DNA from: Colwellia sp.
Lineage (GTDB): Bacteria; Pseudomonadota; Gammaproteobacteria; Enterobacterales; Alteromonadaceae
Assembly (NCBI GenBank): GCA_002733765.1
Contig: NVWU01000004.1
Coordinates: 243,078 to 307,077, forward strand
DNA length: 64,000 bases
Direction of reading: 5' to 3'
Positions 1 to 64,000 of the stretch are shown here, piece after piece. Every line of letters starts with the position of its first letter. Within the stretch, counting starts at the first letter, position 1. Below the pieces are notes generated by a model. That model had not been told where the DNA came from. It made no database searches and was given only the letters and a program-made list of their open reading frames with translations. The position numbers were made by a program, and so were the translations under genes.

Positions 1-214
1 GCTTGCTGGTGAACAACGAGGTATTGTCACTAGACGGGAACAATTAGTATTAAGGCTTATTTCTCGAGGTCTTAATAACAAACGTATTGCACAAGAAATT
101 AATGTTAGTGTACGAACGGTTGAAACCCATAAACGTAATATCAAACAAAAATTGGGGATTGATTCAACCATGGGATTAATGCGTTATGCTATTGATTATG
201 GTTTAGATCGTTAG
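1..214 (+). CDS. LuxR/NarL-family response regulator, C-terminal part
   Basis: Only the last 70 codons are in the window, read from base 2; the start lies upstream. The segment is a LuxR-type helix-turn-helix. It has the typical opening with T-x-R-E followed by a leucine-rich helix, then G-L-x-N-K-x-I-A, the recognition helix with V-S-V-R-T-V-E-T-H, and the closing K-x-K-L-G-I. Such domains bind DNA at the end of two-component response regulators, so a receiver domain and perhaps a sensor kinase probably lie outside the window. The domain call is firm; the regulated process cannot be inferred. A perfect hairpin begins at the stop codon. Confidence 0.85.
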   Translation, partial: LAGEQRGIVTRREQLVLRLISRGLNNKRIAQEINVSVRTVETHKRNIKQKLGIDSTMGLMRYAIDYGLDR

Positions 215-240
215 CAGGAAAAATTCTCTCTTTTCCTGCT
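213..240 (+). terminator. Perfect 10-bp hairpin at the stop of the LuxR-type gene
   Basis: AGCAGGAAAA at 213-222 pairs perfectly with TTTTCCTGCT at 231-240 across an 8-base loop. The stem overlaps the stop codon of the upstream gene. No T tract follows, so it is either a weak intrinsic terminator or a 3' end-stabilising hairpin. Confidence 0.55.
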
Positions 241-418
241 TATACCCGTGCTATCTCAAGATGCGAGTTTAAAATACATCGAGTTTAAAGACATATAGCC
301 GCGTTATTTATTTTGACAATAGAATAACTATTCTCTTCAATCAACGCCTTACCTATAAGGCTTTAAATTCTCATTGAATCCTGAAATGGCATGGGTATAT
401 AATTTACAATCGGATTGG

Positions 419-2095
419 CTAAACAATAAATTTATCAGAAACCTGATTAAGCTCTTGAGATAAATTTTCAAGCTCTTCAAATTTCTCTCGAGAAACAGAG
501 GAGCCTTTACCGATTTCTTCTGCAAGGTTGGCAATACCACTAATACTTTCGGCTATTTGATTGGCAACATTTGATTGTTCTGAAGCTGCGGTTGAAACCT
601 GCATATTCATTTCGGTTAATTGCTCTATAGAGTCTGAAGTAGAATCAATAAGGTCTCGAATAGCCGACATTGCATCAGAAACCGCAGCTCTTTTTTCAGC
701 AGACTCACCCATATCTTGAATCGTTCGCTGAGAGCTGTTTTTAAGACTATCTAGAATATCAGAAATTTCAATGGTACTTTGTTGAGAGCGTTGCGCTAAT
801 GTACGAACTTCATCGGCGACAACAGCAAAGCCCCTTCCTTGCTCTCCGGCTCTAGCTGCTTCTATTGCGGCATTTAATGCTAATAAATTGGTTTGTTCAG
901 AAATTCCTTGAATGACCCCAAGAACAGAATTAATCGATTCAACATTGCCACCTAGATCTTGCATGGAATGTTCTACGTTTTCTAATAATGAATTAAGTTC
1001 GTCCATACGTTGATTTGAAGTTTGCACTTGTGAAAGAACACTTCTCATTTCTGTTTTAGCATTCTCAGCTGATGTGTGAGTAATTTCAGCACTATTAGCA
1101 ATTTCTGCAGAGGTTGAAGCCATTTCTTCAACAGCGGCTGCTACTTGAATAGTTTCTTGTTTTTGTTGTTCGGAAGAGTCTTCAAGTTTACGTTGACGCT
1201 CAGTTGATTGTATTGCCATGTCTGATAAATTTGTACTGGTTTGTTTTATATTACGAACATCACCCGCTAAGGTACTTAAGAAATGATTAAAATAACTTGA
1301 TATATCATTTAGCACATCGATTGGACTACTAACAATTGTTTGCGTTAAATCACCCTCACCATTTGCAAGCGCTTGTACTGATGACGATAAGTTTTTAAGG
1401 CCACTATAGATAATCTTAGTTGCAAGGCTAGCGATCAGAGCAACGATTATTGCAACAATTAGTATTGTAATAATACTATTAGTAATATTACTATTTTGTG
1501 ACTCTGCAATTGATTCATCAATTTCTAGAATAACTTTATTCATGGAGTCGATATAAAAACCCGTACCAATCATTAGATTCCATTTACTAATATAGATGGC
1601 GTAGCTATATTTAGGAGAAGCCTCAGTTTCATTTGGTTTAGGATACCAATAAGTATAAAAGCTAGGACCTTTTTTAGTTTTATGAATTAAATCTCTTACA
1701 ATGTATTGTCCCTTCTTATCTTGAAGGTCCCAATAACTTTTACCAATTCCTGCGGTCTTATTACCATTTAACGCTCTTTCGCCACCGTCCTTGTAGGCAA
1801 ATATATAACCAGAACCATCATCGAAGGCTAGGTTAGACAATATTTTTAGTGCCTCATCGTAACCATCAGTACCTGACTTATCTACATAAGGTTGAATGAG
1901 AGATTCCACTGAATCCATAATTGATTTTAAGCGATCTTTTTCGATACTTAATATAGTTTCTTCAGTTAATTTAGTAACATCACTACCAAAACTATTAAGT
2001 GAACTGAACTGAAGATATACTCCTAATAAAGCAACAAGTAAAAATGGTATAAATGCTAATGCATATATCTGGACTCTAAGTGATTTGAACATCAT
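419..2095 (-). CDS. Methyl-accepting chemotaxis protein with periplasmic Cache domain
   Basis: 558-residue chemoreceptor. Membrane segments lie at about residues 11-31 and 205-227. They enclose a periplasmic region with the single-Cache (sCache_2) pattern, including Y-W-D-L-Q-D-K-K-G and a late [17 protein letters not shown] segment follows (about 228-280), then a long helical signalling domain whose conserved hairpin tip, with [16 protein letters not shown], is near residues 397-425. It would sense a small ligand, often a carboxylate in this Cache class, and signal through CheA/CheW. Two adjacent ATGs follow an AGGGAAG ribosome site, and the second has better spacing. It is next to a TRAP transporter operon, so the ligand might be that transporter's substrate; this is inference. 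Confidence 0.92.
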
Positions 2096-2254
2096 TCTTC
2101 CCTAAATTAAATAATTAAGACTCTCTATAATAAGTTTAGTACATAATTACTTGGTTAGTATATGAATAATGCCTTATTAAGTAGAATGTTAGAGCTTTAA
2201 GATAGCGGTTAAACTTTCAGTAAAGCCCTAATATTCATATTATTGCTTAAACCA

Positions 2255-3643
2255 TTATTTCCCGTAGACCATGGACGGCAGCCACAAGGCAACTTCAGGG
2301 TACATAATTAATACTCCAAGACCCATTAATTGCAATATTATAAAGGGTATAACGCCTTTATAAATGTCGGTTAGCTTGATTTCTGGTGGACAAACCCCTT
2401 TTAAATAAAACAAGGCAAAGCCGACAGGAGGGGTTAGAAATGATGTTTGTAATGTCACCGCAATGAGCATAACAAACCACACTAATACCGGTTGATCTAA
2501 GCCGTTAACATTGCCTATACCAAAATCTAGCAGACTAATTACTGGCGCCAATAATGGTAATACAATTAAAGTAATTTCTATCCAATCTAATAAAAATCCT
2601 AATAAAAATACAATAAGTAGAATAACCAATAAAACGCCATAGGGACCAAAAGGTAAACCCGTTAACAAGTTTGATATAACTTCATCGCCACCTAGTTCGC
2701 GTAACACCAATGAAAAAACCGTTGCACCAATAAAAATAGCAAAGATATAAGCCGTGGTTTTATACGATGCCATCAACACTTCATGAAAAACTTTAAGATT
2801 CAGCTTTTTATTTATGGCAGCTAATATGGTTGCACCTAAGGCGCCAACACCACTCGCTTCAGTAGGTGTAGCAATACCGGCAAAAATAGAACCTAACACC
2901 GCTATAATAAGTGTTACAGGGGGTAAAATAGCTTTAAAAACTTCTTTTAATACTTTGGCATTTAGCGGACGAGGATTTTTTGGTGCAGGTGCTACTTCTG
3001 GTTTGAAAAAAGATAAACCTAAAATATAAGCAAGATAAACCACACCTAACATTAATCCAGGAAATACTGCAGCAGTAAATAAATCACCTACTGAAAGTGC
3101 TAGTTGATCAGCCATGATCACTAACATAATACTCGGTGGTATTAAAATACCTAAACAACCAGCACTACAGACGATGCCCGTAGCAAAAGTTTTTGAATAG
3201 TTTTGCTTCATCATGGCAGGAATCGATAGCAAACCAAGTAAAACAACAGAGGCACCTATAATGCCAGTAGAGGCAGCTAAAATAATACCAATTAAGGTTA
3301 CAGTGATACCTAAACCACCGCGAACACGACCAAATAACTCTTGCATTGCCATCATCATGCGTTCAGCAACACCAGATTTATCTAACATTAAGCCCATAAA
3401 GATAAACATGGGCAGGGCAACGAGAACCCAATTTTCCATTAAGGAAAATATTCGAGATACCACCAGACCTAATACATTTAGATCAAGGCCGGTAAACGTA
3501 CCCAAATGCATATCTGTTAGGTAGCCTATACCACCAAATATAATACCCACACCGGCTAAAACATAGGCGATTGGAATACCGGTAAATAAAAAGACAATGA
3601 AGGTTAAAAACATGCTGAGGACTAGAATTTGATTAATATCCAT
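2255..3643 (-). CDS. dctM: TRAP transporter large permease subunit (DctM family)
   Basis: 462-residue, almost entirely hydrophobic protein with about a dozen membrane segments. It has the DctM hallmarks: an early F-x-G-I-P-I-A-Y-x-L-A-G, a central A-G-C-L-G-I-L-I-P-P-S-I and a late T-P-P-V-G-F-A-L-F-Y-L-K-G. This subunit carries the Na+-driven transport path of tripartite ATP-independent periplasmic transporters. It starts 2 bases after the DctQ stop, so the two permease genes are translationally close. Length and motif order are normal. Substrate specificity comes from the DctP protein two genes upstream, and the neighbouring lutABC genes favour a small carboxylate such as lactate. Confidence 0.93.
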   Translation of the reverse strand: MDINQILVLSMFLTFIVFLFTGIPIAYVLAGVGIIFGGIGYLTDMHLGTFTGLDLNVLGLVVSRIFSLMENWVLVALPMFIFMGLMLDKSGVAERMMMAMQELFGRVRGGLGITVTLIGIILAASTGIIGASVVLLGLLSIPAMMKQNYSKTFATGIVCSAGCLGILIPPSIMLVIMADQLALSVGDLFTAAVFPGLMLGVVYLAYILGLSFFKPEVAPAPKNPRPLNAKVLKEVFKAILPPVTLIIAVLGSIFAGIATPTEASGVGALGATILAAINKKLNLKVFHEVLMASYKTTAYIFAIFIGATVFSLVLRELGGDEVISNLLTGLPFGPYGVLLVILLIVFLLGFLLDWIEITLIVLPLLAPVISLLDFGIGNVNGLDQPVLVWFVMLIAVTLQTSFLTPPVGFALFYLKGVCPPEIKLTDIYKGVIPFIILQLMGLGVLIMYPEVALWLPSMVYGK

Positions 3644-3645
3644 GA

Positions 3646-4194
3646 TTACGCCTCCTTTTGAGTAATGGTAATAATATTTCGGAACAGTCGTGCGAGCACA
3701 GCCATTGCTAACAGGATGAAGCTTGCAGGAATGGCTGATTTAATTAACCATCGAAATGGCATGCCTAATGGTGAAGATGAGCTTTCGCCTAGCATGTATG
3801 AATTGGCAACATAATCGAAACTATTATATAAAATGACAAATATGGTTGGAAAAACAAAAACGATTGCGCCAAATACTTCCCATTTTAGAACTGTTTTTGT
3901 TTTTAACATTGAGGCAACAACGTCAACTCTTACTTGTGAGTTAGTAATTTCGGCATAAGATAAACCGAACATGATACCTATTGCATATAAATGCCATTGA
4001 ATTTCTTCAAATAAAATAAGTCCATTGTGAAAGCCGTAACGCATGGTGACATTAATGATAATGACGGCAATTAATAACGCTGAAGACCAACAACAAACGG
4101 CAGATACTTTAAGGATAATGCTCTCAAAAATGTCAGCTGTCTTTAGCATAAATCGTGCTACAGAGCTAGTAGGGGTGGAAAATGAATCTGTCAT
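3646..4194 (-). CDS. dctQ: TRAP transporter small permease subunit (DctQ family)
   Basis: 182 residues from the ATG at 4194, with four membrane helices and the DctQ-type loop with E-E-I-Q-W-H-L-Y-A-I-G after the second helix. It pairs with DctM to form the membrane part of a TRAP transporter. The 4194 start is preferred because GAGGAG stands 6 bases upstream. A longer reading from 4212 would begin inside the T tract of a terminator and has no ribosome site. That terminator separates this gene from dctP, so permease mRNA is probably less abundant than binding-protein mRNA. Confidence 0.9.
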   Translation of the reverse strand: MTDSFSTPTSSVARFMLKTADIFESIILKVSAVCCWSSALLIAVIIINVTMRYGFHNGLILFEEIQWHLYAIGIMFGLSYAEITNSQVRVDVVASMLKTKTVLKWEVFGAIVFVFPTIFVILYNSFDYVANSYMLGESSSSPLGMPFRWLIKSAIPASFILLAMAVLARLFRNIITITQKEA

Positions 4195-4210
4195 AAGATT
4201 CTCCTCATTC

Positions 4211-4244
4211 AAATAAAAAACCTAGAACCCTAAGGTTCTAGGTT
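4211..4244 (-). terminator. Rho-independent terminator between dctP and dctQ
   Basis: On the minus strand an 11-bp perfect stem (AACCTAGAACC with GGTTCTAGGTT, loop of 4) is followed by TTTTTTATTT. It lies 43 bases after the dctP stop and just before the dctQ ribosome site. It should act as a partial terminator that sets a high binding-protein to permease ratio. Confidence 0.85.
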
Positions 4245-4286
4245 GTGCAAATAATGGGAGTTACTGCACGTAAGTAAGCGTTTAAT

Positions 4287-5351
4287 TTAAAGGCTAGGTT
4301 TTGGACGAGGTAAGAAAGCGTTGGATTCCCATAAATCATAAGTTTTACGGAACTTGGCTAAGTCATCATGTATTTTCTTGAACGCTGGATCTGCTGCTGA
4401 TTGCTCGATAACAACTTCATCCCATTTGTTTTTGAAAGTAGTTAACATTTCAGGCGACCAATATTTATTGATTACGCCATCTTCAACATTCTGCATCATT
4501 ACTGGTGCTTGAATGGCTTCACCAAGTGCAATGGCTTCTAACGTTGCTGATTTACATAAATGTTCAATAACTGACTGTTGACGGTCACTCATTTTATTCC
4601 ATACATCTTTGTTGATAATCAGTTCCATTATAGTGGCTTGTTGATGCCAGCCAGGAAAGTAATTATATTTTAATAGCTTTTTCAAGCCGATACGTTTATC
4701 AACTACAGGCATTGAAAATTCAGTCGCATCAATAACGCCTTTTTCAATCGCTGGGAATATTTCGCCACCAGGTAAACCAACAGTACTAACACCCAATTTT
4801 TCCATCACTAGGGCACCTAAACCAAAGAAACGCATTTTCAGGCCGTCTAAGTCTTCAGGGTTGTTGATTTCATTTTTAAACCAACCTGAAGTTTCAGGTG
4901 CTAAAACACCACACACTTGCACTTTCACATTTAGGTTGTTGTCATCATATAATTCTTGATGTAATTTATTGCCGTTGCCATGGTAGAACCAAGCTAAATA
5001 TTCAGGTGCTTCTGGACCAAAAGGTACAGCAGAAAATAAACGCGCTGCGGGTATTTTACCACCCCAATTACCTGCAGTTGCATAACCTGCTTGAACTTTA
5101 CCTGTGGATACTGCATCAAGTATTTCTTTTGGGTTTACAAGTTTATTAGGCTCGTAAATCTTCATTTTTAAGCTGTTGCCACTTAATACTTGTATATTGT
5201 CTGACACATATTTAATGGTTGAACCTAAGCTTGGTAGCACCGAGTTATAATAAATAGGCGTCTTTAGAAGCATATTTTTTTCAGCCATTGCAGCACTTGA
5301 GAAGCTGCCCGCAATTAAAGTACCTAATAATAATAAAGGAAATTTTTTCAT
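4287..5351 (-). CDS. dctP: TRAP transporter substrate-binding protein (DctP family)
   Basis: 354 residues from the ATG at 5351, which has GGAGAG upstream and begins a clear signal peptide (M-K-K, then a leucine-rich core and A-M-A cleavage site). The mature protein has the DctP fold signature: G-L-K-M-R-F-F-G-L-G with the carboxylate-binding arginine, then L-P-G-G-E-I-F-P-A-I-E-K-G-V-I-D-A-T-E-F. The pattern, with a later F-P-G-W-H, resembles the TakP/lactate subgroup rather than the C4-dicarboxylate or sialic-acid groups. A 31-residue upstream extension is rejected because it reads through an intergenic palindromic repeat. With lutABC upstream the likely ligand is lactate or another small 2-oxo or 2-hydroxy acid; this is inference. 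Confidence 0.92.
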   Translation of the reverse strand: MKKFPLLLLGTLIAGSFSSAAMAEKNMLLKTPIYYNSVLPSLGSTIKYVSDNIQVLSGNSLKMKIYEPNKLVNPKEILDAVSTGKVQAGYATAGNWGGKIPAARLFSAVPFGPEAPEYLAWFYHGNGNKLHQELYDDNNLNVKVQVCGVLAPETSGWFKNEINNPEDLDGLKMRFFGLGALVMEKLGVSTVGLPGGEIFPAIEKGVIDATEFSMPVVDKRIGLKKLLKYNYFPGWHQQATIMELIINKDVWNKMSDRQQSVIEHLCKSATLEAIALGEAIQAPVMMQNVEDGVINKYWSPEMLTTFKNKWDEVVIEQSAADPAFKKIHDDLAKFRKTYDLWESNAFLPRPKPSL

Positions 5352-5374
5352 TGTCTCTCTCCAGTAGTGTTTAA

Positions 5375-5443
5375 TACCAATTTCACTAACTATGTGTTCA
5401 TTTCTATTGGTTAAAATAGATGATCTAATTAATGAAATTGGCA
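5375..5443. repeat. Palindromic intergenic repeat, TACCAAT family (diverged copy)
   Basis: The left end TACCAATTTCACTAAC (5375-5390) is inverted at the right end as ATTAATGAAATTGGCA (5428-5443). Both ends match the TACCAATC...GATTGGTA family found near 17963, 31839, 36519 and 50690. It sits in the 102-bp gap between the porin and dctP genes, so it is transcribed in the dctP leader and may fold there. Confidence 0.55.
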
Positions 5444-5453
5444 TAATAAAAAG

Positions 5454-6494
5454 TTAAAGAACGTATTTAGCTGAGAATTGTAAGTAGTTTGAGTTTTTAT
5501 TGACTTTCGCCATTTCAAAATTACCTACTTCAATACCAAAAGAAAGTTGCTTAGTGTAGTTTTTGAATAAGTTAACCGCTACATGGTTATTTTTAACGTC
5601 ACCTAAGTCAGTATCAGTGCTACCGTAATATATAGTTGAACGCATATCGTCAGTCCAAAAATGACGGTAAGCAGCCATGAAGGATGTTGATTCTTCAGCC
5701 TCTTCACCGACCAAATCTCGTGCGGTAACTACGCTAACATAGCGACCAGTCTTGCCACCATGTACTTGGAAACGGAAGTCATCTTTGCCGAACGTTTTAA
5801 TACGACCAGCAACACCAAAACCAACAGCAGACTCTGTATTACCGCCAAGAGTATTTAATTGGCGCGCTACACCAGATACAGAAACATTACCCCAATCGCT
5901 TTTAAACGTGTATTTAGCAATAAAATCGGGTATAGAATCTTGGCTACTATCGCCTTTATCTGAATAAGGATTTTCTAAAGATACTTGTAAGCCGCCATTT
6001 GTATAACGAATTTGACCTTGTCTGATGAATGAAGAGGCTACTAAAGCACCACCGAAATCAGCAGATTCAGCTATAGCACTGGTATTCATAAAGGTGGTCC
6101 ATGTTTGACCTACAGTGATATTTTTATATTTGATGAAAGCGTGACGTAATCTTGGGTTTGAGGAGTTTGAAATTATTTGGTTGCCACCACCACCGTAAAA
6201 ATCCAATTCAATAAAACCAGTAACATCACCATGAACATATTTAGCATTGAAGCGAGTTTCATTTGCTGTGAACTTGGTTGTTGAAATATCATTCGTAACT
6301 GCAGCAGCACCAATCCAGTAAGCATTATTTGTTGCTGGTGAACTAACATCACCACTTATGCTACGTACGTCGGCTTTGATGAAACCACCGAAAGTAATTG
6401 TATCTTCATCGGTTAAATCAAACGTATATCCTGCAAAAGAGGGTGCCGATGCCAATGCTGTCAACATCAAACCGGATTTAATTATATTTCTCAT
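5454..6494 (-). CDS. Outer-membrane porin
   Basis: 346 residues. A signal peptide ends near A-P-S-F-A, followed by alternating beta strands rich in G, Y and aromatic residues. Early G-G-F-I-K-A-D-V-R and a final strand ending in L-Q-F-S-A-K-Y-V-L are typical of DcaP-like or general gram-negative porins, although the terminal residue is L rather than the usual F. It would let solutes cross the outer membrane. It is immediately upstream of dctP on the same strand and downstream of lutABC, so it probably serves as the outer-membrane entry for the TRAP substrate. An AAGG ribosome site stands about 10 bases before the ATG. Confidence 0.85.
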   Translation of the reverse strand: MRNIIKSGLMLTALASAPSFAGYTFDLTDEDTITFGGFIKADVRSISGDVSSPATNNAYWIGAAAVTNDISTTKFTANETRFNAKYVHGDVTGFIELDFYGGGGNQIISNSSNPRLRHAFIKYKNITVGQTWTTFMNTSAIAESADFGGALVASSFIRQGQIRYTNGGLQVSLENPYSDKGDSSQDSIPDFIAKYTFKSDWGNVSVSGVARQLNTLGGNTESAVGFGVAGRIKTFGKDDFRFQVHGGKTGRYVSVVTARDLVGEEAEESTSFMAAYRHFWTDDMRSTIYYGSTDTDLGDVKNNHVAVNLFKNYTKQLSFGIEVGNFEMAKVNKNSNYLQFSAKYVL

Positions 6495-6899
6495 TATTTT
6501 ATTACCTTTTTGTTGAGAGTTAGATGATTGTAGTGTTTCAATAAATCATCTTGCTTGTTGCCTCAACTAAGATAGTAAAATTGTGGGATAGGCGAAATCG
6601 GCGAATGCACGTACTTTATCTACGTGTTTGCACTTAGTTTTTGCTAATGAAAAAAAATATCGGATTTATGAACCGTAACAATGACGATGCAATTATTAAT
6701 TAATTGTCTGATTTTAAACAGAATAAGTGAAAGGCTATAAATAAAGGCAGAAATTGGATATAAAAGATCGCTCAAATAGTAAACTGCCAGAATTGGCAAT
6801 GTTAGGCATTTAATTTATTCATCAGTAGGCTTATACTCGCTCAAGGTTTTGAAACGAGTATATTCAAGTTGAGCGAGTATCTAGGGGAAAGGTACTGTT
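6495..6899. other. Intergenic region upstream of the porin gene
   Basis: About 405 bp without a gene. It should hold the promoter for porin-dctPQM on the minus strand. I see two short dyads that could be operators: CAATTA/TAATTG at 6690-6706 and TGCCA-gaat-TGGCA at 6785-6798. At the lutC end there is a perfect 12-bp hairpin (listed separately). No convincing -35/-10 pair stood out. Confidence 0.4.
6833..6880 (-). terminator. Long inverted repeat just after lutC
   Basis: ATACTCGCTCAA (6833-6844) is repeated perfectly inverted as TTGAGCGAGTAT (6869-6880), with 24 bases between. It starts 20 bases after the lutC stop on the minus strand. There is no T tract, so it may stabilise the 3' end rather than terminate. 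The inner part, read on the minus strand, contains TATACTCGTTTCA, also seen near 20057. Confidence 0.45.
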
Positions 6900-7583
6900 T
6901 TACTGATCTTCGATAATAATAATATGCAACACTTCAGGGCCATGAGCACCCTGTACCAATACTCCTTCTATATCAGTTGTGCCACTAACCCCTGATATTA
7001 GACACATATTTCGCGGAGTCTCACCCTTTTTAGCAATCTCATTTGCGATAAGGGCATAGTCATCCATATAGTGAAGTATTTTCGATTTTGGAATAACAGC
7101 AATAAGGTACAAGGGTAAAAAATTGAGCAAAATAGGCATTTCAGCACTTGAATGGACAACAAACGACCCCGTTTCTGCAACGCCGTATTCTGCCCAGCAT
7201 AAGCCAACGGTGTTATCTTGTTGAATATCACTATCCGTAGATATACCGGCCCAATTCAGCTTTTGTAATTGTTCGATACCCTGTACTTTAAGCGCTTGAG
7301 GTAAAGAATGTTTACTAAAAAATTGCTTCACCGCATTAGGTAAATCATCAAGTGTGATAAGCTTTTCACCGCTAGTGCCAATAACCAACCCCGCCTCAAT
7401 TCGAAGCATTAAAGCTTGCGTTGCATCTTCAGACAAAAGTTTGGGACGGGCGAACTCACTTTCCTTGAGGATTTCAAGCGCCTCTTGCTGGATGGTTTTT
7501 GCATCCATGGTGAGGGTTGGCGCAGCAGCGTTAATTGCACTAAATATCTTTGCTCTACTTTGTTCACTTATGTGTTTATTCAT
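6900..7583 (-). CDS. lutC: L-lactate utilisation protein LutC (LUD domain)
   Basis: 227 residues of the LutC/YkgG family. The LUD-domain core is visible as G-L-C-W-A-E-Y-G-V-A-E-T-G-S near the middle, followed by P-I-L-L-N-F-L-P-L-Y-L-I-A-V-I-P and a glycine-rich end. LutC is the third component of the LutABC complex that oxidises L-lactate to pyruvate, usually cytoplasmic or loosely membrane-associated. The gene starts 3 bases after the lutB stop, as expected for an operon. Length is normal for the family. Confidence 0.92.
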   Translation of the reverse strand: MNKHISEQSRAKIFSAINAAAPTLTMDAKTIQQEALEILKESEFARPKLLSEDATQALMLRIEAGLVIGTSGEKLITLDDLPNAVKQFFSKHSLPQALKVQGIEQLQKLNWAGISTDSDIQQDNTVGLCWAEYGVAETGSFVVHSSAEMPILLNFLPLYLIAVIPKSKILHYMDDYALIANEIAKKGETPRNMCLISGVSGTTDIEGVLVQGAHGPEVLHIIIIEDQ

Positions 7584-7586
7584 TAT

Positions 7587-9011
7587 TTACGCTCCACCAT
7601 TTTTAGTTTTTTTCATTTTCTTATATTGATGCATAAACGTGGTTGATTCTGGTTCAATCAAATCACGGTTACGTGTCCAGCCTGAAGTAAATGGCATAGT
7701 TTTAATCCACCCCTTACGGCTAAACACTTTCATGACGATAACCCCGCAAGAAGAAAGTAATTGAAACAACCTCGGTCTTTTAGCCATAGCGGCGAAAGAC
7801 TGTACAACAAAACGGTTTAGTAACGGCTCATATTTTTTCTGCCACGACTGTGCTCGCAGCGAACGCAATAATTTAGGTAGAGGGATATTAACGGGACAAA
7901 CGTCTTCACAGCGACCATTCATGGTACAGGCATGGGTCTGTTTGTTTGCCACCTCAAGGCTGTTTAAATGCGGAGTCAGCACAGAGCCCATTGGCCCAGG
8001 ATAAACAGAGCCATAGGCATGACCACCAATATGTTTATATACCACACAATGATTCATACATGCGCCACAGCGGATGCAACGCAACATTTCTTCCATGCCT
8101 TCAGCAAGCATTTTGGTACGGCCATTATCGACCAAAACAATATGGCATTCTTGTGGCCCGTCTGCGTCATTAGGTCTTTTAGGCCCGTTATGAAAGGTTA
8201 TGTATTGGGTTATTTCTGCCCCCGTAGCCGAGCGGGTCAATAATCGTAGCAAAGGGACAGCGTGGGCCATTGAAGGCACTAACTTTTCAATACCTGCTGT
8301 TACTATATGGACCTTCGGTGGTGTTATGGTGAGCTCAGCGTTACCTTCATTGGTTACCGTGCAAGATGAACCACTATCAGCCAGTAAGAAGTTAGAGCCA
8401 CTAATGCCTATATCTGAGGTTAAAAATTTAGTACGAAGGTCGCGACGGGCACTTCTGACAAGATCAGTAATCTCTTCGGAATAGGTTGGGTCAGCGTGAA
8501 ATTCACGAAAGAGCTTAACCACATCTTCTCTACTGCGGTGCATTGCGGGCCAGACAATATGCGAAGGTGGATCACCAGCAAGCTGAATAATATGTTCGGC
8601 CAGATCCGTTTCAATGCGTTCCATTTCTGAATTATCAAAAGCATGTGTTAAGCCAATTTCTTCACCGAGCATAGACTTACTTCGGGTAACTTTTTTAGCC
8701 TTGTGCTGACGACAGATATCTAAAACAATCTTAGACGCTTCTTCACCGGTACTGGCCCAGTGAACAATAGTGCCTTGAGCCAACGCATTTTTTTCGAATT
8801 CAGCCAAATAATGCTCCATATACTTAATAGTATGATCTTTGACTTTTTGTCCCTGCGACCGTGCATTATCAAACTCGGGGAAATTAGCAATTGCTTCGGC
8901 ACGCTTTGCTTCGGCTTTATCGGTTGTGCGCCGAATAATTTTTTTCAAATCAGGCTGTGCTAAAGCCTTGCTAACATTTTGGTAGAAATCTTCAGGTTTA
9001 TTAGCTTGCAT
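7587..9011 (-). CDS. lutB: Iron-sulfur L-lactate dehydrogenase subunit LutB
   Basis: 474 residues of the LutB/LldF/YkgF family. A LUD domain fills the first 300 residues. Two 4Fe-4S ferredoxin-type motifs follow: C-I-R-C-G-A-C-M-N-H-C near residue 310 and C-T-M-N-G-R-C-E-D-V-C-P near 360. A C-terminal segment with basic and hydrophobic stretches completes the protein. In LutABC this subunit passes electrons from lactate oxidation towards the quinone pool. Its start overlaps the lutA end by 11 bases and it runs directly into lutC, so the three genes form one operon. Confidence 0.95.
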   Translation of the reverse strand: MQANKPEDFYQNVSKALAQPDLKKIIRRTTDKAEAKRAEAIANFPEFDNARSQGQKVKDHTIKYMEHYLAEFEKNALAQGTIVHWASTGEEASKIVLDICRQHKAKKVTRSKSMLGEEIGLTHAFDNSEMERIETDLAEHIIQLAGDPPSHIVWPAMHRSREDVVKLFREFHADPTYSEEITDLVRSARRDLRTKFLTSDIGISGSNFLLADSGSSCTVTNEGNAELTITPPKVHIVTAGIEKLVPSMAHAVPLLRLLTRSATGAEITQYITFHNGPKRPNDADGPQECHIVLVDNGRTKMLAEGMEEMLRCIRCGACMNHCVVYKHIGGHAYGSVYPGPMGSVLTPHLNSLEVANKQTHACTMNGRCEDVCPVNIPLPKLLRSLRAQSWQKKYEPLLNRFVVQSFAAMAKRPRLFQLLSSCGVIVMKVFSRKGWIKTMPFTSGWTRNRDLIEPESTTFMHQYKKMKKTKNGGA

Positions 9012-9825
9012 CTTTGCCTCCTAAAATCTGCGGAGCTAAACCAGCCAAAACCTCAGCGGTATGTAATGCCTTTATTTCCTTATGGCCTTCTCGGTTAAGC
9101 TTACCCGCTATATTCATTAAGCAGCCCATATCACCACCGAGCAGATAATCTGCCTCAGTTGCTAACACATTTTCAACCTTCTCAGCGACAATGGCATTTG
9201 AAATGTCAGAATATTTCACACAAAATGTGCCACCAAAACCGCAGCATTCAGCATGACTATTCAATGGCTTATGCTTTAAGCCTTTCACTTTTGACAACAT
9301 CTTGCGGGGTTGTTCATAAACATGAAGTGCACGATATCCTGAGCAACTATCATGATAAGTATATGAGCCATCAAGTTCAATACCATTGGGCTGAAAGTGA
9401 CAAACATCAACCAAAAATGAAAGCAGTTCATGGGTTATACTGGCCAAATGTTTAGCTCTGGCAAGCCATTGGGGTTGATCTTTAAACACTTCGATAAAAT
9501 TCTTTTTAATCATGGCGGCACATGAGCCTGAAGGAAGAACCACATAATCAAAATTTTCAAATTGTTTAATTGTTTGATAGGCAATTTGACGTGTGCCTTC
9601 ATCATCACCTGAATTGAATGCGGGCTGTCCGCAACAAGACTGAAGTTCAGGAACCTCAACAGTACATCCGGCCTGCTCAAGTAGTGTTATTGAAGCAAAA
9701 CCTATAGAAGGACGCATAGTGTTTACCAAACAGGTAACAAACAAACCTACTTTCTTTTCAGAGATATTTAGACACTCAATGGCATTAGATTGAGTTCTAC
9801 CAGCATTAGTAATTTTTTGAGACAT
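9001..9825 (-). CDS. lutA: L-lactate utilisation protein LutA (CCG-domain Fe-S protein)
   Basis: 274 residues of the LutA/LldE/YkgE family. It carries the two cysteine-rich CCG domains of this group: C-C-G-Q-P-A-F-N near residue 64 and C-C-G-F-G-G-T-F-C near residue 195, each preceded by the partner cysteine segment. These bind Fe-S clusters in heterodisulfide-reductase-like proteins. It is first in the lutABC operon, with AAGGG about 9 bases before the ATG. The N-terminal 25 residues before K-V-G-L-F-V-T-C are longer than usual, so an internal start cannot be excluded. A LysR-type gene diverges 310 bp upstream. Confidence 0.93.
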   Translation of the reverse strand: MSQKITNAGRTQSNAIECLNISEKKVGLFVTCLVNTMRPSIGFASITLLEQAGCTVEVPELQSCCGQPAFNSGDDEGTRQIAYQTIKQFENFDYVVLPSGSCAAMIKKNFIEVFKDQPQWLARAKHLASITHELLSFLVDVCHFQPNGIELDGSYTYHDSCSGYRALHVYEQPRKMLSKVKGLKHKPLNSHAECCGFGGTFCVKYSDISNAIVAEKVENVLATEADYLLGGDMGCLMNIAGKLNREGHKEIKALHTAEVLAGLAPQILGGKDAS

Positions 9826-9893
9826 TTATCTGCCCTTATAAACGAAGGTGACTGTTTTAGTATATGAAAAAAAACACATACTTGATCTATTTA

Positions 9894-10005
9894 ACTTCAA
9901 CTTGGTTTAAAAGGCTTTTAACTTTTGAAATATATAAATTAATATATTTTATTACCTATAGTAAAAATAGCCACTATAGAAAGGTTTATTAAGCCGAGCT
10001 GAGGT
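9894..10005. mobile_element. Short MITE-like element, second copy
   Basis: Ends are ACTTCAACTTGGTTTAAAA (9894-9912) and TATTAAGCCGAGCTGAGGT (9987-10005), imperfect inverted repeats matching the ends of the 184-bp element at 31883-32066. The right 50 bp matches the other copy closely; the middle is shorter. Flanking 6-mers TATTTA and TATTCA look like a decayed target duplication. It lies in the lutA/LysR divergent promoter region. Confidence 0.6.
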
Positions 10006-10102
10006 TATTCAATAATAATTTCTACAAGAGAACTAACATACCGCTAATCTTATTGTTAATATATACGTCATTTATTAATTTATTGTTTCAAAAAACGTTG
10101 TA

Positions 10103-10122
10103 ATTGACACTTTACGGTCAAT
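10103..10122. promoter_or_regulatory. Inverted repeat ahead of the LysR gene
   Basis: ATTGAC and GTCAAT are separated by 8 bases and end 13 bases before the LysR start codon. LysR regulators often bind dyads near their own start to autoregulate. This is a candidate site only; nothing identifies the binder. Confidence 0.35.
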
Positions 10123-10135
10123 TTAAGGGAAAAAA

Positions 10136-11038
10136 ATGGTTGGTGTTAATGAATTATTTTTATTTGTGTTAGTGGTTGAAGCGGGATCTTTTAATAAAGC
10201 TGCAGCCATTGCCGGTATATCGACACCCGCATTAAGTAAAAAAATTTCTAAGTTAGAAAAAGATCTATCGGTACAGCTTTTGTATCGAACTACCCGTAAG
10301 CTCAGCTTAAGTGAAGCAGGAGAAACACTTTACCGACATGCAAAGAACATTAATCAACAAGTGAATGAAGCGATTGGCGCGGTCAGTAATTTTAGTGAAA
10401 ATATTTCAGGCGAAATAAAACTCAGTGTACCAACTATTTCAGGAGAGTTGTTATTAGCAGAAATTGTTGCTGACTTTTGTCATCAACACCCAGATATCAG
10501 TGTCAATATACGTCTTGAAAATGAATTTGCTGACTTGGTCAAAGAAGGGCTAGATCTTGCTATTCGTACAGGAAATTTAGAAAACTCTACCTTAATTGCT
10601 AAACCACTTATTGTTTCTCATTGGGTGGTTTGTTGTTCACCCCAATATATTGACCAGCATGGTAAACCAAATAATATAGACGACTTATTAAGCCATAATT
10701 GTCTTGCGTACACCGGCCAAGCTAAAGGCTCTCATGATTGGCGCTTTGAGCAAGATGGTCAGAAGCAAAACATTCGTATTTCAGGTAACTTTGCCACAAA
10801 TAATGCTCAAGCGTTAAGAAAAGCAGCGCTGGCAGGGTATGGCATTGCGTATGTTCCTAGATGCAGTGTTTATGAAGATTTACAAAGTGGCACCTTGGTT
10901 GCACTTCTAACAGATTATGCGCCTCGCTCTTTGGGTGTTTATGCGGTGTATTCTTACACGCGACACTTACCAGCAAAAATTCGTTTATTGATAGAACATA
11001 TTAAACAAGGTTATCAAAATAAGGCAGAGTATTTTTAA
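10136..11038 (+). CDS. LysR-family transcriptional regulator
   Basis: 300 residues with the standard LysR layout. The N-terminal winged helix-turn-helix includes A-G-S-F-N-K-A-A and S-T-P-A-L-S-K-K-I-S-K-L-E near residues 16-45. A linker helix and a two-lobed effector domain (about 90-295) follow, containing D-L-A-I-R-T-G. AAGGG stands 7 bases before the ATG. The effector domain looks like the CrgA/DmlR-type group that follows the D-L-A-I-R pattern. It diverges from lutABC, so control of lactate use is the simplest guess, but no ligand can be read from the sequence and a MITE lies in the shared promoter region. Confidence 0.9.
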   Translation: MVGVNELFLFVLVVEAGSFNKAAAIAGISTPALSKKISKLEKDLSVQLLYRTTRKLSLSEAGETLYRHAKNINQQVNEAIGAVSNFSENISGEIKLSVPTISGELLLAEIVADFCHQHPDISVNIRLENEFADLVKEGLDLAIRTGNLENSTLIAKPLIVSHWVVCCSPQYIDQHGKPNNIDDLLSHNCLAYTGQAKGSHDWRFEQDGQKQNIRISGNFATNNAQALRKAALAGYGIAYVPRCSVYEDLQSGTLVALLTDYAPRSLGVYAVYSYTRHLPAKIRLLIEHIKQGYQNKAEYF

Positions 11039-11422
11039 TGGTTAGGTAAAAAGCTATTTCATTGTTGTTATTGTAAAATTTTTATTTTCTATGAGGGAGA
11101 TTACTGAGCTAGCCTTGGTAATATTATACGGTTGATAAAATAGTGTTTCTTTGGTTTTTACTATTTTGATATTATGGGATATTAATGTGAATTTAAATTA
11201 TGGAGCGGATACTACGGAGTCGGCTCGATAATAAATGTTAGAAATTTAATTAATGAAGAAAAACTATTAAAGTTAATGCATAGGTTTATTCCTAAGTAAG
11301 GTTCTCGTTTTATTAACCTGCTTCAATATTTATTATCATTAATCAGTTCAATGCGACTTGCCTGGATGTTTTTCTGATCTTATTAATTTTATTCAGCTCG
11401 ATTTACCAATCAGGGACAGACT
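11039..11422. other. Intergenic region, no recognisable features
   Basis: 384 AT-rich bases between the LysR gene and the metalloprotease gene. I see no coding frame of note and no clear terminator or repeat. The last part should hold the promoter of the protease gene; CAGGGACAG just before 11423 is a plausible ribosome site. Confidence 0.3.
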
Positions 11423-13573
11423 ATGCAATGTGTTAAACCGAATCTCACGCTATTAAAAATATCCACTTTAGCTTTATTAATGGCACTTCTTGTGGCTTGT
11501 GGCGGTGGGGGAAGCTCTGATCCAACACCTGTTGAAGAGCCTCGGCCTACGGGAGTAACTGAGGTACCGTTGAATCTAATCTCTCATGCTTTTTTACGTG
11601 ATCAAGATGGTACGACCGGGCAATTGGCAGGCACTGTCATAGTTGAAACCACCGAACTTAATGATACGGATCCCGCCAGAGCTGAATCTGTGTGGGTCTA
11701 TTGGGCGGATGAACAAGGCAATAAGGTGGGTGATGCTTGGTTAAAGACGGACTCTAGTGCTGTTTATAATATAGTGATTCCCGAAAGTACGAACATCCCG
11801 GAAAATACTAGGGCACTTTTATTGTATCCAGCTAATAATATTGGACAGGCTGCACAAGGAAGACTAATTTCCTTTCACGATTTTATCGGAAATACAGCGC
11901 TATCTGGGCCAGGCGGCAATGAAAACCAAGCCTGGTATTACGGCAATGATCGGCCCAATATTTTTGTTCAGCGTATGAATATTCAGGGCGGATTATGTCT
12001 CTTTGATAATGGCCTAGTTAGCGTTACCGATATGAACAATACACAAGACGATGCTTGGGAAGCTAGTTCAGGAAATGGCCTCCCAAATGACATCAATGAT
12101 AGTGCGTACCCTCCTTACGAGTTTATATGTGAAGAAAACCCGGTAAACACCTCGGATGAAATTTCTGATGAAGAATATGGTGTATGGACATACTCTACCC
12201 TCAATGATGCCATGTTCTATGGCACAGTGGTGTATGACACCTTTCTCAAGTATTTGGGTGAACCTCCGTTAGAAGGTAAGCTTCGATTACGTGTTCATTA
12301 TGGTAGCCTATCTGCAACCGCCGTTTATTGGGATGGCGCATATGCTAATTTTGGGGACGCCTACCCATTATATTATTCTATGGCATCGCTAGACGCTATC
12401 GCGCACGAAGTTGGCCATGGTGTTTTAAACCGAGTGTCTGATTTAAATCTGTTCGACCATGAAATTAGTACCGATGCCCGAACGCTTCATGAAGCTTTTG
12501 GTGATATTGCTGGGGTTATGGCTAAATACGAGTTCACCGGCCATAGCAATAACTGGATACATGGCGAAGAATCAGCAGGCTCAACTCGCCAACTCGATCA
12601 AATCATAACGGAGGTTGGTGCTATTGACAGTATTCTCGATTATGACGATGCGGGTGATAACTTCTATCTCCGGATTGGAATGATCACCTATCCATTTTAT
12701 CTACTATTAGGCCAATGGGGTATAGAACCTACATACGTGGTGTACTTGAATGCAGCCAGAAATTGCTGGACCGCAATGACCACGCTCACTGAATCTGCAG
12801 AATGTATTAAACAGCAGGCGGGCGCTGCCGGATTACCGGAAGCCGACGTGGTTGAAGCTTTCAAGACCGTTAAAATAAAACTCTTTGCTGAAGGTGTTCT
12901 CAGCCACTTTAATGAAATAAAATACAAACTCCGGACTGAATTCACTGATGATAGCCGCAGCACCAGCCAAGTATCACAATGGTTCTGGGATTTTGGTGAT
13001 GGCCAGACCTCAACTGAAGCCAGTCCAGAGCATACCTTTGCTGAAGTCGGTGATTATCAGGTACAGTTAACCGTTATCGATCAATCGAATGATCAGGATA
13101 CCTTTGCGCGCCTTATTTCTGTGACAGATCAATACTGCACGATAAATCCTCAGGGCGCAGACAATCATATCACCAGCGTTGTGGTAAGCGGAACAGATAT
13201 TAGCTTCGACCCAACAAAGTGGGATTATACCCAAACCCCAATTAATCTGGCCCAACCAAGCACTACCGTTATTGATATTGTCGGTGATAGTACCGCAACA
13301 GAGAGATCTACGAGCTGGCTCATATGGGTTGACCTAAATGATGACGGTATATTTGGCGATGGCAGTTATAGAATGAGCGATGAAAATAAAGAGCTCCTTG
13401 TGGATACCTCTATCGAAGAGGGGCAACCTTATGGACTCAATGTAACACTGGATTTATCAGCTTTAGCCAATGACGATAAACCCAAGCACATGAGAATTAT
13501 TGGCCGGTACGCGGCTTTTCAACCTTGCTCTGCCAGTGTAGGAGAAGCACTAGATTTAAGGGTGATCTGGTAA
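11423..13573 (+). CDS. Secreted gluzincin metalloprotease lipoprotein with PKD and GEVED-like domains
   Basis: 716 residues. The N-terminus is a lipoprotein signal ending L-V-A-C-G-G-G-G, giving a lipidated Cys at about residue 26. The catalytic region has H-E-V-G-H (about 328-332) and, some 25 residues on, L-H-E-A-F-G-D-I-A-G, whose glutamate would be the third zinc ligand as in M4/M36 gluzincins. A PKD domain follows (about 495-570, with W-D-F-G-D-G and a late H-T-F). The C-terminal domain with W-V-D-L-N-D-D-G-I-F-G-D-G matches the calcium-binding GEVED pattern. It is probably an exported or outer-membrane-anchored protease for protein scavenging. It is not a classical thermolysin: no propeptide domain is obvious. 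Confidence 0.85.
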   Translation: MQCVKPNLTLLKISTLALLMALLVACGGGGSSDPTPVEEPRPTGVTEVPLNLISHAFLRDQDGTTGQLAGTVIVETTELNDTDPARAESVWVYWADEQGNKVGDAWLKTDSSAVYNIVIPESTNIPENTRALLLYPANNIGQAAQGRLISFHDFIGNTALSGPGGNENQAWYYGNDRPNIFVQRMNIQGGLCLFDNGLVSVTDMNNTQDDAWEASSGNGLPNDINDSAYPPYEFICEENPVNTSDEISDEEYGVWTYSTLNDAMFYGTVVYDTFLKYLGEPPLEGKLRLRVHYGSLSATAVYWDGAYANFGDAYPLYYSMASLDAIAHEVGHGVLNRVSDLNLFDHEISTDARTLHEAFGDIAGVMAKYEFTGHSNNWIHGEESAGSTRQLDQIITEVGAIDSILDYDDAGDNFYLRIGMITYPFYLLLGQWGIEPTYVVYLNAARNCWTAMTTLTESAECIKQQAGAAGLPEADVVEAFKTVKIKLFAEGVLSHFNEIKYKLRTEFTDDSRSTSQVSQWFWDFGDGQTSTEASPEHTFAEVGDYQVQLTVIDQSNDQDTFARLISVTDQYCTINPQGADNHITSVVVSGTDISFDPTKWDYTQTPINLAQPSTTVIDIVGDSTATERSTSWLIWVDLNDDGIFGDGSYRMSDENKELLVDTSIEEGQPYGLNVTLDLSALANDDKPKHMRIIGRYAAFQPCSASVGEALDLRVIW

Positions 13574-13598
13574 GTGATTTTCTAGCGTTGCTTACAAG

Positions 13599-14033
13599 CT
13601 AATATTGTCCCTTTGTTTTTTCCATTTTAGCAGGAACTTGTACGTCACCAGACCAAAACCATGGCGCGATTAGCGGGAGTTCTTTGGAATACATAGCATG
13701 TGGAATGTTGGAAGGGTGGGTTATAACCTCGCCGATAGTTTTAGGCAATAAATCACCCTCGGTCATACCCCACTGTGATCCCTTAGTTAGGTTGAGATAT
13801 ATTTCTATTGCTGGATGATAGTGCCAATCATAAAAGGTGTCAGGAGAGATCAGAGTGATACCACAGGAAAAATAATCACAATCAATGTAACCACCTTTGC
13901 CTATTATTGTCACATAAGAAAAGTTATTAAAAAAGTTTTCGTCGGCTTCTGACTTGTCGTAGCCAGTTGTCCACGGACAAAAGGGAAGAACCTGAGTACA
14001 AGCGGCAATCATCCGTTTGATAGAAGGCGCCAT
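13599..14033 (-). CDS. Small cupin of the DMSP-lyase (DddQ/DddL-like) family
   Basis: 144 residues from the ATG at 14033, which has GGAG six bases upstream. The cupin metal motif reads H-Y-H-P-A-I-E-I-Y, followed by W and later H-P-S-N-I-P-H-A-M, then P-W-F-W-S-G-D. This is the pattern of dimethylsulfoniopropionate lyases of the DddQ/DddL type, which cleave DMSP to dimethylsulfide and acrylate. Those proteins have about 200 residues, so the N-terminal helical part seems missing. The frame stays open upstream to a stop at 14121-14123 and looks coding there, but lacks a good start. It may be a short active form or a decayed gene. It is convergent with the protease gene. Confidence 0.7.
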   Translation of the reverse strand: MAPSIKRMIAACTQVLPFCPWTTGYDKSEADENFFNNFSYVTIIGKGGYIDCDYFSCGITLISPDTFYDWHYHPAIEIYLNLTKGSQWGMTEGDLLPKTIGEVITHPSNIPHAMYSKELPLIAPWFWSGDVQVPAKMEKTKGQY

Positions 14034-14065
14034 GTTTGGCTCCAATTCAAAATTTAAAGATTGGT

Positions 14066-14224
14066 CTAGCCATTTAGTGACAGGAGTAGCCGTCGCTTTA
14101 TGTTTAGGATACTTGGTCTTTTATCTGGCGACATTCCTACAGACGCGATTGAAAACCATACTGGAGCCACAAAAACCACGTGTAACTCGTTGTCGACAGA
14201 AAATATTTTGTCTTGGTTTGTCAC
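14066..14224 (-). pseudogene. Possible frameshifted N-terminal part of the DMSP-lyase-like gene
   Basis: A 52-codon reading frame starts at GTG 14224 with AAGGA seven bases upstream and overlaps the open region ahead of the cupin gene in another frame. If joined by a frameshift near 14070-14120, the total would be about 208 residues, the usual DddQ length. The peptide itself (with N-E-L-H-V-V-F-V-A-P-V-W-F-S) is not one I recognise, so the link is tentative; it may be an unrelated chance ORF. Confidence 0.25.
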
Positions 14225-14750
14225 TTTATTTCCTTTGATAATGTAAGCACGAGCTTATTCTGGTGAGCGTGAACTCTGAGTGAAACAGATATAAGCACTT
14301 TTTTCTTAAGTCACATAGCATCAGGTGGGAAAGTCAGGAAAATATAACGAATATTCAATGAGTTTCGACGCTAGCGTATTTTAGACCGTAATTTATCACC
14401 TATAAACAAGAGACGCAATTATTGATGAATAGGATAGTTTTACTATTGTAATCAATAGGTAAGGTAAATAAGGGGTAACTTAGAAAGAATATAGTGAGAC
14501 AAATCAATTAGAGATAGCTATGAGCCTATCGCTAATGCGATTATCACTCGATAACGAGTTAGTCATTTATAGATGATAGTTTTACTACGCTTGGTGATAT
14601 GCTCATTTCAAATGATTAATCGCATGAGAAAGAGGAACAATAAAAAACCTTGTTAATTACAATAGCCGTCTAAAAGTCTATTGCAATTAACAGCCAAATC
14701 GGGTCTAATATGCCTGTTATTTGCATGCGCAATTATTTGTTATTGCAACA
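14225..14750. other. Intergenic region ahead of the lysine riboswitch
   Basis: About 525 bases with no coding frame I would support. It should contain the lysC promoter. TTGCAA near 14677 and TAATAT near 14706 resemble -35 and -10 boxes, but they are about 19 bases apart, so the assignment is weak. Confidence 0.3.
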
Positions 14751-14962
14751 ACACCAGAAGAGGAGCGATAACTAGGTAGATAGCGTTTGGAATCACACTC
14801 CGGTAAATGTTATTGAGGGAGATTATCGCCGAGGACATTAATAGGGTGAATATTAATGTCCGGTCACTAAGGCTGAATCCTTAGGGCTGTCACCGGTAGC
14901 GTTTACTTTATTACTGTTTAAAAGTAAGCCTCAAAAAAGGTGGAGAGCTTCTGGCTGAAAAA
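14751..14962 (+). ncRNA. Lysine riboswitch (L box) in the lysC leader
   Basis: The closing helix is visible: CCAGAAG at 14754-14760 pairs with CTTCTGG at 14948-14954. Conserved L-box blocks occur in order: AGAGGAGCG after the 5' strand, ATCGCCGAGG in the middle, GGCTGAATCC and GGGCTGTCACCGG further on, then GGTGGAG and GGCTGAAAA at the 3' end. These match the remembered E. coli lysC leader block by block. Lysine binding would repress lysC. About 130 bases separate the aptamer from the start codon. They hold a hairpin (GCGAATGATTT with AAATCATCGC) just before the ribosome site, consistent with translational control. Confidence 0.95.
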
Positions 14963-15090
14963 GTTAATCTTGACCGTATCAATATCTTTTATGCGGTAAC
15001 TTAAAAACTTCTCAGTCATGCTCTTCCTGTATTCAATAGCGAATGATTTGCCTTCAACTTATAAATCATCGCACTTAGGAAGAATTAACC

Positions 15091-16488
15091 ATGCTTCAAA
15101 ATGAATCATCTCAGCAAGTATCTAGACAAAATAGACCGCTTACCGTAGCCAAATTTGGCGGCACCAGTGTTGCTGATTATCAAGCGATGTTACGTTGTGC
15201 GCATATTATTAAAAATGATAGTAGTAACCGTTTAGTTGTTGTTTCTGCTAGCGCAGGCGTTACCAACTATTTAGTACGCTTAAGCCAAGAAGGCGTGCCA
15301 AATGATGAACAAGTAGATATTGTTGCTAACATTCGCGCTATTCAAATTAATATCACTCAACATTTAGCTAGTGATGTTGAGCAGCAATTAAACGATGAAG
15401 TAGATATCTTACTTGTTAAACTTACTGAACAGGCATTAGCTCAATCTCTGCAATATAGTGTTAAACAAGCGGACGCTATTTTAGCCTTTGGTGAACAGTT
15501 TAGTTCTCGAATTTTTGCTCAAGTTTTACAATCTGTTGGTATTGAGGGTGCTTATTTTAATGTGCAAAAAGTTATGAAAACCAATAGCTTATATGGAAAA
15601 GCTGTGGTTGATATTGTGCAATTACGTGCGGCTTGTAACGATGTGTTAGCGGTAAAGCTGCCACAACAAGTATTAGTAACCCAAGGTTTTATTGGCCAAG
15701 ATGGCTTAGGTGAAACCACAACGTTAGGGCGTGGTGGCTCAGATTACAGCGCCGCCTTACTTGCCGAAGCATTAAATGCCACTAACTTATCTATTTGGAC
15801 TGATGTGGTGGGTATTTTCACTACTGATCCTAGAATCACTGAACAAGCCAGAGCGATTAAAGAAATTAGCTTTGGTGAAGCGGCTGAAATGGCTACTTTT
15901 GGCGCAAAAATCTTACACCCAGCAACACTTATTCCGGCAATGCGTCAGAATATTCCTGTATTTGTTGGCTCAAGTAAAGAGCCTGAAAAAGGCGGTACAC
16001 AAATAAAACAAAAAGTTGCATCGAACCCTACTTATCGCTCAATTGCTCTTAGACGAGAACAAACCTTAGTAACAGTAAAAAGCCCGGCAATGTTACATGC
16101 CAGTGGTTTTTTAGCGCAAGTATTTGGCATTTTAGCGAAACATGATCTCAGTGTTGATTTAATTACCACCAGTGAAATTAGTGTTGCCTTAACGTTTGAT
16201 AACCCAAGAGGATCAACACAAGCGTTAATTACCTCTACCGTGGTAGAAGAATTAGAACAACTTTGTGAAGTAACGGTAGAGCATGGTTTATCATTAGTGG
16301 CAGTTATTGGTAATGGTTTAAATTGTGCCAAGGGCATAGGACAAAGTATTTTTCAGGCGATTAATGACGTGAATATTCGATTGATTTGTCATGGTGCTAG
16401 CGCGAATAACTTATGCTTTTTAGTTGATGAGGCCGAAGCTAACTATGTGGTGGAAAAACTACATAATGAGTTGTTTTCTTTCGACTAG
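15091..16488 (+). CDS. lysC: Aspartate kinase, lysine-sensitive type (LysC)
   Basis: 465 residues, a monofunctional aspartokinase. K-F-G-G-T-S-V lies at residues 21-27. The substrate and nucleotide loops include T-L-G-R-G-G-S-D-Y-S-A and D-V-V-G-I-F-T-T-D-P-R. Two ACT domains fill the last 160 residues. It phosphorylates aspartate, the first step to lysine, threonine, methionine and diaminopimelate. The length and the lack of a homoserine dehydrogenase domain match aspartokinase III, which is lysine-inhibited. The lysine riboswitch upstream supports this. AGGAAG stands 9 bases before the ATG. It is followed by a hairpin and is convergent with a peroxidase gene. Confidence 0.96.
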   Translation: MLQNESSQQVSRQNRPLTVAKFGGTSVADYQAMLRCAHIIKNDSSNRLVVVSASAGVTNYLVRLSQEGVPNDEQVDIVANIRAIQINITQHLASDVEQQLNDEVDILLVKLTEQALAQSLQYSVKQADAILAFGEQFSSRIFAQVLQSVGIEGAYFNVQKVMKTNSLYGKAVVDIVQLRAACNDVLAVKLPQQVLVTQGFIGQDGLGETTTLGRGGSDYSAALLAEALNATNLSIWTDVVGIFTTDPRITEQARAIKEISFGEAAEMATFGAKILHPATLIPAMRQNIPVFVGSSKEPEKGGTQIKQKVASNPTYRSIALRREQTLVTVKSPAMLHASGFLAQVFGILAKHDLSVDLITTSEISVALTFDNPRGSTQALITSTVVEELEQLCEVTVEHGLSLVAVIGNGLNCAKGIGQSIFQAINDVNIRLICHGASANNLCFLVDEAEANYVVEKLHNELFSFD

Positions 16489-16501
16489 TTATACTGAAGC
16501 G

Positions 16502-16529
16502 ATAGTTATTCTGTTTTCAGGATAACTAT
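16502..16529. terminator. Hairpin between convergent lysC and glutathione peroxidase genes
   Basis: ATAGTTATTCTG (16502-16513) pairs with CAGGATAACTAT (16518-16529) with a single G-U pair and a TTTT loop. It starts 14 bases after the lysC stop. There is no T tract after it. A second dyad follows, CACTTGAA at 16538-16545 with TTCAAGTG at 16574-16581, related to sequence near 20066. Confidence 0.5.
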
Positions 16530-16628
16530 ACCTGGTTCACTTGAAGATGCATGGTTCAGCCGAAACCAACACTTTCAAGTGGATAAACTATTTAATTGAA
16601 CAGTTAACACGTGTCATTCAGTTAGTGT

Positions 16629-17111
16629 TTATAAAAGTTTTTTTATATCGTCTTCAATATCTTCAGGTTTTGTTGAGGGAGCATAGCGTTTAATCACTTC
16701 GCCTTCACGATTGATCAAAAATTTAGTGAAGTTCCATTTTATGCTTTTAGAGCCTAGCAGCCCCGGTGCTTGTGTTTTCAAATAATTAAACAGAGGATGA
16801 GCATTATCGCCATTAACATCAATTTTGCTAAAAAGTGGAAATTTAATGTTAAAACGTAAGTCACAAAACTGTTTTATCTCTTCATCACTACCACTTTCTT
16901 GTTGCTTAAATTGATTACAAGGGAAAGCTAAAATTTCTAACCCTTGCGTTTGATGCTGCTGATACAATGTTTGTAAGCCTTGGTATTGTGGAGTAAAACC
17001 ACAGTCACTTGCGGTATTAACAACCAACACAACTTTACCTTGATAGCTTGCTAGTTCAATTGACTCTCCGATATTGCTTTTAGCTGAAAACTGATAAATA
17101 TTGTTATTCAT
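16629..17111 (-). CDS. Glutathione peroxidase family protein (Cys type)
   Basis: 160 residues with the full glutathione peroxidase signature. The peroxidatic cysteine is Cys37 in N-T-A-S-D-C-G-F-T. The conserved F-P-C-N-Q-F segment supplies glutamine and a second cysteine, and K-W-N-F-T-K-F-L supplies tryptophan and asparagine. No selenocysteine is used. Such bacterial enzymes (BtuE/Gpx-like) reduce peroxides in the cytoplasm or periplasm, often with thioredoxin as donor. No signal peptide is seen. It is a single gene facing lysC. Confidence 0.93.
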   Translation of the reverse strand: MNNNIYQFSAKSNIGESIELASYQGKVVLVVNTASDCGFTPQYQGLQTLYQQHQTQGLEILAFPCNQFKQQESGSDEEIKQFCDLRFNIKFPLFSKIDVNGDNAHPLFNYLKTQAPGLLGSKSIKWNFTKFLINREGEVIKRYAPSTKPEDIEDDIKKLL

Positions 17112-17277
17112 GATAGCGCCTCTAATAACTTTGGTTATGTAATTTGACTTTATTTAATCTAACGTTATTTTTGCTGTAAATGCAAAAATAATGGTAAAAA
17201 CTATTCACAATAGCAGCTTTCATAACAAGGCTAATTTGATTAAAATAGCTAACATTAAAAACAATCTATCGGAAATA

Positions 17278-17541
17278 ATGTTAATGAACCCAATTATTCA
17301 AATGTTAAAAGAGTTAAATGTTAGTGAAGAAAAAATCCAGGAGCTTTTTCAAGCATTAACTGAAAATCCATTAATGGCAATGGCTGTTATTCAACAGTTA
17401 GGTATTCCAAGTGAAAAGTTACAGGAAATTATGGGCATAGTAATGACTCAACCTAATCTAATTAAAGAAGCAGTAGAAGAATTAGGTTTAGATTTTTCTA
17501 AAGTTGAAGCCGCCAAAGAAAAATTAACAGCAGGAGCATAA
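17278..17541 (+). CDS. DUF2999 family protein
   Basis: 87 residues from the ATG at 17278, chosen because GGAA stands five bases upstream. A longer frame from 17191 adds about 29 residues that look like leader sequence. The protein is a small, acidic, helical protein with M-N-P-I-I-Q-M-L-K-E-L-N-V-S near its start and N-P-L-M-A-M-A in the middle, the pattern of the DUF2999 family of marine gammaproteobacteria. Its function is unknown. It is followed after 6 bases by the HopJ-family gene, so the two are probably co-transcribed. Confidence 0.8.
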   Translation: MLMNPIIQMLKELNVSEEKIQELFQALTENPLMAMAVIQQLGIPSEKLQEIMGIVMTQPNLIKEAVEELGLDFSKVEAAKEKLTAGA

Positions 17542-17547
17542 TTCGCT

Positions 17548-17913
17548 ATGAATAATACTAATACGAGCAGTTTAGCGACTTTTCTTGTGCAACTTAAGCG
17601 ACCAGAGCCCAGTATAGAGTTTGAGCAAGTGATGCAGGTTATTGCGGATAATTATCAATACCAGCCGGCATGTTTTACTAATGGCGAACTTGTTAATGAA
17701 ATAGGAACCAACGAAGGCTCTTGTAAAATTTTTTACTTTGCCCTGTTAAATAAATTGAGCCCGCAACAAACGCTTGCTTGTTTTGGACGTTATTATCGAG
17801 AAGATGTTTTAGCGAATCCAAGTGGTAATGATCACGGAAATATTAGAAATTTTATGCGAACTGGTTGGCAGGGCATTGAATTTAAAGCGGTTGCTTTAGT
17901 ATCTGCTAAATAA
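17548..17913 (+). CDS. HopJ type III effector family protein
   Basis: 121 residues matching the HopJ family. Recognisable blocks are F-E-Q-V-M-Q-V-I-A-D-N-Y, then E-G-S-C-K-I-F-Y-F-A, then T-L-A-C-F-G-R-Y-Y-R and N-I-R-N-F-M-R-T-G-W. Despite its name the family is widespread in free-living marine bacteria with no type III secretion, and no signal or secretion system is seen here. A housekeeping role is more likely, but unknown. It is probably translated with the DUF2999 gene just upstream. Confidence 0.85.
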   Translation: MNNTNTSSLATFLVQLKRPEPSIEFEQVMQVIADNYQYQPACFTNGELVNEIGTNEGSCKIFYFALLNKLSPQQTLACFGRYYREDVLANPSGNDHGNIRNFMRTGWQGIEFKAVALVSAK

Positions 17914-17962
17914 ATTTAGCGCAAGTCATACGCAAGTAACTTCAAATAGTTACCACGCTTTA

Positions 17963-18023
17963 TACCAATCAGTGTAACTAAGGAGTCAAATTTTAATAGA
18001 GCACTTAGTTAAGTTGGTTGGTA
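17963..18023. repeat. Palindromic intergenic repeat, TACCAATC family (short copy)
   Basis: TACCAATCAGTGTAACTAAG (17963-17982) and CTTAGTTAAGTTGGTTGGTA (18004-18023) form an imperfect 20-bp inverted repeat with a 21-base loop. The ends match the copies near 31839 and 50690. It stands between the HopJ-family gene and the dehydrogenase gene, ending 19 bases before the latter's start codon. Confidence 0.7.
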
Positions 18024-18042
18024 TTACATAAGGATTAGTTCA

Positions 18043-18924
18043 ATGAAAGTAGCATTTATTGGTTTAGGCGTAATGGGGTATCCCATGGCAGGGCATTTGC
18101 AAAAAGCCGGTCATGATGTTTGCGTTTATAATCGTAATCAAGCAAAAGCTGAAAAGTGGCAAGCTGAATTTTCGGGTAAAATGGCTAAAACGCCAGCACT
18201 TGCAGCCAAAGAATGTGAAATAGTTTTTTGTTGTGTTGGTAATGATGATGATGTTCGCCAAGTAGTATTAGGTGAACAAGGTATATTAGCGGGAATGCCT
18301 AAAGGCAGTATTTTAGTTGATCATACCACGGCGTCTGCCAATATCGCTCGTGAGTTAGCTGACATTGCGCTAAAGCAAGAACAACACTTTCTTGATGCGC
18401 CAGTTTCTGGTGGTCAAGCAGGCGCAGAAAACGGTTTGTTAACTGTGATGGTTGGCGGTGATGAAAACATTTTTGTTAAAGTTCAGCCGATTATGGATGC
18501 GTATGCACGCTTTAGTCAGCTGATGGGAAATGTTGGTAGTGGTCAGTTGGCCAAAATGGCGAATCAAATTTGTATTGCTGGTGTCGTACAAGGGTTAGCA
18601 GAAGCTTTTAATTTTGCTGAAAAAGCAGGGTTAAATACTGATGCCTTAGTTGAAACAATCTCGAAAGGTGCCGCTGGCTCTTGGCAAATGGAGAATCGTT
18701 ATAAAACGATGTTTGCTGGCGAATATGATTTTGGCTTTGCCGTTGACTGGATGCGTAAAGATCTTGCCATAGCCTTTGAGGAAGCGAAGAAGAATAATGC
18801 TCCTTTACCGATGACAAAAATGGTTGATGGTTTTTATCAAGAAATTCAAGAAAATGGTGGTAACCGTTGGGATACTTCTAGCTTAATTAGCCGGTTCAAG
18901 GATCCACGATTTACCGACTCGTAA
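18043..18924 (+). CDS. NAD(P)-dependent beta-hydroxyacid dehydrogenase family oxidoreductase
   Basis: 293 residues. An N-terminal Rossmann domain has G-L-G-V-M-G at residues 7-12. D-A-P-V-S-G-G-Q-A-G-A-E-N-G is the substrate-binding segment. The catalytic lysine is in G-Q-L-A-K-M-A-N-Q, and the C-terminal domain is helical. The family includes 3-hydroxyisobutyrate dehydrogenase, tartronate semialdehyde reductase and succinate-semialdehyde (GLYR-type) reductases; the sequence alone does not fix the substrate. AAGGA stands 9 bases before the ATG. It stands alone, with a palindromic repeat upstream and a terminator downstream. Confidence 0.88.
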   Translation: MKVAFIGLGVMGYPMAGHLQKAGHDVCVYNRNQAKAEKWQAEFSGKMAKTPALAAKECEIVFCCVGNDDDVRQVVLGEQGILAGMPKGSILVDHTTASANIARELADIALKQEQHFLDAPVSGGQAGAENGLLTVMVGGDENIFVKVQPIMDAYARFSQLMGNVGSGQLAKMANQICIAGVVQGLAEAFNFAEKAGLNTDALVETISKGAAGSWQMENRYKTMFAGEYDFGFAVDWMRKDLAIAFEEAKKNNAPLPMTKMVDGFYQEIQENGGNRWDTSSLISRFKDPRFTDS

Positions 18925-19011
18925 TGTTATAACTGACATTAGCATACAGAATGAAATACAGAAGAAAATGCAAAATATAATGTAGAGCTTGATCTAGTAT
19001 AGAACGCGTTC

Positions 19012-19048
19012 AAAAAGCTGACTGATATTCATTAGTCGGCTTTTTTTT
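19012..19048 (+). terminator. Rho-independent terminator
   Basis: AAAAAGCTGACT and AGTCGGCTTTTT form a stem with one G-U pair, an inner loop around ATATTC, and a run of eight T. It lies about 90 bases after the dehydrogenase stop and well before the convergent YitT gene. Confidence 0.85.
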
Positions 19049-19140
19049 ACTTCATTTGTGCATGCGTGAGAAAATGACAAGTTAGCTTAGCGATGTAAAA
19101 TCGTAATGGTAAATATGCACTGTAACAATGTCATTCACCG

Positions 19141-19980
19141 CTATGTTGTTGTATGTGCGGTTGAACCAATCATTTCTGATGCGTCCATTACAAGTACAAC
19201 AGCATTCTCATCGCGGCTTAACACGATTTTTTGTAACTTAGGTATTTGACGAGCACCGACTACCACTAATAAGATCTTTTTCTCATTTTGCTCCATTAAG
19301 TTTTTACCCGTTAAAATAGTACCATCTCTGCCTAAGTCTTCTGAAATAGCTAGCCCAATACTTCCAGTTTCACTTGAAACCACATGAACTACTTTTTCAG
19401 CTACTGCACCGGTTAGGATTTTATCGATAACTTTTGTTGTGACATAAATACCAATTAAACTCCACAATGCTAACTCCATATCTTTAAATACAATAGCAAC
19501 AGCGATAATGATAATCATATCGAAAAACATGATGACTTGCGCCGATCTAAATGAGGAATAACGGGCAACAATTTGCGCGATAATGGTAGTACCTCCCGCG
19601 GATGCTTGACCTTTCATGACTATTGCTATGCCTGCACCAATACACACACCGCCATAGATGGTAGATAGCAATATACTATCAATGGGTGGGAAAGAAATGA
19701 TTCTTGGCAATAGTTCAACAAAGGTAGCGGTTAAAATAATCGCAATAACCGTGCGTATAGCGAAAGGAAAATCAATAAATTTAAGACCTGCGAGAACCAA
19801 TGGAATATTAATTAACACCATGGCGAGCGCTGTTGGAATGTCGGTTAGATAATGCAATATAATCGACATTCCAGGGGTGCCGCCTGTGGCAATATTGACA
19901 GGTATCAGAAAAAAAGTCACACCAAAGGCCAGTAAATAAGAACCAAGTGAAATTAATATTATGTTTTTTAGTTCTACCAT
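19141..19980 (-). CDS. YitT family membrane protein
   Basis: 279 residues. About five or six hydrophobic segments fill the first 180 residues, with the family motif G-G-T-P-G-M near residue 33 and A-S-A-G-G-T-T-I-I-A-Q-I in the middle. The C-terminal soluble part (about 190-270), ending with V-V-L-V-M-D-A-S-E, is the DUF2179 domain. Members are widespread predicted transporters or membrane proteins of unknown substrate. No operon partner is visible: the next gene upstream on the same strand is sbcB, 165 bases away. Confidence 0.85.
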   Translation of the reverse strand: MVELKNIILISLGSYLLAFGVTFFLIPVNIATGGTPGMSIILHYLTDIPTALAMVLINIPLVLAGLKFIDFPFAIRTVIAIILTATFVELLPRIISFPPIDSILLSTIYGGVCIGAGIAIVMKGQASAGGTTIIAQIVARYSSFRSAQVIMFFDMIIIIAVAIVFKDMELALWSLIGIYVTTKVIDKILTGAVAEKVVHVVSSETGSIGLAISEDLGRDGTILTGKNLMEQNEKKILLVVVGARQIPKLQKIVLSRDENAVVLVMDASEMIGSTAHTTT

Positions 19981-20144
19981 ACTGAATTGTTTAGGTGTCT
20001 ATTTACATTACATGTTAACGATATGGTATCACGAACAATTAAAAGGCGGGAGCTTATATACTCGTTTCACTTGAAGATGATGAAGATAGCAGGGCAATCA
20101 TATTTTAATTACCCTTTAGAAAAATGGGGCTAGTGGGGAGTGAC

Positions 20145-21614
20145 TTATCCACCTTGCACATATTCATATAGCGCTTTTAATACCGACATCTTGCTTTTAT
20201 TCTCTTCATGCTCGTGAGCTAGGTTTTCAATTTTTATCATAAACTCATCCATGCTTAAAATACCTTTTCCACCGTACTGCAACTTATTTTGGCAATATTG
20301 TTGCCAATGCTCTTGCTCTTGGGTAGTTAAGGTGTGAGGGTAGTTACGTGCGCGATATCTAGTTAACAGCACGGATAATCGCTCATCTTGGAAGTTAAAC
20401 GGATGGCTGCCAAGTTGCTCAGGGGATAAGCCGCGCAAAATATCCATTTGAGCTTTGTCACTGTGACTAAAGAAGTTGCCTCCATATAACGCTTGTTCCG
20501 CATCAATATCGCTATTATCGAAATCATTAGTAGCAAAAACATCACTTAGCTTATCTCTTAACTCAGCATGTTGTTTTAATATCGCTAAATTTTCTAAACA
20601 ATAATCACGTGGTATTGCTAAACGCTTAGCATTGTCGGGTAACAATGTTTTTGCTGGGGCAATAACAGGGCATTTATTAATATGAATTAACTTAACGGGG
20701 ATAGGTTTTTCATCAGGTGCTAAATCATCATGACGAGTATATAAACGTGCCTTAATTTCTTCGCTGCTTAGACTTAATAAGGGTTCAATGTCTTGTGCCA
20801 AGTCGATACAGATAACCGCATTTTTATTGACAGGGTGATAACTAATAGGTGAAAACCAACTAGTACAACCATGCAGTGATGATATTTTACTTGAAGTGTG
20901 AACGACAGGTGTCATGTCGGCAACGTTAAGTAATTCAGCCACTTGTTTTTTATTTTTTAAATTAAAAATAAAGTCATAAAGCTTTGGCTGTTTTTCTTTT
21001 ATCAATTTAGCCATCGCAATAGTGGCATAAACATCAGACATCGCATCATGTGCTGATTCATGACTAATACCATTCGCTTTAGTGAGTAATTCTAAACGAA
21101 AACTCACTATCTGCTCACCATCACGTTCAATAGTAGGCCAGTTTATGCCTTCAGGGCGAAGCGCATAAGTGGCGCGCACCATATCAATAATATCCCAACG
21201 ACTATTACCATTTTGCCACTCACGAGCATACGGGTCATAAAAATTACGATAGAAAAGATAACGCGATACCTCGTCATCAAAGCGAATATTGTTATATCCA
21301 GCTACACACGTATTAGGTACGCTAAATAAATCGTTAATTCGCTTAGCAAATTCAGCCTCTGTTAAGCCTTCACGTTGTGCTTTTTGTGGCGTAATACCGG
21401 TAACCAAGCAAGCCTCTGGATGAGGAAGATAATCTTGTGGTGGTTGGCAATAAAACATTTCAGGCTCGCCAATGATGTTGAGATCGAGATCTGTTCTGAT
21501 CCCCGCAAACTGCGAAGGCTTATCAACTTTAGGGGAAATACCCCAAGTTTCATAATCGTGCCAGAGAATAGTTGGCTGGTTTGTAGTGTTTTGAGAAGAA
21601 GAGTTATGTTTCAT
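20145..21614 (-). CDS. sbcB: Exodeoxyribonuclease I (SbcB)
   Basis: 489 residues from the ATG at 21614, which has TGGA 4 bases upstream; a TTG at 21632 is less likely. The DnaQ-like exonuclease core starts with H-D-Y-E-T-W-G (catalytic D20 and E22). The later motif A-H-D-A-M-S-D-V supplies the other acidic residues and the histidine of the DEDD site. The SH3-like and C-terminal helical exonuclease-I parts are present, so length is normal. The enzyme digests single-stranded DNA 3' to 5' in recombination and mismatch repair. It is monocistronic here. Confidence 0.95.
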   Translation of the reverse strand: MKHNSSSQNTTNQPTILWHDYETWGISPKVDKPSQFAGIRTDLDLNIIGEPEMFYCQPPQDYLPHPEACLVTGITPQKAQREGLTEAEFAKRINDLFSVPNTCVAGYNNIRFDDEVSRYLFYRNFYDPYAREWQNGNSRWDIIDMVRATYALRPEGINWPTIERDGEQIVSFRLELLTKANGISHESAHDAMSDVYATIAMAKLIKEKQPKLYDFIFNLKNKKQVAELLNVADMTPVVHTSSKISSLHGCTSWFSPISYHPVNKNAVICIDLAQDIEPLLSLSSEEIKARLYTRHDDLAPDEKPIPVKLIHINKCPVIAPAKTLLPDNAKRLAIPRDYCLENLAILKQHAELRDKLSDVFATNDFDNSDIDAEQALYGGNFFSHSDKAQMDILRGLSPEQLGSHPFNFQDERLSVLLTRYRARNYPHTLTTQEQEHWQQYCQNKLQYGGKGILSMDEFMIKIENLAHEHEENKSKMSVLKALYEYVQGG

Positions 21615-22050
21615 TTTATCCAGGTAAAACAATTTATTGAAGTTTATTGTGCTTTATTTTGGTACTTTGTTAAAAACCACATGACAACGGTTTTAGTTAG
21701 CCGATCGTGACGGATTTAAAGGGTACGTGTCACTCAAAAATTCCCAGTATCCTTTTGATACAAGTATAGGTTTTATATTATTCTTAAACGCTTAACACTA
21801 GGCCGATTTCCTGATCTGACTTTAGCACAAGCGCGAGACAAAATCCCTGAATTACGGTAGTTGTTGATATAAATTTAATCGACGTTGAAATGATGACAAT
21901 TTAATATCCCTAGTAGATGTTTTATTTAGATAAGTAAAAGAACATATCAGGTTTTTAGTAGCAAAAGTTGTCGCAATTTTTTGTTTAATAAATAAAATAA
22001 ATATTATGCTAAAATTTAAAAAAACGTAAGTTTATACAAGGATACTAGTA
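21615..22050. other. Intergenic region between sbcB and the cold-shock/DUF1294 gene
   Basis: About 435 bases. It contains the divergent promoters of both genes and a short integrase-derived fragment (21759-21860). The last 100 bases are very AT-rich and probably include the promoter of the cold-shock-domain gene. No other feature is clear. Confidence 0.4.
21759..21860 (+). pseudogene. Fragment of a tyrosine-recombinase integrase (N-terminal domain)
   Basis: 33 codons between two in-frame stops encode R-L-T-L-G-R-F-P-D-L-T-L-A-Q-A-R followed by D-K-I-P-E-L-R. This is the conserved L-G-x-(F/Y)-P-x-L-(S/T)-L-A-x-A-R motif in the N-terminal arm-binding domain of P4/phage-type integrases. Nothing of the catalytic domain remains nearby. 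It is a relic of an element that once integrated here or was carried here. Confidence 0.6.
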
Positions 22051-22659
22051 GTGAGAATGAAAGGGAAAATCATCAAGTGGAATGAAGATAAAGCATTTGG
22101 ATTTATTACACCAAATGGTGGTGGAGATGATGTTTTTATCCACAAAACCGCATTAACTAATCGAAAAAGAGTCCCTGAAATTAGCGACGTTATTACTTTC
22201 TCTATCAGCAAAGACAAACAAGGGCGATATTGTGCCAGTGAAGCAACATTCACCGGTGAAAAATTCAAAAAGAAACAGGCAGGAAGAAGCATCAGTAAAC
22301 TTTCAATATTTTTAGCTACTCTATTTTTAGCTTCAATATCTTTAGCCTATGTGGTCGGCTACTTACCAATCAAATTACTTTATGTGTATTGGGGGCTAAG
22401 TACATTCACTTTTTTAGCATATGCAAATGACAAAATAAAAGCTCAAAAAGGAGCATGGCGAACAAAAGAATCAACCTTGCATCTATTCGCTTTACTCGGC
22501 GGCTGGCCAGGAGCCGCAATAGCACAACAATTTTTAAGGCATAAGTCTCAAAAACGTGAATTCAGAATAGGATTTTGGTTTACTGTTTTCATTAATATCT
22601 CAATTTTTATTTGGCTGAATACCCTAGGAGCAGAAAATTATTTAGCCTTGTTTAGCTAG
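22051..22659 (+). CDS. Cold-shock domain / DUF1294 membrane fusion protein
   Basis: 202 residues. The first 65 are a cold-shock (OB-fold) domain with G-K-I-I-K-W-N, F-G-F-I-T-P-N-G-G and D-V-F-I-H. After a basic linker come three or four membrane helices containing Y-A-N-D-K-I-K-A-Q-K-G-A-W-R, L-L-G-G-W-P-G-A and R-H-K-S-Q-K, the DUF1294 pattern. The fusion is common in gammaproteobacteria and its role is unknown; a membrane-tethered RNA-binding protein is a reasonable guess. GTG at 22051 is preferred because AAGGA stands eight bases upstream; an ATG follows at 22057. Confidence 0.88.
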   Translation: MRMKGKIIKWNEDKAFGFITPNGGGDDVFIHKTALTNRKRVPEISDVITFSISKDKQGRYCASEATFTGEKFKKKQAGRSISKLSIFLATLFLASISLAYVVGYLPIKLLYVYWGLSTFTFLAYANDKIKAQKGAWRTKESTLHLFALLGGWPGAAIAQQFLRHKSQKREFRIGFWFTVFINISIFIWLNTLGAENYLALFS

Positions 22660-23028
22660 TTTTTTATGAATATTATTTAAAGTAATAAAAAGAGCTTACT
22701 TAACAATTTAATAATAACCGCTTTGAAAAACCACTATTGCTCAATCAAGCCTCTGGTTTTTGAATATTTATGCTCATTGATATTTGAACTGTTCTTGGTA
22801 TCACTTATTTTCCACCTTAAAAAAGTCCACTCAAATATTAAAAAGCAATAAATTAGTCGGCGAGGGTAGTTAGCCTCCTTTTAAGGGAGGTAACTTGTAT
22901 ATTTTATTATAATCCTCCTTTAAAGGATGTTAATGACTCTATGTTGATTTGTTTTGTGTGCTATGTAATACTCCTTTAAAGGGTGTTACTTGAGTGTAGC
23001 CCAGATAAAAAATCTTTTAGGGTTTATT
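22660..23028. other. Intergenic region upstream of hipBA
   Basis: About 370 bases. Positions 22737-22797 resemble the inner part of the large repeat at 50690-50846 (CAATCAAGC then a TTGAA stretch and CTCATT). The final 120 bases hold three palindromic operators and a TATAAT at 22908-22913 between operators one and two, without a clear -35 box. Confidence 0.45.
22874..22989. promoter_or_regulatory. Three palindromic operators ahead of hipBA
   Basis: Near-identical dyads centred on CTCCTTTAAAGG lie at 22874-22890, 22914-22929 and 22967-22989. The third is the most symmetric over 23 bases (GTAATACTCC and GGGTGTTAC arms). Centres are about 40 and 56 bases apart. HipB-type antitoxins bind such repeated dyads to repress their own operon, so these are probably the autoregulatory sites. 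Confidence 0.7.
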
Positions 23029-23376
23029 ATGACTTTTGAACATTTAACAGCTCATGCCATTGCTGGCGAACTTGGCGATAGAATTAAAACCGCTCGGCTC
23101 AATGCCAATCTCACCCAAAAAGCGTTAGCTAAAAAAGCAGGAATATCTCTCAAAGCGGTGACCAATGGCGAAAGGGGTAAATCAACACTTGAATCCATGA
23201 TAGCTATTTTAATAGCGCTCGAAATGATAGAACAACTAAATTTTTTTATACCAAAACAAGTAATATCTCCCGTTCAACTAATTGAACTGCAAGGTAAAGA
23301 ACGAAAAAGAGCAACTAGCCCCAGCAAAAGTATCATTAAAAGTAATAGCCAAAGTAAGGACACTCCCACATGGTAA
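23029..23376 (+). CDS. hipB: HipB-like antitoxin, XRE-family DNA-binding protein
   Basis: 115 residues from the ATG at 23029, which follows AGGG by 6 bases. A TTG-initiated longer frame would start inside the third operator and is rejected. Residues 15-75 are an XRE helix-turn-helix with L-T-Q-K-A-L-A-K-K-A-G-I-S and L-E-S-M-I-A-I-L-I-A-L. The C-terminal tail is basic and disordered. It should neutralise HipA and, with it, repress the operon. The stop codon overlaps the hipA start, which means translational coupling. Confidence 0.88.
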   Translation: MTFEHLTAHAIAGELGDRIKTARLNANLTQKALAKKAGISLKAVTNGERGKSTLESMIAILIALEMIEQLNFFIPKQVISPVQLIELQGKERKRATSPSKSIIKSNSQSKDTPTW

Positions 23377-24689
23377 CGGAAGTCATAAAGATTAAGTACA
23401 AAGAGTATGATGTAGGCGCGGTCAGCTACAATACCGACACTCAAATAGGTGCGTTTGAATACTTCCCTAGTTTTATCAAAACAGGCATTGAATTATCGCC
23501 AATCAAAATGCCCTTGGCGAAAAAAATTTATTCATTCCCCCAGATAGATCATGCTACTTTCAAAGGACTACCTGGACTTATTGCTGATTCATTACCCGAT
23601 GACTTTGGTAATGCTGTAATGAATGCATGGATAGCCAGTCAAGGTAAACCAACAAGTGATATCACTCCTTTACAGCGGCTACAGTACACAGGAATGCGCG
23701 GTATGGGGGCCTTAACTTACTCGCCAGCCACAAGAAGAAAAAACCTTAATGCTTCTCAGCCAATTCACATTGAATCTCTCCTTTCTATCGCCCAAGAGGT
23801 ATTAGATAAACGCGAACAATTCAACGTTAACCTAGCCACTAATGGGCAAGAAAACAAAAAAGCAATGATGTCACTTATGTCAGTTGGCATGAGCGCAGGT
23901 GGCGCAAGACCGAAAGCGGTTCTTGCCTTCAATAAAGATTTTAGTAAAGTACGCTCAGGTCAAACAGATGCGCCAAGTGGCTTTACGCACTACCTGATAA
24001 AATTTGACGGCGTTAGCGAACACAATAAAAATCAAGAGACCTTTGGCGACCCTATGGGTTATGGCGCGATGGAATACACCTACTATTTATTAGCGAAAAA
24101 ATGCGGTATCGACATGATGCCATGCCATTTACTTAATGAAGGCAAGCGAAGGCATTTTATTACCGAAAGATTTGATCGTAACGGCAATGAAAAAATACAC
24201 GTACAAACACTTAACGGACTTGAACACGTAAGCTATAAACAAATAGGCTCATACTCTTATGCTGAACTATTTAATACAGCAAGAAAGCTCAATCTTAGTC
24301 CAGACGACGCTATGCAGTTATTTAAACGAATGGTGTTTAACGTCATCTCTAGAAACCATGATGATCACGTTAAAAATTTTGGGTTTTTATTAGATAAAGA
24401 AAATAAATGGCAATTAGCCCCCGCTTACGATCTTGCTTACAGTTACAAACCAAATAGTCATTGGGTAAGTAAGCATTGGATGACCTTAAACGGAAAACAA
24501 GACAACTTTACCCGAGATGACTTTTATAGTTTTGAAAAACTAAGCCCTATCTTCAGCAAACGAAAGATAGATGATGTGTTAAATCAAACCATAGAAGCGG
24601 TATCACACTGGGGTAAGCTCGCCTCAGAACAAGCAGTACCTAATTCACTGATAAAAGAAGTAAGTCAAAATTTAAGACTTTCTTTGTAA
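23370..24689 (+). CDS. hipA: HipA-family toxin kinase
   Basis: 439 residues, the usual length for HipA. The N-terminal Couple_hipA part includes L-P-G-L-I-A-D-S-L-P-D-D-F-G. The ATP-binding loop region is S-A-G-G-A-R-P-K. The catalytic loop is S-R-N-H-D-D-H-V-K-N-F, and the metal-binding segment is L-A-P-A-Y-D-L. All kinase residues I can recognise are present, so it looks active. HipA toxins phosphorylate targets such as glutamyl-tRNA synthetase and cause dormancy; the G-G-x-R-P-K variant differs from the E. coli K-12 form, and its target is not known from sequence. It overlaps hipB by 7 bases. Confidence 0.92.
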   Translation: MVTEVIKIKYKEYDVGAVSYNTDTQIGAFEYFPSFIKTGIELSPIKMPLAKKIYSFPQIDHATFKGLPGLIADSLPDDFGNAVMNAWIASQGKPTSDITPLQRLQYTGMRGMGALTYSPATRRKNLNASQPIHIESLLSIAQEVLDKREQFNVNLATNGQENKKAMMSLMSVGMSAGGARPKAVLAFNKDFSKVRSGQTDAPSGFTHYLIKFDGVSEHNKNQETFGDPMGYGAMEYTYYLLAKKCGIDMMPCHLLNEGKRRHFITERFDRNGNEKIHVQTLNGLEHVSYKQIGSYSYAELFNTARKLNLSPDDAMQLFKRMVFNVISRNHDDHVKNFGFLLDKENKWQLAPAYDLAYSYKPNSHWVSKHWMTLNGKQDNFTRDDFYSFEKLSPIFSKRKIDDVLNQTIEAVSHWGKLASEQAVPNSLIKEVSQNLRLSL

Positions 24690-24870
24690 TAAATTCTAAC
24701 CAAATAATGTCTTAGTGAATACAATTGAGCTAATAAACGGAAAAGGTAAAGGATATGTTGGGTGTAGAGGAAATGCGTTGATACAATGATGGTAATTAAT
24801 AATAATTACTTCGTCTTTTAAAAAAGTAGTAAGCAATTTTATTCAATAAATTTTTAAAATTAAGGTTCTT

Positions 24871-25533
24871 ATGAAAGCAATATTAATGATAAGTAAAGTC
24901 GCTGCGTTTTTGGTCGTTGCTTTGAGCATTGGTGTGATCAATATCGCAGCTGTAAACGCTGCTGAAACGCAAACAGACAGTGATAAAAAAACAGAAACTA
25001 TTTTGAACATTGATGAAAGCAGTTTTACTTGTATACGAAAAATGACGCCAGTGCGACATTTCTATGTAGATAATCTTATCGGTGATATTAACGGTACTTT
25101 GGCCGCTGCACATGCCCCTGAGGGAGCTATTTATCCCAAAGGCTCTGTTGTGCAACTTGTGCCTACTGAGGTAATGGTTAAGCGAGAGTCGGGCATTTCT
25201 CCTGCAACGGGCGATTGGGAATTTTTTGAGTTAAAAGTTGATGAAAAAGGGTCGACTATTGTTAAGCGCGGTTTTGTTGATGTGATGAATCGTTTCGGTG
25301 GAAACTGCTTTTCTTGTCATGCACCCGCTAGAGAACCTTGGGACTTCATCTGTGAATCTGAACACGGTTGTGAGCCTATCCCGATCGACCATAAAATGAC
25401 TGGCGCATTGCAGCGTTCAGATCCTCGGTGTGGCGAAGAAGTACTTGAAGATGGTGATAGCATGGCGCTTTGGAAACTTAAAGTCATGGTTAATATCGGC
25501 CTAGCTAAGAAGTGGATGGAAGACCTATTTTAA
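24871..25533 (+). CDS. Periplasmic monohaem c-type cytochrome, possibly P460-like
   Basis: 220 residues. A signal peptide ends near V-N-A-A-E (about residue 31). A single haem-binding C-F-S-C-H lies near residue 151, in R-F-G-G-N-C-F-S-C-H-A-P-A. Upstream is a beta-rich region with W-E-F-F-E-L-K-V, as in cytochrome P460-like proteins, where the haem motif comes late. Several extra cysteines near 165-190 could form disulfides. It is monocistronic. Electron partner and role are unknown. The haem motif is seen directly; the P460 assignment is a family resemblance only. Confidence 0.7.
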   Translation: MKAILMISKVAAFLVVALSIGVINIAAVNAAETQTDSDKKTETILNIDESSFTCIRKMTPVRHFYVDNLIGDINGTLAAAHAPEGAIYPKGSVVQLVPTEVMVKRESGISPATGDWEFFELKVDEKGSTIVKRGFVDVMNRFGGNCFSCHAPAREPWDFICESEHGCEPIPIDHKMTGALQRSDPRCGEEVLEDGDSMALWKLKVMVNIGLAKKWMEDLF

Positions 25534-25706
25534 ATTGAGATTGGATTACCCATGCTCAGGTAACCCATGTTGAGGTTATCAATTCTGTCAGTGAAGATAG
25601 TAATGGCATCAGCTTGCTTGTGATGCCTGCTAGTATTTAGTTGTTGTAAATTTACTTATTGTAATTTCGTTTTTGTCTCTTTTTTATAGTTGAGTTTGTG
25701 TTGTAA

Positions 25707-28661
25707 ATGGAATGTATCCCTTCAAGTTTTTTTTGCCGATTTATTGGTGTGCCGACCGTAATAAAAATCAATACCAGTGGGGTAACCATTGAAGTTGAAA
25801 GTCGTTTGATTAACATCAAATGGCAAGAGCTTGTCACTCCCCCTTTATTTCATTTGAGTTTTTTTGGGCAAATAATTTCTTTAAAAACCGAAAAGCGAAA
25901 CTATGTATTCACCATGCTTGCTTATAACTCCAAACGTAAACACAAAAACAGTTGTGAACAACTTTGGGCCGCGGCCAATATTAAGCGTGTTGAAACGTTA
26001 TTAGCAGCGATAGAAAACGTTACTACTAATCAATATTTACGTCAGTCAACAATTAAACGTATTCAATTAGCGGCGAAGCAAGAGTTAACACGTTGGTTAC
26101 CGTGGCTTAAATCAAGTCGGCCAACTAAAGCTAAAGCCAAAAAGCTACAAACAAGCGTGACTGAAAAAATACAACGCTTATCGTCTTACCAGCATTGGCA
26201 AGCGCATAAAATAGCGAATTGTCGTGAAACCTATATCAACCAACAATTGCAAGTGCATCAAAGTTTTTTTGATAAGGTTGAATCTAATCCTTTAACACTA
26301 CGTCAGCGCCGTGCCTGTATTATCGACAATGATAATAATTTGTTGTTAGCTGGCGCTGGAACAGGTAAAACCAGTGTTATGGTTGGCAGAGCAGGTTATT
26401 TACTCAATAGTTTACAAGCTAAAAGTGAAGAAATTTTATTGTTGGCTTATGGTCGCAAAGCGGCCAATGAAATGGATGACAGAATTAAAGATAAGTTACC
26501 TGGAAATAAAATAAGCGCGACTACTTTTCATCGTTTAGGTCTTAATATTATTGCTCACGTTGAAGGCGGTAAACCGAGTTTGTCGGTATTCGCCGAAGAT
26601 GCCAAAGCAAAATCTAAGTGGATCCAAACGTGTTTTGAAACGTTAATTAATGAGCAGGGCCAATATCGACATCTTATCATTGAGTATTTCAGCAAATATT
26701 ATTATGTTGAACGAAACAATTTTGATTTTAATAGTCTTGGTGAGTATTACCAATATTTAACTGACAATGATATTCGTAGTTTAAAAGGCGATAAGGTTAA
26801 AAGTTTTGGCGAGCTTTATATTGCTAATTGGTTATTTAACCATGGGATAGAATACCAGTACGAGGCTAGCTATGCTCATGACGTGAAAACAAGTGAACGT
26901 AGGCAATATCAACCGGACTTCTTTCTTCCTGAATTAGCTGTTTATATTGAATATTATGGTATAGATGAGAACGGAGATACCGCGCCTTATATTGATAAAG
27001 ATGAATACCACGCAGGTATTCAATGGAAACGAAACATTCATCAAGAATTTGGTAGCCATTGTCTTGAGTTTACCTATGCACAGCATAAAAAAGGGCAGTT
27101 ACTTAGCACTTTAGAAAAATTTTTCAATACTCAACAAATTGAATTTGAATTATTACCAGATGACGTAATACTCGCAAGCCTAAAAGAAAATGGACGAATA
27201 ACCGTACTTGCCGAAATGTTTTGCCAACTAGTAGGGCTTTATAAAGCCGCGTGTTTAGAGCCAACCTTAGAGGACAATGTTATCGCTAATTCTGCTGATC
27301 CAACGCAGACGGCAAAAGCATTGGCGTTACTGAAGCCTATTTTAACGGTTTATGACGCTCATTTAAAACGTCACGCTGAAATTGATTTTGAAGATATGAT
27401 CAATAAAGCATTAGCCTATGTTCAAGCGGGTAAGTTTCATTCGCCATGGCGTTATATTATGGTCGATGAATTTCAAGATATATCGGAGCCAAGGGCACGT
27501 TTAGTAAAAGCGTTACGTGATAACCCTAATTCGACTAACAATAAAGCCTGTTCAATTTTTGCGGTTGGTGATGATTGGCAGGCTATTTACCGTTTTAGTG
27601 GCGCTGATGTTACGTTAACCACTGGTTTTGCTAATTACTTTGGTGCAACTACTCAATCAACATTAGATCAAACTTTTCGATTTAATAACCAAATTGGTAA
27701 AGTCGCAACCGACTTTATTAGTAAAAATCCTGCACAAATTAATAAAAAAATCAACTCATTGAAACAAGTTCAAGCCCCAGCAGTTTCACTGCTTAAACGA
27801 GAAAACGCTCCATTCAACGCTGCTAACAAAAATATTATTGATGAAATGGCCAATGGTGCAATTGATGATGTATTAGCGGCTATTTCAGCTAAAGTCTGCA
27901 AACCTGTTACTGTCTACTTATTAGCGCGTTTTTGGTTTCTTTTACCAAGTAAGAATGACCTTAATAGAGTAAATAATCAACATCCCTTATTAACGATTGA
28001 ATCTCAATCTTTTCATGCCTCAAAAGGGAAGGAAGCAGACTACGTAATCATTATAGGGTTAAAAAAAGGAGTACATGGGTTTCCTTCTGAAAAATTAACG
28101 CCAGCATTGCTTGATGCGCTACTCGCGAAAAAAGAAGCATTTAAATATGCTGAAGAGCGACGACTATTTTATGTTGCGCTAACCAGAGCGAAAGATAGAG
28201 TTTATCTCATTGCCGATATGACTGAATCAAATCACTTCGTTAAAGAACTTGTGGATCAACATCAAATTGAACTTGATGAATTTGGCAGTACGGCCAGTCA
28301 ATCATTTATAGACGACATAAACTGTTTGGTGTGTGAAACAGGCGTATTAAAAAAACGTTCTAGCCGTTTTGGGGCATTTTATTCCTGTTCACACTTTCCC
28401 CGCTGCGAGCATAAAGAAAAACCTTGTATTAAGTGTGAAAGCCCGATGACACGAAAGCGCCATTCAGGTTTTAAACTTTGTTTAAATGATTCATGCCAAA
28501 ATTTAATACCAACTTGTGCAAAATGTAATGCAGAAATGGTGTTACGTTCAAGTAAAAAGGGTGAATTTTGGGGGTGTCGAAATTATAAAGGAAATGAACC
28601 AATGAGCTGTAAAAATGGCGTTGATAACTCAAAAATAAACTGGCCGGAGGTGGCGGTTTAA
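25707..28661 (+). CDS. HelD-like UvrD-family helicase with nuclease-like insert and topoisomerase zinc ribbons
   Basis: 984 residues. Alignment from memory with E. coli HelD (684 residues) is good over the core: Walker A A-G-A-G-T-G-K-T (about 213-220), I-M-V-D-E-F-Q-D-I-S (about 583-592), V-G-D-D-W-Q-A-I-Y-R-F-S-G-A, H-A-S-K-G-K-E-A-D-Y and V-A-L-T-R-A-K. Two additions stand out. About residues 340-470 contain Q-P-D-F-F-L-P...Y-I-E-Y-Y-G, a PD-(D/E)xK-like pattern. The last 110 residues hold three C4 zinc ribbons of topoisomerase type. It should unwind DNA 3' to 5', perhaps also cut it. The ribosome site is weak, so the exact start is uncertain. Confidence 0.9.
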   Translation: MECIPSSFFCRFIGVPTVIKINTSGVTIEVESRLINIKWQELVTPPLFHLSFFGQIISLKTEKRNYVFTMLAYNSKRKHKNSCEQLWAAANIKRVETLLAAIENVTTNQYLRQSTIKRIQLAAKQELTRWLPWLKSSRPTKAKAKKLQTSVTEKIQRLSSYQHWQAHKIANCRETYINQQLQVHQSFFDKVESNPLTLRQRRACIIDNDNNLLLAGAGTGKTSVMVGRAGYLLNSLQAKSEEILLLAYGRKAANEMDDRIKDKLPGNKISATTFHRLGLNIIAHVEGGKPSLSVFAEDAKAKSKWIQTCFETLINEQGQYRHLIIEYFSKYYYVERNNFDFNSLGEYYQYLTDNDIRSLKGDKVKSFGELYIANWLFNHGIEYQYEASYAHDVKTSERRQYQPDFFLPELAVYIEYYGIDENGDTAPYIDKDEYHAGIQWKRNIHQEFGSHCLEFTYAQHKKGQLLSTLEKFFNTQQIEFELLPDDVILASLKENGRITVLAEMFCQLVGLYKAACLEPTLEDNVIANSADPTQTAKALALLKPILTVYDAHLKRHAEIDFEDMINKALAYVQAGKFHSPWRYIMVDEFQDISEPRARLVKALRDNPNSTNNKACSIFAVGDDWQAIYRFSGADVTLTTGFANYFGATTQSTLDQTFRFNNQIGKVATDFISKNPAQINKKINSLKQVQAPAVSLLKRENAPFNAANKNIIDEMANGAIDDVLAAISAKVCKPVTVYLLARFWFLLPSKNDLNRVNNQHPLLTIESQSFHASKGKEADYVIIIGLKKGVHGFPSEKLTPALLDALLAKKEAFKYAEERRLFYVALTRAKDRVYLIADMTESNHFVKELVDQHQIELDEFGSTASQSFIDDINCLVCETGVLKKRSSRFGAFYSCSHFPRCEHKEKPCIKCESPMTRKRHSGFKLCLNDSCQNLIPTCAKCNAEMVLRSSKKGEFWGCRNYKGNEPMSCKNGVDNSKINWPEVAV

Positions 28662-28721
28662 ATGAGTCATTGTTGTGTCTTAGTGAAATAAGTAAAAACA
28701 TCAAGGGAATAAATATAAGGT

Positions 28722-28904
28722 ATGAGTAATATCGATTTCGGAGCTAATAATTTTAGTTTTTCTGTATATATCGTTAATAAACCTACCATGCTTGAATATC
28801 AAAATTTAGGCGATGTTACGACACTGGTTGAAGGTGATATTAATGTTATTAACCAAGCGTATGGAAATGGCTGGCGTAAAGTATTCAATGTTTATGCTAA
28901 GTAA
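28722..28904 (+). CDS. Small hypothetical protein
   Basis: 60 codons with host-like AT-rich codon use; acidic in the second half. The only ribosome-site candidate (AAGG) is one base from the ATG, so initiation is doubtful. The next ORF overlaps it in another frame, and both together might be a single about 110-residue gene broken by a frameshift. I recognise no family. Confidence 0.35.
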   Translation: MSNIDFGANNFSFSVYIVNKPTMLEYQNLGDVTTLVEGDINVINQAYGNGWRKVFNVYAK

Positions 28905-29055
28905 CAGAATAGTACATATTATTTGTAGTAAAGATCACGCCAAGGAACTAATCAATAGCGGTAAATTTATTGATAATTTAGTTTGGTTAGATGATGAGTT
29001 TGGTATTACGAAGCTTAAAAACGCCATTGATGAAAAAAACATCACTTTATTTTAA
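28894..29055 (+). CDS. Small hypothetical protein overlapping the preceding ORF
   Basis: 53 codons from the ATG at 28894 (another ATG lies at 28888), overlapping the stop of the preceding ORF. The peptide has a plausible soluble alpha/beta look, with I-V-H-I-I-C-S-K-D-H-A and W-L-D-D-E-F-G-I-T-K-L. It may be translated by coupling, or be the second half of a frameshifted gene. No family recognised. Confidence 0.35.
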   Translation: MLSNRIVHIICSKDHAKELINSGKFIDNLVWLDDEFGITKLKNAIDEKNITLF

Positions 29056-29064
29056 AGATTAGAT

Positions 29065-29092
29065 ATTGTTCACAGTACTCTTACTGTATAAT
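29065..29092 (+). promoter_or_regulatory. Candidate sigma70 promoter for ybiT
   Basis: ATTGTT at 29065-29070 and a perfect TATAAT at 29087-29092 are 16 bases apart. Transcription would start near 29099, giving a leader of about 115 bases that contains a short upstream ORF. Confidence 0.55.
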
Positions 29093-29159
29093 GCGCGTCC
29101 TTATTATTTTGAGTATTTTTGTTATTTGTTGGGTTATTTATCTGTTAAAGGGGTAATTA

Positions 29160-29204
29160 ATGCGATTAACAATCAATTATTCAGTATTTGTTAGCAAAAT
29201 TTAG
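29160..29204 (+). CDS. Short upstream ORF in the ybiT leader
   Basis: 14 codons (M-R-L-T-I-N-Y-S-V-F-V-S-K-I) from an ATG with AAAGGGG six bases upstream, a better ribosome site than that of ybiT itself. Its TAG overlaps the AGGA that precedes the ybiT TTG start. Such placement could couple or attenuate translation of the ABC-F gene. Resistance-type ABC-F genes are known to be controlled by leader peptides; a role here is inference. Confidence 0.45.
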   Translation: MRLTINYSVFVSKI

Positions 29205-29213
29205 GAATACCTT

Positions 29214-30818
29214 TTGATCACTACATCGAACATTACAATGCAATTTGGCGCTGAGCCTTTATTTGAAAACATATCGGCTAAATTTGGCAACGGTCACCGT
29301 TATGGTTTGATCGGCGCAAATGGCTGTGGTAAGTCTACATTTATGAAGATACTCAGTGGTGAGTTAACACCGAGTTCAGGTAATGTATCGGTTAGTACAG
29401 GTAACAAAGTAAGTACTTTGGGCCAAGACCAGTTTGCGTTTGAAGAATTCAATGTTATTGATACTGTGATCATGGGTGATATGCCATTATGGAAAGTAAA
29501 GCAAGAAAGAGATGCTATTTACGCACAAGCTGAAATGAGTGAAGCAGATGGCATGCGTGCAGGAGAATTAGAAAGTGAATTTGCTGAAATGGACGGTTAT
29601 ACCGCTGAAAGTCGTGCCGGTGAAATTCTTTTAGAAGCGGGTATTGAAGAATCTTTCCATTATGGTTCAATGCAGCAAGTAGCCCCAGGTTGGAAATTAC
29701 GTGTACTACTTGCGCAAGCTCTGTTTGCTAACCCTGATATTTTATTACTTGATGAGCCTACCAACAACTTGGATATTCATACCATCAGTTGGCTAGAAGG
29801 TGAGTTAAACAAGCGTAGATGTACCATGATTATCATTTCCCATGATAGACATTTTCTTAATTCTGTTTGTACCCATATGGCTGATATTGATTACGGTGAA
29901 TTACGAATTTATCCAGGTAATTATGAGTTCTTCTTAGAACAGTCAAGCTTATTACGCGCACAGTTATTATCAGGTAATGTTAAAAAAGCTGAAGAAATTG
30001 CTGAGCTACAAGACTTTGTTAACCGTTTTGGTGCCAATGCTTCAAAAGCAAAACAAGCCAGTTCACGCGCTAAAAAAATGGATAAAATTAAACTTGATGA
30101 TGTAAAATCGTCGAGTCGTATTACACCCAAAATTGCTTTTGCGCCAGGTAAAAAAATGCATCGTCAAGCGTTAGAGCTTGAAAACCTTGGTCATGGTTTT
30201 GATGGTGACGTGTTATTTGAAAAGGGCGATCTATTATTAGCCGCGGGAACTAAATTAGCCATAATCGGCGAAAACGGTGTGGGTAAAACAACACTACTAC
30301 GCTGTTTAATTAATGAATTAGCGAACAATGAAGGCGTGGTTAAATGGTCTGAAAATGCTTCAATCGGTTATTGTCCACAAGACAGCGGTTCTTTTTTCAA
30401 TAACGACTTAACATTGATGGATTGGATGTCACAATGGCGTAGACCGTGTCATAACGATTTAAGTGTTCGTGGTATGTTAGGACGTTTACTCTTTACTGAC
30501 GACGATGCAAATAAAAAAGCACGTAACTGTTCAGGTGGTGAGAAAAACCGTTTATTATTTGGTAAGTTAATGATGGCTGACATCAATGTGTTGATTATGG
30601 ACGAACCAACTAACCATATGGATATTGAAGCGATTGATGCATTGAATAATGCGTTAAAAGATTTTGAAGGTACATTGATTTTTGTTAGCCATGACCGTGA
30701 ATTTGTCTCAAGCTTAGCAACACGTATTATCGATATTAAAGATAAACAGTTAGTTAACTTTGAAGGTTCATTAGATGAGTACCTTGCGAGTCAAATAAAC
30801 ACGAAAAAGGTTGCTTAA
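29214..30818 (+). CDS. ybiT: ABC-F family ATPase YbiT
   Basis: 534 residues with two ABC ATPase domains and no membrane part. Walker A motifs are G-A-N-G-C-G-K-S-T near residue 40 and G-E-N-G-V-G-K-T-T near residue 353. The linker between domains and the D-E-P-T-N-N-L-D and D-E-P-T-N-H-M-D motifs are typical of ABC-F. It follows E. coli YbiT (530 residues) nearly block for block, including [20 protein letters not shown] proteins act on the ribosomal E site. The start is TTG, supported by alignment with YbiT and by AGGA seven bases upstream; a leader ORF precedes it. Confidence 0.95.
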
Positions 30819-30869
30819 TATTTTGAAAAACAGCGAATTTATATGTTTCATCATTAGCCAAATTACAGT

Positions 30870-31730
30870 ATGAAAATTCCAAAACGTATTCAACCACTTG
30901 TCGATGACGGGTTAGTTGACGAAGTGATTAGTCAGCTAATGAGTGGTAAAGAAGCCACTGTTTTTATAGTTCGCTGTGGGAATGAAATTCGCTGTGCCAA
31001 GGTTTATAAAGAAGCCAATAAGCGCAGCTTTAAAAAAGCAGCTCAATACCAAGAAGGCAGAAAAAGTCGAAACAGCCGACGTGCTAGAGCCATGGAAAAA
31101 GGTTCTAAGTATGGCCGTAATCAACAAGAACAAGCATGGCAAAATGCTGAAGTGGATGCACTTTATACCGTAGCTGAAGCCGGTGTTAGAGTACCTCATC
31201 CTTTTGGCTGTTTTGAGGGTGTTTTACTCATGGAGTTAATTACCGACGAAGCCGGAGATGTTGCGCCACGATTAAACGATGTGGTTATGTCAAAAGAACA
31301 AGCCATAGAAGATCATGAACTAGTTATTGACTATGTTGTACGCATGTTATGTGCGGGTATTGTTCATGGTGATTTATCAGAGTTTAATGTGCTTGTTGAT
31401 GAATATGGTCCTGTTATCATTGATTTACCTCAAGCAGTTGATGCTTCAGCAAATAATAATGCGAAAGCGATGCTAATGCGTGATGTCGATAATATCACTA
31501 ACTACTATGGCCAATTTGCTCCAGAGTTACTATTAAGTAAGTATGGTCAAGAAATGTGGGCTCTGTATGAAAGTGGTGAGTTAACGTTTGAAACAAAACT
31601 TACCGGGTTATTTAAAGAAAATACTGTTTCTGCCGATGTTGATAACGTGATTGAAGAAATAAAAGCTGCCTTTATGGAAGAGCAAGATCGCTTGCAACGT
31701 ATAGCCGAAGCGAATGAAATAGACGAGTAA
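30870..31730 (+). CDS. RIO1-like atypical serine kinase (PA4780 type)
   Basis: 286 residues of the bacterial RIO kinase group. The N-terminal part has G-K-E-A-T-V-F and the lysine in C-A-K-V-Y-K. A basic stretch with R-K-S-R-N-S-R-R-A-R-A-M follows. The catalytic loop is I-V-H-G-D-L-S-E-F-N-V-L and the metal site is V-I-I-D-L-P-Q. It is cytoplasmic; targets in bacteria are unknown. It lies 51 bases after ybiT and may be co-transcribed. A strong terminator follows. Confidence 0.92.
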   Translation: MKIPKRIQPLVDDGLVDEVISQLMSGKEATVFIVRCGNEIRCAKVYKEANKRSFKKAAQYQEGRKSRNSRRARAMEKGSKYGRNQQEQAWQNAEVDALYTVAEAGVRVPHPFGCFEGVLLMELITDEAGDVAPRLNDVVMSKEQAIEDHELVIDYVVRMLCAGIVHGDLSEFNVLVDEYGPVIIDLPQAVDASANNNAKAMLMRDVDNITNYYGQFAPELLLSKYGQEMWALYESGELTFETKLTGLFKENTVSADVDNVIEEIKAAFMEEQDRLQRIAEANEIDE

Positions 31731-31781
31731 ATATTTTAACTTATTAGGTAAAAATTGTTAATTAAGCGTAATTGTTTATTT

Positions 31782-31811
31782 AAGGCGAGTCAGAAATGAT
31801 TCGCCTTTTTT
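31782..31811 (+). terminator. Rho-independent terminator after the RIO kinase gene
   Basis: AAGGCGAGTCA and TGATTCGCCTT form a stem with a GAAA loop, followed by a T run. It is about 50 bases after the stop codon. Confidence 0.9.
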
Positions 31812-31838
31812 GTTAGCACAATTAAGCCATACCGCCTA

Positions 31839-32195
31839 TACCAATCAGACTAACTAAGTGATCATCTTCAATGGTCTAAATAACCTCAGCTCGGCTTAAT
31901 AAATACCTCTGTAGCGGTTATTTTTATTAACTTCAGCGTTAAATTTACTTGCAATAGGTTAGCTATTGATACGAAAAATTTCCTTGAATTAAGAAAAACT
32001 ATTTCGCTATAAATATTAAATAGTTATTCATCTATAATTTCAATTGCTATTAAACCGAGTTGAGGTTAAATATCCAATTTCTTCGTGGTGTTCAATCCCA
32101 ATAGCCAGCGATTACTTAATCACACGCCTTAAACTTGAATTTTTATCCCTTATTAATCTGCTTGTATGGTTAATCTATTACATTAATTGGTATTA
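31839..32195. repeat. Large palindromic intergenic repeat carrying a MITE
   Basis: The left end TACCAATCAGACTAACTAAG (31839-31858) matches the copy at 50690 exactly over 20 bases, and the right end is ATTAATTGGTATTA (32182-32195). The interior GTTCAATCCCAATAGCC also matches 50754-50766. Compared with 50690-50846 it is interrupted by a 184-bp insert at 31883-32066. The rest of the gap to 32366 should hold the promoter of the following operon; I cannot place it firmly. Confidence 0.75.
31883..32066. mobile_element. 184-bp MITE with terminal inverted repeats and 6-bp target duplication
   Basis: ACCTCAGCTCGGCTTAATA (31883-31901) and TATTAAACCGAGTTGAGGT (32048-32066) are inverted repeats identical at 17 of 19 positions. 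TAAATA precedes (31877-31882) and follows (32067-32072) the element. The uninterrupted repeat at 50690 has a single CTAAATATCC there, which shows the insertion event. No coding sequence is inside. A shortened relative lies at 9894-10005. Confidence 0.85.
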
Positions 32196-32366
32196 TTGTT
32201 ATTTTATTCTGTATTTTTGTAAAATTTAGAGTATTTAACTCTTTTGGATATTACGGAGCATTTTTCATAGATTTTGATATGATTTTTCGCAATACTATTA
32301 CATATTTTTGTACTTTTACTGTTAGCAACTAGTAATTATTATTTACTCAACAAATATGGAGTTTTC

Positions 32367-33179
32367 ATGCCAGCAACTGATATCAATACTGTATCTACAC
32401 CACTGAGTGCCTATGCATTACGACAGCTGATCCGCGCGGGAGACTTTTCCAGTAATACCTCTGGGTTTGCCCAAGGTTGCGTGCAGGGAAATATTGTTAT
32501 TCTACCTAAAGATTGGGCAGGCGACTTTTTGCAATTTTGTCAGTTTAATCCAAAACCTTGTCCGTTAATTGGCATGTCAACCAATGCGGGTGATTTTCTC
32601 TTACCTGAGCTTGGTCAAGATATTGATATCCGCAGTGATGTACCGGGTTATCGTTTGTTTGAGAATGGTATATTTAAACAAGAGTTAGCCGATATTAAAC
32701 ACCTTTGGCGTGACGATTTAGTGACTTTTGTTTTAGGGTGTTCTTTTTCTTTTGAAGAAGCACTTATTGCTGATGGACTTGAGATTCGTAATATTAGCGA
32801 AAACAAAAATGTGCCTATGTATCGTACTAATATAGCCTGTAAATCAGCAGGGCGCTTTAGTGGTGAAACCGTGGTAAGCATGCGCCCTATGTTGGCCAAA
32901 GATGCGATACGTGCGATACAAATTTGTAGTCGTTTTCCGTCAGTGCATGGTGCACCAATACATTTTGGTGATCCTAAATTGATTGGTATTGATGATATCA
33001 ATACCCCTGACTATGGTGATGCGGTAACTATTAACGATCATGAAGTGCCGGTGTTTTGGGCTTGTGGGGTAACACCTCAACTTGCATTAGAGCAAACGAA
33101 ACCACCATTTTGTATTACTCATAGTCCGGGAAAAATGTTAGTGACTGATATTGTGAACTCTACACTCGCGGTGCTGTAA
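32367..33179 (+). CDS. DUF1445 putative hydro-lyase (UPF0317), D-glutamate cyclase N-domain homolog
   Basis: 270 residues of the DUF1445/UPF0317 family, with [17 protein letters not shown], the central [13 protein letters not shown] and a late [11 protein letters not shown]. Length is normal. The family is usually annotated as a putative hydro-lyase. The same domain forms the N-terminal part of animal mitochondrial D-glutamate cyclase, whose C-terminal part is DUF4392, encoded four genes downstream here. It starts the pxpABC-containing operon; GGAG stands six bases before the ATG. Confidence 0.88.
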
Positions 33180-33198
33180 ATCTTTATAAAGAGGAAAT

Positions 33199-33927
33199 AT
33201 GATGAAGTTAAATTGTGATTTAGGCGAAAGTTTTGGCAGTTGGACTATGGGCTTAGACGAACAGGTCATGCCCCACATAGATCAAGCTAATATCGCTTGC
33301 GGTTTTCATGCGGGTGATCCTTTAGTGATGCAAAAAACGCTCAAATTAGCGAAAATTCACCATGTTACAGTTGGTGCTCATCCTGGTTATCCTGATCTTG
33401 TTGGTTTTGGTCGCCGTTCTATGAATTGTTCTACCGATGAAATTATTGCGCTAGTGACTTATCAAGTTGCTGCTATTGACGGTGTCGCGAAATCGCTAGG
33501 ACTTGAGCTTGAATATGTCAAACCTCATGGCGCTTTATACAATGACATGATGGTGAAAGACAATGTGCGTGAGGCAATACTTACGGCGTTATCAAACTAT
33601 CACAAACCGCTTAAATTAATGTTACAAGCAACACCGCAGATTGAGCAACATAGAGTGGAAGCAAAATTTTTTGGTATTGAAATTTTAAGTGAAGCATTTG
33701 CAGACCGATGTTATGCCGATGATGGCAAATTATTAGCACGTAGCAAAGTAGGAGCAGTACATAATAAAGAAAAAATGCTTGCCCAAGTGAAACAGTTAAA
33801 AGAGCAAGGTTGTGTTACGACGGTTAGTGGTCATATCTTAAGGTTAAATGCAGATAGTTTATGCGTACATGGTGATAACATTGAAGCTGTACAGGCTATT
33901 GAAGCGATTAGGGAGCTAATAGACTAA
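33199..33927 (+). CDS. pxpA: 5-oxoprolinase subunit A (LamB/YcsF family)
   Basis: 242 residues of the PxpA family, starting K-L-N-C-D-L-G-E-S-F-G and with I-A-C-G-F-H-A-G-D-P, V-G-A-H-P-G-Y-P-D and V-K-P-H-G-A-L-Y-N. These histidine and aspartate residues mark the metal-dependent hydrolase-like site. With PxpB and PxpC it opens 5-oxoproline to glutamate using ATP. GAGGA precedes two adjacent ATGs; either may be used. The stop overlaps the pxpB start (TAATG). Confidence 0.95.
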   Translation: MMKLNCDLGESFGSWTMGLDEQVMPHIDQANIACGFHAGDPLVMQKTLKLAKIHHVTVGAHPGYPDLVGFGRRSMNCSTDEIIALVTYQVAAIDGVAKSLGLELEYVKPHGALYNDMMVKDNVREAILTALSNYHKPLKLMLQATPQIEQHRVEAKFFGIEILSEAFADRCYADDGKLLARSKVGAVHNKEKMLAQVKQLKEQGCVTTVSGHILRLNADSLCVHGDNIEAVQAIEAIRELID

Positions 33928-34661
33928 TGTCCCACAATATTCATATCGCGGGTGAAAACGCACTAATTATCTATTTTAGTAAGCCAGGTGATGGCCACGT
34001 TAGTGCTAATCTTTCGGCTAAAGTGCAGCAAGCAGAGCAGCTGATACGTAAAGCGATGGAGCAGGAACTAGCACAAGACATTATTGATTTGGTGCCATCT
34101 TACGCCTCCTTGATGGTGATGTTTAATATGATGACCACAGACCATCATTTAATAAAAAACAAACTACGTACATTGTTGCAACAAATGCATAATTCGAAAG
34201 AGCAAGTGGCTACGCATCAAGCTAATTTAGTGGAACTGCCGGTTTACTATAGTCATGAGTCTGGCCCTGATTTATCTGTTATTGCGCAGCGTGCTCAGTT
34301 AACCGTTGAACAGGTTATTGAACTTCATCAAGCGCAAGAGTATCGCGTTTATGCTATTGGCTTTGCACCTGGTTTTGCTTACTTAGGTGAGGTAGATGAA
34401 CGTATTGCTGCGCCACGGTTGAGTACACCTAGAATGAAAGTACCTAAAGGCGCTGTTGCTATTGCTGATAGACAAACGGCTGTTTACCCTAGTGTTTCCC
34501 CTGGTGGTTGGAATATTATTGGTCTTTGTCCTATTGATATGTTTGATGCGAAAGCAAATCCGACTATGCCTGTGGCCGTTGGTGACAGAGTGAAATTTAA
34601 AGCTATTTCTAAAGACGAATATATAGCCCTAGGCGGAGCGTTAGAGGTGAGTTATGAGTAA
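33927..34661 (+). CDS. pxpB: 5-oxoprolinase subunit B (KipI/PxpB family)
   Basis: 244 residues of the PxpB/KipI family, with V-P-S-Y-A-S-L-M-V early, and the conserved V-Y-A-I-G-F-A-P-G-F-A-Y-L-G and P-R-M-K-V-P-K-G-A-V-A-I. S-P-G-G-W-N-I-I-G follows. The fold is cyclophilin-like and it pairs with PxpC. It overlaps pxpC by 8 bases, so subunit production is coupled. No unusual features. Confidence 0.95.
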   Translation: MSHNIHIAGENALIIYFSKPGDGHVSANLSAKVQQAEQLIRKAMEQELAQDIIDLVPSYASLMVMFNMMTTDHHLIKNKLRTLLQQMHNSKEQVATHQANLVELPVYYSHESGPDLSVIAQRAQLTVEQVIELHQAQEYRVYAIGFAPGFAYLGEVDERIAAPRLSTPRMKVPKGAVAIADRQTAVYPSVSPGGWNIIGLCPIDMFDAKANPTMPVAVGDRVKFKAISKDEYIALGGALEVSYE

Positions 34662-35622
34662 TTCCTCATTGACACAGGGCTTTTTAGTTAAACAAGCTGG
34701 CATGTTAAGTCTTATTCAAGATGCCGGCCGTTTTGGTGCTTTTAATATTGGCTTAACCAATGGTGGTCCAATAGATTTACTTGCCTTTCAATGGGCAAAC
34801 CGTCTGTGTCATAACACAGTAAATGCTACCGCAATTGAAATTAGTCTAGGCGGGTTAACGTTAACTGCACAAGTTGACACTAGTCTAGCGGTTACCGGGG
34901 CGAACATGCCGCTGACCATTAATGGAGAAATAAAAGCGTTATGGCGTAGTTATCACGTAAAAGCGGGTGATGTTATTGCCTTAGGTTTTGCAACGCAAGG
35001 TGTGCGTTGTTACTTAGCGGTTGCTGGTGGCTTTAACATTACGCCAAGTTTTGGTAGTACCGCCACTGTTTGTCGTGAGGGTGTTGGCGGTTTACATGGT
35101 GGAAAGTTATTGGCAGGCGATATGTTAGCTTGTGCTAGTAACAACATAAATAGTAACAAAAAGCAGAATCTCTTATTAGTAGAAAAATTAATTCCTACCT
35201 ATACTGATGAAATAATATTACATACCGTACCAAGCTATCAACAACAGCATTTTAGTTCACAGCAACAACGTTTGTTCTTTTCTAATGAATATACGGTGAG
35301 TAAAAGCTTTGATCGTATGGGGTATAGATTAGAAGGTCAGGCAATTGCGTGTGACATTAAAGGCATTTTATCGGAAGGAATTTGCCATGGTGCAGTCCAA
35401 ATTCCCGCTGACGGTCAACCCATTGTGTTACTCAATGATAGACAAACCATTGGTGGTTACCCCAAAATTGGCGCTGTTTCTTCTATAGATACCGCTAAAC
35501 TAGGGCAATTAAACCAAGGTGGCAAAGTACGCTTTGAACCTATTAGTATGGAACAGGCTCATAACCTATTTCATTTAAATTTAAGCCGTTTTAATCGTAC
35601 CGAGTTAGTTGTTTGTGATTAA
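34654..35622 (+). CDS. pxpC: 5-oxoprolinase subunit C (KipA/PxpC family)
   Basis: 322 residues of the biotin-carboxylase-like KipA/PxpC family. Marks are S-L-I-Q-D-A-G-R-F-G near the start, L-A-V-A-G-G-F (about 125), S-F-D-R-M-G-Y-R-L and a late Q-I-P-A-D-G-Q-P-I-V-L-L-N-D-R-Q-T-I-G-G-Y-P. It forms the 5-oxoprolinase complex with PxpB. The ORF is intact and overlaps pxpB. It is followed after 43 bases by the DUF4392 gene. Confidence 0.95.
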   Translation: MSNSSLTQGFLVKQAGMLSLIQDAGRFGAFNIGLTNGGPIDLLAFQWANRLCHNTVNATAIEISLGGLTLTAQVDTSLAVTGANMPLTINGEIKALWRSYHVKAGDVIALGFATQGVRCYLAVAGGFNITPSFGSTATVCREGVGGLHGGKLLAGDMLACASNNINSNKKQNLLLVEKLIPTYTDEIILHTVPSYQQQHFSSQQQRLFFSNEYTVSKSFDRMGYRLEGQAIACDIKGILSEGICHGAVQIPADGQPIVLLNDRQTIGGYPKIGAVSSIDTAKLGQLNQGGKVRFEPISMEQAHNLFHLNLSRFNRTELVVCD

Positions 35623-35665
35623 TGTTGGAATAAATTAAGACTGGAATAAAGAGAGAAAAACGTTA

Positions 35666-36520
35666 ATGAAAAAACAAGCTTTAGATGAACAATCACTTAG
35701 TGAACAAATAGAAAATATGCTTGTTGAGCGTAATTTACGTGGCATGAAAAACTTACAAACTGAGCTTGCTGCAGGTTATTGCTTGCGCGCGGCTAAAGTA
35801 ATGCGTGACATTAAAGGTACAGTACTTATTGGTACTGGCTTTCCTGTAGTTGACACGTTTGAAACGGATGGACCTGTTGGCGCCTTAATTTTATATCGTG
35901 CGCTGGAGTTTTTAGGGGCAACCCCCGTACTCGTTTGCGGTACGCCCATGGCAACGGCTTTTCAATATGATTATCGAACGTGTGTTATCAGTGTGGGTAA
36001 AAAAGAGTGTGGTTTGGTGGAAGCAAAACGAGCCTTAGCCCACTATAAACCTGAAGCTATTATTTCAATAGAGCGCCCTGGGTTAGCTGAGAATGGTTGC
36101 TATCATAATATGCGAGGTGAAGACATTAGTGCGCGCGCTGCTTGTTTTGATTTTTTTATGGATGAAGCAAATTGCCCAACTATTGCCATTGGTGATGGTG
36201 GTAATGAAATTGGTATGGGTAACGTCAAAGCGTTCTTAGCTGAATTAGACATTATTCCTGCGGTCACTGAGTGTGATGAATTAATTATTAGTGATGTTTC
36301 AAATTGGGGCGTTTATGGTATTTTAGCGTTTTTAAGTATTTGGTCTAAACATGACTTATTAAATGAGGCTTGCCCTGAGCAGATATTAAAATATATTTCA
36401 AATTTAGGTAGCGTAGATGGTGTTACTCGGAGAAATGAATTAACAGAAGATAGCCTACCGGCATCAGAAGGCATTGCCTTGATTGGGCGAATTAGAGCAT
36501 TAATTGGTTATAACAATTAA
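35666..36520 (+). CDS. DUF4392 protein, D-glutamate cyclase C-domain homolog
   Basis: 284 residues. The DUF4392 core shows V-L-I-G-T-G-F-P-V, F-E-T-D-G-P-V-G-A, S-I-E-R-P-G and A-I-G-D-G-G-N-E-I-G-M-G-N. This domain is the C-terminal half of animal D-glutamate cyclase, which turns D-glutamate into 5-oxo-D-proline. Here it stands as a separate gene beside 5-oxoprolinase and DUF1445, which supports the same chemistry. The last codons and stop lie in the left end of a palindromic repeat, so the C-terminus may have been reshaped. Confidence 0.88.
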   Translation: MKKQALDEQSLSEQIENMLVERNLRGMKNLQTELAAGYCLRAAKVMRDIKGTVLIGTGFPVVDTFETDGPVGALILYRALEFLGATPVLVCGTPMATAFQYDYRTCVISVGKKECGLVEAKRALAHYKPEAIISIERPGLAENGCYHNMRGEDISARAACFDFFMDEANCPTIAIGDGGNEIGMGNVKAFLAELDIIPAVTECDELIISDVSNWGVYGILAFLSIWSKHDLLNEACPEQILKYISNLGSVDGVTRRNELTEDSLPASEGIALIGRIRALIGYNN

Positions 36521-36588
36521 ACTAATTAAGTGATTTATTTAAATGGTCTAAATTAAAGTTTAAACCATTAAATTAATCTGATTGGTAT
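36519..36588. repeat. Palindromic intergenic repeat, TACCAATC family
   Basis: CTAATTAAGTGAT near 36531 and the right end CTGATTGGTA (36579-36588) match the copies at 31839 and 50690; the left end overlaps the DUF4392 stop codon. Inside, ATGGTCTA and TTTAAACCAT are themselves inverted. It lies between the DUF4392 and aminotransferase genes. Confidence 0.65.
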
Positions 36589-36623
36589 TATTAATATAAA
36601 TAGTAGAATGATAGGAAAATAAA

Positions 36624-37484
36624 ATGAGCACAGTATTTTTAAATGGCAATTATATGCCTATTGAAGAAGCTAAAATTTCCCCTCTTGATCGTGGTTTTTT
36701 ATTTGGTGATGGTATCTATGAAGTAATCCCGTCATATTCGGGTAAAATGGTCGGCTTTCAAGGCCATATTAATCGCATGAATGATGGGCTTAACGCGATT
36801 GGTATTGAGCTAAACTGGAGTGATACACAATGGCAAGTATTGTGTGACACTTTAAGCGAAAAAAACGGCTCGGGTCCATTAGGTATTTATTTACATGTGA
36901 CTCGTGGTACAGACACTAAACGTTTTCATGCTTTTCCTAAAGGTGTTACACCCACAGTATTTGCAATGGCTTTTGAAATTCCTGTTCCTAAAATACCTGA
37001 TTTAGCTACGGTAGGCAAAGGTTATGCATTAACTAGCACTGAAGATTTACGCTGGCAGCGTTGTCAAATAAAATCGACATCGTTACTTGGCAATGTTTTA
37101 CATTTTCAAGAAGGTTATGCTGCAGGTAGCCAAGAAACCTTGCTATATAACAGTAACAATGAATTAACTGAAGCGAGTGCCTCTAATATTTTTATTGTTA
37201 AAGACGGTGTTATCGCTACGCCTATTCAAGACAATCAAATTTTATCAGGTATTACCCGTCGGTTAGTCATTGATATATTGGCTAAAGATGGTTCTCTTAT
37301 ACTTGAAGAGAGAGTTATCACACTTGATGAAGTTAATACAGCGGATGAAATTTGGATCACCAGTTCGTCTAAAGAAATTGCCCCAGTGACCATGTTAGAC
37401 AATAAAGTGGTTGGTGATGGCAACGTTGGACCCGTTTGGTTAAAAGCCGCGACGCTATACTCAACAAATAAATTTTCTTATTAA
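36624..37484 (+). CDS. dat: D-amino-acid aminotransferase (class IV PLP enzyme)
   Basis: 286 residues of fold-type IV aminotransferases. The opening with G-N-Y-M-P-I-E-E-A-K-I-S-P-L-D-R-G-F-L-F has the D-R-G-F-x-F-G-D-G-I-Y-E pattern of D-alanine aminotransferase. The PLP lysine is in Q-I-K-S-T-S-L-L-G-N-V, and E-A-S-A-S-N-I-F with the late I-T-R-R-L-V complete the site. It would move amino groups between D-alanine and 2-oxoglutarate to make or consume D-glutamate. It ends a cluster of D-glutamate and 5-oxoproline genes. A branched-chain or 4-amino-4-deoxychorismate role is less likely; pabC is separate at 62842. Confidence 0.85.
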   Translation: MSTVFLNGNYMPIEEAKISPLDRGFLFGDGIYEVIPSYSGKMVGFQGHINRMNDGLNAIGIELNWSDTQWQVLCDTLSEKNGSGPLGIYLHVTRGTDTKRFHAFPKGVTPTVFAMAFEIPVPKIPDLATVGKGYALTSTEDLRWQRCQIKSTSLLGNVLHFQEGYAAGSQETLLYNSNNELTEASASNIFIVKDGVIATPIQDNQILSGITRRLVIDILAKDGSLILEERVITLDEVNTADEIWITSSSKEIAPVTMLDNKVVGDGNVGPVWLKAATLYSTNKFSY

Positions 37485-37531
37485 TCTTTGAACTTGAACG
37501 TTAAACGGGATAAAAATTGGTATTTTGTCAC

Positions 37532-37566
37532 AGAGTTACCTACCTTTAGAGTAGGGTAACTCTTTT
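37532..37566 (+). terminator. Rho-independent terminator after dat
   Basis: AGAGTTACCTAC and GTAGGGTAACTCT form a stem with one bulged base and a short loop, followed by TTTT. It closes the DUF1445-pxpABC-DUF4392-dat cluster. Confidence 0.8.
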
Positions 37567-37623
37567 ATATTTGTTCACTAGCGGTGAATAAATAACTGTT
37601 TTTTGTTTAATGTTTAAGGATTT

Positions 37624-38061
37624 ATGATGGAGTCTCTAAAAGTCGAAGAATATATGAACCATTATCCCGTTACTTTTACAGCGGAAATGGCGGTAGAAGA
37701 AGCCTCATTACGTTTTTTAAAAACCAAACAAATTGGTGGTCCGGTCATTGATGATAACGGTAAACTAATTGGTTTTTTATCAGAAAGTGATGTGTTAGCC
37801 AAAATGCTAGAAACCATTTATTACAATGAGCATATTGCTGATGTTACTGACTTAATGAGTAAAGATGTTTTAACAATGAAGCCCTACGATAGTGTGCTTG
37901 AATTAGGGCAATTAATGTTGAAAAATAAACCAAAAGTTTATCCAGTAATTGATGACAGCGGTAATTTACTGGGTACTATATGTCGTAATGATGTTTTACA
38001 TGCGATAGATAAGCATTTACGTGTTAATTTAAAAGCAGGTAAAAAAAACTCAGCTAATTAA
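37624..38061 (+). CDS. CBS-domain protein
   Basis: 145 residues made of two CBS domains (about 8-62 and 80-136), with I-G-G-P-V-I-D-D-N-G-K-L-I-G-F and V-Y-P-V-I-D-D-S-G-N-L-L-G-T. There is no other domain. Such stand-alone pairs bind adenine nucleotides and regulate partner proteins that are not evident here. Ribosome-site candidates are AAGGA six bases upstream of two adjacent ATGs. It lies between the dat terminator and hrpA. Confidence 0.9.
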   Translation: MMESLKVEEYMNHYPVTFTAEMAVEEASLRFLKTKQIGGPVIDDNGKLIGFLSESDVLAKMLETIYYNEHIADVTDLMSKDVLTMKPYDSVLELGQLMLKNKPKVYPVIDDSGNLLGTICRNDVLHAIDKHLRVNLKAGKKNSAN

Positions 38062-38142
38062 CAACGCTTTATGTGACTAATATAACCTGATAAAATAGAC
38101 TTTATACTTTGTCCTGTCTTTTTTTGAGTAGTAGAGTCTAGT

Positions 38143-41100
38143 TTGCTTTGTAATAAATCCCCCATTAAAACGCCCAATATCCAAGCTTTATTTGATCTTT
38201 TAACGCAAGTTAAAAAATCAGATTTTCCACGGTTTAAAAAACAGTTAATTCATCATAGAAGAATTATTAGCCAACTACAGTCATCTGATAATGCCGCTGT
38301 GGCTAAGCTTGAGCAACAAGCAAAGCACCTTAGCCGAACGGCAAAATCCATTGAACAATCTATTAGTGAGAAGCAACAAAAGTTAAAAAACCTACCTAAG
38401 GTAAGTTACCCTGAGGGCTTGCCTATTAGTGATAATGCCCAACTGATTTCTCAGACTATTCGCGATAATCAGGTGGTGATTATTGCCGGTGAAACCGGCT
38501 CAGGTAAAACTACGCAAATTCCAAAAATCTGTCTTGAATTAGGTCGTGGAGTTGATGGGCTGATTGGTCATACTCAGCCACGCAGAATTGCCGCTAGAAC
38601 CGTTGCCAATCGTATTGCCGAAGAATTAAACACTAAACTAGGTGAGCAGGTTGGTTATAAAGTTCGTTTTAACGATCAAGTCAGTAGCAATAGCTATATT
38701 AAATTAATGACCGACGGTATTTTATTGGCAGAAATGCAAAAAGATCGATTACTACGTCAATATGACACCATCATTATTGATGAGGCGCATGAACGTAGTT
38801 TAAATATTGATTTTATTTTAGGTTATTTAAGACAACTTTTGCCGAAGCGTCCTGATTTAAAAGTTATTGTTACGTCGGCAACCATCGACCCTCAACGCTT
38901 TGCCAATCACTTTGCTGATAAATCAGGTAAACCTGCGCCGGTTATTGAAGTCTCTGGTAGAACATACCCGGTTGAGATGCGCTATCGGCCATTAAATGAA
39001 AATAATCAACAAAGCGATCATCAACAAAATAAGAGTGATGAAAAACAAGCTTCCGCTAATGACGGCTCTTATGAAGGCAAAGATATCATTAGTGGCATTC
39101 TTGATGCGGTTGATGAATTATCAGCGTTAACAAACGATCATCAGGGGCAGGGTGATATTCTCATTTTCCTCAATGGGGAACGAGAAATTCGTGATACGGC
39201 ACAGGCACTCAATAAAGCTAATTTACGCCATACGCAAATTCTTCCCCTTTATGCTCGGTTAACGATTAGTGAGCAAAACCGAATTTTTAAACCGCATACT
39301 GGCCGTAATATCGTACTTGCGACAAATGTTGCCGAAACGTCTTTAACAGTACCGGGAATTAAATATGTTATTGATCCTGGTACTGCACGGATTTCTCGCT
39401 ATAGTTATCGTACTAAGGTACAGCGCTTACCGATAGAAGCCATTTCACAAGCCAGTGCTAATCAACGTTCTGGACGTTGTGGGCGTGTCTCATCGGGTAT
39501 TTGTATACGCCTATACAGTGAGGATGATTATCTGAATAGGCCAGAATTTACCGATCCTGAAATTTTGCGCACTAATTTAGCGACTGTTATTTTACAAATG
39601 TTAGCATTAGATTTAGGTGAAATAGGGGACTTTCCTTTTGTTGAGCCGCCAGATAATAGAAATATTAATGATGGGGTTAAATTATTAGAAGAATTGGCAG
39701 CGATAGACAGCACCGTTAGCCATAATCAAAGTCATACCCGATTAACAAAATCAGGACGGCTATTATCAAAGTTCGCTATCGATCCTCGTTTAGCAAAAAT
39801 GGTATTAGCAGCGATTGATTTAGGTTGTGTTGAGCAAGTGTTAATTATTGTTAGCGCACTTAGTATTCAAGATCCTCGTGAAAGGCCACATGAAAAACAG
39901 CAAGCGGCAGATGAAAAACATAACCGCTTTAAAGACAAACAATCAGATTTTATTAGCCTGCTTAATTTATGGCAATACGTTAATGGTCAACAGAAAAGCT
40001 TATCGCAAAATCATTTTAGAAAATTATGTCAGCGAGAGTTTTTATCTTACGTACGTTTACGTGAATGGCAGGATATTTTTAGTCAACTTAAATTAACCTT
40101 AAAAGAGCAAAAAATATCACTTACTTCGGTTGATTATCAGTTCTCTGTCGCTGAGATAACGAATGACAATAATCAGAAAAAACAAGAAGCTAATATTCCT
40201 GATAGCTTAGTACCTGTACATCAGGCATTGCTTGCTGGTTTGTTGAGTCATTTAGGACAGCAAGACGAAAATAGAGAGTTTAAAGGCGCTCGTGGCAGTA
40301 AGTTTTTTATTTTCCCAGGCTCTGCGCTAGCCAAAAAACCACCAAAATGGTTAATGTCAGCAGAACTGGTCGAGACCAGTCGTCTTTTTGCACGGATGAA
40401 TGCCCGTATTGATCCGCTATGGATAGAGCCACTAGCGGAACACTTATTAAAGCGCAGTTATAGCGAACCCCACTGGGAGAAAAAACAAGGGGCAGTAATG
40501 GCCTTGGAACAGGTCAGTCTTTATGGTTTAAGTATCGTTACTAAGCGTAAAATTAACTTTAATAAAATTGAACCACATACCTGTAGAGAGCTTTTTATTC
40601 GTGAAGCACTGGTCAATGGTGATTGTTTTATTAAAGAAAAATTTTTACTCCAAAATCAAACATTAGTAACCAGTATTGAAGCATTAGAGCAAAAGGCTCG
40701 GCGTAAAGACTTCCTGATTGATGAACAGCAGCTTGTTGATTTTTATGCGGATAAACTACCAGAAACAATTATTTGCCAACGTAGCTTTTTAGCTTGGTGG
40801 AAAAAAACAAAGCAAAAAAGTAGTGAACTGCTTAACTTTACTAAAGAATTCTTACTCAATGAATCATCAAATGAGTTATCAATTAAAGAATACCCCGATA
40901 CATGGCAGCTAGATAATTTAACCTTGCCTTTAGTGTATCATTTTAGCCCCGGTGATGTTGATGATGGAATTAGCGTTATTATTCCTATTAGCATGTTAAA
41001 TCAGTGCCAAGATGAAGGCTTTGATTGGTTAATTCCGGCACTTCGTTATGATTTAGTGGTGGCATTAATTAAGGCCTTACCAAAAGCATTACGGCGTAAC

Positions 41101-42267
41101 TTTGTGCCAGCACCTAATTATGCAGAAGCTTGTTTAGCTAATATGAATGAGGCTCAAGGAAATTTAGTTGATGCCTTAGCAAAACAGCTATTACGTATGA
41201 CAGGGGTTAGATTACCTGAGGATGCTTGGCATGATGTTGATTTACCTTTGCATTTAACTATGAATTTTCAAATTGTTAATGAAAAAGGTCAATTATTAAA
41301 ACAAGGCCGAGATCTTAATTTACTAAAATCAGAGCTACAAGGAAAAGTAAAAGCATCAATTAAACAAGTCGCAGAGAAGGGTATTGAAAAAAGTAAATTA
41401 ACTCAATGGAATTTTGGTAGCTTAGCGCAAAGTTATGAGAAAAAAGTAGCGAATATATCTATTAAAGCATTTCCTGCTTTGGTGGATCATAACAGCAGTG
41501 TTGCCATTGAGCTGTTTGAACAACAAGAGCATGCTGAGCAAGCTATGTTGGCAGGCATCAGTCGTTTAATTTTATTAAATATTCCATCGCCACTGAAATA
41601 CTTACAAGAAAAAATGCCAAATAAAGCTAAGCTAGGTTTGTATTTTAATCTTTTTGGCTCAATTGCTGATTTATTGCAAGATTGTATTCAAGCCGCTTGT
41701 GTTTATTTAGTTAAGCAATATTTACAAAACAATAAGCTAGAAAACTTACCGCGAGCAGAAAGTGATTTTGTGTTAGTGCGTGATTATGTCCGAGCGGAAA
41801 TTTCAGATTGCGTGTTAGTCGCGGCCATTAAAGTAGAGCAAGCATTGAGCTTACGACACGATGTTGCGAAAAAATTAAAGGGAAGTGTACCGTTAAATGT
41901 TATTCAATCTCATGGTGATGTAAAACAACAAAGTGAATATCTGATCTTTAAGGGCTTTGTTAATGCTTCCGGGATAGAAAAATTAGATGATATTATTCGC
42001 TATTTAAAAGGAATATTACGTCGTTTAGAAAAATTACCGATAGATCCTAACCAAGATAGATTAAAGCTAATTGAAATAAATAAAGCAGTAGATAAATATA
42101 ATAGTGTGTTGCTAGCTCAGCGAAAAGATAAACCGATAGAGCAAGAGATTTTAGCCGTTAAGTGGATGATAGAAGAATTACGAATTTCTTTATTCGCCCA
42201 AAATTTAGGTACAGCACAGCCGATATCATTGAAACGGATTTTTAATCACTTAAAAACCTTTTCCTAG
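38143..42267 (+). CDS. hrpA: ATP-dependent RNA helicase HrpA
   Basis: 1374 residues, a DEAH-box helicase of full HrpA length. G-E-T-G-S-G-K-T-T-Q lies near residue 115, D-E-A-H-E-R-S near 212, T-S-A-T-I-D near 245, and the Q-R-S-G-R-C-G-R-V motif VI near 445. The helicase-associated HA2/OB region and the long HrpA C-terminal domain follow. It unwinds RNA and acts in ribosome rescue or mRNA processing. The start is a TTG at 38143 without a clear ribosome site; no upstream ATG in frame is evident, so the exact N-terminus is uncertain. Confidence 0.95.
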   Translation: MLCNKSPIKTPNIQALFDLLTQVKKSDFPRFKKQLIHHRRIISQLQSSDNAAVAKLEQQAKHLSRTAKSIEQSISEKQQKLKNLPKVSYPEGLPISDNAQLISQTIRDNQVVIIAGETGSGKTTQIPKICLELGRGVDGLIGHTQPRRIAARTVANRIAEELNTKLGEQVGYKVRFNDQVSSNSYIKLMTDGILLAEMQKDRLLRQYDTIIIDEAHERSLNIDFILGYLRQLLPKRPDLKVIVTSATIDPQRFANHFADKSGKPAPVIEVSGRTYPVEMRYRPLNENNQQSDHQQNKSDEKQASANDGSYEGKDIISGILDAVDELSALTNDHQGQGDILIFLNGEREIRDTAQALNKANLRHTQILPLYARLTISEQNRIFKPHTGRNIVLATNVAETSLTVPGIKYVIDPGTARISRYSYRTKVQRLPIEAISQASANQRSGRCGRVSSGICIRLYSEDDYLNRPEFTDPEILRTNLATVILQMLALDLGEIGDFPFVEPPDNRNINDGVKLLEELAAIDSTVSHNQSHTRLTKSGRLLSKFAIDPRLAKMVLAAIDLGCVEQVLIIVSALSIQDPRERPHEKQQAADEKHNRFKDKQSDFISLLNLWQYVNGQQKSLSQNHFRKLCQREFLSYVRLREWQDIFSQLKLTLKEQKISLTSVDYQFSVAEITNDNNQKKQEANIPDSLVPVHQALLAGLLSHLGQQDENREFKGARGSKFFIFPGSALAKKPPKWLMSAELVETSRLFARMNARIDPLWIEPLAEHLLKRSYSEPHWEKKQGAVMALEQVSLYGLSIVTKRKINFNKIEPHTCRELFIREALVNGDCFIKEKFLLQNQTLVTSIEALEQKARRKDFLIDEQQLVDFYADKLPETIICQRSFLAWWKKTKQKSSELLNFTKEFLLNESSNELSIKEYPDTWQLDNLTLPLVYHFSPGDVDDGISVIIPISMLNQCQDEGFDWLIPALRYDLVVALIKALPKALRRNFVPAPNYAEACLANMNEAQGNLVDALAKQLLRMTGVRLPEDAWHDVDLPLHLTMNFQIVNEKGQLLKQGRDLNLLKSELQGKVKASIKQVAEKGIEKSKLTQWNFGSLAQSYEKKVANISIKAFPALVDHNSSVAIELFEQQEHAEQAMLAGISRLILLNIPSPLKYLQEKMPNKAKLGLYFNLFGSIADLLQDCIQAACVYLVKQYLQNNKLENLPRAESDFVLVRDYVRAEISDCVLVAAIKVEQALSLRHDVAKKLKGSVPLNVIQSHGDVKQQSEYLIFKGFVNASGIEKLDDIIRYLKGILRRLEKLPIDPNQDRLKLIEINKAVDKYNSVLLAQRKDKPIEQEILAVKWMIEELRISLFAQNLGTAQPISLKRIFNHLKTFS

Positions 42268-42463
42268 ATATTTGACACATAGGCTTAAGCTACGTATAAA
42301 TAACCAAACTGTTTTGGTATTATTATTTAAGAAGAGTTCACCTCACTTTGATAGTGTCGTTATTTCGTGGTTTTTTATACGGAATATTGTGTCTTATTAG
42401 CGCTTTAATAAATAAAGCATGAGGATGATATTAGGTGAATAGTTATATTACATTGGAGTACAG

Positions 42464-42763
42464 ATGAGAAGTTTTGATGATAAACGTGATTTTTATCGCA
42501 TGATGTTAAACAGTGAAGTAATTGTTACCATCATTGATGATGAAGCCAATAGTCAAATAACGGCTACGTGTCGTGATTTAAGTGCTACTGGTATGGCAAT
42601 TGAAATGGAACATCCACTTGCCATATCTACCCATGTTAAAATTAAACTTGATTCAGCATCAGACCAAGTGCAGTCTCTTGACATGCGCGGTAAAGTAGTG
42701 CGAATTGATGAAGAAGGTGAGGGCTGTTACCTTGTTGGTATTGCCATTGAAGAGATAGACTAG
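42464..42763 (+). CDS. PilZ-domain protein
   Basis: 99 residues forming one PilZ domain. The c-di-GMP-binding elements are present: R-D-F-Y-R near the start and D-L-S-A-T-G in the middle. It is a small c-di-GMP adaptor, probably acting on motility or surface functions by protein contact. TTGGAG stands 7 bases before the ATG. It is followed by a strong hairpin and is convergent with pyk. Confidence 0.92.
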   Translation: MRSFDDKRDFYRMMLNSEVIVTIIDDEANSQITATCRDLSATGMAIEMEHPLAISTHVKIKLDSASDQVQSLDMRGKVVRIDEEGEGCYLVGIAIEEID

Positions 42764-42781
42764 TTAACGTGACAAGTTATT

Positions 42782-42822
42782 AGTCTCGAGTTACGAAGAA
42801 AGTCACTTCGAAACTCGAGACT
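42782..42822. terminator. Long hairpin between convergent PilZ and pyk genes
   Basis: A 17-bp stem (AGTCTCGAGTTACGAAG with CTTCGAAACTCGAGACT, one mismatch) has a 7-base loop. It ends 17 bases before the pyk stop. There is no T tract on either side, so it may act as a bidirectional structural terminator or transcript-end protector. Confidence 0.65.
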
Positions 42823-42838
42823 TGGTATACGCTGCTGC

Positions 42839-44290
42839 TTAAGCGAGATGCTTTTTAGCAATAATTAATGCTTTTAACGTATTTGAGGCACCCACTGTTT
42901 CCATTAAATCACCATGAGTAACAATCACTTTATCACCTACTTTTAAATCAGCTTCCTTACATACTGTTTTAAGTATATCGTTATCTAAGTTTTTGTCATT
43001 ACTTTGTGTTGAATCAAAGGCAACAGGATAAACGCCGCGGTAAATAGCGGTTTTATTTAATGTTTTAGCATGACGAGACAATGAATAAATAGGTAAACCT
43101 GAGGTAACGCGAGACATTAACTTACTGGTTTGTCCTGACTCAGTTAAGGCAATAATAGCTTTAACGCCATCTAAATGGTTGGCTGCATACATAGCTGATA
43201 AGGCAATCGTTTCAGATATTTCACTAAAGGTTAAATCCATTCTGTGATTTGAAATATTGACTGAACGATGTTTTTCAGCACCAACACAAACGCTAGCCAT
43301 TGCCAATACAGTTTCAACTGGATATTTACCTGCTGCAGTTTCAGCGCTAAGCATTACCGCATCTGTACCATCTAATACAGCATTTGCTACGTCCATAACC
43401 TCAGCACGTGTTGGCATCGGTTGTTCAATCATGGTTTCCATCATTTGTGTTGCCGTAATAACTACACGGTTTAATTGACGTGAGCGAGCAATAATATGTT
43501 TTTGCTTACCAACAAGTTCAGCATCGCCAATTTCTACACCTAAATCACCACGAGCAACCATAACAACATCAGAAGCTAGAATGATACCATCAAGTACCTT
43601 GTCATCATTTACTGCTTCAGCACGTTCAATTTTTGAGACTAAACGAGCATCACAACCGGCTTCTTGAGCCAATAGTCGTGCTTCACGCATATCTGCAGCA
43701 TCACGTGGAAATGAAACGGCAAGAAAGTCTACTTTGATTTTAGCTGCTAACTTGATATCTTCTTTATCTTTAACCGTTAATGCTGGAGCTGTTAAGCCAC
43801 CACCTTGACGGTTAATGCCTTTATTATTAGATAATGGGCCACCAACGGTGACTTCTGTAAATACAGAAGTTTCTGACGTAGATAGAACCTTTAATTGTAC
43901 ACGACCATCATCAAGCAATAAAATATCACCAGTACTAACATCTTGAACTAATTTTTTGTAATCTATCCCTATTTTTTCTTGGCAACCTAAGCCTTTTTCT
44001 AAGGTTGCATCAAGTTCGAACTGATCACCGATAGCGAGTTTTATTGGACCATCTTTAAAAGTAGAGATACGAATCTTAGGGCCTTGTAGATCACCTAAAA
44101 TACCAACATAAATACCTAACTCTTTGGCGATTTCACGAACATTATTCGCTCTGTCAATGTGATCTTGTGGTATCCCGTGAGAAAAATTAAGTCTTACTAC
44201 GTTTACACCTGCAGCGAGTACTGATTTCAATATTGCTCTATCATCGGTTGCCGGACCAAGCGTGGCAACAATTTTTGTTCTTCTAGGCAT
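42839..44290 (-). CDS. pyk: Pyruvate kinase
   Basis: 483 residues, normal for a proteobacterial pyruvate kinase. The start [13 protein letters not shown], the catalytic K-I-E-R-A-E and the ADP/metal-binding [11 protein letters not shown] are all present, followed by [10 protein letters not shown]. It converts phosphoenolpyruvate and ADP to pyruvate and ATP. It lies after hexR on the same strand with a 69-base gap that contains a HexR-like dyad. In related bacteria pykA belongs to the HexR regulon. Confidence 0.96.
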
Positions 44291-44342
44291 GTTAATCCTT
44301 AGTTACTTTTTAAATGGTTTTACGTTAGTGTGCATTTTATTT

Positions 44343-44357
44343 GTTAATGAAATTAAC
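44343..44357. promoter_or_regulatory. HexR-like dyad ahead of pyk
   Basis: GTTAATGAAATTAAC has 6-bp arms and a 3-base centre, spaced like the HexR box TGTAATnAAATTACA with three changed positions. It lies 53 bases upstream of the pyk start codon. It may allow HexR control of pyk apart from read-through from hexR. Confidence 0.4.
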
Positions 44358-44359
44358 GT

Positions 44360-45208
44360 TTAATCTTTTTTATCAAAGCGTGAGCTTCTTAAACTATCTT
44401 TTACTTTTTTCAAGTTATCTCTAAATTTACTACCACGGCGTAAGGTAAACCCCGTAGCCAATACATCTATCAATGCTAACTGAGCTATTCTTGACGACAT
44501 TGGCATATAAAGATCGGTGTCTTCGCTAACATTTACCGATAGCACTATGCTACATTCTTTAGCTAAAGGCGTACCTGTAGTAGTAATACCAATAACCGTT
44601 GCATCATTTTCTTTCGCTAAACTAGCCACTTCAACCAATGATTTTGTTCTACCTGTATGAGATATCACAATCACTACATCACCTTGGCGACTATTTATAG
44701 CACTCATACGTTGCATTAATATGTCATCGAAATAAACAACGGGCACATTAAAGCGGAAAAACTTATTTTGTGCATCATGGGCGACAATGGCGGAAGCACC
44801 TAAACCAAAAAAGGAAATTTTATTGGCTTGGGTTAACACGTCCACTGAGCGGTTGATTAAGTTTGAATCTAAACTTTTACGTGCTAATTCAAGATTAGCC
44901 ATCGTCGATTCAAAAATTTTTGAGGTGTATTCTTCAGCGCTATCATTCTCATCAACATGTCGATTAACATAGGGAGTACCGTTAGCTAAACTTTGTGCTA
45001 AATGTAGTTTAAAATCGGGATAACCTTTAGTATCTAAACGACGACAGAAACGGTTCACTGTCGGTTCACTTATTTTAGCTTGTTTCGCTAGTGCAGCTAT
45101 ACTTGAGTGTATAACCGTATTAGGTGAAGATAATATTACTTCAGCTACTTTACGTTCTGATTTACTTAATGTGTCTAGTTCGTTTGTGATCTTTTCTAAT
45201 ATATTCAT
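44360..45208 (-). CDS. hexR: HexR, RpiR-family regulator of central carbon metabolism
   Basis: 282 residues. An N-terminal helix-turn-helix (about 1-77, with S-K-S-E-R-K-V-A and A-K-I-S-E-P-T-V-N-R-F-C-R) is followed by a SIS sugar-phosphate-binding domain (about 110-250, with F-F-G-L-G-A-S-A-I-V and V-I-S-H-T-G-R-T). HexR binds KDPG and represses or activates glycolytic and Entner-Doudoroff genes. It diverges from zwf-pgl-edd-eda and is followed by pyk, the standard arrangement in Shewanella-like bacteria. Confidence 0.95.
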   Translation of the reverse strand: MNILEKITNELDTLSKSERKVAEVILSSPNTVIHSSIAALAKQAKISEPTVNRFCRRLDTKGYPDFKLHLAQSLANGTPYVNRHVDENDSAEEYTSKIFESTMANLELARKSLDSNLINRSVDVLTQANKISFFGLGASAIVAHDAQNKFFRFNVPVVYFDDILMQRMSAINSRQGDVVIVISHTGRTKSLVEVASLAKENDATVIGITTTGTPLAKECSIVLSVNVSEDTDLYMPMSSRIAQLALIDVLATGFTLRRGSKFRDNLKKVKDSLRSSRFDKKD

Positions 45209-45696
45209 TATCTTGTGATCCTAGATCTACTGATATTAGCCATCAATTTTTATTTGGTGGCAAGATAAAGTTTAAATTTAATGGTCGATGATTGACTATT
45301 ACTTCTTTACTGTAATTTATTTTCTTCTTAAGTAACAGGAAAAGTGAAACTTTATTTCATAATTTGCACTAATATAATACAAAATGCATAAAACTTGCAA
45401 ATGTTTAATAAATAAACAATGGCTGGTCTACGTTATTTTGTAAAAATATACACTTACGGATCCGTTTAACACAGTATTTCAGCTAGGTTTACTAGCCAAT
45501 TCAATCATATTTTAATATAAAGTGTAATAAAATTACAAAAATCCTTTACTGATTAACATTCAAACGCTAAATTAGAGATGTCTGTAGTTTAGTTACGCTA
45601 TTGTGGTTTAAATTTATGGACATAATACGCAGTCATTAACAATGAAGTGAACTTACTCATCAGAGTCCTAGTTAGAAAATAAGGTTAGAAAGTTTT
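45209..45696. other. Divergent promoter region of hexR and zwf
   Basis: 488 AT-rich bases without a gene. It contains a perfect HexR-type box (45523-45537). A half-site TGTAATTTA lies near 45311, close to hexR. Promoter boxes for either gene could not be fixed with confidence. Confidence 0.5.
45523..45537. promoter_or_regulatory. HexR operator upstream of zwf
   Basis: TGTAATAAAATTACA is a perfect palindrome with a 3-base centre and equals the HexR consensus TGTAATnAAATTACA known for gammaproteobacteria. It lies 160 bases before zwf and 315 before hexR. Confidence 0.85.
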
Positions 45697-47166
45697 ATGA
45701 ATAAATTAGATTGTCAGTCTGCTAGCGAAATCGTTATTTTTGGTGCGTTAGGTGATTTATCACGCCGTAAGCTTTTGCCGGCTTTATATCAGTTAGAAGT
45801 GTGTGGTTTAATTAATGAAAAAAGCCGTATTGTTGGTGTTGCCCGTCCAGCACATAGTGTTGAAGACTTTAAAAGTATTGTATTAGAAAGCCTTCATGAC
45901 TTTGTTAATGAAATGTTAGATGAAAACATTTTAGCACGCTTTACTGCGCGTTTAGTTTATCAACAGCTTGATATGAAAGAGGCCTGTGCTTATAACCATT
46001 TAGCGGATACTTTATCTGCTGGAAATAGTACTCGTGTATATTATTTTTCTACGCCACCCACTATTTATGGCGATATTTGTAACGGTTTAAACCATGCAAC
46101 GCTTATTTCATCTGATGACCGTATCATAATGGAGAAGCCTATTGGCCATTGTTTAGCGTCATCTAAAGTAATCAATGACCAAGTGGCTCGTTTCTTTAAT
46201 GAAAATCAAATTTATCGTATTGACCATTATCTTGGTAAAGAAACGGTATTAAACCTTTTAGTGTTACGCTTTGCTAACTCACTTTTTACTAATAACTGGG
46301 ACAGAAATAGCATAGATCATGTGCAAATAACGGTTGCAGAAAGTGTTGGTATAGAAGGCCGTTGGACGTTTTATGATGAAGCCGGCCAAATGCGCGATAT
46401 GATTCAAAGCCATTTATTGCAAATTTTATCTTTATTAGCAATGGAACCTCCAGCTGATTTAAGTGCAAGCAGTATTCGTGCGGAAAAGTTAAAAGCGGTA
46501 AAAGCACTTTCTCCCATTAATCGTACTAATGTTAAAGAGAAAACCGTTCGAGGCCAATATACTGATGGCTTCTTAAATGGTGTTGCAGTACCTAGTTATT
46601 TGAATGAAGAAGGTGCAAATACTAATAGTAAAACAGAGACCTTTGTTGCCATTAAAGCTGAAATAGATAATTGGCGTTGGTCTGGTGTGCCTTTTTACTT
46701 ACGTACCGGTAAACGTATGCCGGCTAAACACAGTGAAATTGTTGTGCACTTTAAAGCACAGCCACATAATATTTTCAAAGACAGCTACAGTGAATTACCG
46801 TCCAATAAGTTAACCATTCGCTTGCAACCTGATGAAGGGGTTGAATTACAAATGATGAATAAAATTCCAGGTATTGCTTCGCAAATGAATATCCAAGAAA
46901 ATAAATTGGATTTGAGTTTCAATGATACTTATCAAGATCAGCGAGTCATTGATGCTTATGAGCGTTTAATGCTAGAAGTATTAAATGGTAATCAGTCTTT
47001 ATTTGTTAGTCGTGATGAAGTTGAAGCCGCTTGGACATGGGCTGATAGTATAATTGATGCATGGCAAGCAACCAATGAAGCACCTAAACCATACGCTGCC
47101 GGTTCATGGGGGCCAGTATCATCTATTTCATTAATCGCGCGTGATGATCGCCAGTGGGTAGAATAA
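45697..47166 (+). CDS. zwf: Glucose-6-phosphate 1-dehydrogenase
   Basis: 489 residues, full length. The NADP loop is F-G-A-L-G-D-L-S-R-R-K-L, and the active-site segment is R-I-D-H-Y-L-G-K-E-T-V. Y-L-R-T-G-K-R-M appears later. It oxidises glucose 6-phosphate to 6-phosphogluconolactone, feeding Entner-Doudoroff and pentose-phosphate routes. It starts the operon zwf-pgl-edd-eda and carries a HexR box upstream. Confidence 0.97.
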   Translation: MNKLDCQSASEIVIFGALGDLSRRKLLPALYQLEVCGLINEKSRIVGVARPAHSVEDFKSIVLESLHDFVNEMLDENILARFTARLVYQQLDMKEACAYNHLADTLSAGNSTRVYYFSTPPTIYGDICNGLNHATLISSDDRIIMEKPIGHCLASSKVINDQVARFFNENQIYRIDHYLGKETVLNLLVLRFANSLFTNNWDRNSIDHVQITVAESVGIEGRWTFYDEAGQMRDMIQSHLLQILSLLAMEPPADLSASSIRAEKLKAVKALSPINRTNVKEKTVRGQYTDGFLNGVAVPSYLNEEGANTNSKTETFVAIKAEIDNWRWSGVPFYLRTGKRMPAKHSEIVVHFKAQPHNIFKDSYSELPSNKLTIRLQPDEGVELQMMNKIPGIASQMNIQENKLDLSFNDTYQDQRVIDAYERLMLEVLNGNQSLFVSRDEVEAAWTWADSIIDAWQATNEAPKPYAAGSWGPVSSISLIARDDRQWVE

Positions 47167-47168
47167 TC

Positions 47169-47864
47169 ATGTTTGAGCAAAAAAAATTCGATACACGTGA
47201 ACAATTAGACTTAGCTTTAGCTAATAAAGTGAGTGAAATACTTCAACACGCTATTTCACTCAAAGGAAAAGCCAGTATTGCTGTTTCTGGAGGCTCTACG
47301 CCAAAAGGTTTTTTTAAGCTGTTATCTAATAAAGATATTGACTGGAAAAAGGTCACTATAACCTTAGCGGATGAACGCTGGGTTGATATTAACTCGGATG
47401 CCAGTAATACCCGTTTAGTGCATGAAAATTTATTACAAAATAAAGCTGCAGTAGCTAAATTTTTTCACTTAAAACAAGGTGAAGAGTTATGTGATCAAAC
47501 GTTAGCTGCTCTTAATCTTGCGGCTAATAATACATTATTACCCTTAGATGTGCTTATTTTAGGGATGGGTGAAGATGGCCATACTGCTTCATTATTTCCG
47601 TGTAGCGCACAAATAAAACAGGCTTTAGATAGTAATAATGAAAATGCTTTAATGAAAGTAGAGCCAACAACAGCAGCACATCAACGCATTACCTTTAGCT
47701 TTGCCTCATTGAGTCAAAGTAAAAATATATTTTTACTTTTTTGTGGCGACAATAAAAAGCAAGTATTAGATAAAGCACTTGGCGGTGATGATATTTTTGA
47801 AATGCCAATTCGGACTTTCCTACAAGCCAATAATATCAACACTCAAGTCTATTGGGCTGTGTAG
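47169..47864 (+). CDS. pgl: 6-phosphogluconolactonase
   Basis: 231 residues from the ATG at 47169, two bases after the zwf stop; a GTG at 47154 inside zwf is less likely. The protein has S-G-G-S-T-P-K-G near residue 45, A-D-E-R-W-V near 77 and G-M-G-E-D-G-H-T-A-S-L-F-P, the typical DevB/Pgl pattern. It hydrolyses the lactone from Zwf. Confidence 0.95.
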   Translation: MFEQKKFDTREQLDLALANKVSEILQHAISLKGKASIAVSGGSTPKGFFKLLSNKDIDWKKVTITLADERWVDINSDASNTRLVHENLLQNKAAVAKFFHLKQGEELCDQTLAALNLAANNTLLPLDVLILGMGEDGHTASLFPCSAQIKQALDSNNENALMKVEPTTAAHQRITFSFASLSQSKNIFLLFCGDNKKQVLDKALGGDDIFEMPIRTFLQANNINTQVYWAV

Positions 47865-47924
47865 ACGGACTTTATTCCAACACATTTCAAATTAACGATT
47901 AAATAAATTTTGAGAAGTAGAGCT

Positions 47925-49751
47925 ATGAATATATCAATGAAACAAGAAATAGTAGAGATAACTGAACGAATTATTGCTCGAAGTGTTACCACACGAACTG
48001 AATATTTAGCAAAAATAGCCGCCGCAAAATCAAATACAGTACATCGCGCTAGTTTATCCTGTGGTAACTTAGCCCATGGTTTTGCTGCGTGTGGTAAAGA
48101 CGATAAACAAGCAATTAAAGGCTTGAGTCATTCAGATATAGCAATTGTCTCTGCTTATAACGATATGCTTAGTGCGCACCAGCCGTATCAAACATATCCT
48201 CAAATTATTAAAGAAGCGATAAAAGAAACGGGGGGCATTGCTCAGTTTGCTAGTGGTGTTCCTGCGATGTGTGACGGCGTGACCCAAGGTCAGCCGGGCA
48301 TGGATTTAAGCTTAATGAGTCGAGATGTTATTGCCATGGCAACGGCTATTGGTTTATCACACAATATGTTTGATGGCGCTTTAATGCTTGGTATTTGCGA
48401 TAAAATAGTACCGGGTTTATTGATTGCTAGTATGACCTTTGGTCATTTACCAATAGTATTTGTGCCTGCTGGCCCTATGCCATCTGGTATTCCAAATAAA
48501 GAAAAAGCAAAAGTTCGTCAACAATATGCTCAAGGTGAAGTAGATAAAGTTGCATTATTAGAAGCTGAATCAGCCTCTTACCATGCCGCAGGTACTTGTA
48601 CTTTCTTTGGTACTGCTAATTCTAATCAATTAGTGGTTGAAGTGATGGGTTTGCATTTACCAGGTGCTTCTTTTATTCCACCCAATACACAGCTTCGTGA
48701 AGAGTTAACGAAAGCTGCTGCGCGTCAAGTTACACGTTTAACTCAGCAATCAGGTAATTACATGCCTATTGGTGAAATGGTTGATGAGCGCTCTATTGTT
48801 AATGCCATTGTTGCGTTGTTAGCGACGGGTGGGTCAACTAATTTAACGATGCACATTATCGCTTTTGCTCGTGCTGCAGGTATTATTGTTAATTTTCAAG
48901 ATTTTAATGACTTATCTCATGCGGTGCCATTAATTACGCGAATTTATCCTAATGGTCATGCTGATATCAATCACTTCCAAGAAGCGGGCGGTATGGCACT
49001 ACTGTTTAAAGAGTTAATTGCGGGAGGTTTACTACATGAAGATGTTGAAACTATTTGCGGTCGTGGTTTAACACGTTATACCCAAAAACCTGTGTTAGAT
49101 AAAGGTCAACTTAAATGGGTTAATTGTGTTGAAAAGTCGCTTGATAAAGAAGTCATTGCTACTGTAGCTAAACCATTTAAAACTGATGGCGGTTTAAAAA
49201 CTTTACAAGGTAATTTAGGTACCTCAGTATTAAAAACATCTTCTTTGCGTGATGGTAGTTATGTCATTAAAGCGCCGGCAATAGTTTTTGAAGATCAACA
49301 TGAATTACAAGTGGCTTTTGACAACGGTGAATTAGAAAAAGATTTTGTTGCTGTCGTTCGTTTCCAAGGGCCCAAAGCACGCGGTATGCCTGAATTACAT
49401 AAGTTAACTCCGCCACTCGGTGTTTTACAAGATAAAGGTTTTAAAGTTGCTTTAGTGACTGATGGTCGAATGTCTGGTGCCTCAGGCAAAGTGCCTGCCG
49501 CTATTCATTTATGTCCTGAAGCATTAGATGGCGGCTTAATAGCTAAAGTAAGAACGGGCGATATGATCAATCTTGACGGTGAAACAGGTGAACTAACATT
49601 ATTAGTTGATAAAAAAGAGCTAGCTGCACGTGACCTTGCAATATTTCAAGTTAATGAACATCATCAAGGTATGGGGCGTGAACTTTTTGGTTTTATGCGC
49701 CGTAATTTAAGCTCTGCTGAAACCGGCGCTTGTTCATTGTTTGATGAATAA
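47925..49751 (+). CDS. edd: Phosphogluconate dehydratase
   Basis: 608 residues from the ATG at 47925, where GAGAAG stands seven bases upstream; a TTG at 47910 is less likely. IlvD/Edd-family features are the cluster cysteines in [21 protein letters not shown] and [23 protein letters not shown] is near the C-terminus. It converts 6-phosphogluconate to KDPG. It fits E. coli Edd (603 residues). Confidence 0.96.
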
Positions 49752-49859
49752 AAAAACAATGATGGATATTTGGCTAAGTTAACTACTTTATAGTTTACTT
49801 AGTCGTAAATAATAGATAAATATCAGTGAATACTGATGCCAGTAGATAATAGAGTATTT

Positions 49860-50507
49860 ATGACAGTATCAAAAAATTGGCAAATTATGCCGAAGGAACT
49901 TTTTGCTATGGGCCCAATTGTGCCTGTATTAGTTATTAATAAAGTCGAAGATGCCTTGCCCATTGCTGAAGCGTTATTAGCTGCGAATGTCAGAGTGTTA
50001 GAAGTTACCTTACGCACACCGGCGGCACTTGATATAATAAGTCTGATTGCCAAAGAATTACCTGAAGCGATTATTGGCTCAGGTACAGTGACCAATCGCC
50101 ATCAACTACAACAGTCAGTGGATGCTGGTGCAAAGTTTGCCATAAGCCCTGGATTAACTAAAGATCTTTTACAGGCGGGAAGTGAAAGTAGTATTGCTTT
50201 AATTCCCGGTATCTGTTCTATTTCAGAGTTAATGGATGCTGCTGATTTTGGTTATGATCATTTAAAATTCTTCCCCGCAGAATCATCAGGTGGTGTGAAT
50301 GCAATTAAATCAATTGGTGGTCCATTTCCAAATATTAAATTTTGCCCAACCGGTGGCATCAATTTAAAAAATATTCGTGATTACTTAGCATTATCTACTG
50401 TTACTTGTTGTGGGGGCTCTTGGTTAGTACCAAACAATGTGGTTAAAAATAAAGATTGGTCAGTGATCACTCAACTTGCTAATGAAGCACTTGCTTACGT
50501 TAAGTAA
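49860..50507 (+). CDS. eda: KDPG aldolase
   Basis: 215 residues from the ATG at 49860; the frame is also open from an ATG at 49836, but family alignment favours the later one. The Schiff-base lysine is in H-L-K-F-F-P-A-E. V-L-E-V-T-L-R-T-P-A-A and G-T-V-T are also conserved. It splits 2-keto-3-deoxy-6-phosphogluconate into pyruvate and glyceraldehyde 3-phosphate, ending the Entner-Doudoroff operon. Confidence 0.95.
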   Translation: MTVSKNWQIMPKELFAMGPIVPVLVINKVEDALPIAEALLAANVRVLEVTLRTPAALDIISLIAKELPEAIIGSGTVTNRHQLQQSVDAGAKFAISPGLTKDLLQAGSESSIALIPGICSISELMDAADFGYDHLKFFPAESSGGVNAIKSIGGPFPNIKFCPTGGINLKNIRDYLALSTVTCCGGSWLVPNNVVKNKDWSVITQLANEALAYVK

Positions 50508-50594
50508 CGTATTAAGTTTTTTGTCCGTCGTATATGTTGATAGTTTAAATTAAAAGGTGTAGAGGCAAAGGTTCATAGTTCCCGACTGATCCTA

Positions 50595-50671
50595 AGTACC
50601 TACATCAGGAGAATGTGCGTCCTGCATTCTCTAATAAGGTACTTCCTGTACCGTCATGTAGGCAAGGTACT
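50595..50671. other. Structured segment with a three-way-junction-like fold
   Basis: The outer helix pairs AGTACC (50595-50600) with GGTACT (50666-50671) and TACAT (50601-50605) with ATGTA (50656-50660). Two inner hairpins follow: AGAATG/CATTCT (50610-50630) and GGTAC/GTACC (50638-50652). It might be a small RNA or another repeat; only base pairing supports it. Confidence 0.4.
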
Positions 50672-50689
50672 GATTGAATAGAATGGTTA

Positions 50690-50846
50690 TACCAATCAGA
50701 CTAACTAAGTGATCTTTTAAAATGGTCTAAATATCCAATAACATCATTGCTTTCAATCCCAATAGCCCGCTATTGGTCAATCAAGCGTCTTGTTCTTGAA
50801 GATTTACCCTCATTAAAATTTGAACCATGAATTAATCTGATTGGTA
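50690..50846. repeat. Large palindromic intergenic repeat, uninterrupted copy
   Basis: TACCAATCAGACTAACTAAG (50690-50709) and the right end ATTAATCTGATTGGTA (50831-50846) are inverted. Inner dyads include ATGGTCTAAAT with ATTTGAACCAT and AATAGCCCGCTATT. The same unit, with a MITE inserted, is at 31839-32195; shorter derivatives are at 17963, 36519 and 5375. Confidence 0.8.
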
Positions 50847-51029
50847 TTACTCCCTTGTCAAAATCAATAATGCAGCATATATACCTTTTAAACTCAGCCT
50901 TGGGGCTTGTCAGGAAAGTAATAACCTCACAAATTTGTTTGATTATAGAGTAACAAATTTTGCTTATTCTAACCTCTTTAACACAGTTCTGAAGTGACTC
51001 ATTCATTCTTTCATTTGGTATTAGGCATT

Positions 51030-51067
51030 AAAAAAGGCAACTATTACTCATAACAGTTGCCTTTTTT
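51030..51067 (-). terminator. Rho-independent terminator of rne
   Basis: AAAAAAGGCAACT (51030-51042) pairs perfectly with AGTTGCCTTTTTT (51055-51067), giving T runs on both strands. It lies about 50 bases past the rne stop. Confidence 0.9.
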
Positions 51068-51118
51068 GTTAATTGGATAAGAAAGGCTTATGAATACGGC
51101 AAGCCTTTCTGTCATCAA

Positions 51119-54100
51119 TTAACTCGTTTTAGTCATACCAGCTGAACTTCTGCTTATTACATCAGCAGCTATCGCTGTACGGCCTGAAACTTGATGTACC
51201 ATACGATCTTCATTTGCCATAAAGCTGCAAGGAATTTCGTTCATGGTAGTAATCGTTTCAGTTTTCGTCATTGGTGAAGAAGCTCGACCAGATAAACGAT
51301 TCGCTTTTCTAACTTGCCTTGCTAATTTTTTATCTTTTATGGGTGATTTTTTCGCAGCCGGAGTCACAACTTTTTTAGCCTTAGTTTTAGCAACTTGCTC
51401 TTTAACTAACTCCGGCTCTTTAGCTAATTCAGGTTCTTTAACTTCATTTTTTATCTCAGTAGGTGTTTTACTTTCTACTTTGACTTCAACATCAGTTTTG
51501 ATTTCAGTGATAGTGTTTTCATTAACATCATCAGCTGAAGTTGTTGGTGTTTCAACGTCAGTTGTTATTTCAACCGGTGTTACTTGAGCTGATTTAACGT
51601 CGGAATTACTGGCTGTAATTTGACTTGGCTCAACATCGGCTTCTTGCTCTACGCTAGATGTTTCAACCGCGACAATTGTTTCTTGTTGAGGCTTTTCTTC
51701 AACGTCAACAAAAGGTAGGTCTTGTTGCTGTTCTTTGCTTTCTACTTCAATCGTTGGTTTGCTCTCAACAATTTCCGCTTCAGCTACTGGTTCTGTTTGA
51801 GCCGTTTGATGCGCAGGGTAGCGTGCTTCAATAGCATCATTATTTTGTGCATTTTCAGTTGCTAGTTCATCAGTTGATATTTCTTGCACTTGGTCTTCAG
51901 GTTTTTTCTCACGACGTCTACGTTGTCCATTAGAACGCAAATGTCTAGGTGAGCGCCTGTTACGAGGACGTTCTTCACGAGTCACTTCATTAGAAGTACT
52001 TAACTCAGGAGAGCTAACCTCAGTAGTATCAACCTGCTCTGTGATGACAACATTATTATTGCTATCGTCTTTTTTATCTTTCTGTTGCGCAGTAATTACC
52101 TGTTCAGCGTTAGTTTTTTCAGGTTTATTGACACGTATTTTCTTACGGTTACTTCGACGTTGACGACGCTCTTTGGCAACTTCTTCTTTGACCGGTTTGT
52201 TTCTATCATGTTCAGGCTTACGAGGCTGAGTTTGTGTTTTAGCTTTGCTCTGAGGCTTTTTAGCATCATCACGTATATCATCGCTTTTTACATTTTTATT
52301 GTTTGTGCGATCATCATTACGATTACCACCGCGATTATTGCGAGAGTTTCCACGACGCTGTCCTTGGCGATTACGTTGACCACGGTTATCCTGACGTTTA
52401 GGCTTAGTTTCAGTTTCTGTTTCAGGTGTAGGCGCTTCTATAGCGGCTTCTTCAGGAGAAAATAAACTTTTTAACCATGCAAAGAAACCAGTTGCTTTTT
52501 CAGTTTTTTCAGCCACCGGTGCTATTGGTGCATCTTTAGTTTTTATTACTTTAGGTGCTGCCATCCCTTGACCCATTGCTTGAATTACAGGTTCATCAGG
52601 CTTTACGGTCTCTTTATCATATTTAGGCATTCTTGCTTCTTCAAGTTCAGCCTGTTTAATTGATATGTCATAGCTAGCTTCAGTAATGGTTTCATCATTC
52701 TTAACACGTAATACTTCATATTGTGGAGTATCCATGTGTGGATTAGGGATGATTAATACACGAGCACCATGCTGTTTTTCAATGTGCATAACCGAGCGAC
52801 GTTTCTCATTCAATAAATACGTTGCAACCGGAACAGGTACTTGTGCTTGAACATGTTGAGTATTTTCTTTGATGGCTTCTTCTTCCATCAAACGAAGTAT
52901 AGATAAAGCTAATGACTCAACACCACGTACTTGACCAGTACCGCTACAACGAGGACAAACGCCTTGGCTAGTTTCGCCAATTGAAGGGCGTAAACGTTGA
53001 CGTGACATTTCCAACAAACCAAAACGAGAAATTCGACCTAGCTGGATACGTGCTCTATCTTGATGAACAGAATCACGCATGCGATTTTCTACTTCGCGTT
53101 GATGACGTACAGGTGTCATATCGATGAAGTCTATTACTACTAAGCCACCTAAATCGCGTAAACGCAATTGACGAGCAATTTCTTCTGCTGCTTCTAAGTT
53201 AGTGTTAAATGCTGTTTCTTCAATATCGCTACCTTTAGTTGCACGGGCAGAGTTAATATCAATTGAAGTCATTGCTTCAGTAGGGTCTATAACAATAGAG
53301 CCACCTGAAGGTAAGCGTACTTCACGTTGAAAAGCAGTTTCAATTTGAGTTTCAATTTGGTAATGGGTAAATAAAGGAACATCACTCTCATAGAGTTTTA
53401 TTTTACTTAAAAAATCAGGACGAACAATTTCAATGTGTTTTTTAACACTTTCAAATGTTTTAGGTCGGTCAATAAGTACTTCACCAATATCGCGGCGTAA
53501 ATAATCACGAATAGCGCGTAAAATAAGGTTAGTTTCTTGATGAATTAAAAAAGGAGCAGGCCGGCTCTTTCCAGCATCACTAATAGCTTGCCAGTGGTGT
53601 AATAGAACATTTAAATCCCATTCTAACTCTTCATAAGCTTTGCCTACGCCAGCAGTGCGAACAATTAACCCCATTCCTTTAGGCAGGTCTAATTTACTTA
53701 AAGATGCTTTTAATTCAGTACGTTCATCGCCTTCAATGCGACGAGAAATACCACCGGCACGCGGGTTGTTTGGCATTAATACTAAGTAACTACCAGCAAG
53801 GCTGATAAACGTTGTTAAGGCTGCACCTTTTTGGCCACGTTCTTCTTTATCAATTTGAACGATAACTTCTTGGCCTTCGCGTAACACTTCTTTAATGTTA
53901 GGACGACCCTGGAAGCTATAACCCTTTGGGAAATATTCGCGAGAAATTTCTTTCATAGGTAAAAAACCATGACGATCAGCGCCATAGTCAACGAAAGCAG
54001 CTTCTAGAGAAGGCTCAATACGAGTAATTTTTGCTTTGTAAATATTGGATTTTTTTTGTTCATGGCCAGGGCTTTCGATATCTAAATCGTAAAGTTTTTG

Positions 54101-54163
54101 TCCATCGACAAGTGCTACGCGCAATTCTTCAGATTGGGTAGCGTTTATTAACATACGTTTCAT
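51119..54163 (-). CDS. rne: Ribonuclease E
   Basis: 1014 residues. The catalytic half opens with [10 protein letters not shown] and has an S1 domain (about 37-120). The DNase-I-like catalytic aspartates are in [10 protein letters not shown] and V-V-I-D-F-I-D-M, and the zinc-link is C-P-R-C-S-G-T-G. The rest is disordered, rich in R, E, T and S, with basic RNA-binding stretches (R-R-N-R or R-Q-R-R-S-N-R-K-K), as in degradosome scaffolds. The C-terminal residues after N-E-I-P-C resemble the family's conserved end. It is the main mRNA decay and rRNA/tRNA processing nuclease. It has a long structured leader. Confidence 0.97.
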
Positions 54164-54933
54164 AGTTTGTGTGACTCACTTTTAGTCACAACACACCATT
54201 TATTTTACACACAAAGCAATCTGTTTTTTGGTAACAGCAGTATGTCAGCCTCACGGATGTCATAAAGTTGATCTGTCATTTTACCAGATCAAGCTGTTCT
54301 AAATTCTGATTGTTAATTCAAGAATATGCTCACCATGCCGTTTAAATGCGGTGAACAGTGTCAATATATTTCTTTATGTGCCCAGCCAGTGTGCCGTGCT
54401 TTTTAGTAATCTCATTTATTGTAATTAAATATTTAGCGGACGATATTTTTTACGTCTTACTTTTGCTAAATTAAAATGTTTGTTGACCTTTGTGAAAAGG
54501 TAAAATGAGTTTACTAAATAATTTAATAAAATTGCTTTATGGAGTAGGGCTAATATCATTTTCGATAAATAAAACTGTTTATGCTATTTTTAACAAGTTA
54601 CACGCGTTAAATGTTGCAATAGGCCGTACCTTCAATATGTCATTTGCTTTACTGGTTTGTATTAATTTAGTTTTTGTCATAACAAAACTACAATTTCCAG
54701 TGGGTGCATATTAATGTGGCCGCAGTTTGCCTCTTACGTCTCTCTGTAAAACTTCATACGTTAGTGCTTGTTTAGTTAATTAAATAAGCTAGTTAACATT
54801 CAACCACTAACACATCATTATCCCACTATAATGATGGATAAGCTAATAAAAAACGGATTAAATGGTGAAATGCTGTAAAAAAAATGTGTTAAACTTCCTG
54901 CCATTAAAGAATTGAACCCAAAAGCACAAACAA
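54164..54933. other. Divergent rne/rluC region with structured rne leader
   Basis: 770 bases. On the rne side three hairpins are visible: TGTGACT/AGTCACA (54170-54190), just ahead of the start codon and enclosing the only purine-rich ribosome-site candidate; TTGATCTG/CAGATCAA (54268-54292); and TCACC/GGTGA (54330-54354). RNase E controls its own mRNA through leader structure in enterics, and these may do the same. The rest is AT-rich, with no gene I would support. Confidence 0.5.
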
Positions 54934-55914
54934 ATGTTACAAAAATCAGATAAAACAGCAGTTCAAGGTGATGAACGACCTAAAGTTCGTTTTATTACTA
55001 TTGATAGTGAAGATGCAGGACAAAGAATTGATAACTTTCTCTTAAGAACCTTAAAAGGTGTTCCTAAAAGTCATTTATACCGTTTACTGCGTAAAGGCGA
55101 AATACGGGTAAATAAAAAGCGTATTAAGCCAGTTTATAAATTAGCCGTTGATGATATCTTACGTATTGCGCCAATTCGTGTCTCTGAAAAAGCCAATACA
55201 GTTTCTACTGGGTTAAATATTGTCGCTAATTTAGAAAAACAGATATTGTTTGAAGATGAACGATTAATTGTGATTAATAAACCCTCAGGAATGGCTGTAC
55301 ATGGCGGTAGTGGCTTAAGTTTTGGTTTAATTGAAGCGCTGAGAGCGCTGCGACCAGATGCGCGTATGTTAGAGTTGGTACATAGATTAGATAGAGATAC
55401 GTCAGGGTGTTTAGTTGTTGCTAAAAAACGCTCAGCGCTACGACATTTACATGAACAATTACGTAACAAAAAAGTACAAAAGTTTTATCATGCTTTAGTG
55501 AAAGGCCATTGGCCTACGAAACTAACCCGCGTTACAGAAGGATTAAGAAAAAATGATCTTAAGTCCGGTGAACGTGTAGTGATTGTTGATAATATCAACG
55601 GCAAAGAATCAGAAACTCGTTTTAGAGTATTAGAACGCTATCGTGGTGCGACGTTAGTACGTGCATTTCCTGTAACGGGAAGAACTCACCAAATTCGAGT
55701 TCACTGTCAGGTGAGCGGCCACTCTATTGCCATGGATGCTAAATATGGTCATGAAGGTTTTGATGCCGATATGAAGGGCAAGGGCTTAAAACGATTGTTT
55801 TTACATGCGGCGAGCATTGAGTTTACTCACCCTTTAACTGAAGAGCGCTTAAAAATTGAAGCGCCACTTGAGCCCAGTTTAGAAAAACTACTGACTAAAT
55901 TAGTTAGAGAATAA
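54934..55914 (+). CDS. rluC: 23S rRNA pseudouridine synthase RluC
   Basis: 326 residues. An S4 RNA-binding domain (about 25-85, with Q-R-I-D-N-F-L-L-R) is followed by the RluA-type synthase domain, with I-N-K-P-S-G-M-A-V-H-G-G-S-G and the catalytic L-V-H-R-L-D-R-D-T-S-G-C. It makes pseudouridine at positions 955, 2504 and 2580 of 23S rRNA in E. coli. Its place opposite rne is conserved in gammaproteobacteria, which supports RluC over RluD. Confidence 0.95.
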   Translation: MLQKSDKTAVQGDERPKVRFITIDSEDAGQRIDNFLLRTLKGVPKSHLYRLLRKGEIRVNKKRIKPVYKLAVDDILRIAPIRVSEKANTVSTGLNIVANLEKQILFEDERLIVINKPSGMAVHGGSGLSFGLIEALRALRPDARMLELVHRLDRDTSGCLVVAKKRSALRHLHEQLRNKKVQKFYHALVKGHWPTKLTRVTEGLRKNDLKSGERVVIVDNINGKESETRFRVLERYRGATLVRAFPVTGRTHQIRVHCQVSGHSIAMDAKYGHEGFDADMKGKGLKRLFLHAASIEFTHPLTEERLKIEAPLEPSLEKLLTKLVRE

Positions 55915-55927
55915 ATAGAAGAGAACT

Positions 55928-56578
55928 ATGCAAAATTATAAGTTAGTTATTTTTGATTGGGATGGCACTCTAATGGACTCTGTTGATCGTATTGTTTCTT
56001 CAATGCAATCAGCCGCTAAAGTTGTGGGTTTAGCTATACCATCAAATGAAGCCGCGAAACAAATTATTGGTTTAAGTATTCCAGAAGCACTAAAAGAGTT
56101 GTTTGAAGGTATTACCGGTGAGCAAATAGAAATAATGCGATTGCAATATAAGTATCAATACCTTGAAGGCGATACAACGCCAACACCTTTATTTGCTAAT
56201 GCCACCAATTTACTGACTCAGTTAAAGCAACGTAATAAGTTATTGGCTGTCGCTACGGGTAAAGGGAGAGATGGCTTGAATCGCGTATTAGAAGTCAGTG
56301 AGACCAGAGCTTTCTTTAATACTACTCGTTGTGCCGGTGAAATGCCGTCAAAGCCCGATCCAACAATGTTACTTAGTATTTTAGACGAATTAAACTTAGC
56401 ACCACATGAAGCTATTATGATTGGCGATACGAGCCATGATTTAAAAATGGCACAGAATGCCGGTATAGATAGTATCGGTGTGACTTTTGGCGTACATGAC
56501 CGAGAAGTGCTCAATCAATATAAGCCAAAAGTAATTGTTGACTCTTTGGCTGAATTACACCAATTGTTGCTCGGCTAG
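55928..56578 (+). CDS. HAD-superfamily hydrolase, phosphoglycolate-phosphatase-like
   Basis: 216 residues. HAD motif I is F-D-W-D-G-T-L-M-D-S, motif II is A-V-A-T-G-K-G-R, and motif IV is I-M-I-G-D-T-S-H-D-L-K-M-A. A cap domain separates I and II. It acts on a small phosphate ester that cannot be named. It follows rluC after 13 bases and overlaps the convergent yceF by 24 bases. Confidence 0.9.
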   Translation: MQNYKLVIFDWDGTLMDSVDRIVSSMQSAAKVVGLAIPSNEAAKQIIGLSIPEALKELFEGITGEQIEIMRLQYKYQYLEGDTTPTPLFANATNLLTQLKQRNKLLAVATGKGRDGLNRVLEVSETRAFFNTTRCAGEMPSKPDPTMLLSILDELNLAPHEAIMIGDTSHDLKMAQNAGIDSIGVTFGVHDREVLNQYKPKVIVDSLAELHQLLLG

Positions 56579-57151
56579 CACATTAAGGCCATGTTGTTTT
56601 AATAAGCCTACTAGCTTGATAAGTGGTAAACCAACTAAGGTGTTGGGGTCATCACCTTCAAGCTTTTTAAATAGGCATATACCTAAAGCCTCACTTTTAA
56701 AACTACCAGCACAGTTATAAGGTTGTTCCGTTTTTAAGTAGCTTTCTATTTCATCTTGTGAAAGTACATTAAAATGTACAATAAAGGGTTCTACTAATGA
56801 TATTACCTTATCGTTTTCGCTATCAAAGACACATAGCCCAGTATAAAAAGTTACGCTTTTATTACTAAATTTCTTGAGTTGCTTTACCCCATTATTAAAA
56901 TTATGGGGTTTACCTAGAATTTCGCCTGCGCATACCGCGACTTGATCTGAGCCGATAATAAGTGCATTGGGAAATTTATGCGCAACTGCTTTTGCTTTTT
57001 CAATGGCTAAACGTTCAACTAATGCTTGCGGAGTTTCATTTGTTAATGCTGTTTCATCAATATTTGGCTTGGCTGTTTGAAAGGGTAGGTTAAGTTTTTC
57101 TAAAATAGTTTGTCGAAATATAGAGGTAGAGCCTAATACTAAGGTTTTCAT
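56555..57151 (-). CDS. yceF: Maf-family nucleotide pyrophosphatase YceF
   Basis: 198 residues of the Maf family, with L-G-S-T-S-I-F-R-Q near the start, D-E-T-A, I-G-S-D-Q-V-A and F-K-S-E-A-L-G near residue 150. The YceF subgroup hydrolyses 7-methyl-GTP and protects the nucleotide pool; it is usually encoded near rluC and yceD, as here. It converges on and overlaps the HAD gene. AGGA stands 5 bases upstream of the ATG. Confidence 0.92.
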   Translation of the reverse strand: MKTLVLGSTSIFRQTILEKLNLPFQTAKPNIDETALTNETPQALVERLAIEKAKAVAHKFPNALIIGSDQVAVCAGEILGKPHNFNNGVKQLKKFSNKSVTFYTGLCVFDSENDKVISLVEPFIVHFNVLSQDEIESYLKTEQPYNCAGSFKSEALGICLFKKLEGDDPNTLVGLPLIKLVGLLKQHGLNVLAEQQLV

Positions 57152-57185
57152 ATAAATCCTGAAAGTGTTACTTTGATTTAACTAA

Positions 57186-57221
57186 GTTTTGATTTTAGTT
57201 TTGATTTTAGTTTTGATTTTA
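57186..57221. repeat. Three perfect tandem copies of a 12-bp unit
   Basis: GTTTTGATTTTA is repeated three times without change between the divergent yceF and yceD genes. It is a simple microsatellite-like array with copy number that could vary. Confidence 0.85.
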
Positions 57222-57336
57222 GTGAAGTTAGCGTACTAAAACTGACTAATTCAGTGCGCTTTAGTCAAAAAACAAACTATTAAGTGCTATTATAAGGACA
57301 ATCTTTAGTTTTTAAACAAAATAAGCTAATTTTCTT

Positions 57337-57365
57337 TTGACACTTGCTCTTCAGAGCTTTAATAT
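57337..57365 (+). promoter_or_regulatory. Consensus sigma70 promoter for yceD-rpmF
   Basis: TTGACA (57337-57342) and TAATAT (57360-57365) are separated by exactly 17 bases. Transcription should start near 57371-57373, only 2-4 bases before the yceD ATG at 57375. Confidence 0.8.
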
Positions 57366-57374
57366 GCGCGACCT

Positions 57375-57887
57375 ATGCAGAATCTTAAACTTCCAATAAC
57401 GATTAGTCCATCTCGTAGTGCACAGCGCAGGCTTGTGTGTGAAGGCGTCTTTAAGCTATCGGATATGACTAGGCTGCTGGCTAACTGTGAAAAACGTAGC
57501 GAGCATGTTCAAGTTAGTGTTAAGTTTGATGTGGATGAACGTGGTTTGACAGTAATGTCAGGTACAGCATCTACATTAGTTGCATTAACTTGTCAGCGGT
57601 GTAATGAACTTTTTGACCATAAACTTGAAGTAGAGTTTACTTTTAGTCCGGCAAAAAATGAAGAAGCAGCTGAAAAAATTCCGTCATACTATGACGTAAT
57701 AGAATTAAATGAAGATGGTGAAGTAAACTTGCGAGAGCTAGTGGAAGAAGAGTTCATACTTATTACTCCATTAATTCCACGGCATGAAATCGAAGACTGT
57801 TCAGCGGATGCTGATAGTGTTTGGGGTGAATTGCCTGAAGAGCTTGAGAAACCGAATCCATTTGATGCATTAAAACAACTTAAATAG
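57375..57887 (+). CDS. yceD: YceD (DUF177) protein, 23S rRNA accumulation protein
   Basis: 170 residues of the DUF177 family. The start K-L-P-I-T-I-S-P aligns with that of E. coli YceD, and the cysteine pair in L-T-C-Q-R-C-N-E-L-F, the D-E-G-E-V-N-L-R-E-L-V-E-E-E-like acidic stretch and the end P-N-P-F-D-A-L are conserved. It affects 23S rRNA level or ribosome assembly and is nearly always next to rpmF. The start is set by alignment, and with the promoter just upstream the mRNA would have almost no leader. Confidence 0.93.
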   Translation: MQNLKLPITISPSRSAQRRLVCEGVFKLSDMTRLLANCEKRSEHVQVSVKFDVDERGLTVMSGTASTLVALTCQRCNELFDHKLEVEFTFSPAKNEEAAEKIPSYYDVIELNEDGEVNLRELVEEEFILITPLIPRHEIEDCSADADSVWGELPEELEKPNPFDALKQLK

Positions 57888-57934
57888 TTAAGTGTATTTA
57901 GCAATTTAACTAATAACCGATTTAGGAGTAACTC

Positions 57935-58105
57935 ATGGCAGTTCAAAAAAGCAAAAAGTCTCGTTCAAGACGTGGCATGCGCCGTTCACATGATGCTGTA
58001 ACAGCAGAACATTTATCAGTAGATCCAGTTTCAGGTGAAACGCATCGTCGTCACCATATAACAGCTGATGGCTTTTACAAAGGCGTTAAAGTAATCGCTA
58101 GTTAA
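57935..58105 (+). CDS. rpmF: 50S ribosomal protein L32
   Basis: 56 residues, starting [20 protein letters not shown], the standard L32 sequence. AGGAG stands eight bases before the ATG. It lies 47 bases after yceD and before plsX in the usual order. It is a strongly expressed ribosomal component. Confidence 0.97.
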
Positions 58106-58150
58106 ACGCTATTACTTTAAGCAATCTATTTACAAGCTATATACTTACGC

Positions 58151-59200
58151 TTGAATAGCATTAATAAACTAACCTTAGCGTTAGATGTTATGGGGGGCGA
58201 CCAAGGCCCCCTTATAACTATTCCCTCTGCAATAATGGCAATAAACTATCTGCCTAATTTGCATCTTATTCTTTGTGGTGATGAAAATATCATTACAACA
58301 GAACTTGCTCGCTTAAATATCACTCAACAAGATTTAACCCTACATAAACAGCTATCTATTTTTCCTACTACCGAAATTGTGGAAATGGATGATAAACCTG
58401 CTTTTGCCCTGCGTACAAAAAAAAATTCGTCTATGCGTAAAATGTTAGATTTAGTGCATGAAGGTAAAGCACAAGCCTGTATTAGTGCTGGTAATACCGG
58501 TGCCTTATTTTCGATGGCGCATTTTGTCTTAAAAACACTTCCTGGTGTTGAGCGGCCGGCATTAATCTCTTCTTTGCCTACTCATGACAATGATAAGCAT
58601 GTTTTTATGTTGGATTTAGGCGCTAATGTTTTTTGTGATTCCCATGTCTTGTATCAGTTTGGGGTAATGGGCTCTGTAATGGCTGCACAAGTGGATGGAA
58701 TTAAAAACCCCCGTATCGCGTTACTAAATATGGGGGCAGAGTCAATGAAGGGAAGTGATCATATAAAGCAAGCTGCGCTTGAACTGTCAGCCAATAATGA
58801 TATTAATTACATAGGTTTTATTGAAGGCTCTGATATTTTCTCTAATAAAGCTGATGTGATTGTTTGTGATGGTTTTGTGGGCAATGTTGCGCTTAAAACT
58901 TGTGAAGGTGTGGCACGTTTAGTTTATAAAAAATCAGAAGTGCTTTTTAATCGAAACTTTTTAGCTAAGTTAATGGCGACTATTTTTAAACCTAGTTTAA
59001 AAAAGCTGTTTAAATCGGTGAACCCCGACCAGTATAACGGTGCTAGTTTGATAGGATTGCGCGGCATAGTCGTTAAAAGTCATGGTAATGCCAATGCTAG
59101 TGCTTTTTATTCTGCTATCATGGAAGCAGTTAAAGAGGTCGAACGACAAGTACCGAACAAAATAAAAAACTCATTGGAGCAAGGGTTATCACTTCCCTAA
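58151..59200 (+). CDS. plsX: Phosphate acyltransferase PlsX
   Basis: 349 residues with L-A-L-D-V-M-G-G-D-x-G-P near the start, A-C-I-S-A-G-N-T-G-A-L, and V-C-D-G-F-V-G-N-V-A-L-K-T. It makes acyl phosphate from acyl-ACP for phospholipid synthesis. The only start in frame is TTG at 58151, and no ribosome site is obvious, so initiation may be coupled to rpmF or weak. The next gene is fabD, not fabH as in E. coli. Confidence 0.94.
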   Translation: MNSINKLTLALDVMGGDQGPLITIPSAIMAINYLPNLHLILCGDENIITTELARLNITQQDLTLHKQLSIFPTTEIVEMDDKPAFALRTKKNSSMRKMLDLVHEGKAQACISAGNTGALFSMAHFVLKTLPGVERPALISSLPTHDNDKHVFMLDLGANVFCDSHVLYQFGVMGSVMAAQVDGIKNPRIALLNMGAESMKGSDHIKQAALELSANNDINYIGFIEGSDIFSNKADVIVCDGFVGNVALKTCEGVARLVYKKSEVLFNRNFLAKLMATIFKPSLKKLFKSVNPDQYNGASLIGLRGIVVKSHGNANASAFYSAIMEAVKEVERQVPNKIKNSLEQGLSLP

Positions 59201-59235
59201 AATTCACTTATAAATAAGTAAAAAGAGTAAATAAT

Positions 59236-60192
59236 ATGCAAGATCTATCTTCTCAAGGTAAGTTAGCCTTTATATTTCCCGGTCAAGGTTCTCAAACAGT
59301 TGCTATGCTTAGTGACTTTGCACAAAATGATATTGTTCAACAAACGTTTAAAGAAGCGTCAGACGCATTAGGTTATGACTTATGGCATCTAGTTGCCCAA
59401 GGGCCTGCAGAGCAGCTGAATCAAACTAATTTCACTCAACCAGCGTTGTTAACCGCTAGTGTTGCTTTGTGGCGTGTTTGGCAAGCTGAATCTGATGTGA
59501 TGCCAAGTGTGTTTGCTGGACATAGTTTAGGTGAATATTCAGCGTTGGTTTGTGCCGGTGTACTTTCATTAATCCAAGGGGTTAAATTAGTAGAGAAACG
59601 CGGCGAGTACATGCAAGCCTGTGTTCCCGCTGGTGTTGGTGCAATGGCGGCCGTTATAGGGTTAGATGATCAAGCGATTATTGATGCTTGTGCTAAATCT
59701 CAAATGGATGATGTGGTGGCTGCGGTTAATTTTAATTCACCTGGACAGGTTGTTATTGCAGGTCATAAAGTCGCTGTTGAACGTGCTGGTTTACGTTGTA
59801 AAGAAGCCGGCGCTAAACGGGTCTTACCTTTACCGGTTAGTGTACCTTCTCATTGTGCTTTAATGACGGATGCCGCTGAAAAATTAGCAGCCGATCTTGA
59901 ACAAATAACCTTCACTAAACCAAGCATTAATGTGGTTAATAATGTTGATGTAAGTGTTGAAACGAGTAGTGAAGCGATTAAAACTGCTTTAGTTAAACAG
60001 TTATACAGCCCAGTACGCTGGAGTGAAACGATTACAGCACTTGGCGAACAAGGCATCACTCAAATGGTTGAAGTGGGGCCCGGTAAAGTATTACAAGGCT
60101 TAGTAAAACGCATAAATAAAACAATCACTTGTGTTTCATTTAATTCAACTGACACCTTAAGTAAAGCAAAAGATCTTACGCAAATAAACTAG
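59236..60192 (+). CDS. fabD: Malonyl-CoA-ACP transacylase
   Basis: 318 residues. The nucleophile motif G-H-S-L-G-E-Y lies near residue 95, and F-P-G-Q-G-S-Q near the N-terminus and V-P-S-H-C near 200 complete the site. It loads malonyl groups on ACP for chain elongation. It sits directly after plsX. Confidence 0.96.
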   Translation: MQDLSSQGKLAFIFPGQGSQTVAMLSDFAQNDIVQQTFKEASDALGYDLWHLVAQGPAEQLNQTNFTQPALLTASVALWRVWQAESDVMPSVFAGHSLGEYSALVCAGVLSLIQGVKLVEKRGEYMQACVPAGVGAMAAVIGLDDQAIIDACAKSQMDDVVAAVNFNSPGQVVIAGHKVAVERAGLRCKEAGAKRVLPLPVSVPSHCALMTDAAEKLAADLEQITFTKPSINVVNNVDVSVETSSEAIKTALVKQLYSPVRWSETITALGEQGITQMVEVGPGKVLQGLVKRINKTITCVSFNSTDTLSKAKDLTQIN

Positions 60193-60232
60193 TGTTAAGT
60201 TAATTAATAATTAAGAAAAAATAGGAAGTAAT

Positions 60233-60988
60233 ATGTTTTCATTAACAGGAAAAGTTGCATTAGTTACTGGTGCAAGTCGTGGTATTGGTAAAGCGATTGC
60301 GACACAATTACAAGCGTTAGGTGCTACTGTTATAGGCACGGCAACTTCTGAGCATGGCGCAAATAAAATATCAGAATACTTAAATGCTGATGGTTCTGAG
60401 GAATCAAAAGGCATGGGTTTAGTTTTAAATGTGACCAGTGATGATTCTATTGCGGCAATGTTTGTTGCGATTAAAGAGGCTCATGGCGCTATTGATATTT
60501 TGGTTAACAATGCAGGTATTACGCGTGATAACTTATTTATGCGTATGAAAGATGATGAATGGCAAGATATTCTTGATACCAACTTAAGCTCTGTGTTTAA
60601 GGTGAGTAAAGCTGCTATTCGTCCTATGATGAAAAAACGTAATGGACGAATTATTAATATTGGCTCTGTTGTTGGTTCAATGGGAAATGCTGGTCAGGTT
60701 AACTATGCTACGTCAAAAGCGGGTCTATTAGGGTTTACCAAGTCATTAGCGCGCGAAATTGCTTCACGAGGCATTACGGTTAACACGGTTGCGCCTGGTT
60801 TTATTGATACTGATATGACTCAAACATTAACGGATGAGCAAAAAGAAGGAATTTTCTCACAAGTTCCTGCTAACCGTTTAGGCAAGCCAGAAGAAATTGC
60901 CAGTACAGTTGCCTTTTTAGCATCAGATGCAGCCGCCTACATTACGGGTGAAACAATTCATGTTAACGGTGGCATGTATATGGTGTAA
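60233..60988 (+). CDS. fabG: 3-oxoacyl-ACP reductase
   Basis: 251 residues, a short-chain dehydrogenase. G-A-S-R-G-I-G-K is the cofactor loop, N-N-A-G-I-T follows, and the Y-A-T-S-K-A-G segment gives the tyrosine and lysine of the active site. The end is H-V-N-G-G-M-Y-M. It reduces 3-oxoacyl-ACP with NADPH. A slightly longer-than-usual middle loop (about residues 45-60) is present. Confidence 0.96.
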   Translation: MFSLTGKVALVTGASRGIGKAIATQLQALGATVIGTATSEHGANKISEYLNADGSEESKGMGLVLNVTSDDSIAAMFVAIKEAHGAIDILVNNAGITRDNLFMRMKDDEWQDILDTNLSSVFKVSKAAIRPMMKKRNGRIINIGSVVGSMGNAGQVNYATSKAGLLGFTKSLAREIASRGITVNTVAPGFIDTDMTQTLTDEQKEGIFSQVPANRLGKPEEIASTVAFLASDAAAYITGETIHVNGGMYMV

Positions 60989-61163
60989 GTCCTAATTTTA
61001 AAGGGCTTACATTATTTTATTTATTGTTTTATTTATAAAATTTACCACGTTAACAGGTTAGACCACAAAAAAAAGTAAAACTATAGGCTTGCATGAAAAG
61101 CTGTTGACGAATACACTACACACAATTTGAAAAAATGCACTTTCAGTAAGTAAAGGAAAAATA

Positions 61164-61397
61164 ATGAGTACTATCGAAGAACGCGTAAAAAAAATAACTA
61201 TTGAGCAATTAGGTGTTAGTGAAGCAGAAGTTAAAATTAATTCATCATTTGTTGATGATTTAGGTGCTGATTCATTAGATACTGTAGAACTAGTAATGGC
61301 GTTGGAAGAAGAATTTGATACTGAAATTCCTGACGAAGAAGCTGAAAAAATTACTACAGTTCAAGCTGCAGTTGATTATGTTACTGCTAACCAGTAA
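61164..61397 (+). CDS. acpP: Acyl carrier protein
   Basis: 77 residues, very acidic, with the phosphopantetheine serine at S37 in [15 protein letters not shown] stands 6 bases before the ATG. The 175-base gap to fabG and the terminator behind it fit a separately promoted, highly expressed gene; TTGACG at 61104 could be a -35 box but no good -10 was found. Confidence 0.98.
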
Positions 61398-61434
61398 TTG
61401 CTAAACGCGCTTTAAAAAGCGTATGAATAAAATT

Positions 61435-61472
61435 AAAAAGCGGTGTACTTACTAAGTAACCGCTTTTTTTTT
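61435..61472 (+). terminator. Rho-independent terminator after acpP
   Basis: AAAAAGCGGT and ACCGCTTTTT form a stem whose loop holds a second dyad, TACTT/AAGTA, followed by a T run of eight. It stands between acpP and fabF and should reduce read-through into fabF. Confidence 0.9.
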
Positions 61473-61504
61473 ATCTTCTATTTCATTTTTAAAGGTATAA
61501 AACG

Positions 61505-62740
61505 ATGAGACGAGTTGTAGTTACCGGCATTGGTATGCTTAGCCCATTAGGCAATACACCAGAGACAACTTGGGAAAATTTATTACTTGGTAAAAGTGGT
61601 ATCAGTAACATTGAACATTTTGATGCTTCAAAGTACACTACTAAATTTGCCGGTTTGGTTAAAAACTTCAATGCACAAGACTATATGGAAAGAAAAGAAG
61701 CCAAGAAAATGGATCTTTTTATTCAATACGGTGTTGCTGCAGGTGTACAAGCAGTTAAAGACTCAGGCATAGAAGTTACTGATGAAAATGCTCCTCGTAT
61801 TGGTGTTGCAATAGGCTCAGGTATTGGCGGTTTAGGCCTAATCGAGCAAAATCACGAAAAAATGTTAAAAGCAGCTAGCCCACGAAAATTATCGCCATTT
61901 TTTGTACCATCTACCATTATCAATATGATCTCTGGTCACTTATCGATAATGTTTGGCTTGCAAGGGCCAAATATTGCTATCACTACCGCTTGTACCAGTG
62001 GCGTGCATAATATTGGCCATGCTGCGCGTATGATTGCTTACGGTGATGCTGACGTTATGGTTGCAGGTGGGGCAGAAAAAGCGTCAACCACTTTAGGTAT
62101 GGGCGGTTTTGGTGCTGCAAGAGCATTATCAAGACGAAATGACGATCCTGAAGCTGCTTCTCGCCCTTGGGATAAAGACCGTGATGGTTTTGTTCTGGGT
62201 GACGGCGCAGGAGTCGTTGTTGTTGAAGAATATGAACATGCGAAAGCTCGAGGCGCAAAAATTTACGCTGAATTAATCGGTTTTGGTATGAGTGGTGATG
62301 CCTATCATATGACATCACCACCAGCAGATGGTGCGGGTGCGGCGCGTGCCATGGTTAATGCATTGAATGATGCAAAAATTGATGTGAGTAAAGTGGGGTA
62401 CATTAATGCTCACGGTACATCAACACCTACGGGTGATATTGCTGAAACCAACGCAGTGAAGTCTGTTTTTGGTGACGATGCTTATAACGTATTGATGGGT
62501 TCAACAAAATCAATGACAGGGCATCTATTAGGCGCTGCAGGTGCTATTGAAAGTATTTTTAGTATTCAAGCGTTAATGCATGGTGTTGTACCACCAACGA
62601 TTAATTTGGATAACCCTGATGAAGGCTGTGATTTAGACTATATCGCCGGTACTGCTCGTGACGTGAAGCTAGATTATGTACTGTGTAACTCTTTTGGTTT
62701 TGGTGGTACTAATGGCTCATTAATTTTCAAAAAAGTTTAA
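61505..62740 (+). CDS. fabF: 3-oxoacyl-ACP synthase II
   Basis: 411 residues. Cys163 lies in [10 protein letters not shown], the first histidine in [11 protein letters not shown] and the second in T-G-H-L-L-G-A-A-G. It elongates acyl-ACP, and in cold-adapted bacteria FabF activity shapes membrane unsaturation. It is between the acpP and fabF terminators and so may have its own promoter. Confidence 0.97.
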
Positions 62741-62774
62741 TTAGCCACTATTTATAACTTGAAATCAATTGATT

Positions 62775-62818
62775 AAGCCTGAATACTTAGCATCTTTGCA
62801 AAAGTCTTCAGGCTTTTT
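62775..62818 (+). terminator. Rho-independent terminator after fabF
   Basis: AAGCCTGAA and TTCAGGCTT, 23 bases apart, end in five T. It is 35 bases after the fabF stop, just before pabC. Confidence 0.8.
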
Positions 62819-62841
62819 AGTTTGTAGTGGTAATGACTTAT

Positions 62842-63654
62842 ATGAATTTTTGCTCAGTTAATGGCATAGAACAGAACCAAATTGATATTGAAAATCGTGG
62901 TTTAGCTTATGGTGATGGTTTATTTACTACCGCCAAAATAATGGATGGACAAATTCAATATTTGTCCTCACATGTTCAACGTTTACTTTTAGGTTGCAAA
63001 AGGTTAGCGTTAATTGCACCAAACAAGGTGGAATTAACTGAGCAATTGAGCCAAGTTGCGAAGCAATATAATTTAGCGGTACTAAAAGTCATTATTACTG
63101 CGGGTAGTGGCGGAAGAGGTTATGCCCGCGCTATCGACCAGAATAATGATGTGATTATTATGGTGCATGATTATCCCAAACATTATAATGAACTTGCTAT
63201 TGAGGGGATTACCCTAGGCAATAGTAATCAGAAAATGGGCATTAATCCCATGCTTAGTGGATTAAAACACCTTAATCGCCTTGAACAAGTGCTTTTACGC
63301 CAGGAATTAACGAGTACCCAGGTTGATGACTTAGTCGTAACTAATATCAATGATGAAGTAATAGAAGCGACGAGCGCTAATTTATTTTTCTGGCTTAACG
63401 ACCAACTTTGCACACCGGATGTAACCAATAGCGGTGTTAATGGCATCATGCGACAAACTATTTTGCAAAAATACCCTGATACCTTAATTAAAAAAGTAAC
63501 CTTAGCTGAGTTAGCGAATTCTCCAGCGATGTTTATTTGTAATTGTGTGATGGGAGTCATGCCGGTTAAAAGCTATAATGGCCATTCTTTATCAATGGTG
63601 TTACCGCAAGATGTGCGTAACACGCTCAATCAAAAACCAACGAATGTATCATGA
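62842..63654 (+). CDS. pabC: Aminodeoxychorismate lyase
   Basis: 270 residues from the ATG at 62842; earlier candidates are a GTG at 62827 and an ATG at 62833, and none has a strong ribosome site. The fold-IV PLP enzyme starts with V-N-G-I-E-Q-N and carries N-R-G-L-A-Y-G-D-G-L-F-T-T. The PLP lysine is in G-L-K-H-L-N-R-L-E-Q, and A-T-S-A-N-L-F-F-W follows. It makes p-aminobenzoate for folate. The mltG start overlaps its stop (ATGATGA). Confidence 0.92.
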   Translation: MNFCSVNGIEQNQIDIENRGLAYGDGLFTTAKIMDGQIQYLSSHVQRLLLGCKRLALIAPNKVELTEQLSQVAKQYNLAVLKVIITAGSGGRGYARAIDQNNDVIIMVHDYPKHYNELAIEGITLGNSNQKMGINPMLSGLKHLNRLEQVLLRQELTSTQVDDLVVTNINDEVIEATSANLFFWLNDQLCTPDVTNSGVNGIMRQTILQKYPDTLIKKVTLAELANSPAMFICNCVMGVMPVKSYNGHSLSMVLPQDVRNTLNQKPTNVS

Positions 63655-64000
63655 TGAGTAACTTTAAAAAAATAAGCTTATTCAAAAAAATGCTGCTTAG
63701 TTTATTTTTGGGTTGCTTAATCATTGTTATTATTTTCTTTGGCTTACTTGAAAAACAACTTCAACAGAAGCTACCGTTACAACAAGCACAAATATTGACC
63801 ATCCCAAAGGGCAGCTCTGTTGCCTCCTTTGCAAAAACATTAGTTAATAAAGGCTGGATAGCTAACCGTTTTTGGTTAAGAAGTTATGCGCGTTTACATC
63901 CTGATAAAGTAAAGATAAAGGCAGGCACTTATCAAATAATGCCAGACATTACGTTAAGCACTTTACTTGAACATGTCTCTACAGGCAAAGAATACCAATT
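63651..64000 (+). CDS. mltG: Endolytic transglycosylase MltG, N-terminal part
   Basis: Only the first 116 codons are in the window. It has a short basic N-terminus, a membrane anchor (about residues 15-33), and the LysM-like region with I-P-K-G-S-S-V-A-S-F-A and K-A-G-T-Y-Q-I-M of the YceG/MltG family. MltG cuts nascent glycan strands and ends their growth. ATG 63651 or 63654 may be used, overlapping the pabC stop; coupling is likely. The active site lies beyond the window. Confidence 0.93.
   Translation, partial: MMSNFKKISLFKKMLLSLFLGCLIIVIIFFGLLEKQLQQKLPLQQAQILTIPKGSSVASFAKTLVNKGWIANRFWLRSYARLHPDKVKIKAGTYQIMPDITLSTLLEHVSTGKEYQ

Follow-up and report, generated by a model that had tools for sequence, protein, structure and literature searches.

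Six adjacent genes on one strand of a Colwellia genome seem to form a single unit that supplies and drains D-glutamate, a building block of the cell wall. We give this reading, whose reactions and directions are deduced from sequence, a probability of about one half. The genes lie in a window of 64,000 nucleotides, the whole stretch of DNA that was analysed, and encode a DUF1445 protein, the three 5-oxoprolinase subunits PxpA, PxpB and PxpC, a DUF4392 protein and a Dat-like aminotransferase (Table 1). The original prediction had paired the two DUF proteins as a cyclase, with Dat on one side and PxpABC ending the route; as a whole it is partly supported.

In the proposed scheme, the aminotransferase would form D-glutamate from D-alanine and 2-oxoglutarate, an alanine racemase gene being often adjacent in relatives, and it would be able to replace the glutamate racemase MurI. 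Surplus or salvaged D-glutamate would be converted to 5-oxo-D-proline, the reaction of D-glutamate cyclase (EC 4.2.1.48), by the DUF4392 protein, which has a two-metal site. This lactam would be inverted to 5-oxo-L-proline, most simply by the DUF1445 protein, and opened to L-glutamate by an ordinary PxpABC. Since the ring opening that follows the inversion is ATP-driven, the passage from D to L would be one-way. We infer each of these reactions and its direction, above all the inversion by DUF1445. What is observed is the gene content, its conservation, the joint presence and absence of the genes, the intact metal-site and carboxylate-trap residues and the frequent absence of MurI. The more far-reaching claim, in which a so far undescribed type of operon converts D- to L-glutamate one way via a lactam, DUF1445 is a new kind of 5-oxoproline racemase, and Dat together with the drain permits the loss of MurI, can be put forward only tentatively.

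Table 1. Features of the six-gene locus, in positions of the window
Feature	Position	Strand	Evidence
DUF1445 / UPF0317 protein, 270 aa	32367..33179	+	PF07286 225.6 bits (cut-off 25), NF003969 'putative hydro-lyase' 405.6 bits (cut-off 324)
pxpA, 5-oxoprolinase subunit A	33199..33927	+	NF003816 344.4 bits (cut-off 213)
pxpB, 5-oxoprolinase subunit B	33927..34661	+	TIGR00370 171.6 bits (cut-off 145.55)
pxpC, 5-oxoprolinase subunit C	34654..35622	+	TIGR00724 269.1 bits (cut-off 230.2)
DUF4392 / GLUCM-like C-terminal protein, 284 aa, proposed D-glutamate cyclase	35666..36520	+	PF14336 216.2 bits (Pfam cut-off 27.9)
Dispersed inverted-repeat sequence between DUF4392 and dat	36521..36623	.	fold -16.7 kcal/mol
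dat-like class IV aminotransferase, 286 aa, proposed D-glutamate supplier	36624..37484	+	PF01063 157.3 bits
Hairpin then T-rich sequence, possible terminator	37532..37563	+	fold -13.9 kcal/mol

The predicted order DUF1445-pxpA-pxpB-pxpC-DUF4392-dat is confirmed, with all frames open, and the Pfam E-values are 2.6e-67 (PF07286), 4.5e-90 (PF03746), 6.6e-66 (PF02682), 2.7e-84 (PF02626), 8.6e-64 (PF14336) and 6.9e-46 (PF01063). DUF1445 and pxpA are 19 bp apart, pxpA and pxpB overlap by 1 bp, pxpB and pxpC by 8 bp, and 43 bp separate pxpC from DUF4392. The gap before dat measures 103 bp, compared with 29 bp in the relatives L051 and L052, and the inverted-repeat sequence that it holds has further partial copies near 31849 and at 50700-50849. 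A terminator had been expected after dat. The consensus scan of the window lists none there, its three terminator-like sites all lying elsewhere (shuffle mean 4.5), but folding gives a hairpin of 10 outer and 2 inner pairs with T-rich sequence downstream.

The linkage of DUF1445, DUF4392, pxpABC and dat also holds in other genomes, where a survey of gene order had been proposed: all six genes occur together in 37 of the 55 gammaproteobacterial loci with long flanks. A member of the alanine racemase family, annotated on one representative, adjoins 30 of 80 loci, four of which (L082, L083, L084 and L145) repeat the genomes G018, G003, G015 and G347. Within the genus, DUF1445 and DUF4392 are present in the identical 10 of 37 genomes, a joint presence that exceeds chance, and the dat-like gene is found in nine of these ten (the contig of the tenth ends at that point), whereas the remaining 27 all lack it; the p values for such associations ignore shared ancestry. 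A dat-like protein (38-44%) without DUF4392 occurs in four genomes of the order, all of which have kept MurI. The pxp genes and DUF4392 do co-occur: in a sample of 299 genomes, 10 have DUF4392, and pxpA is present in 8 of these 10. The division of the two domains over separate genes is seen in the window, but it does not stand as a bacterial rule, as prokaryotic single-chain fusions exist in both domain orders. Six clusters of fused proteins have, between DUF4392 and DUF1445, a MurD-like region whose MurD score is below the cut-off; for this reason D-glutamate is the probable common substrate, in agreement with the original prediction.

An observation that goes beyond this prediction is that MurI is frequently missing in operon genomes. 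It is absent from 36 of 54; of the 108 gammaproteobacteria sampled that have no DUF4392, 16 lack it. The 54 genomes, four of which are G181, G250, G320 and G347 and the others those of 50 of the 80 loci, were chosen by likeness to the DUF4392 protein of the window. The enrichment rests on them and on the genus, and was not seen in an evenly drawn sample (1 of 6 DUF4392 gammaproteobacteria vs the same 16 of 108). In the genus, five of the ten operon genomes lack MurI over the cut-off, one of these five retaining a decayed piece, while the Colwellia genome of the window retains the gene; MurI is also missing in five family members without DUF4392. Many MurI-less genomes have weak MurI-family matches of 20-37 bits. 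In a search for the MurI family at E 1e-3, no match is present in 17 of the 54 or, within the genus, in G018 and G026. A Vibrio fischeri murI mutant is described as rescued by overexpressed RacD (PMC12502697), but a RacD-like aspartate racemase was rejected as the sole source of D-glutamate, given these genomes without any MurI-family match.

A dat-like match is present in all 54 operon genomes, and in 53 its identity is 52% or higher. The window protein scores 226.7 bits against the NCBIfam D-amino-acid-transaminase model TIGR01121, under its cut-off of 277.45, and is therefore named dat-like. The carboxylate trap Y32, R100 and H102 is present in it. The canonical Dat motif 1 is described as F26, Y31, V/A33 and K/R/P/T35, plus RxH (PMC10003956). 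The former is matched by F27, Y32, V34 and P36 in 69 of 69 rows, and the RxH by R100 and H102 in 71 of 71. The canonical xYxQ of motif 2 is not matched, H91 replacing the Q; 59 of 69 rows have H at this site and 10 have Q. Whether Dat supplies or removes D-glutamate had been left undecided; because MurI is frequently absent where dat is present, the choice narrows to supply, and the transaminase probably provides the D-glutamate of the wall. In Staphylococcus aureus, according to PMC5458566, MurI or Dat alone suffices and only the murI/dat double mutant needs D-glutamate. The marine genomes differ in tying dat to oxoproline genes, with MurI often gone.

Salvage of D-glutamate from peptidoglycan, also part of the original prediction, is suggested by four related loci. 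Recycling genes of the N-acetylmuramate type (an etherase-type SIS, a kinase-type and a symporter gene) are neighbours of the copies in G250, G320 and G008, with NamZ also beside those in G250 and G320, and the copy in G181 adjoins a GH3 glycosidase; no recycling genes were found in the flanks of the operon within the window. If salvage were the whole function, the operon would degrade peptidoglycan D-glutamate, dat would merely dispose of D-amino acids, and the absence of MurI would be a coincidence of lineage. These neighbours fit such a role, as do the MurI-less family members without DUF4392 and the even sample, but MurI-less cells need another source of D-glutamate and each of the 54 operon genomes, including the 17 without a MurI-family match, has a dat-like one; together with the bare flanks in the window, this makes pure salvage doubtful.

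To our knowledge, separate bacterial DUF4392 and DUF1445 proteins have no known activity. The metal-site acids of the window DUF4392 protein, E66, D68, E136, D177, E181 and D251, match those given for TON_0340 (PMC5132392); five are present in 87 of 87 rows and D251 in 86 of 87, the misframed row L078c having been left out of the alignment. The same source reports a Thermococcus DUF4392 protein as a phosphatase. DUF4392 could be a phosphatase or another small-metabolite hydrolase, with DUF1445 acting as the cyclase or as a regulatory partner that binds a ligand. We consider this improbable: in G165, where DUF4392 occurs without DUF1445, its neighbours include a MurD-like ligase and a distant relative of MurL, which would fit a DUF4392 protein that itself handles D-glutamate, and many fully conserved residues of DUF1445 look like an active site.

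Among these residues, the cysteines C65, C125 and C233 are invariant in 69 of 69 DUF1445 rows; the class considered for a DUF1445 racemase, that of the cofactor-independent racemases, has two facing catalytic cysteines. The predicted fold yielded no racemase among the 50 matches listed, re-aligned from Foldseek's top 1000. Gene context suggests a link of the family to oxoprolines: pxpA is also present in 46 of 55 genomes with DUF1445. Of the nine genomes that lack pxpA, two have DUF1445 next to a fused Hydantoinase_A/B protein, which from the family name we take to be an oxoprolinase, although the family also contains hydantoinases; in another, a Hydantoinase_A protein is encoded 2.8 kb away. 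DUF1445 is also found with this unrelated hydantoinase/oxoprolinase family. TRAP transporter genes are near DUF1445 in five of the nine (G071 and G259 by Pfam; G078, G258 and G220 by blast grouping), and its position among flagellar genes in G228 (Pfam) and G277 (blast grouping) lends no support to an oxoproline link. DUF1445 is possibly a 5-oxoproline-handling enzyme and a candidate for the missing racemase; no paper on a lactam racemase was found in the open-licence literature.

The need for such an enzyme depends on the stereospecificity of PxpABC. The window PxpC passes the broader model of Table 1 and falls below the PxpC equivalog NF045499 (209.3 bits, cut-off 500); its best solved relative is YbgK (5dud). 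A dedicated pxpABC paralogue is not supported for the window type, as operon and plain copies intermingle in the trees of pxpA and of pxpC. A comparison of 8 operon with 5 plain PxpABC copies shows no site with a fixed difference, a weak test in which the maximum over all 1287 splits is 1. Because PxpABC has no fixed change beside DUF4392 and DUF1445, this low-power comparison points to an inversion step that is probably missing rather than to a D-specific PxpABC. For the G008 and G033 copies a dedicated paralogue is possible, their divergent pxpABC forming a clade of its own and each genome having an additional ordinary pxpABC. It could be imagined that PxpABC accepts 5-oxo-D-proline and releases D-glutamate, which Dat and alanine racemase would turn into 2-oxoglutarate and L-alanine with no racemisation of the lactam. 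The divergent copies and the neighbouring alanine racemase genes are in line with this route, but it seems unlikely in view of the mixed trees and the lack of fixed site differences in the window lineage, and a cyclase next to a D-specific hydrolase would waste ATP.

The supply-and-drain reading has counterparts in known systems. The chemistry of DgcN-DgcA proceeds by N-acetylation. This pair is described as turning D-glutamate into L-glutamate in marine bacteria, in one direction and at an energy cost (PMC12363236), as is proposed for the Colwellia operon; the gene families are different, and the Colwellia intermediate would be a lactam in place of the N-acetyl compound. The mammalian mitochondrial D-glutamate cyclase (9030617O03Rik / C14orf159) has both DUF domains in common with the operon. 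According to PMC5339696, the mouse DUF1445-DUF4392 fusion converts D-glutamate to 5-oxo-D-proline, knockout hearts accumulate D-glutamate, and humans excrete 5-oxo-D-proline. Such excretion speaks against efficient racemase activity of the mammalian fusion. Colwellia instead has two separate genes around pxpABC, with dat, and their predicted product would return to glutamate. In Corynebacterium glutamicum, pxpTABC is required for growth on 5-oxo-L-proline, and none of the terms for D-glutamate or DUF1445 that were looked for occurs in the text (PMC13274462). The three subunits are adjacent in Colwellia too, with PxpA and PxpB over their NCBIfam cut-offs; the differences are the PxpC score and the flanking DUF1445, DUF4392 and dat genes. 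In Bacillus subtilis, YcsI is described as part of one operon with 5-oxoprolinase genes, pxpA-ycsG-ycsI-pxpBC (PMC10448178). This control genome has a match to PF07286 and none to DUF4392, and its operon differs from that of Colwellia in containing a manganese importer gene and no DUF4392.

The operon offers a testable setting for two conserved families that are common to bacteria and animals. It leads to a proposal for the return of D-glutamate to L-glutamate, which predicts a lactam racemase, and it offers a possible explanation of the way in which many marine bacteria may dispense with glutamate racemase.

In the window, all six reading frames are open on the plus strand where the original prediction placed them, and Pfam and NCBIfam profiles assign their products to DUF1445, PxpA, PxpB, PxpC, DUF4392 and the class IV aminotransferases. 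The DUF4392 protein, whose named close relatives are from Colwellia, retains all six metal-binding acids of TON_0340 from Thermococcus. In the aminotransferase the canonical carboxylate trap (Y32, R100, H102) is intact; the protein is termed dat-like because its score stays under the NCBIfam equivalog cut-off and an H stands where the canonical motif table gives Q. A RIO kinase borders the operon on one side and a CBS-domain gene on the other. A hairpin 3' of dat, possibly the predicted terminator, is seen on folding but is absent from the consensus scan. DUF4392 and dat are separated by a repeat of roughly 100 bp, one copy of an imperfect palindromic sequence that is dispersed in the window.

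The operon is real and widespread. Of 299 Pseudomonadota genomes, 10 have DUF4392, 55 have DUF1445 and 124 have pxpA; eight of the ten DUF4392 genomes have both of the others (Fisher, co-occurrence with DUF4392: DUF1445 2.8e-5, pxpA 0.014). Gene order was surveyed at the best 80 of 543 matches to the window DUF4392, a set that leans to relatives of this protein because of that choice, and all six genes are found at 37 of the 55 loci with at least 5 kb on both flanks. An alanine racemase family is present at 30 of the 80 loci, immediately 3' of dat in 28 (identity from one annotated representative: TIGR00492, 381.4 bits, cut-off 168), and a LysR-type family, likewise identified from one annotated representative, at 18. 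In genome G181 (L078) the operon is DUF1445-pxpB-pxpC-DUF4392-dat, and the sole pxpA found is on the same contig at a distance of some 500 kb. In G347, DUF1445 and DUF4392 stand at one place, whereas dat and pxpA lie elsewhere with some 2 kb between them.

Gene neighbourhoods of DUF4392 (loci whose relevant flank is 5 kb or longer, from the best 80 of 543 matches) and coordinates of features
Feature	Source	Coordinates	Strand	Loci
DUF1445 near DUF4392				58/65
pxpA near DUF4392				63/65
pxpB near DUF4392				62/65
pxpC near DUF4392				60/65
dat near DUF4392				56/65
Six-gene operon	window	32367-37484	+	
Palindromic sequence	window	31849-31881		
Palindromic sequence, between DUF4392 and dat	window	36521-36623		
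Palindromic sequence	window	50700-50849		
Divided gene set	G347, L079, C11	near 152505-155818		
murI remnant	G017, C67	near 130523-130759		
3573-aa open frame	G328, L077	5680-16401	-	
DUF4392 with altered metal site	G165, L075	8754-13711	-	

At the genus level, 61 genomes were compared (the window's own and 60 relatives), 37 of them from the genus. DUF4392 and DUF1445 occur in the same ten, all within the genus, and pxpA in 34 of the 37. At E 1e-40, nine of these ten have a dat-like protein, located within the cluster, and the 27 remaining genus genomes have none; the contig of the tenth (G003) stops 265 bp past DUF4392. Elsewhere in the order, four genomes that lack DUF4392 carry a dat-like protein at 38-44% identity. 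In trees, pxpABC of the main-lineage operon is intermingled with plain pxpABC of close relatives, and a low-power comparison of eight operon with five plain copies revealed no fixed site differences. It therefore seems that DUF1445 and, at the opposite end, DUF4392-dat were gained or lost together around a pre-existing oxoprolinase. G008 and G033 have a divergent operon copy at a different place, alongside ordinary pxpABC; the G008 copy shows a 4-bp overlap between dat and DUF4392.

Other contexts were also encountered. Six protein clusters of 864-945 aa (P0127, P0129, P0135, P0139, P0168, P0177) join, in this order, DUF4392, a MurD-like N-terminal and middle region without the C-terminal third of the profile, and DUF1445. 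The large frame of G328 contains a DUF4781 domain as well as two DUF4392 domains, and adjoins a DUF1445 gene, with a Fic-domain gene close by. In G165, N replaces the last metal-site acid of a DUF4392 that adjoins a MurD-like ligase and a distant MurL-family protein. At L172, L178 and L179, in genomes without pxpA, Hydantoinase_A/B proteins lie beside or near DUF1445.

The glutamate racemase MurI is above cut-off in five of the ten operon genomes of the genus. G011 (one contig), G015, G018 and G026 are without it, and G017 keeps a decayed remnant (residues 24-104 only, two frames with stops). MurI is present in 25 of the 27 other genus genomes; the exceptions are G009, with two adjacent sub-cut-off pieces, and G030 (76% complete), with none. 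Among 54 further operon genomes, taken as a separate set, MurI exceeds the cut-off in 18 and not in 36; dat at 52% identity or more is present in 53 of them, in some away from the operon. For comparison, MurI is lacking (E above 1e-30 or no match) in 16 of the 108 gammaproteobacteria without DUF4392 in an evenly drawn sample (Fisher 5.6e-11, with shared ancestry left out of account). MurI is present in 10 and absent from 17 of 27 records not titled MAG (G352-G378), and is also absent from G399 and G400, two further records of this kind. Against a link, however, this even sample gives no enrichment (one of six gammaproteobacterial DUF4392 genomes without MurI), the window's own genome retains MurI, and five family members (G074, G272, G278, G288, G340) have neither DUF4392 nor MurI. 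MurI loss may track dat rather than DUF4392. In S. aureus, according to PMC5458566, D-glutamate is required only after removal of both murI and dat.

In the open-licence literature no paper was found on a bacterial pathway joining DUF1445 or DUF4392 with PxpABC or Dat, and a term search of the main text of a 2025 D-amino-acid gene survey (PMC12363236) did not return 'cyclase'. For human D-glutamate cyclase, a table of a 2024 preprint (PMC11580864) gives 0 full and 6 split homologues among gut bacteria; going by that table, the split as such is therefore already in print. Linked steps by the two vertebrate domains had already been suggested in PMC5132392.

The predicted role in peptidoglycan salvage is likely for some carriers and may or may not apply to the window's own copy: N-acetylmuramate-type recycling genes adjoin operon copies in G250, G320 and G008 and a GH3 glycosidase that in G181, that is, four of six annotated loci not of the window type, with none beside G347 and G033. 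D-glutamate is probably the common substrate of the operon, and the proposed direction, with Dat supplying it and the remaining genes draining it, is likely. A one-way D-to-L glutamate converter, with DUF1445 as 5-oxoproline racemase, would let cells give up MurI by acting as a drain for D-glutamate that Dat makes; the probability of this reading is roughly one in four (0.27), reduced slightly by the lack of MurI enrichment in the even sample and the weak PxpABC test. The inversion is the interesting step of the proposed route.
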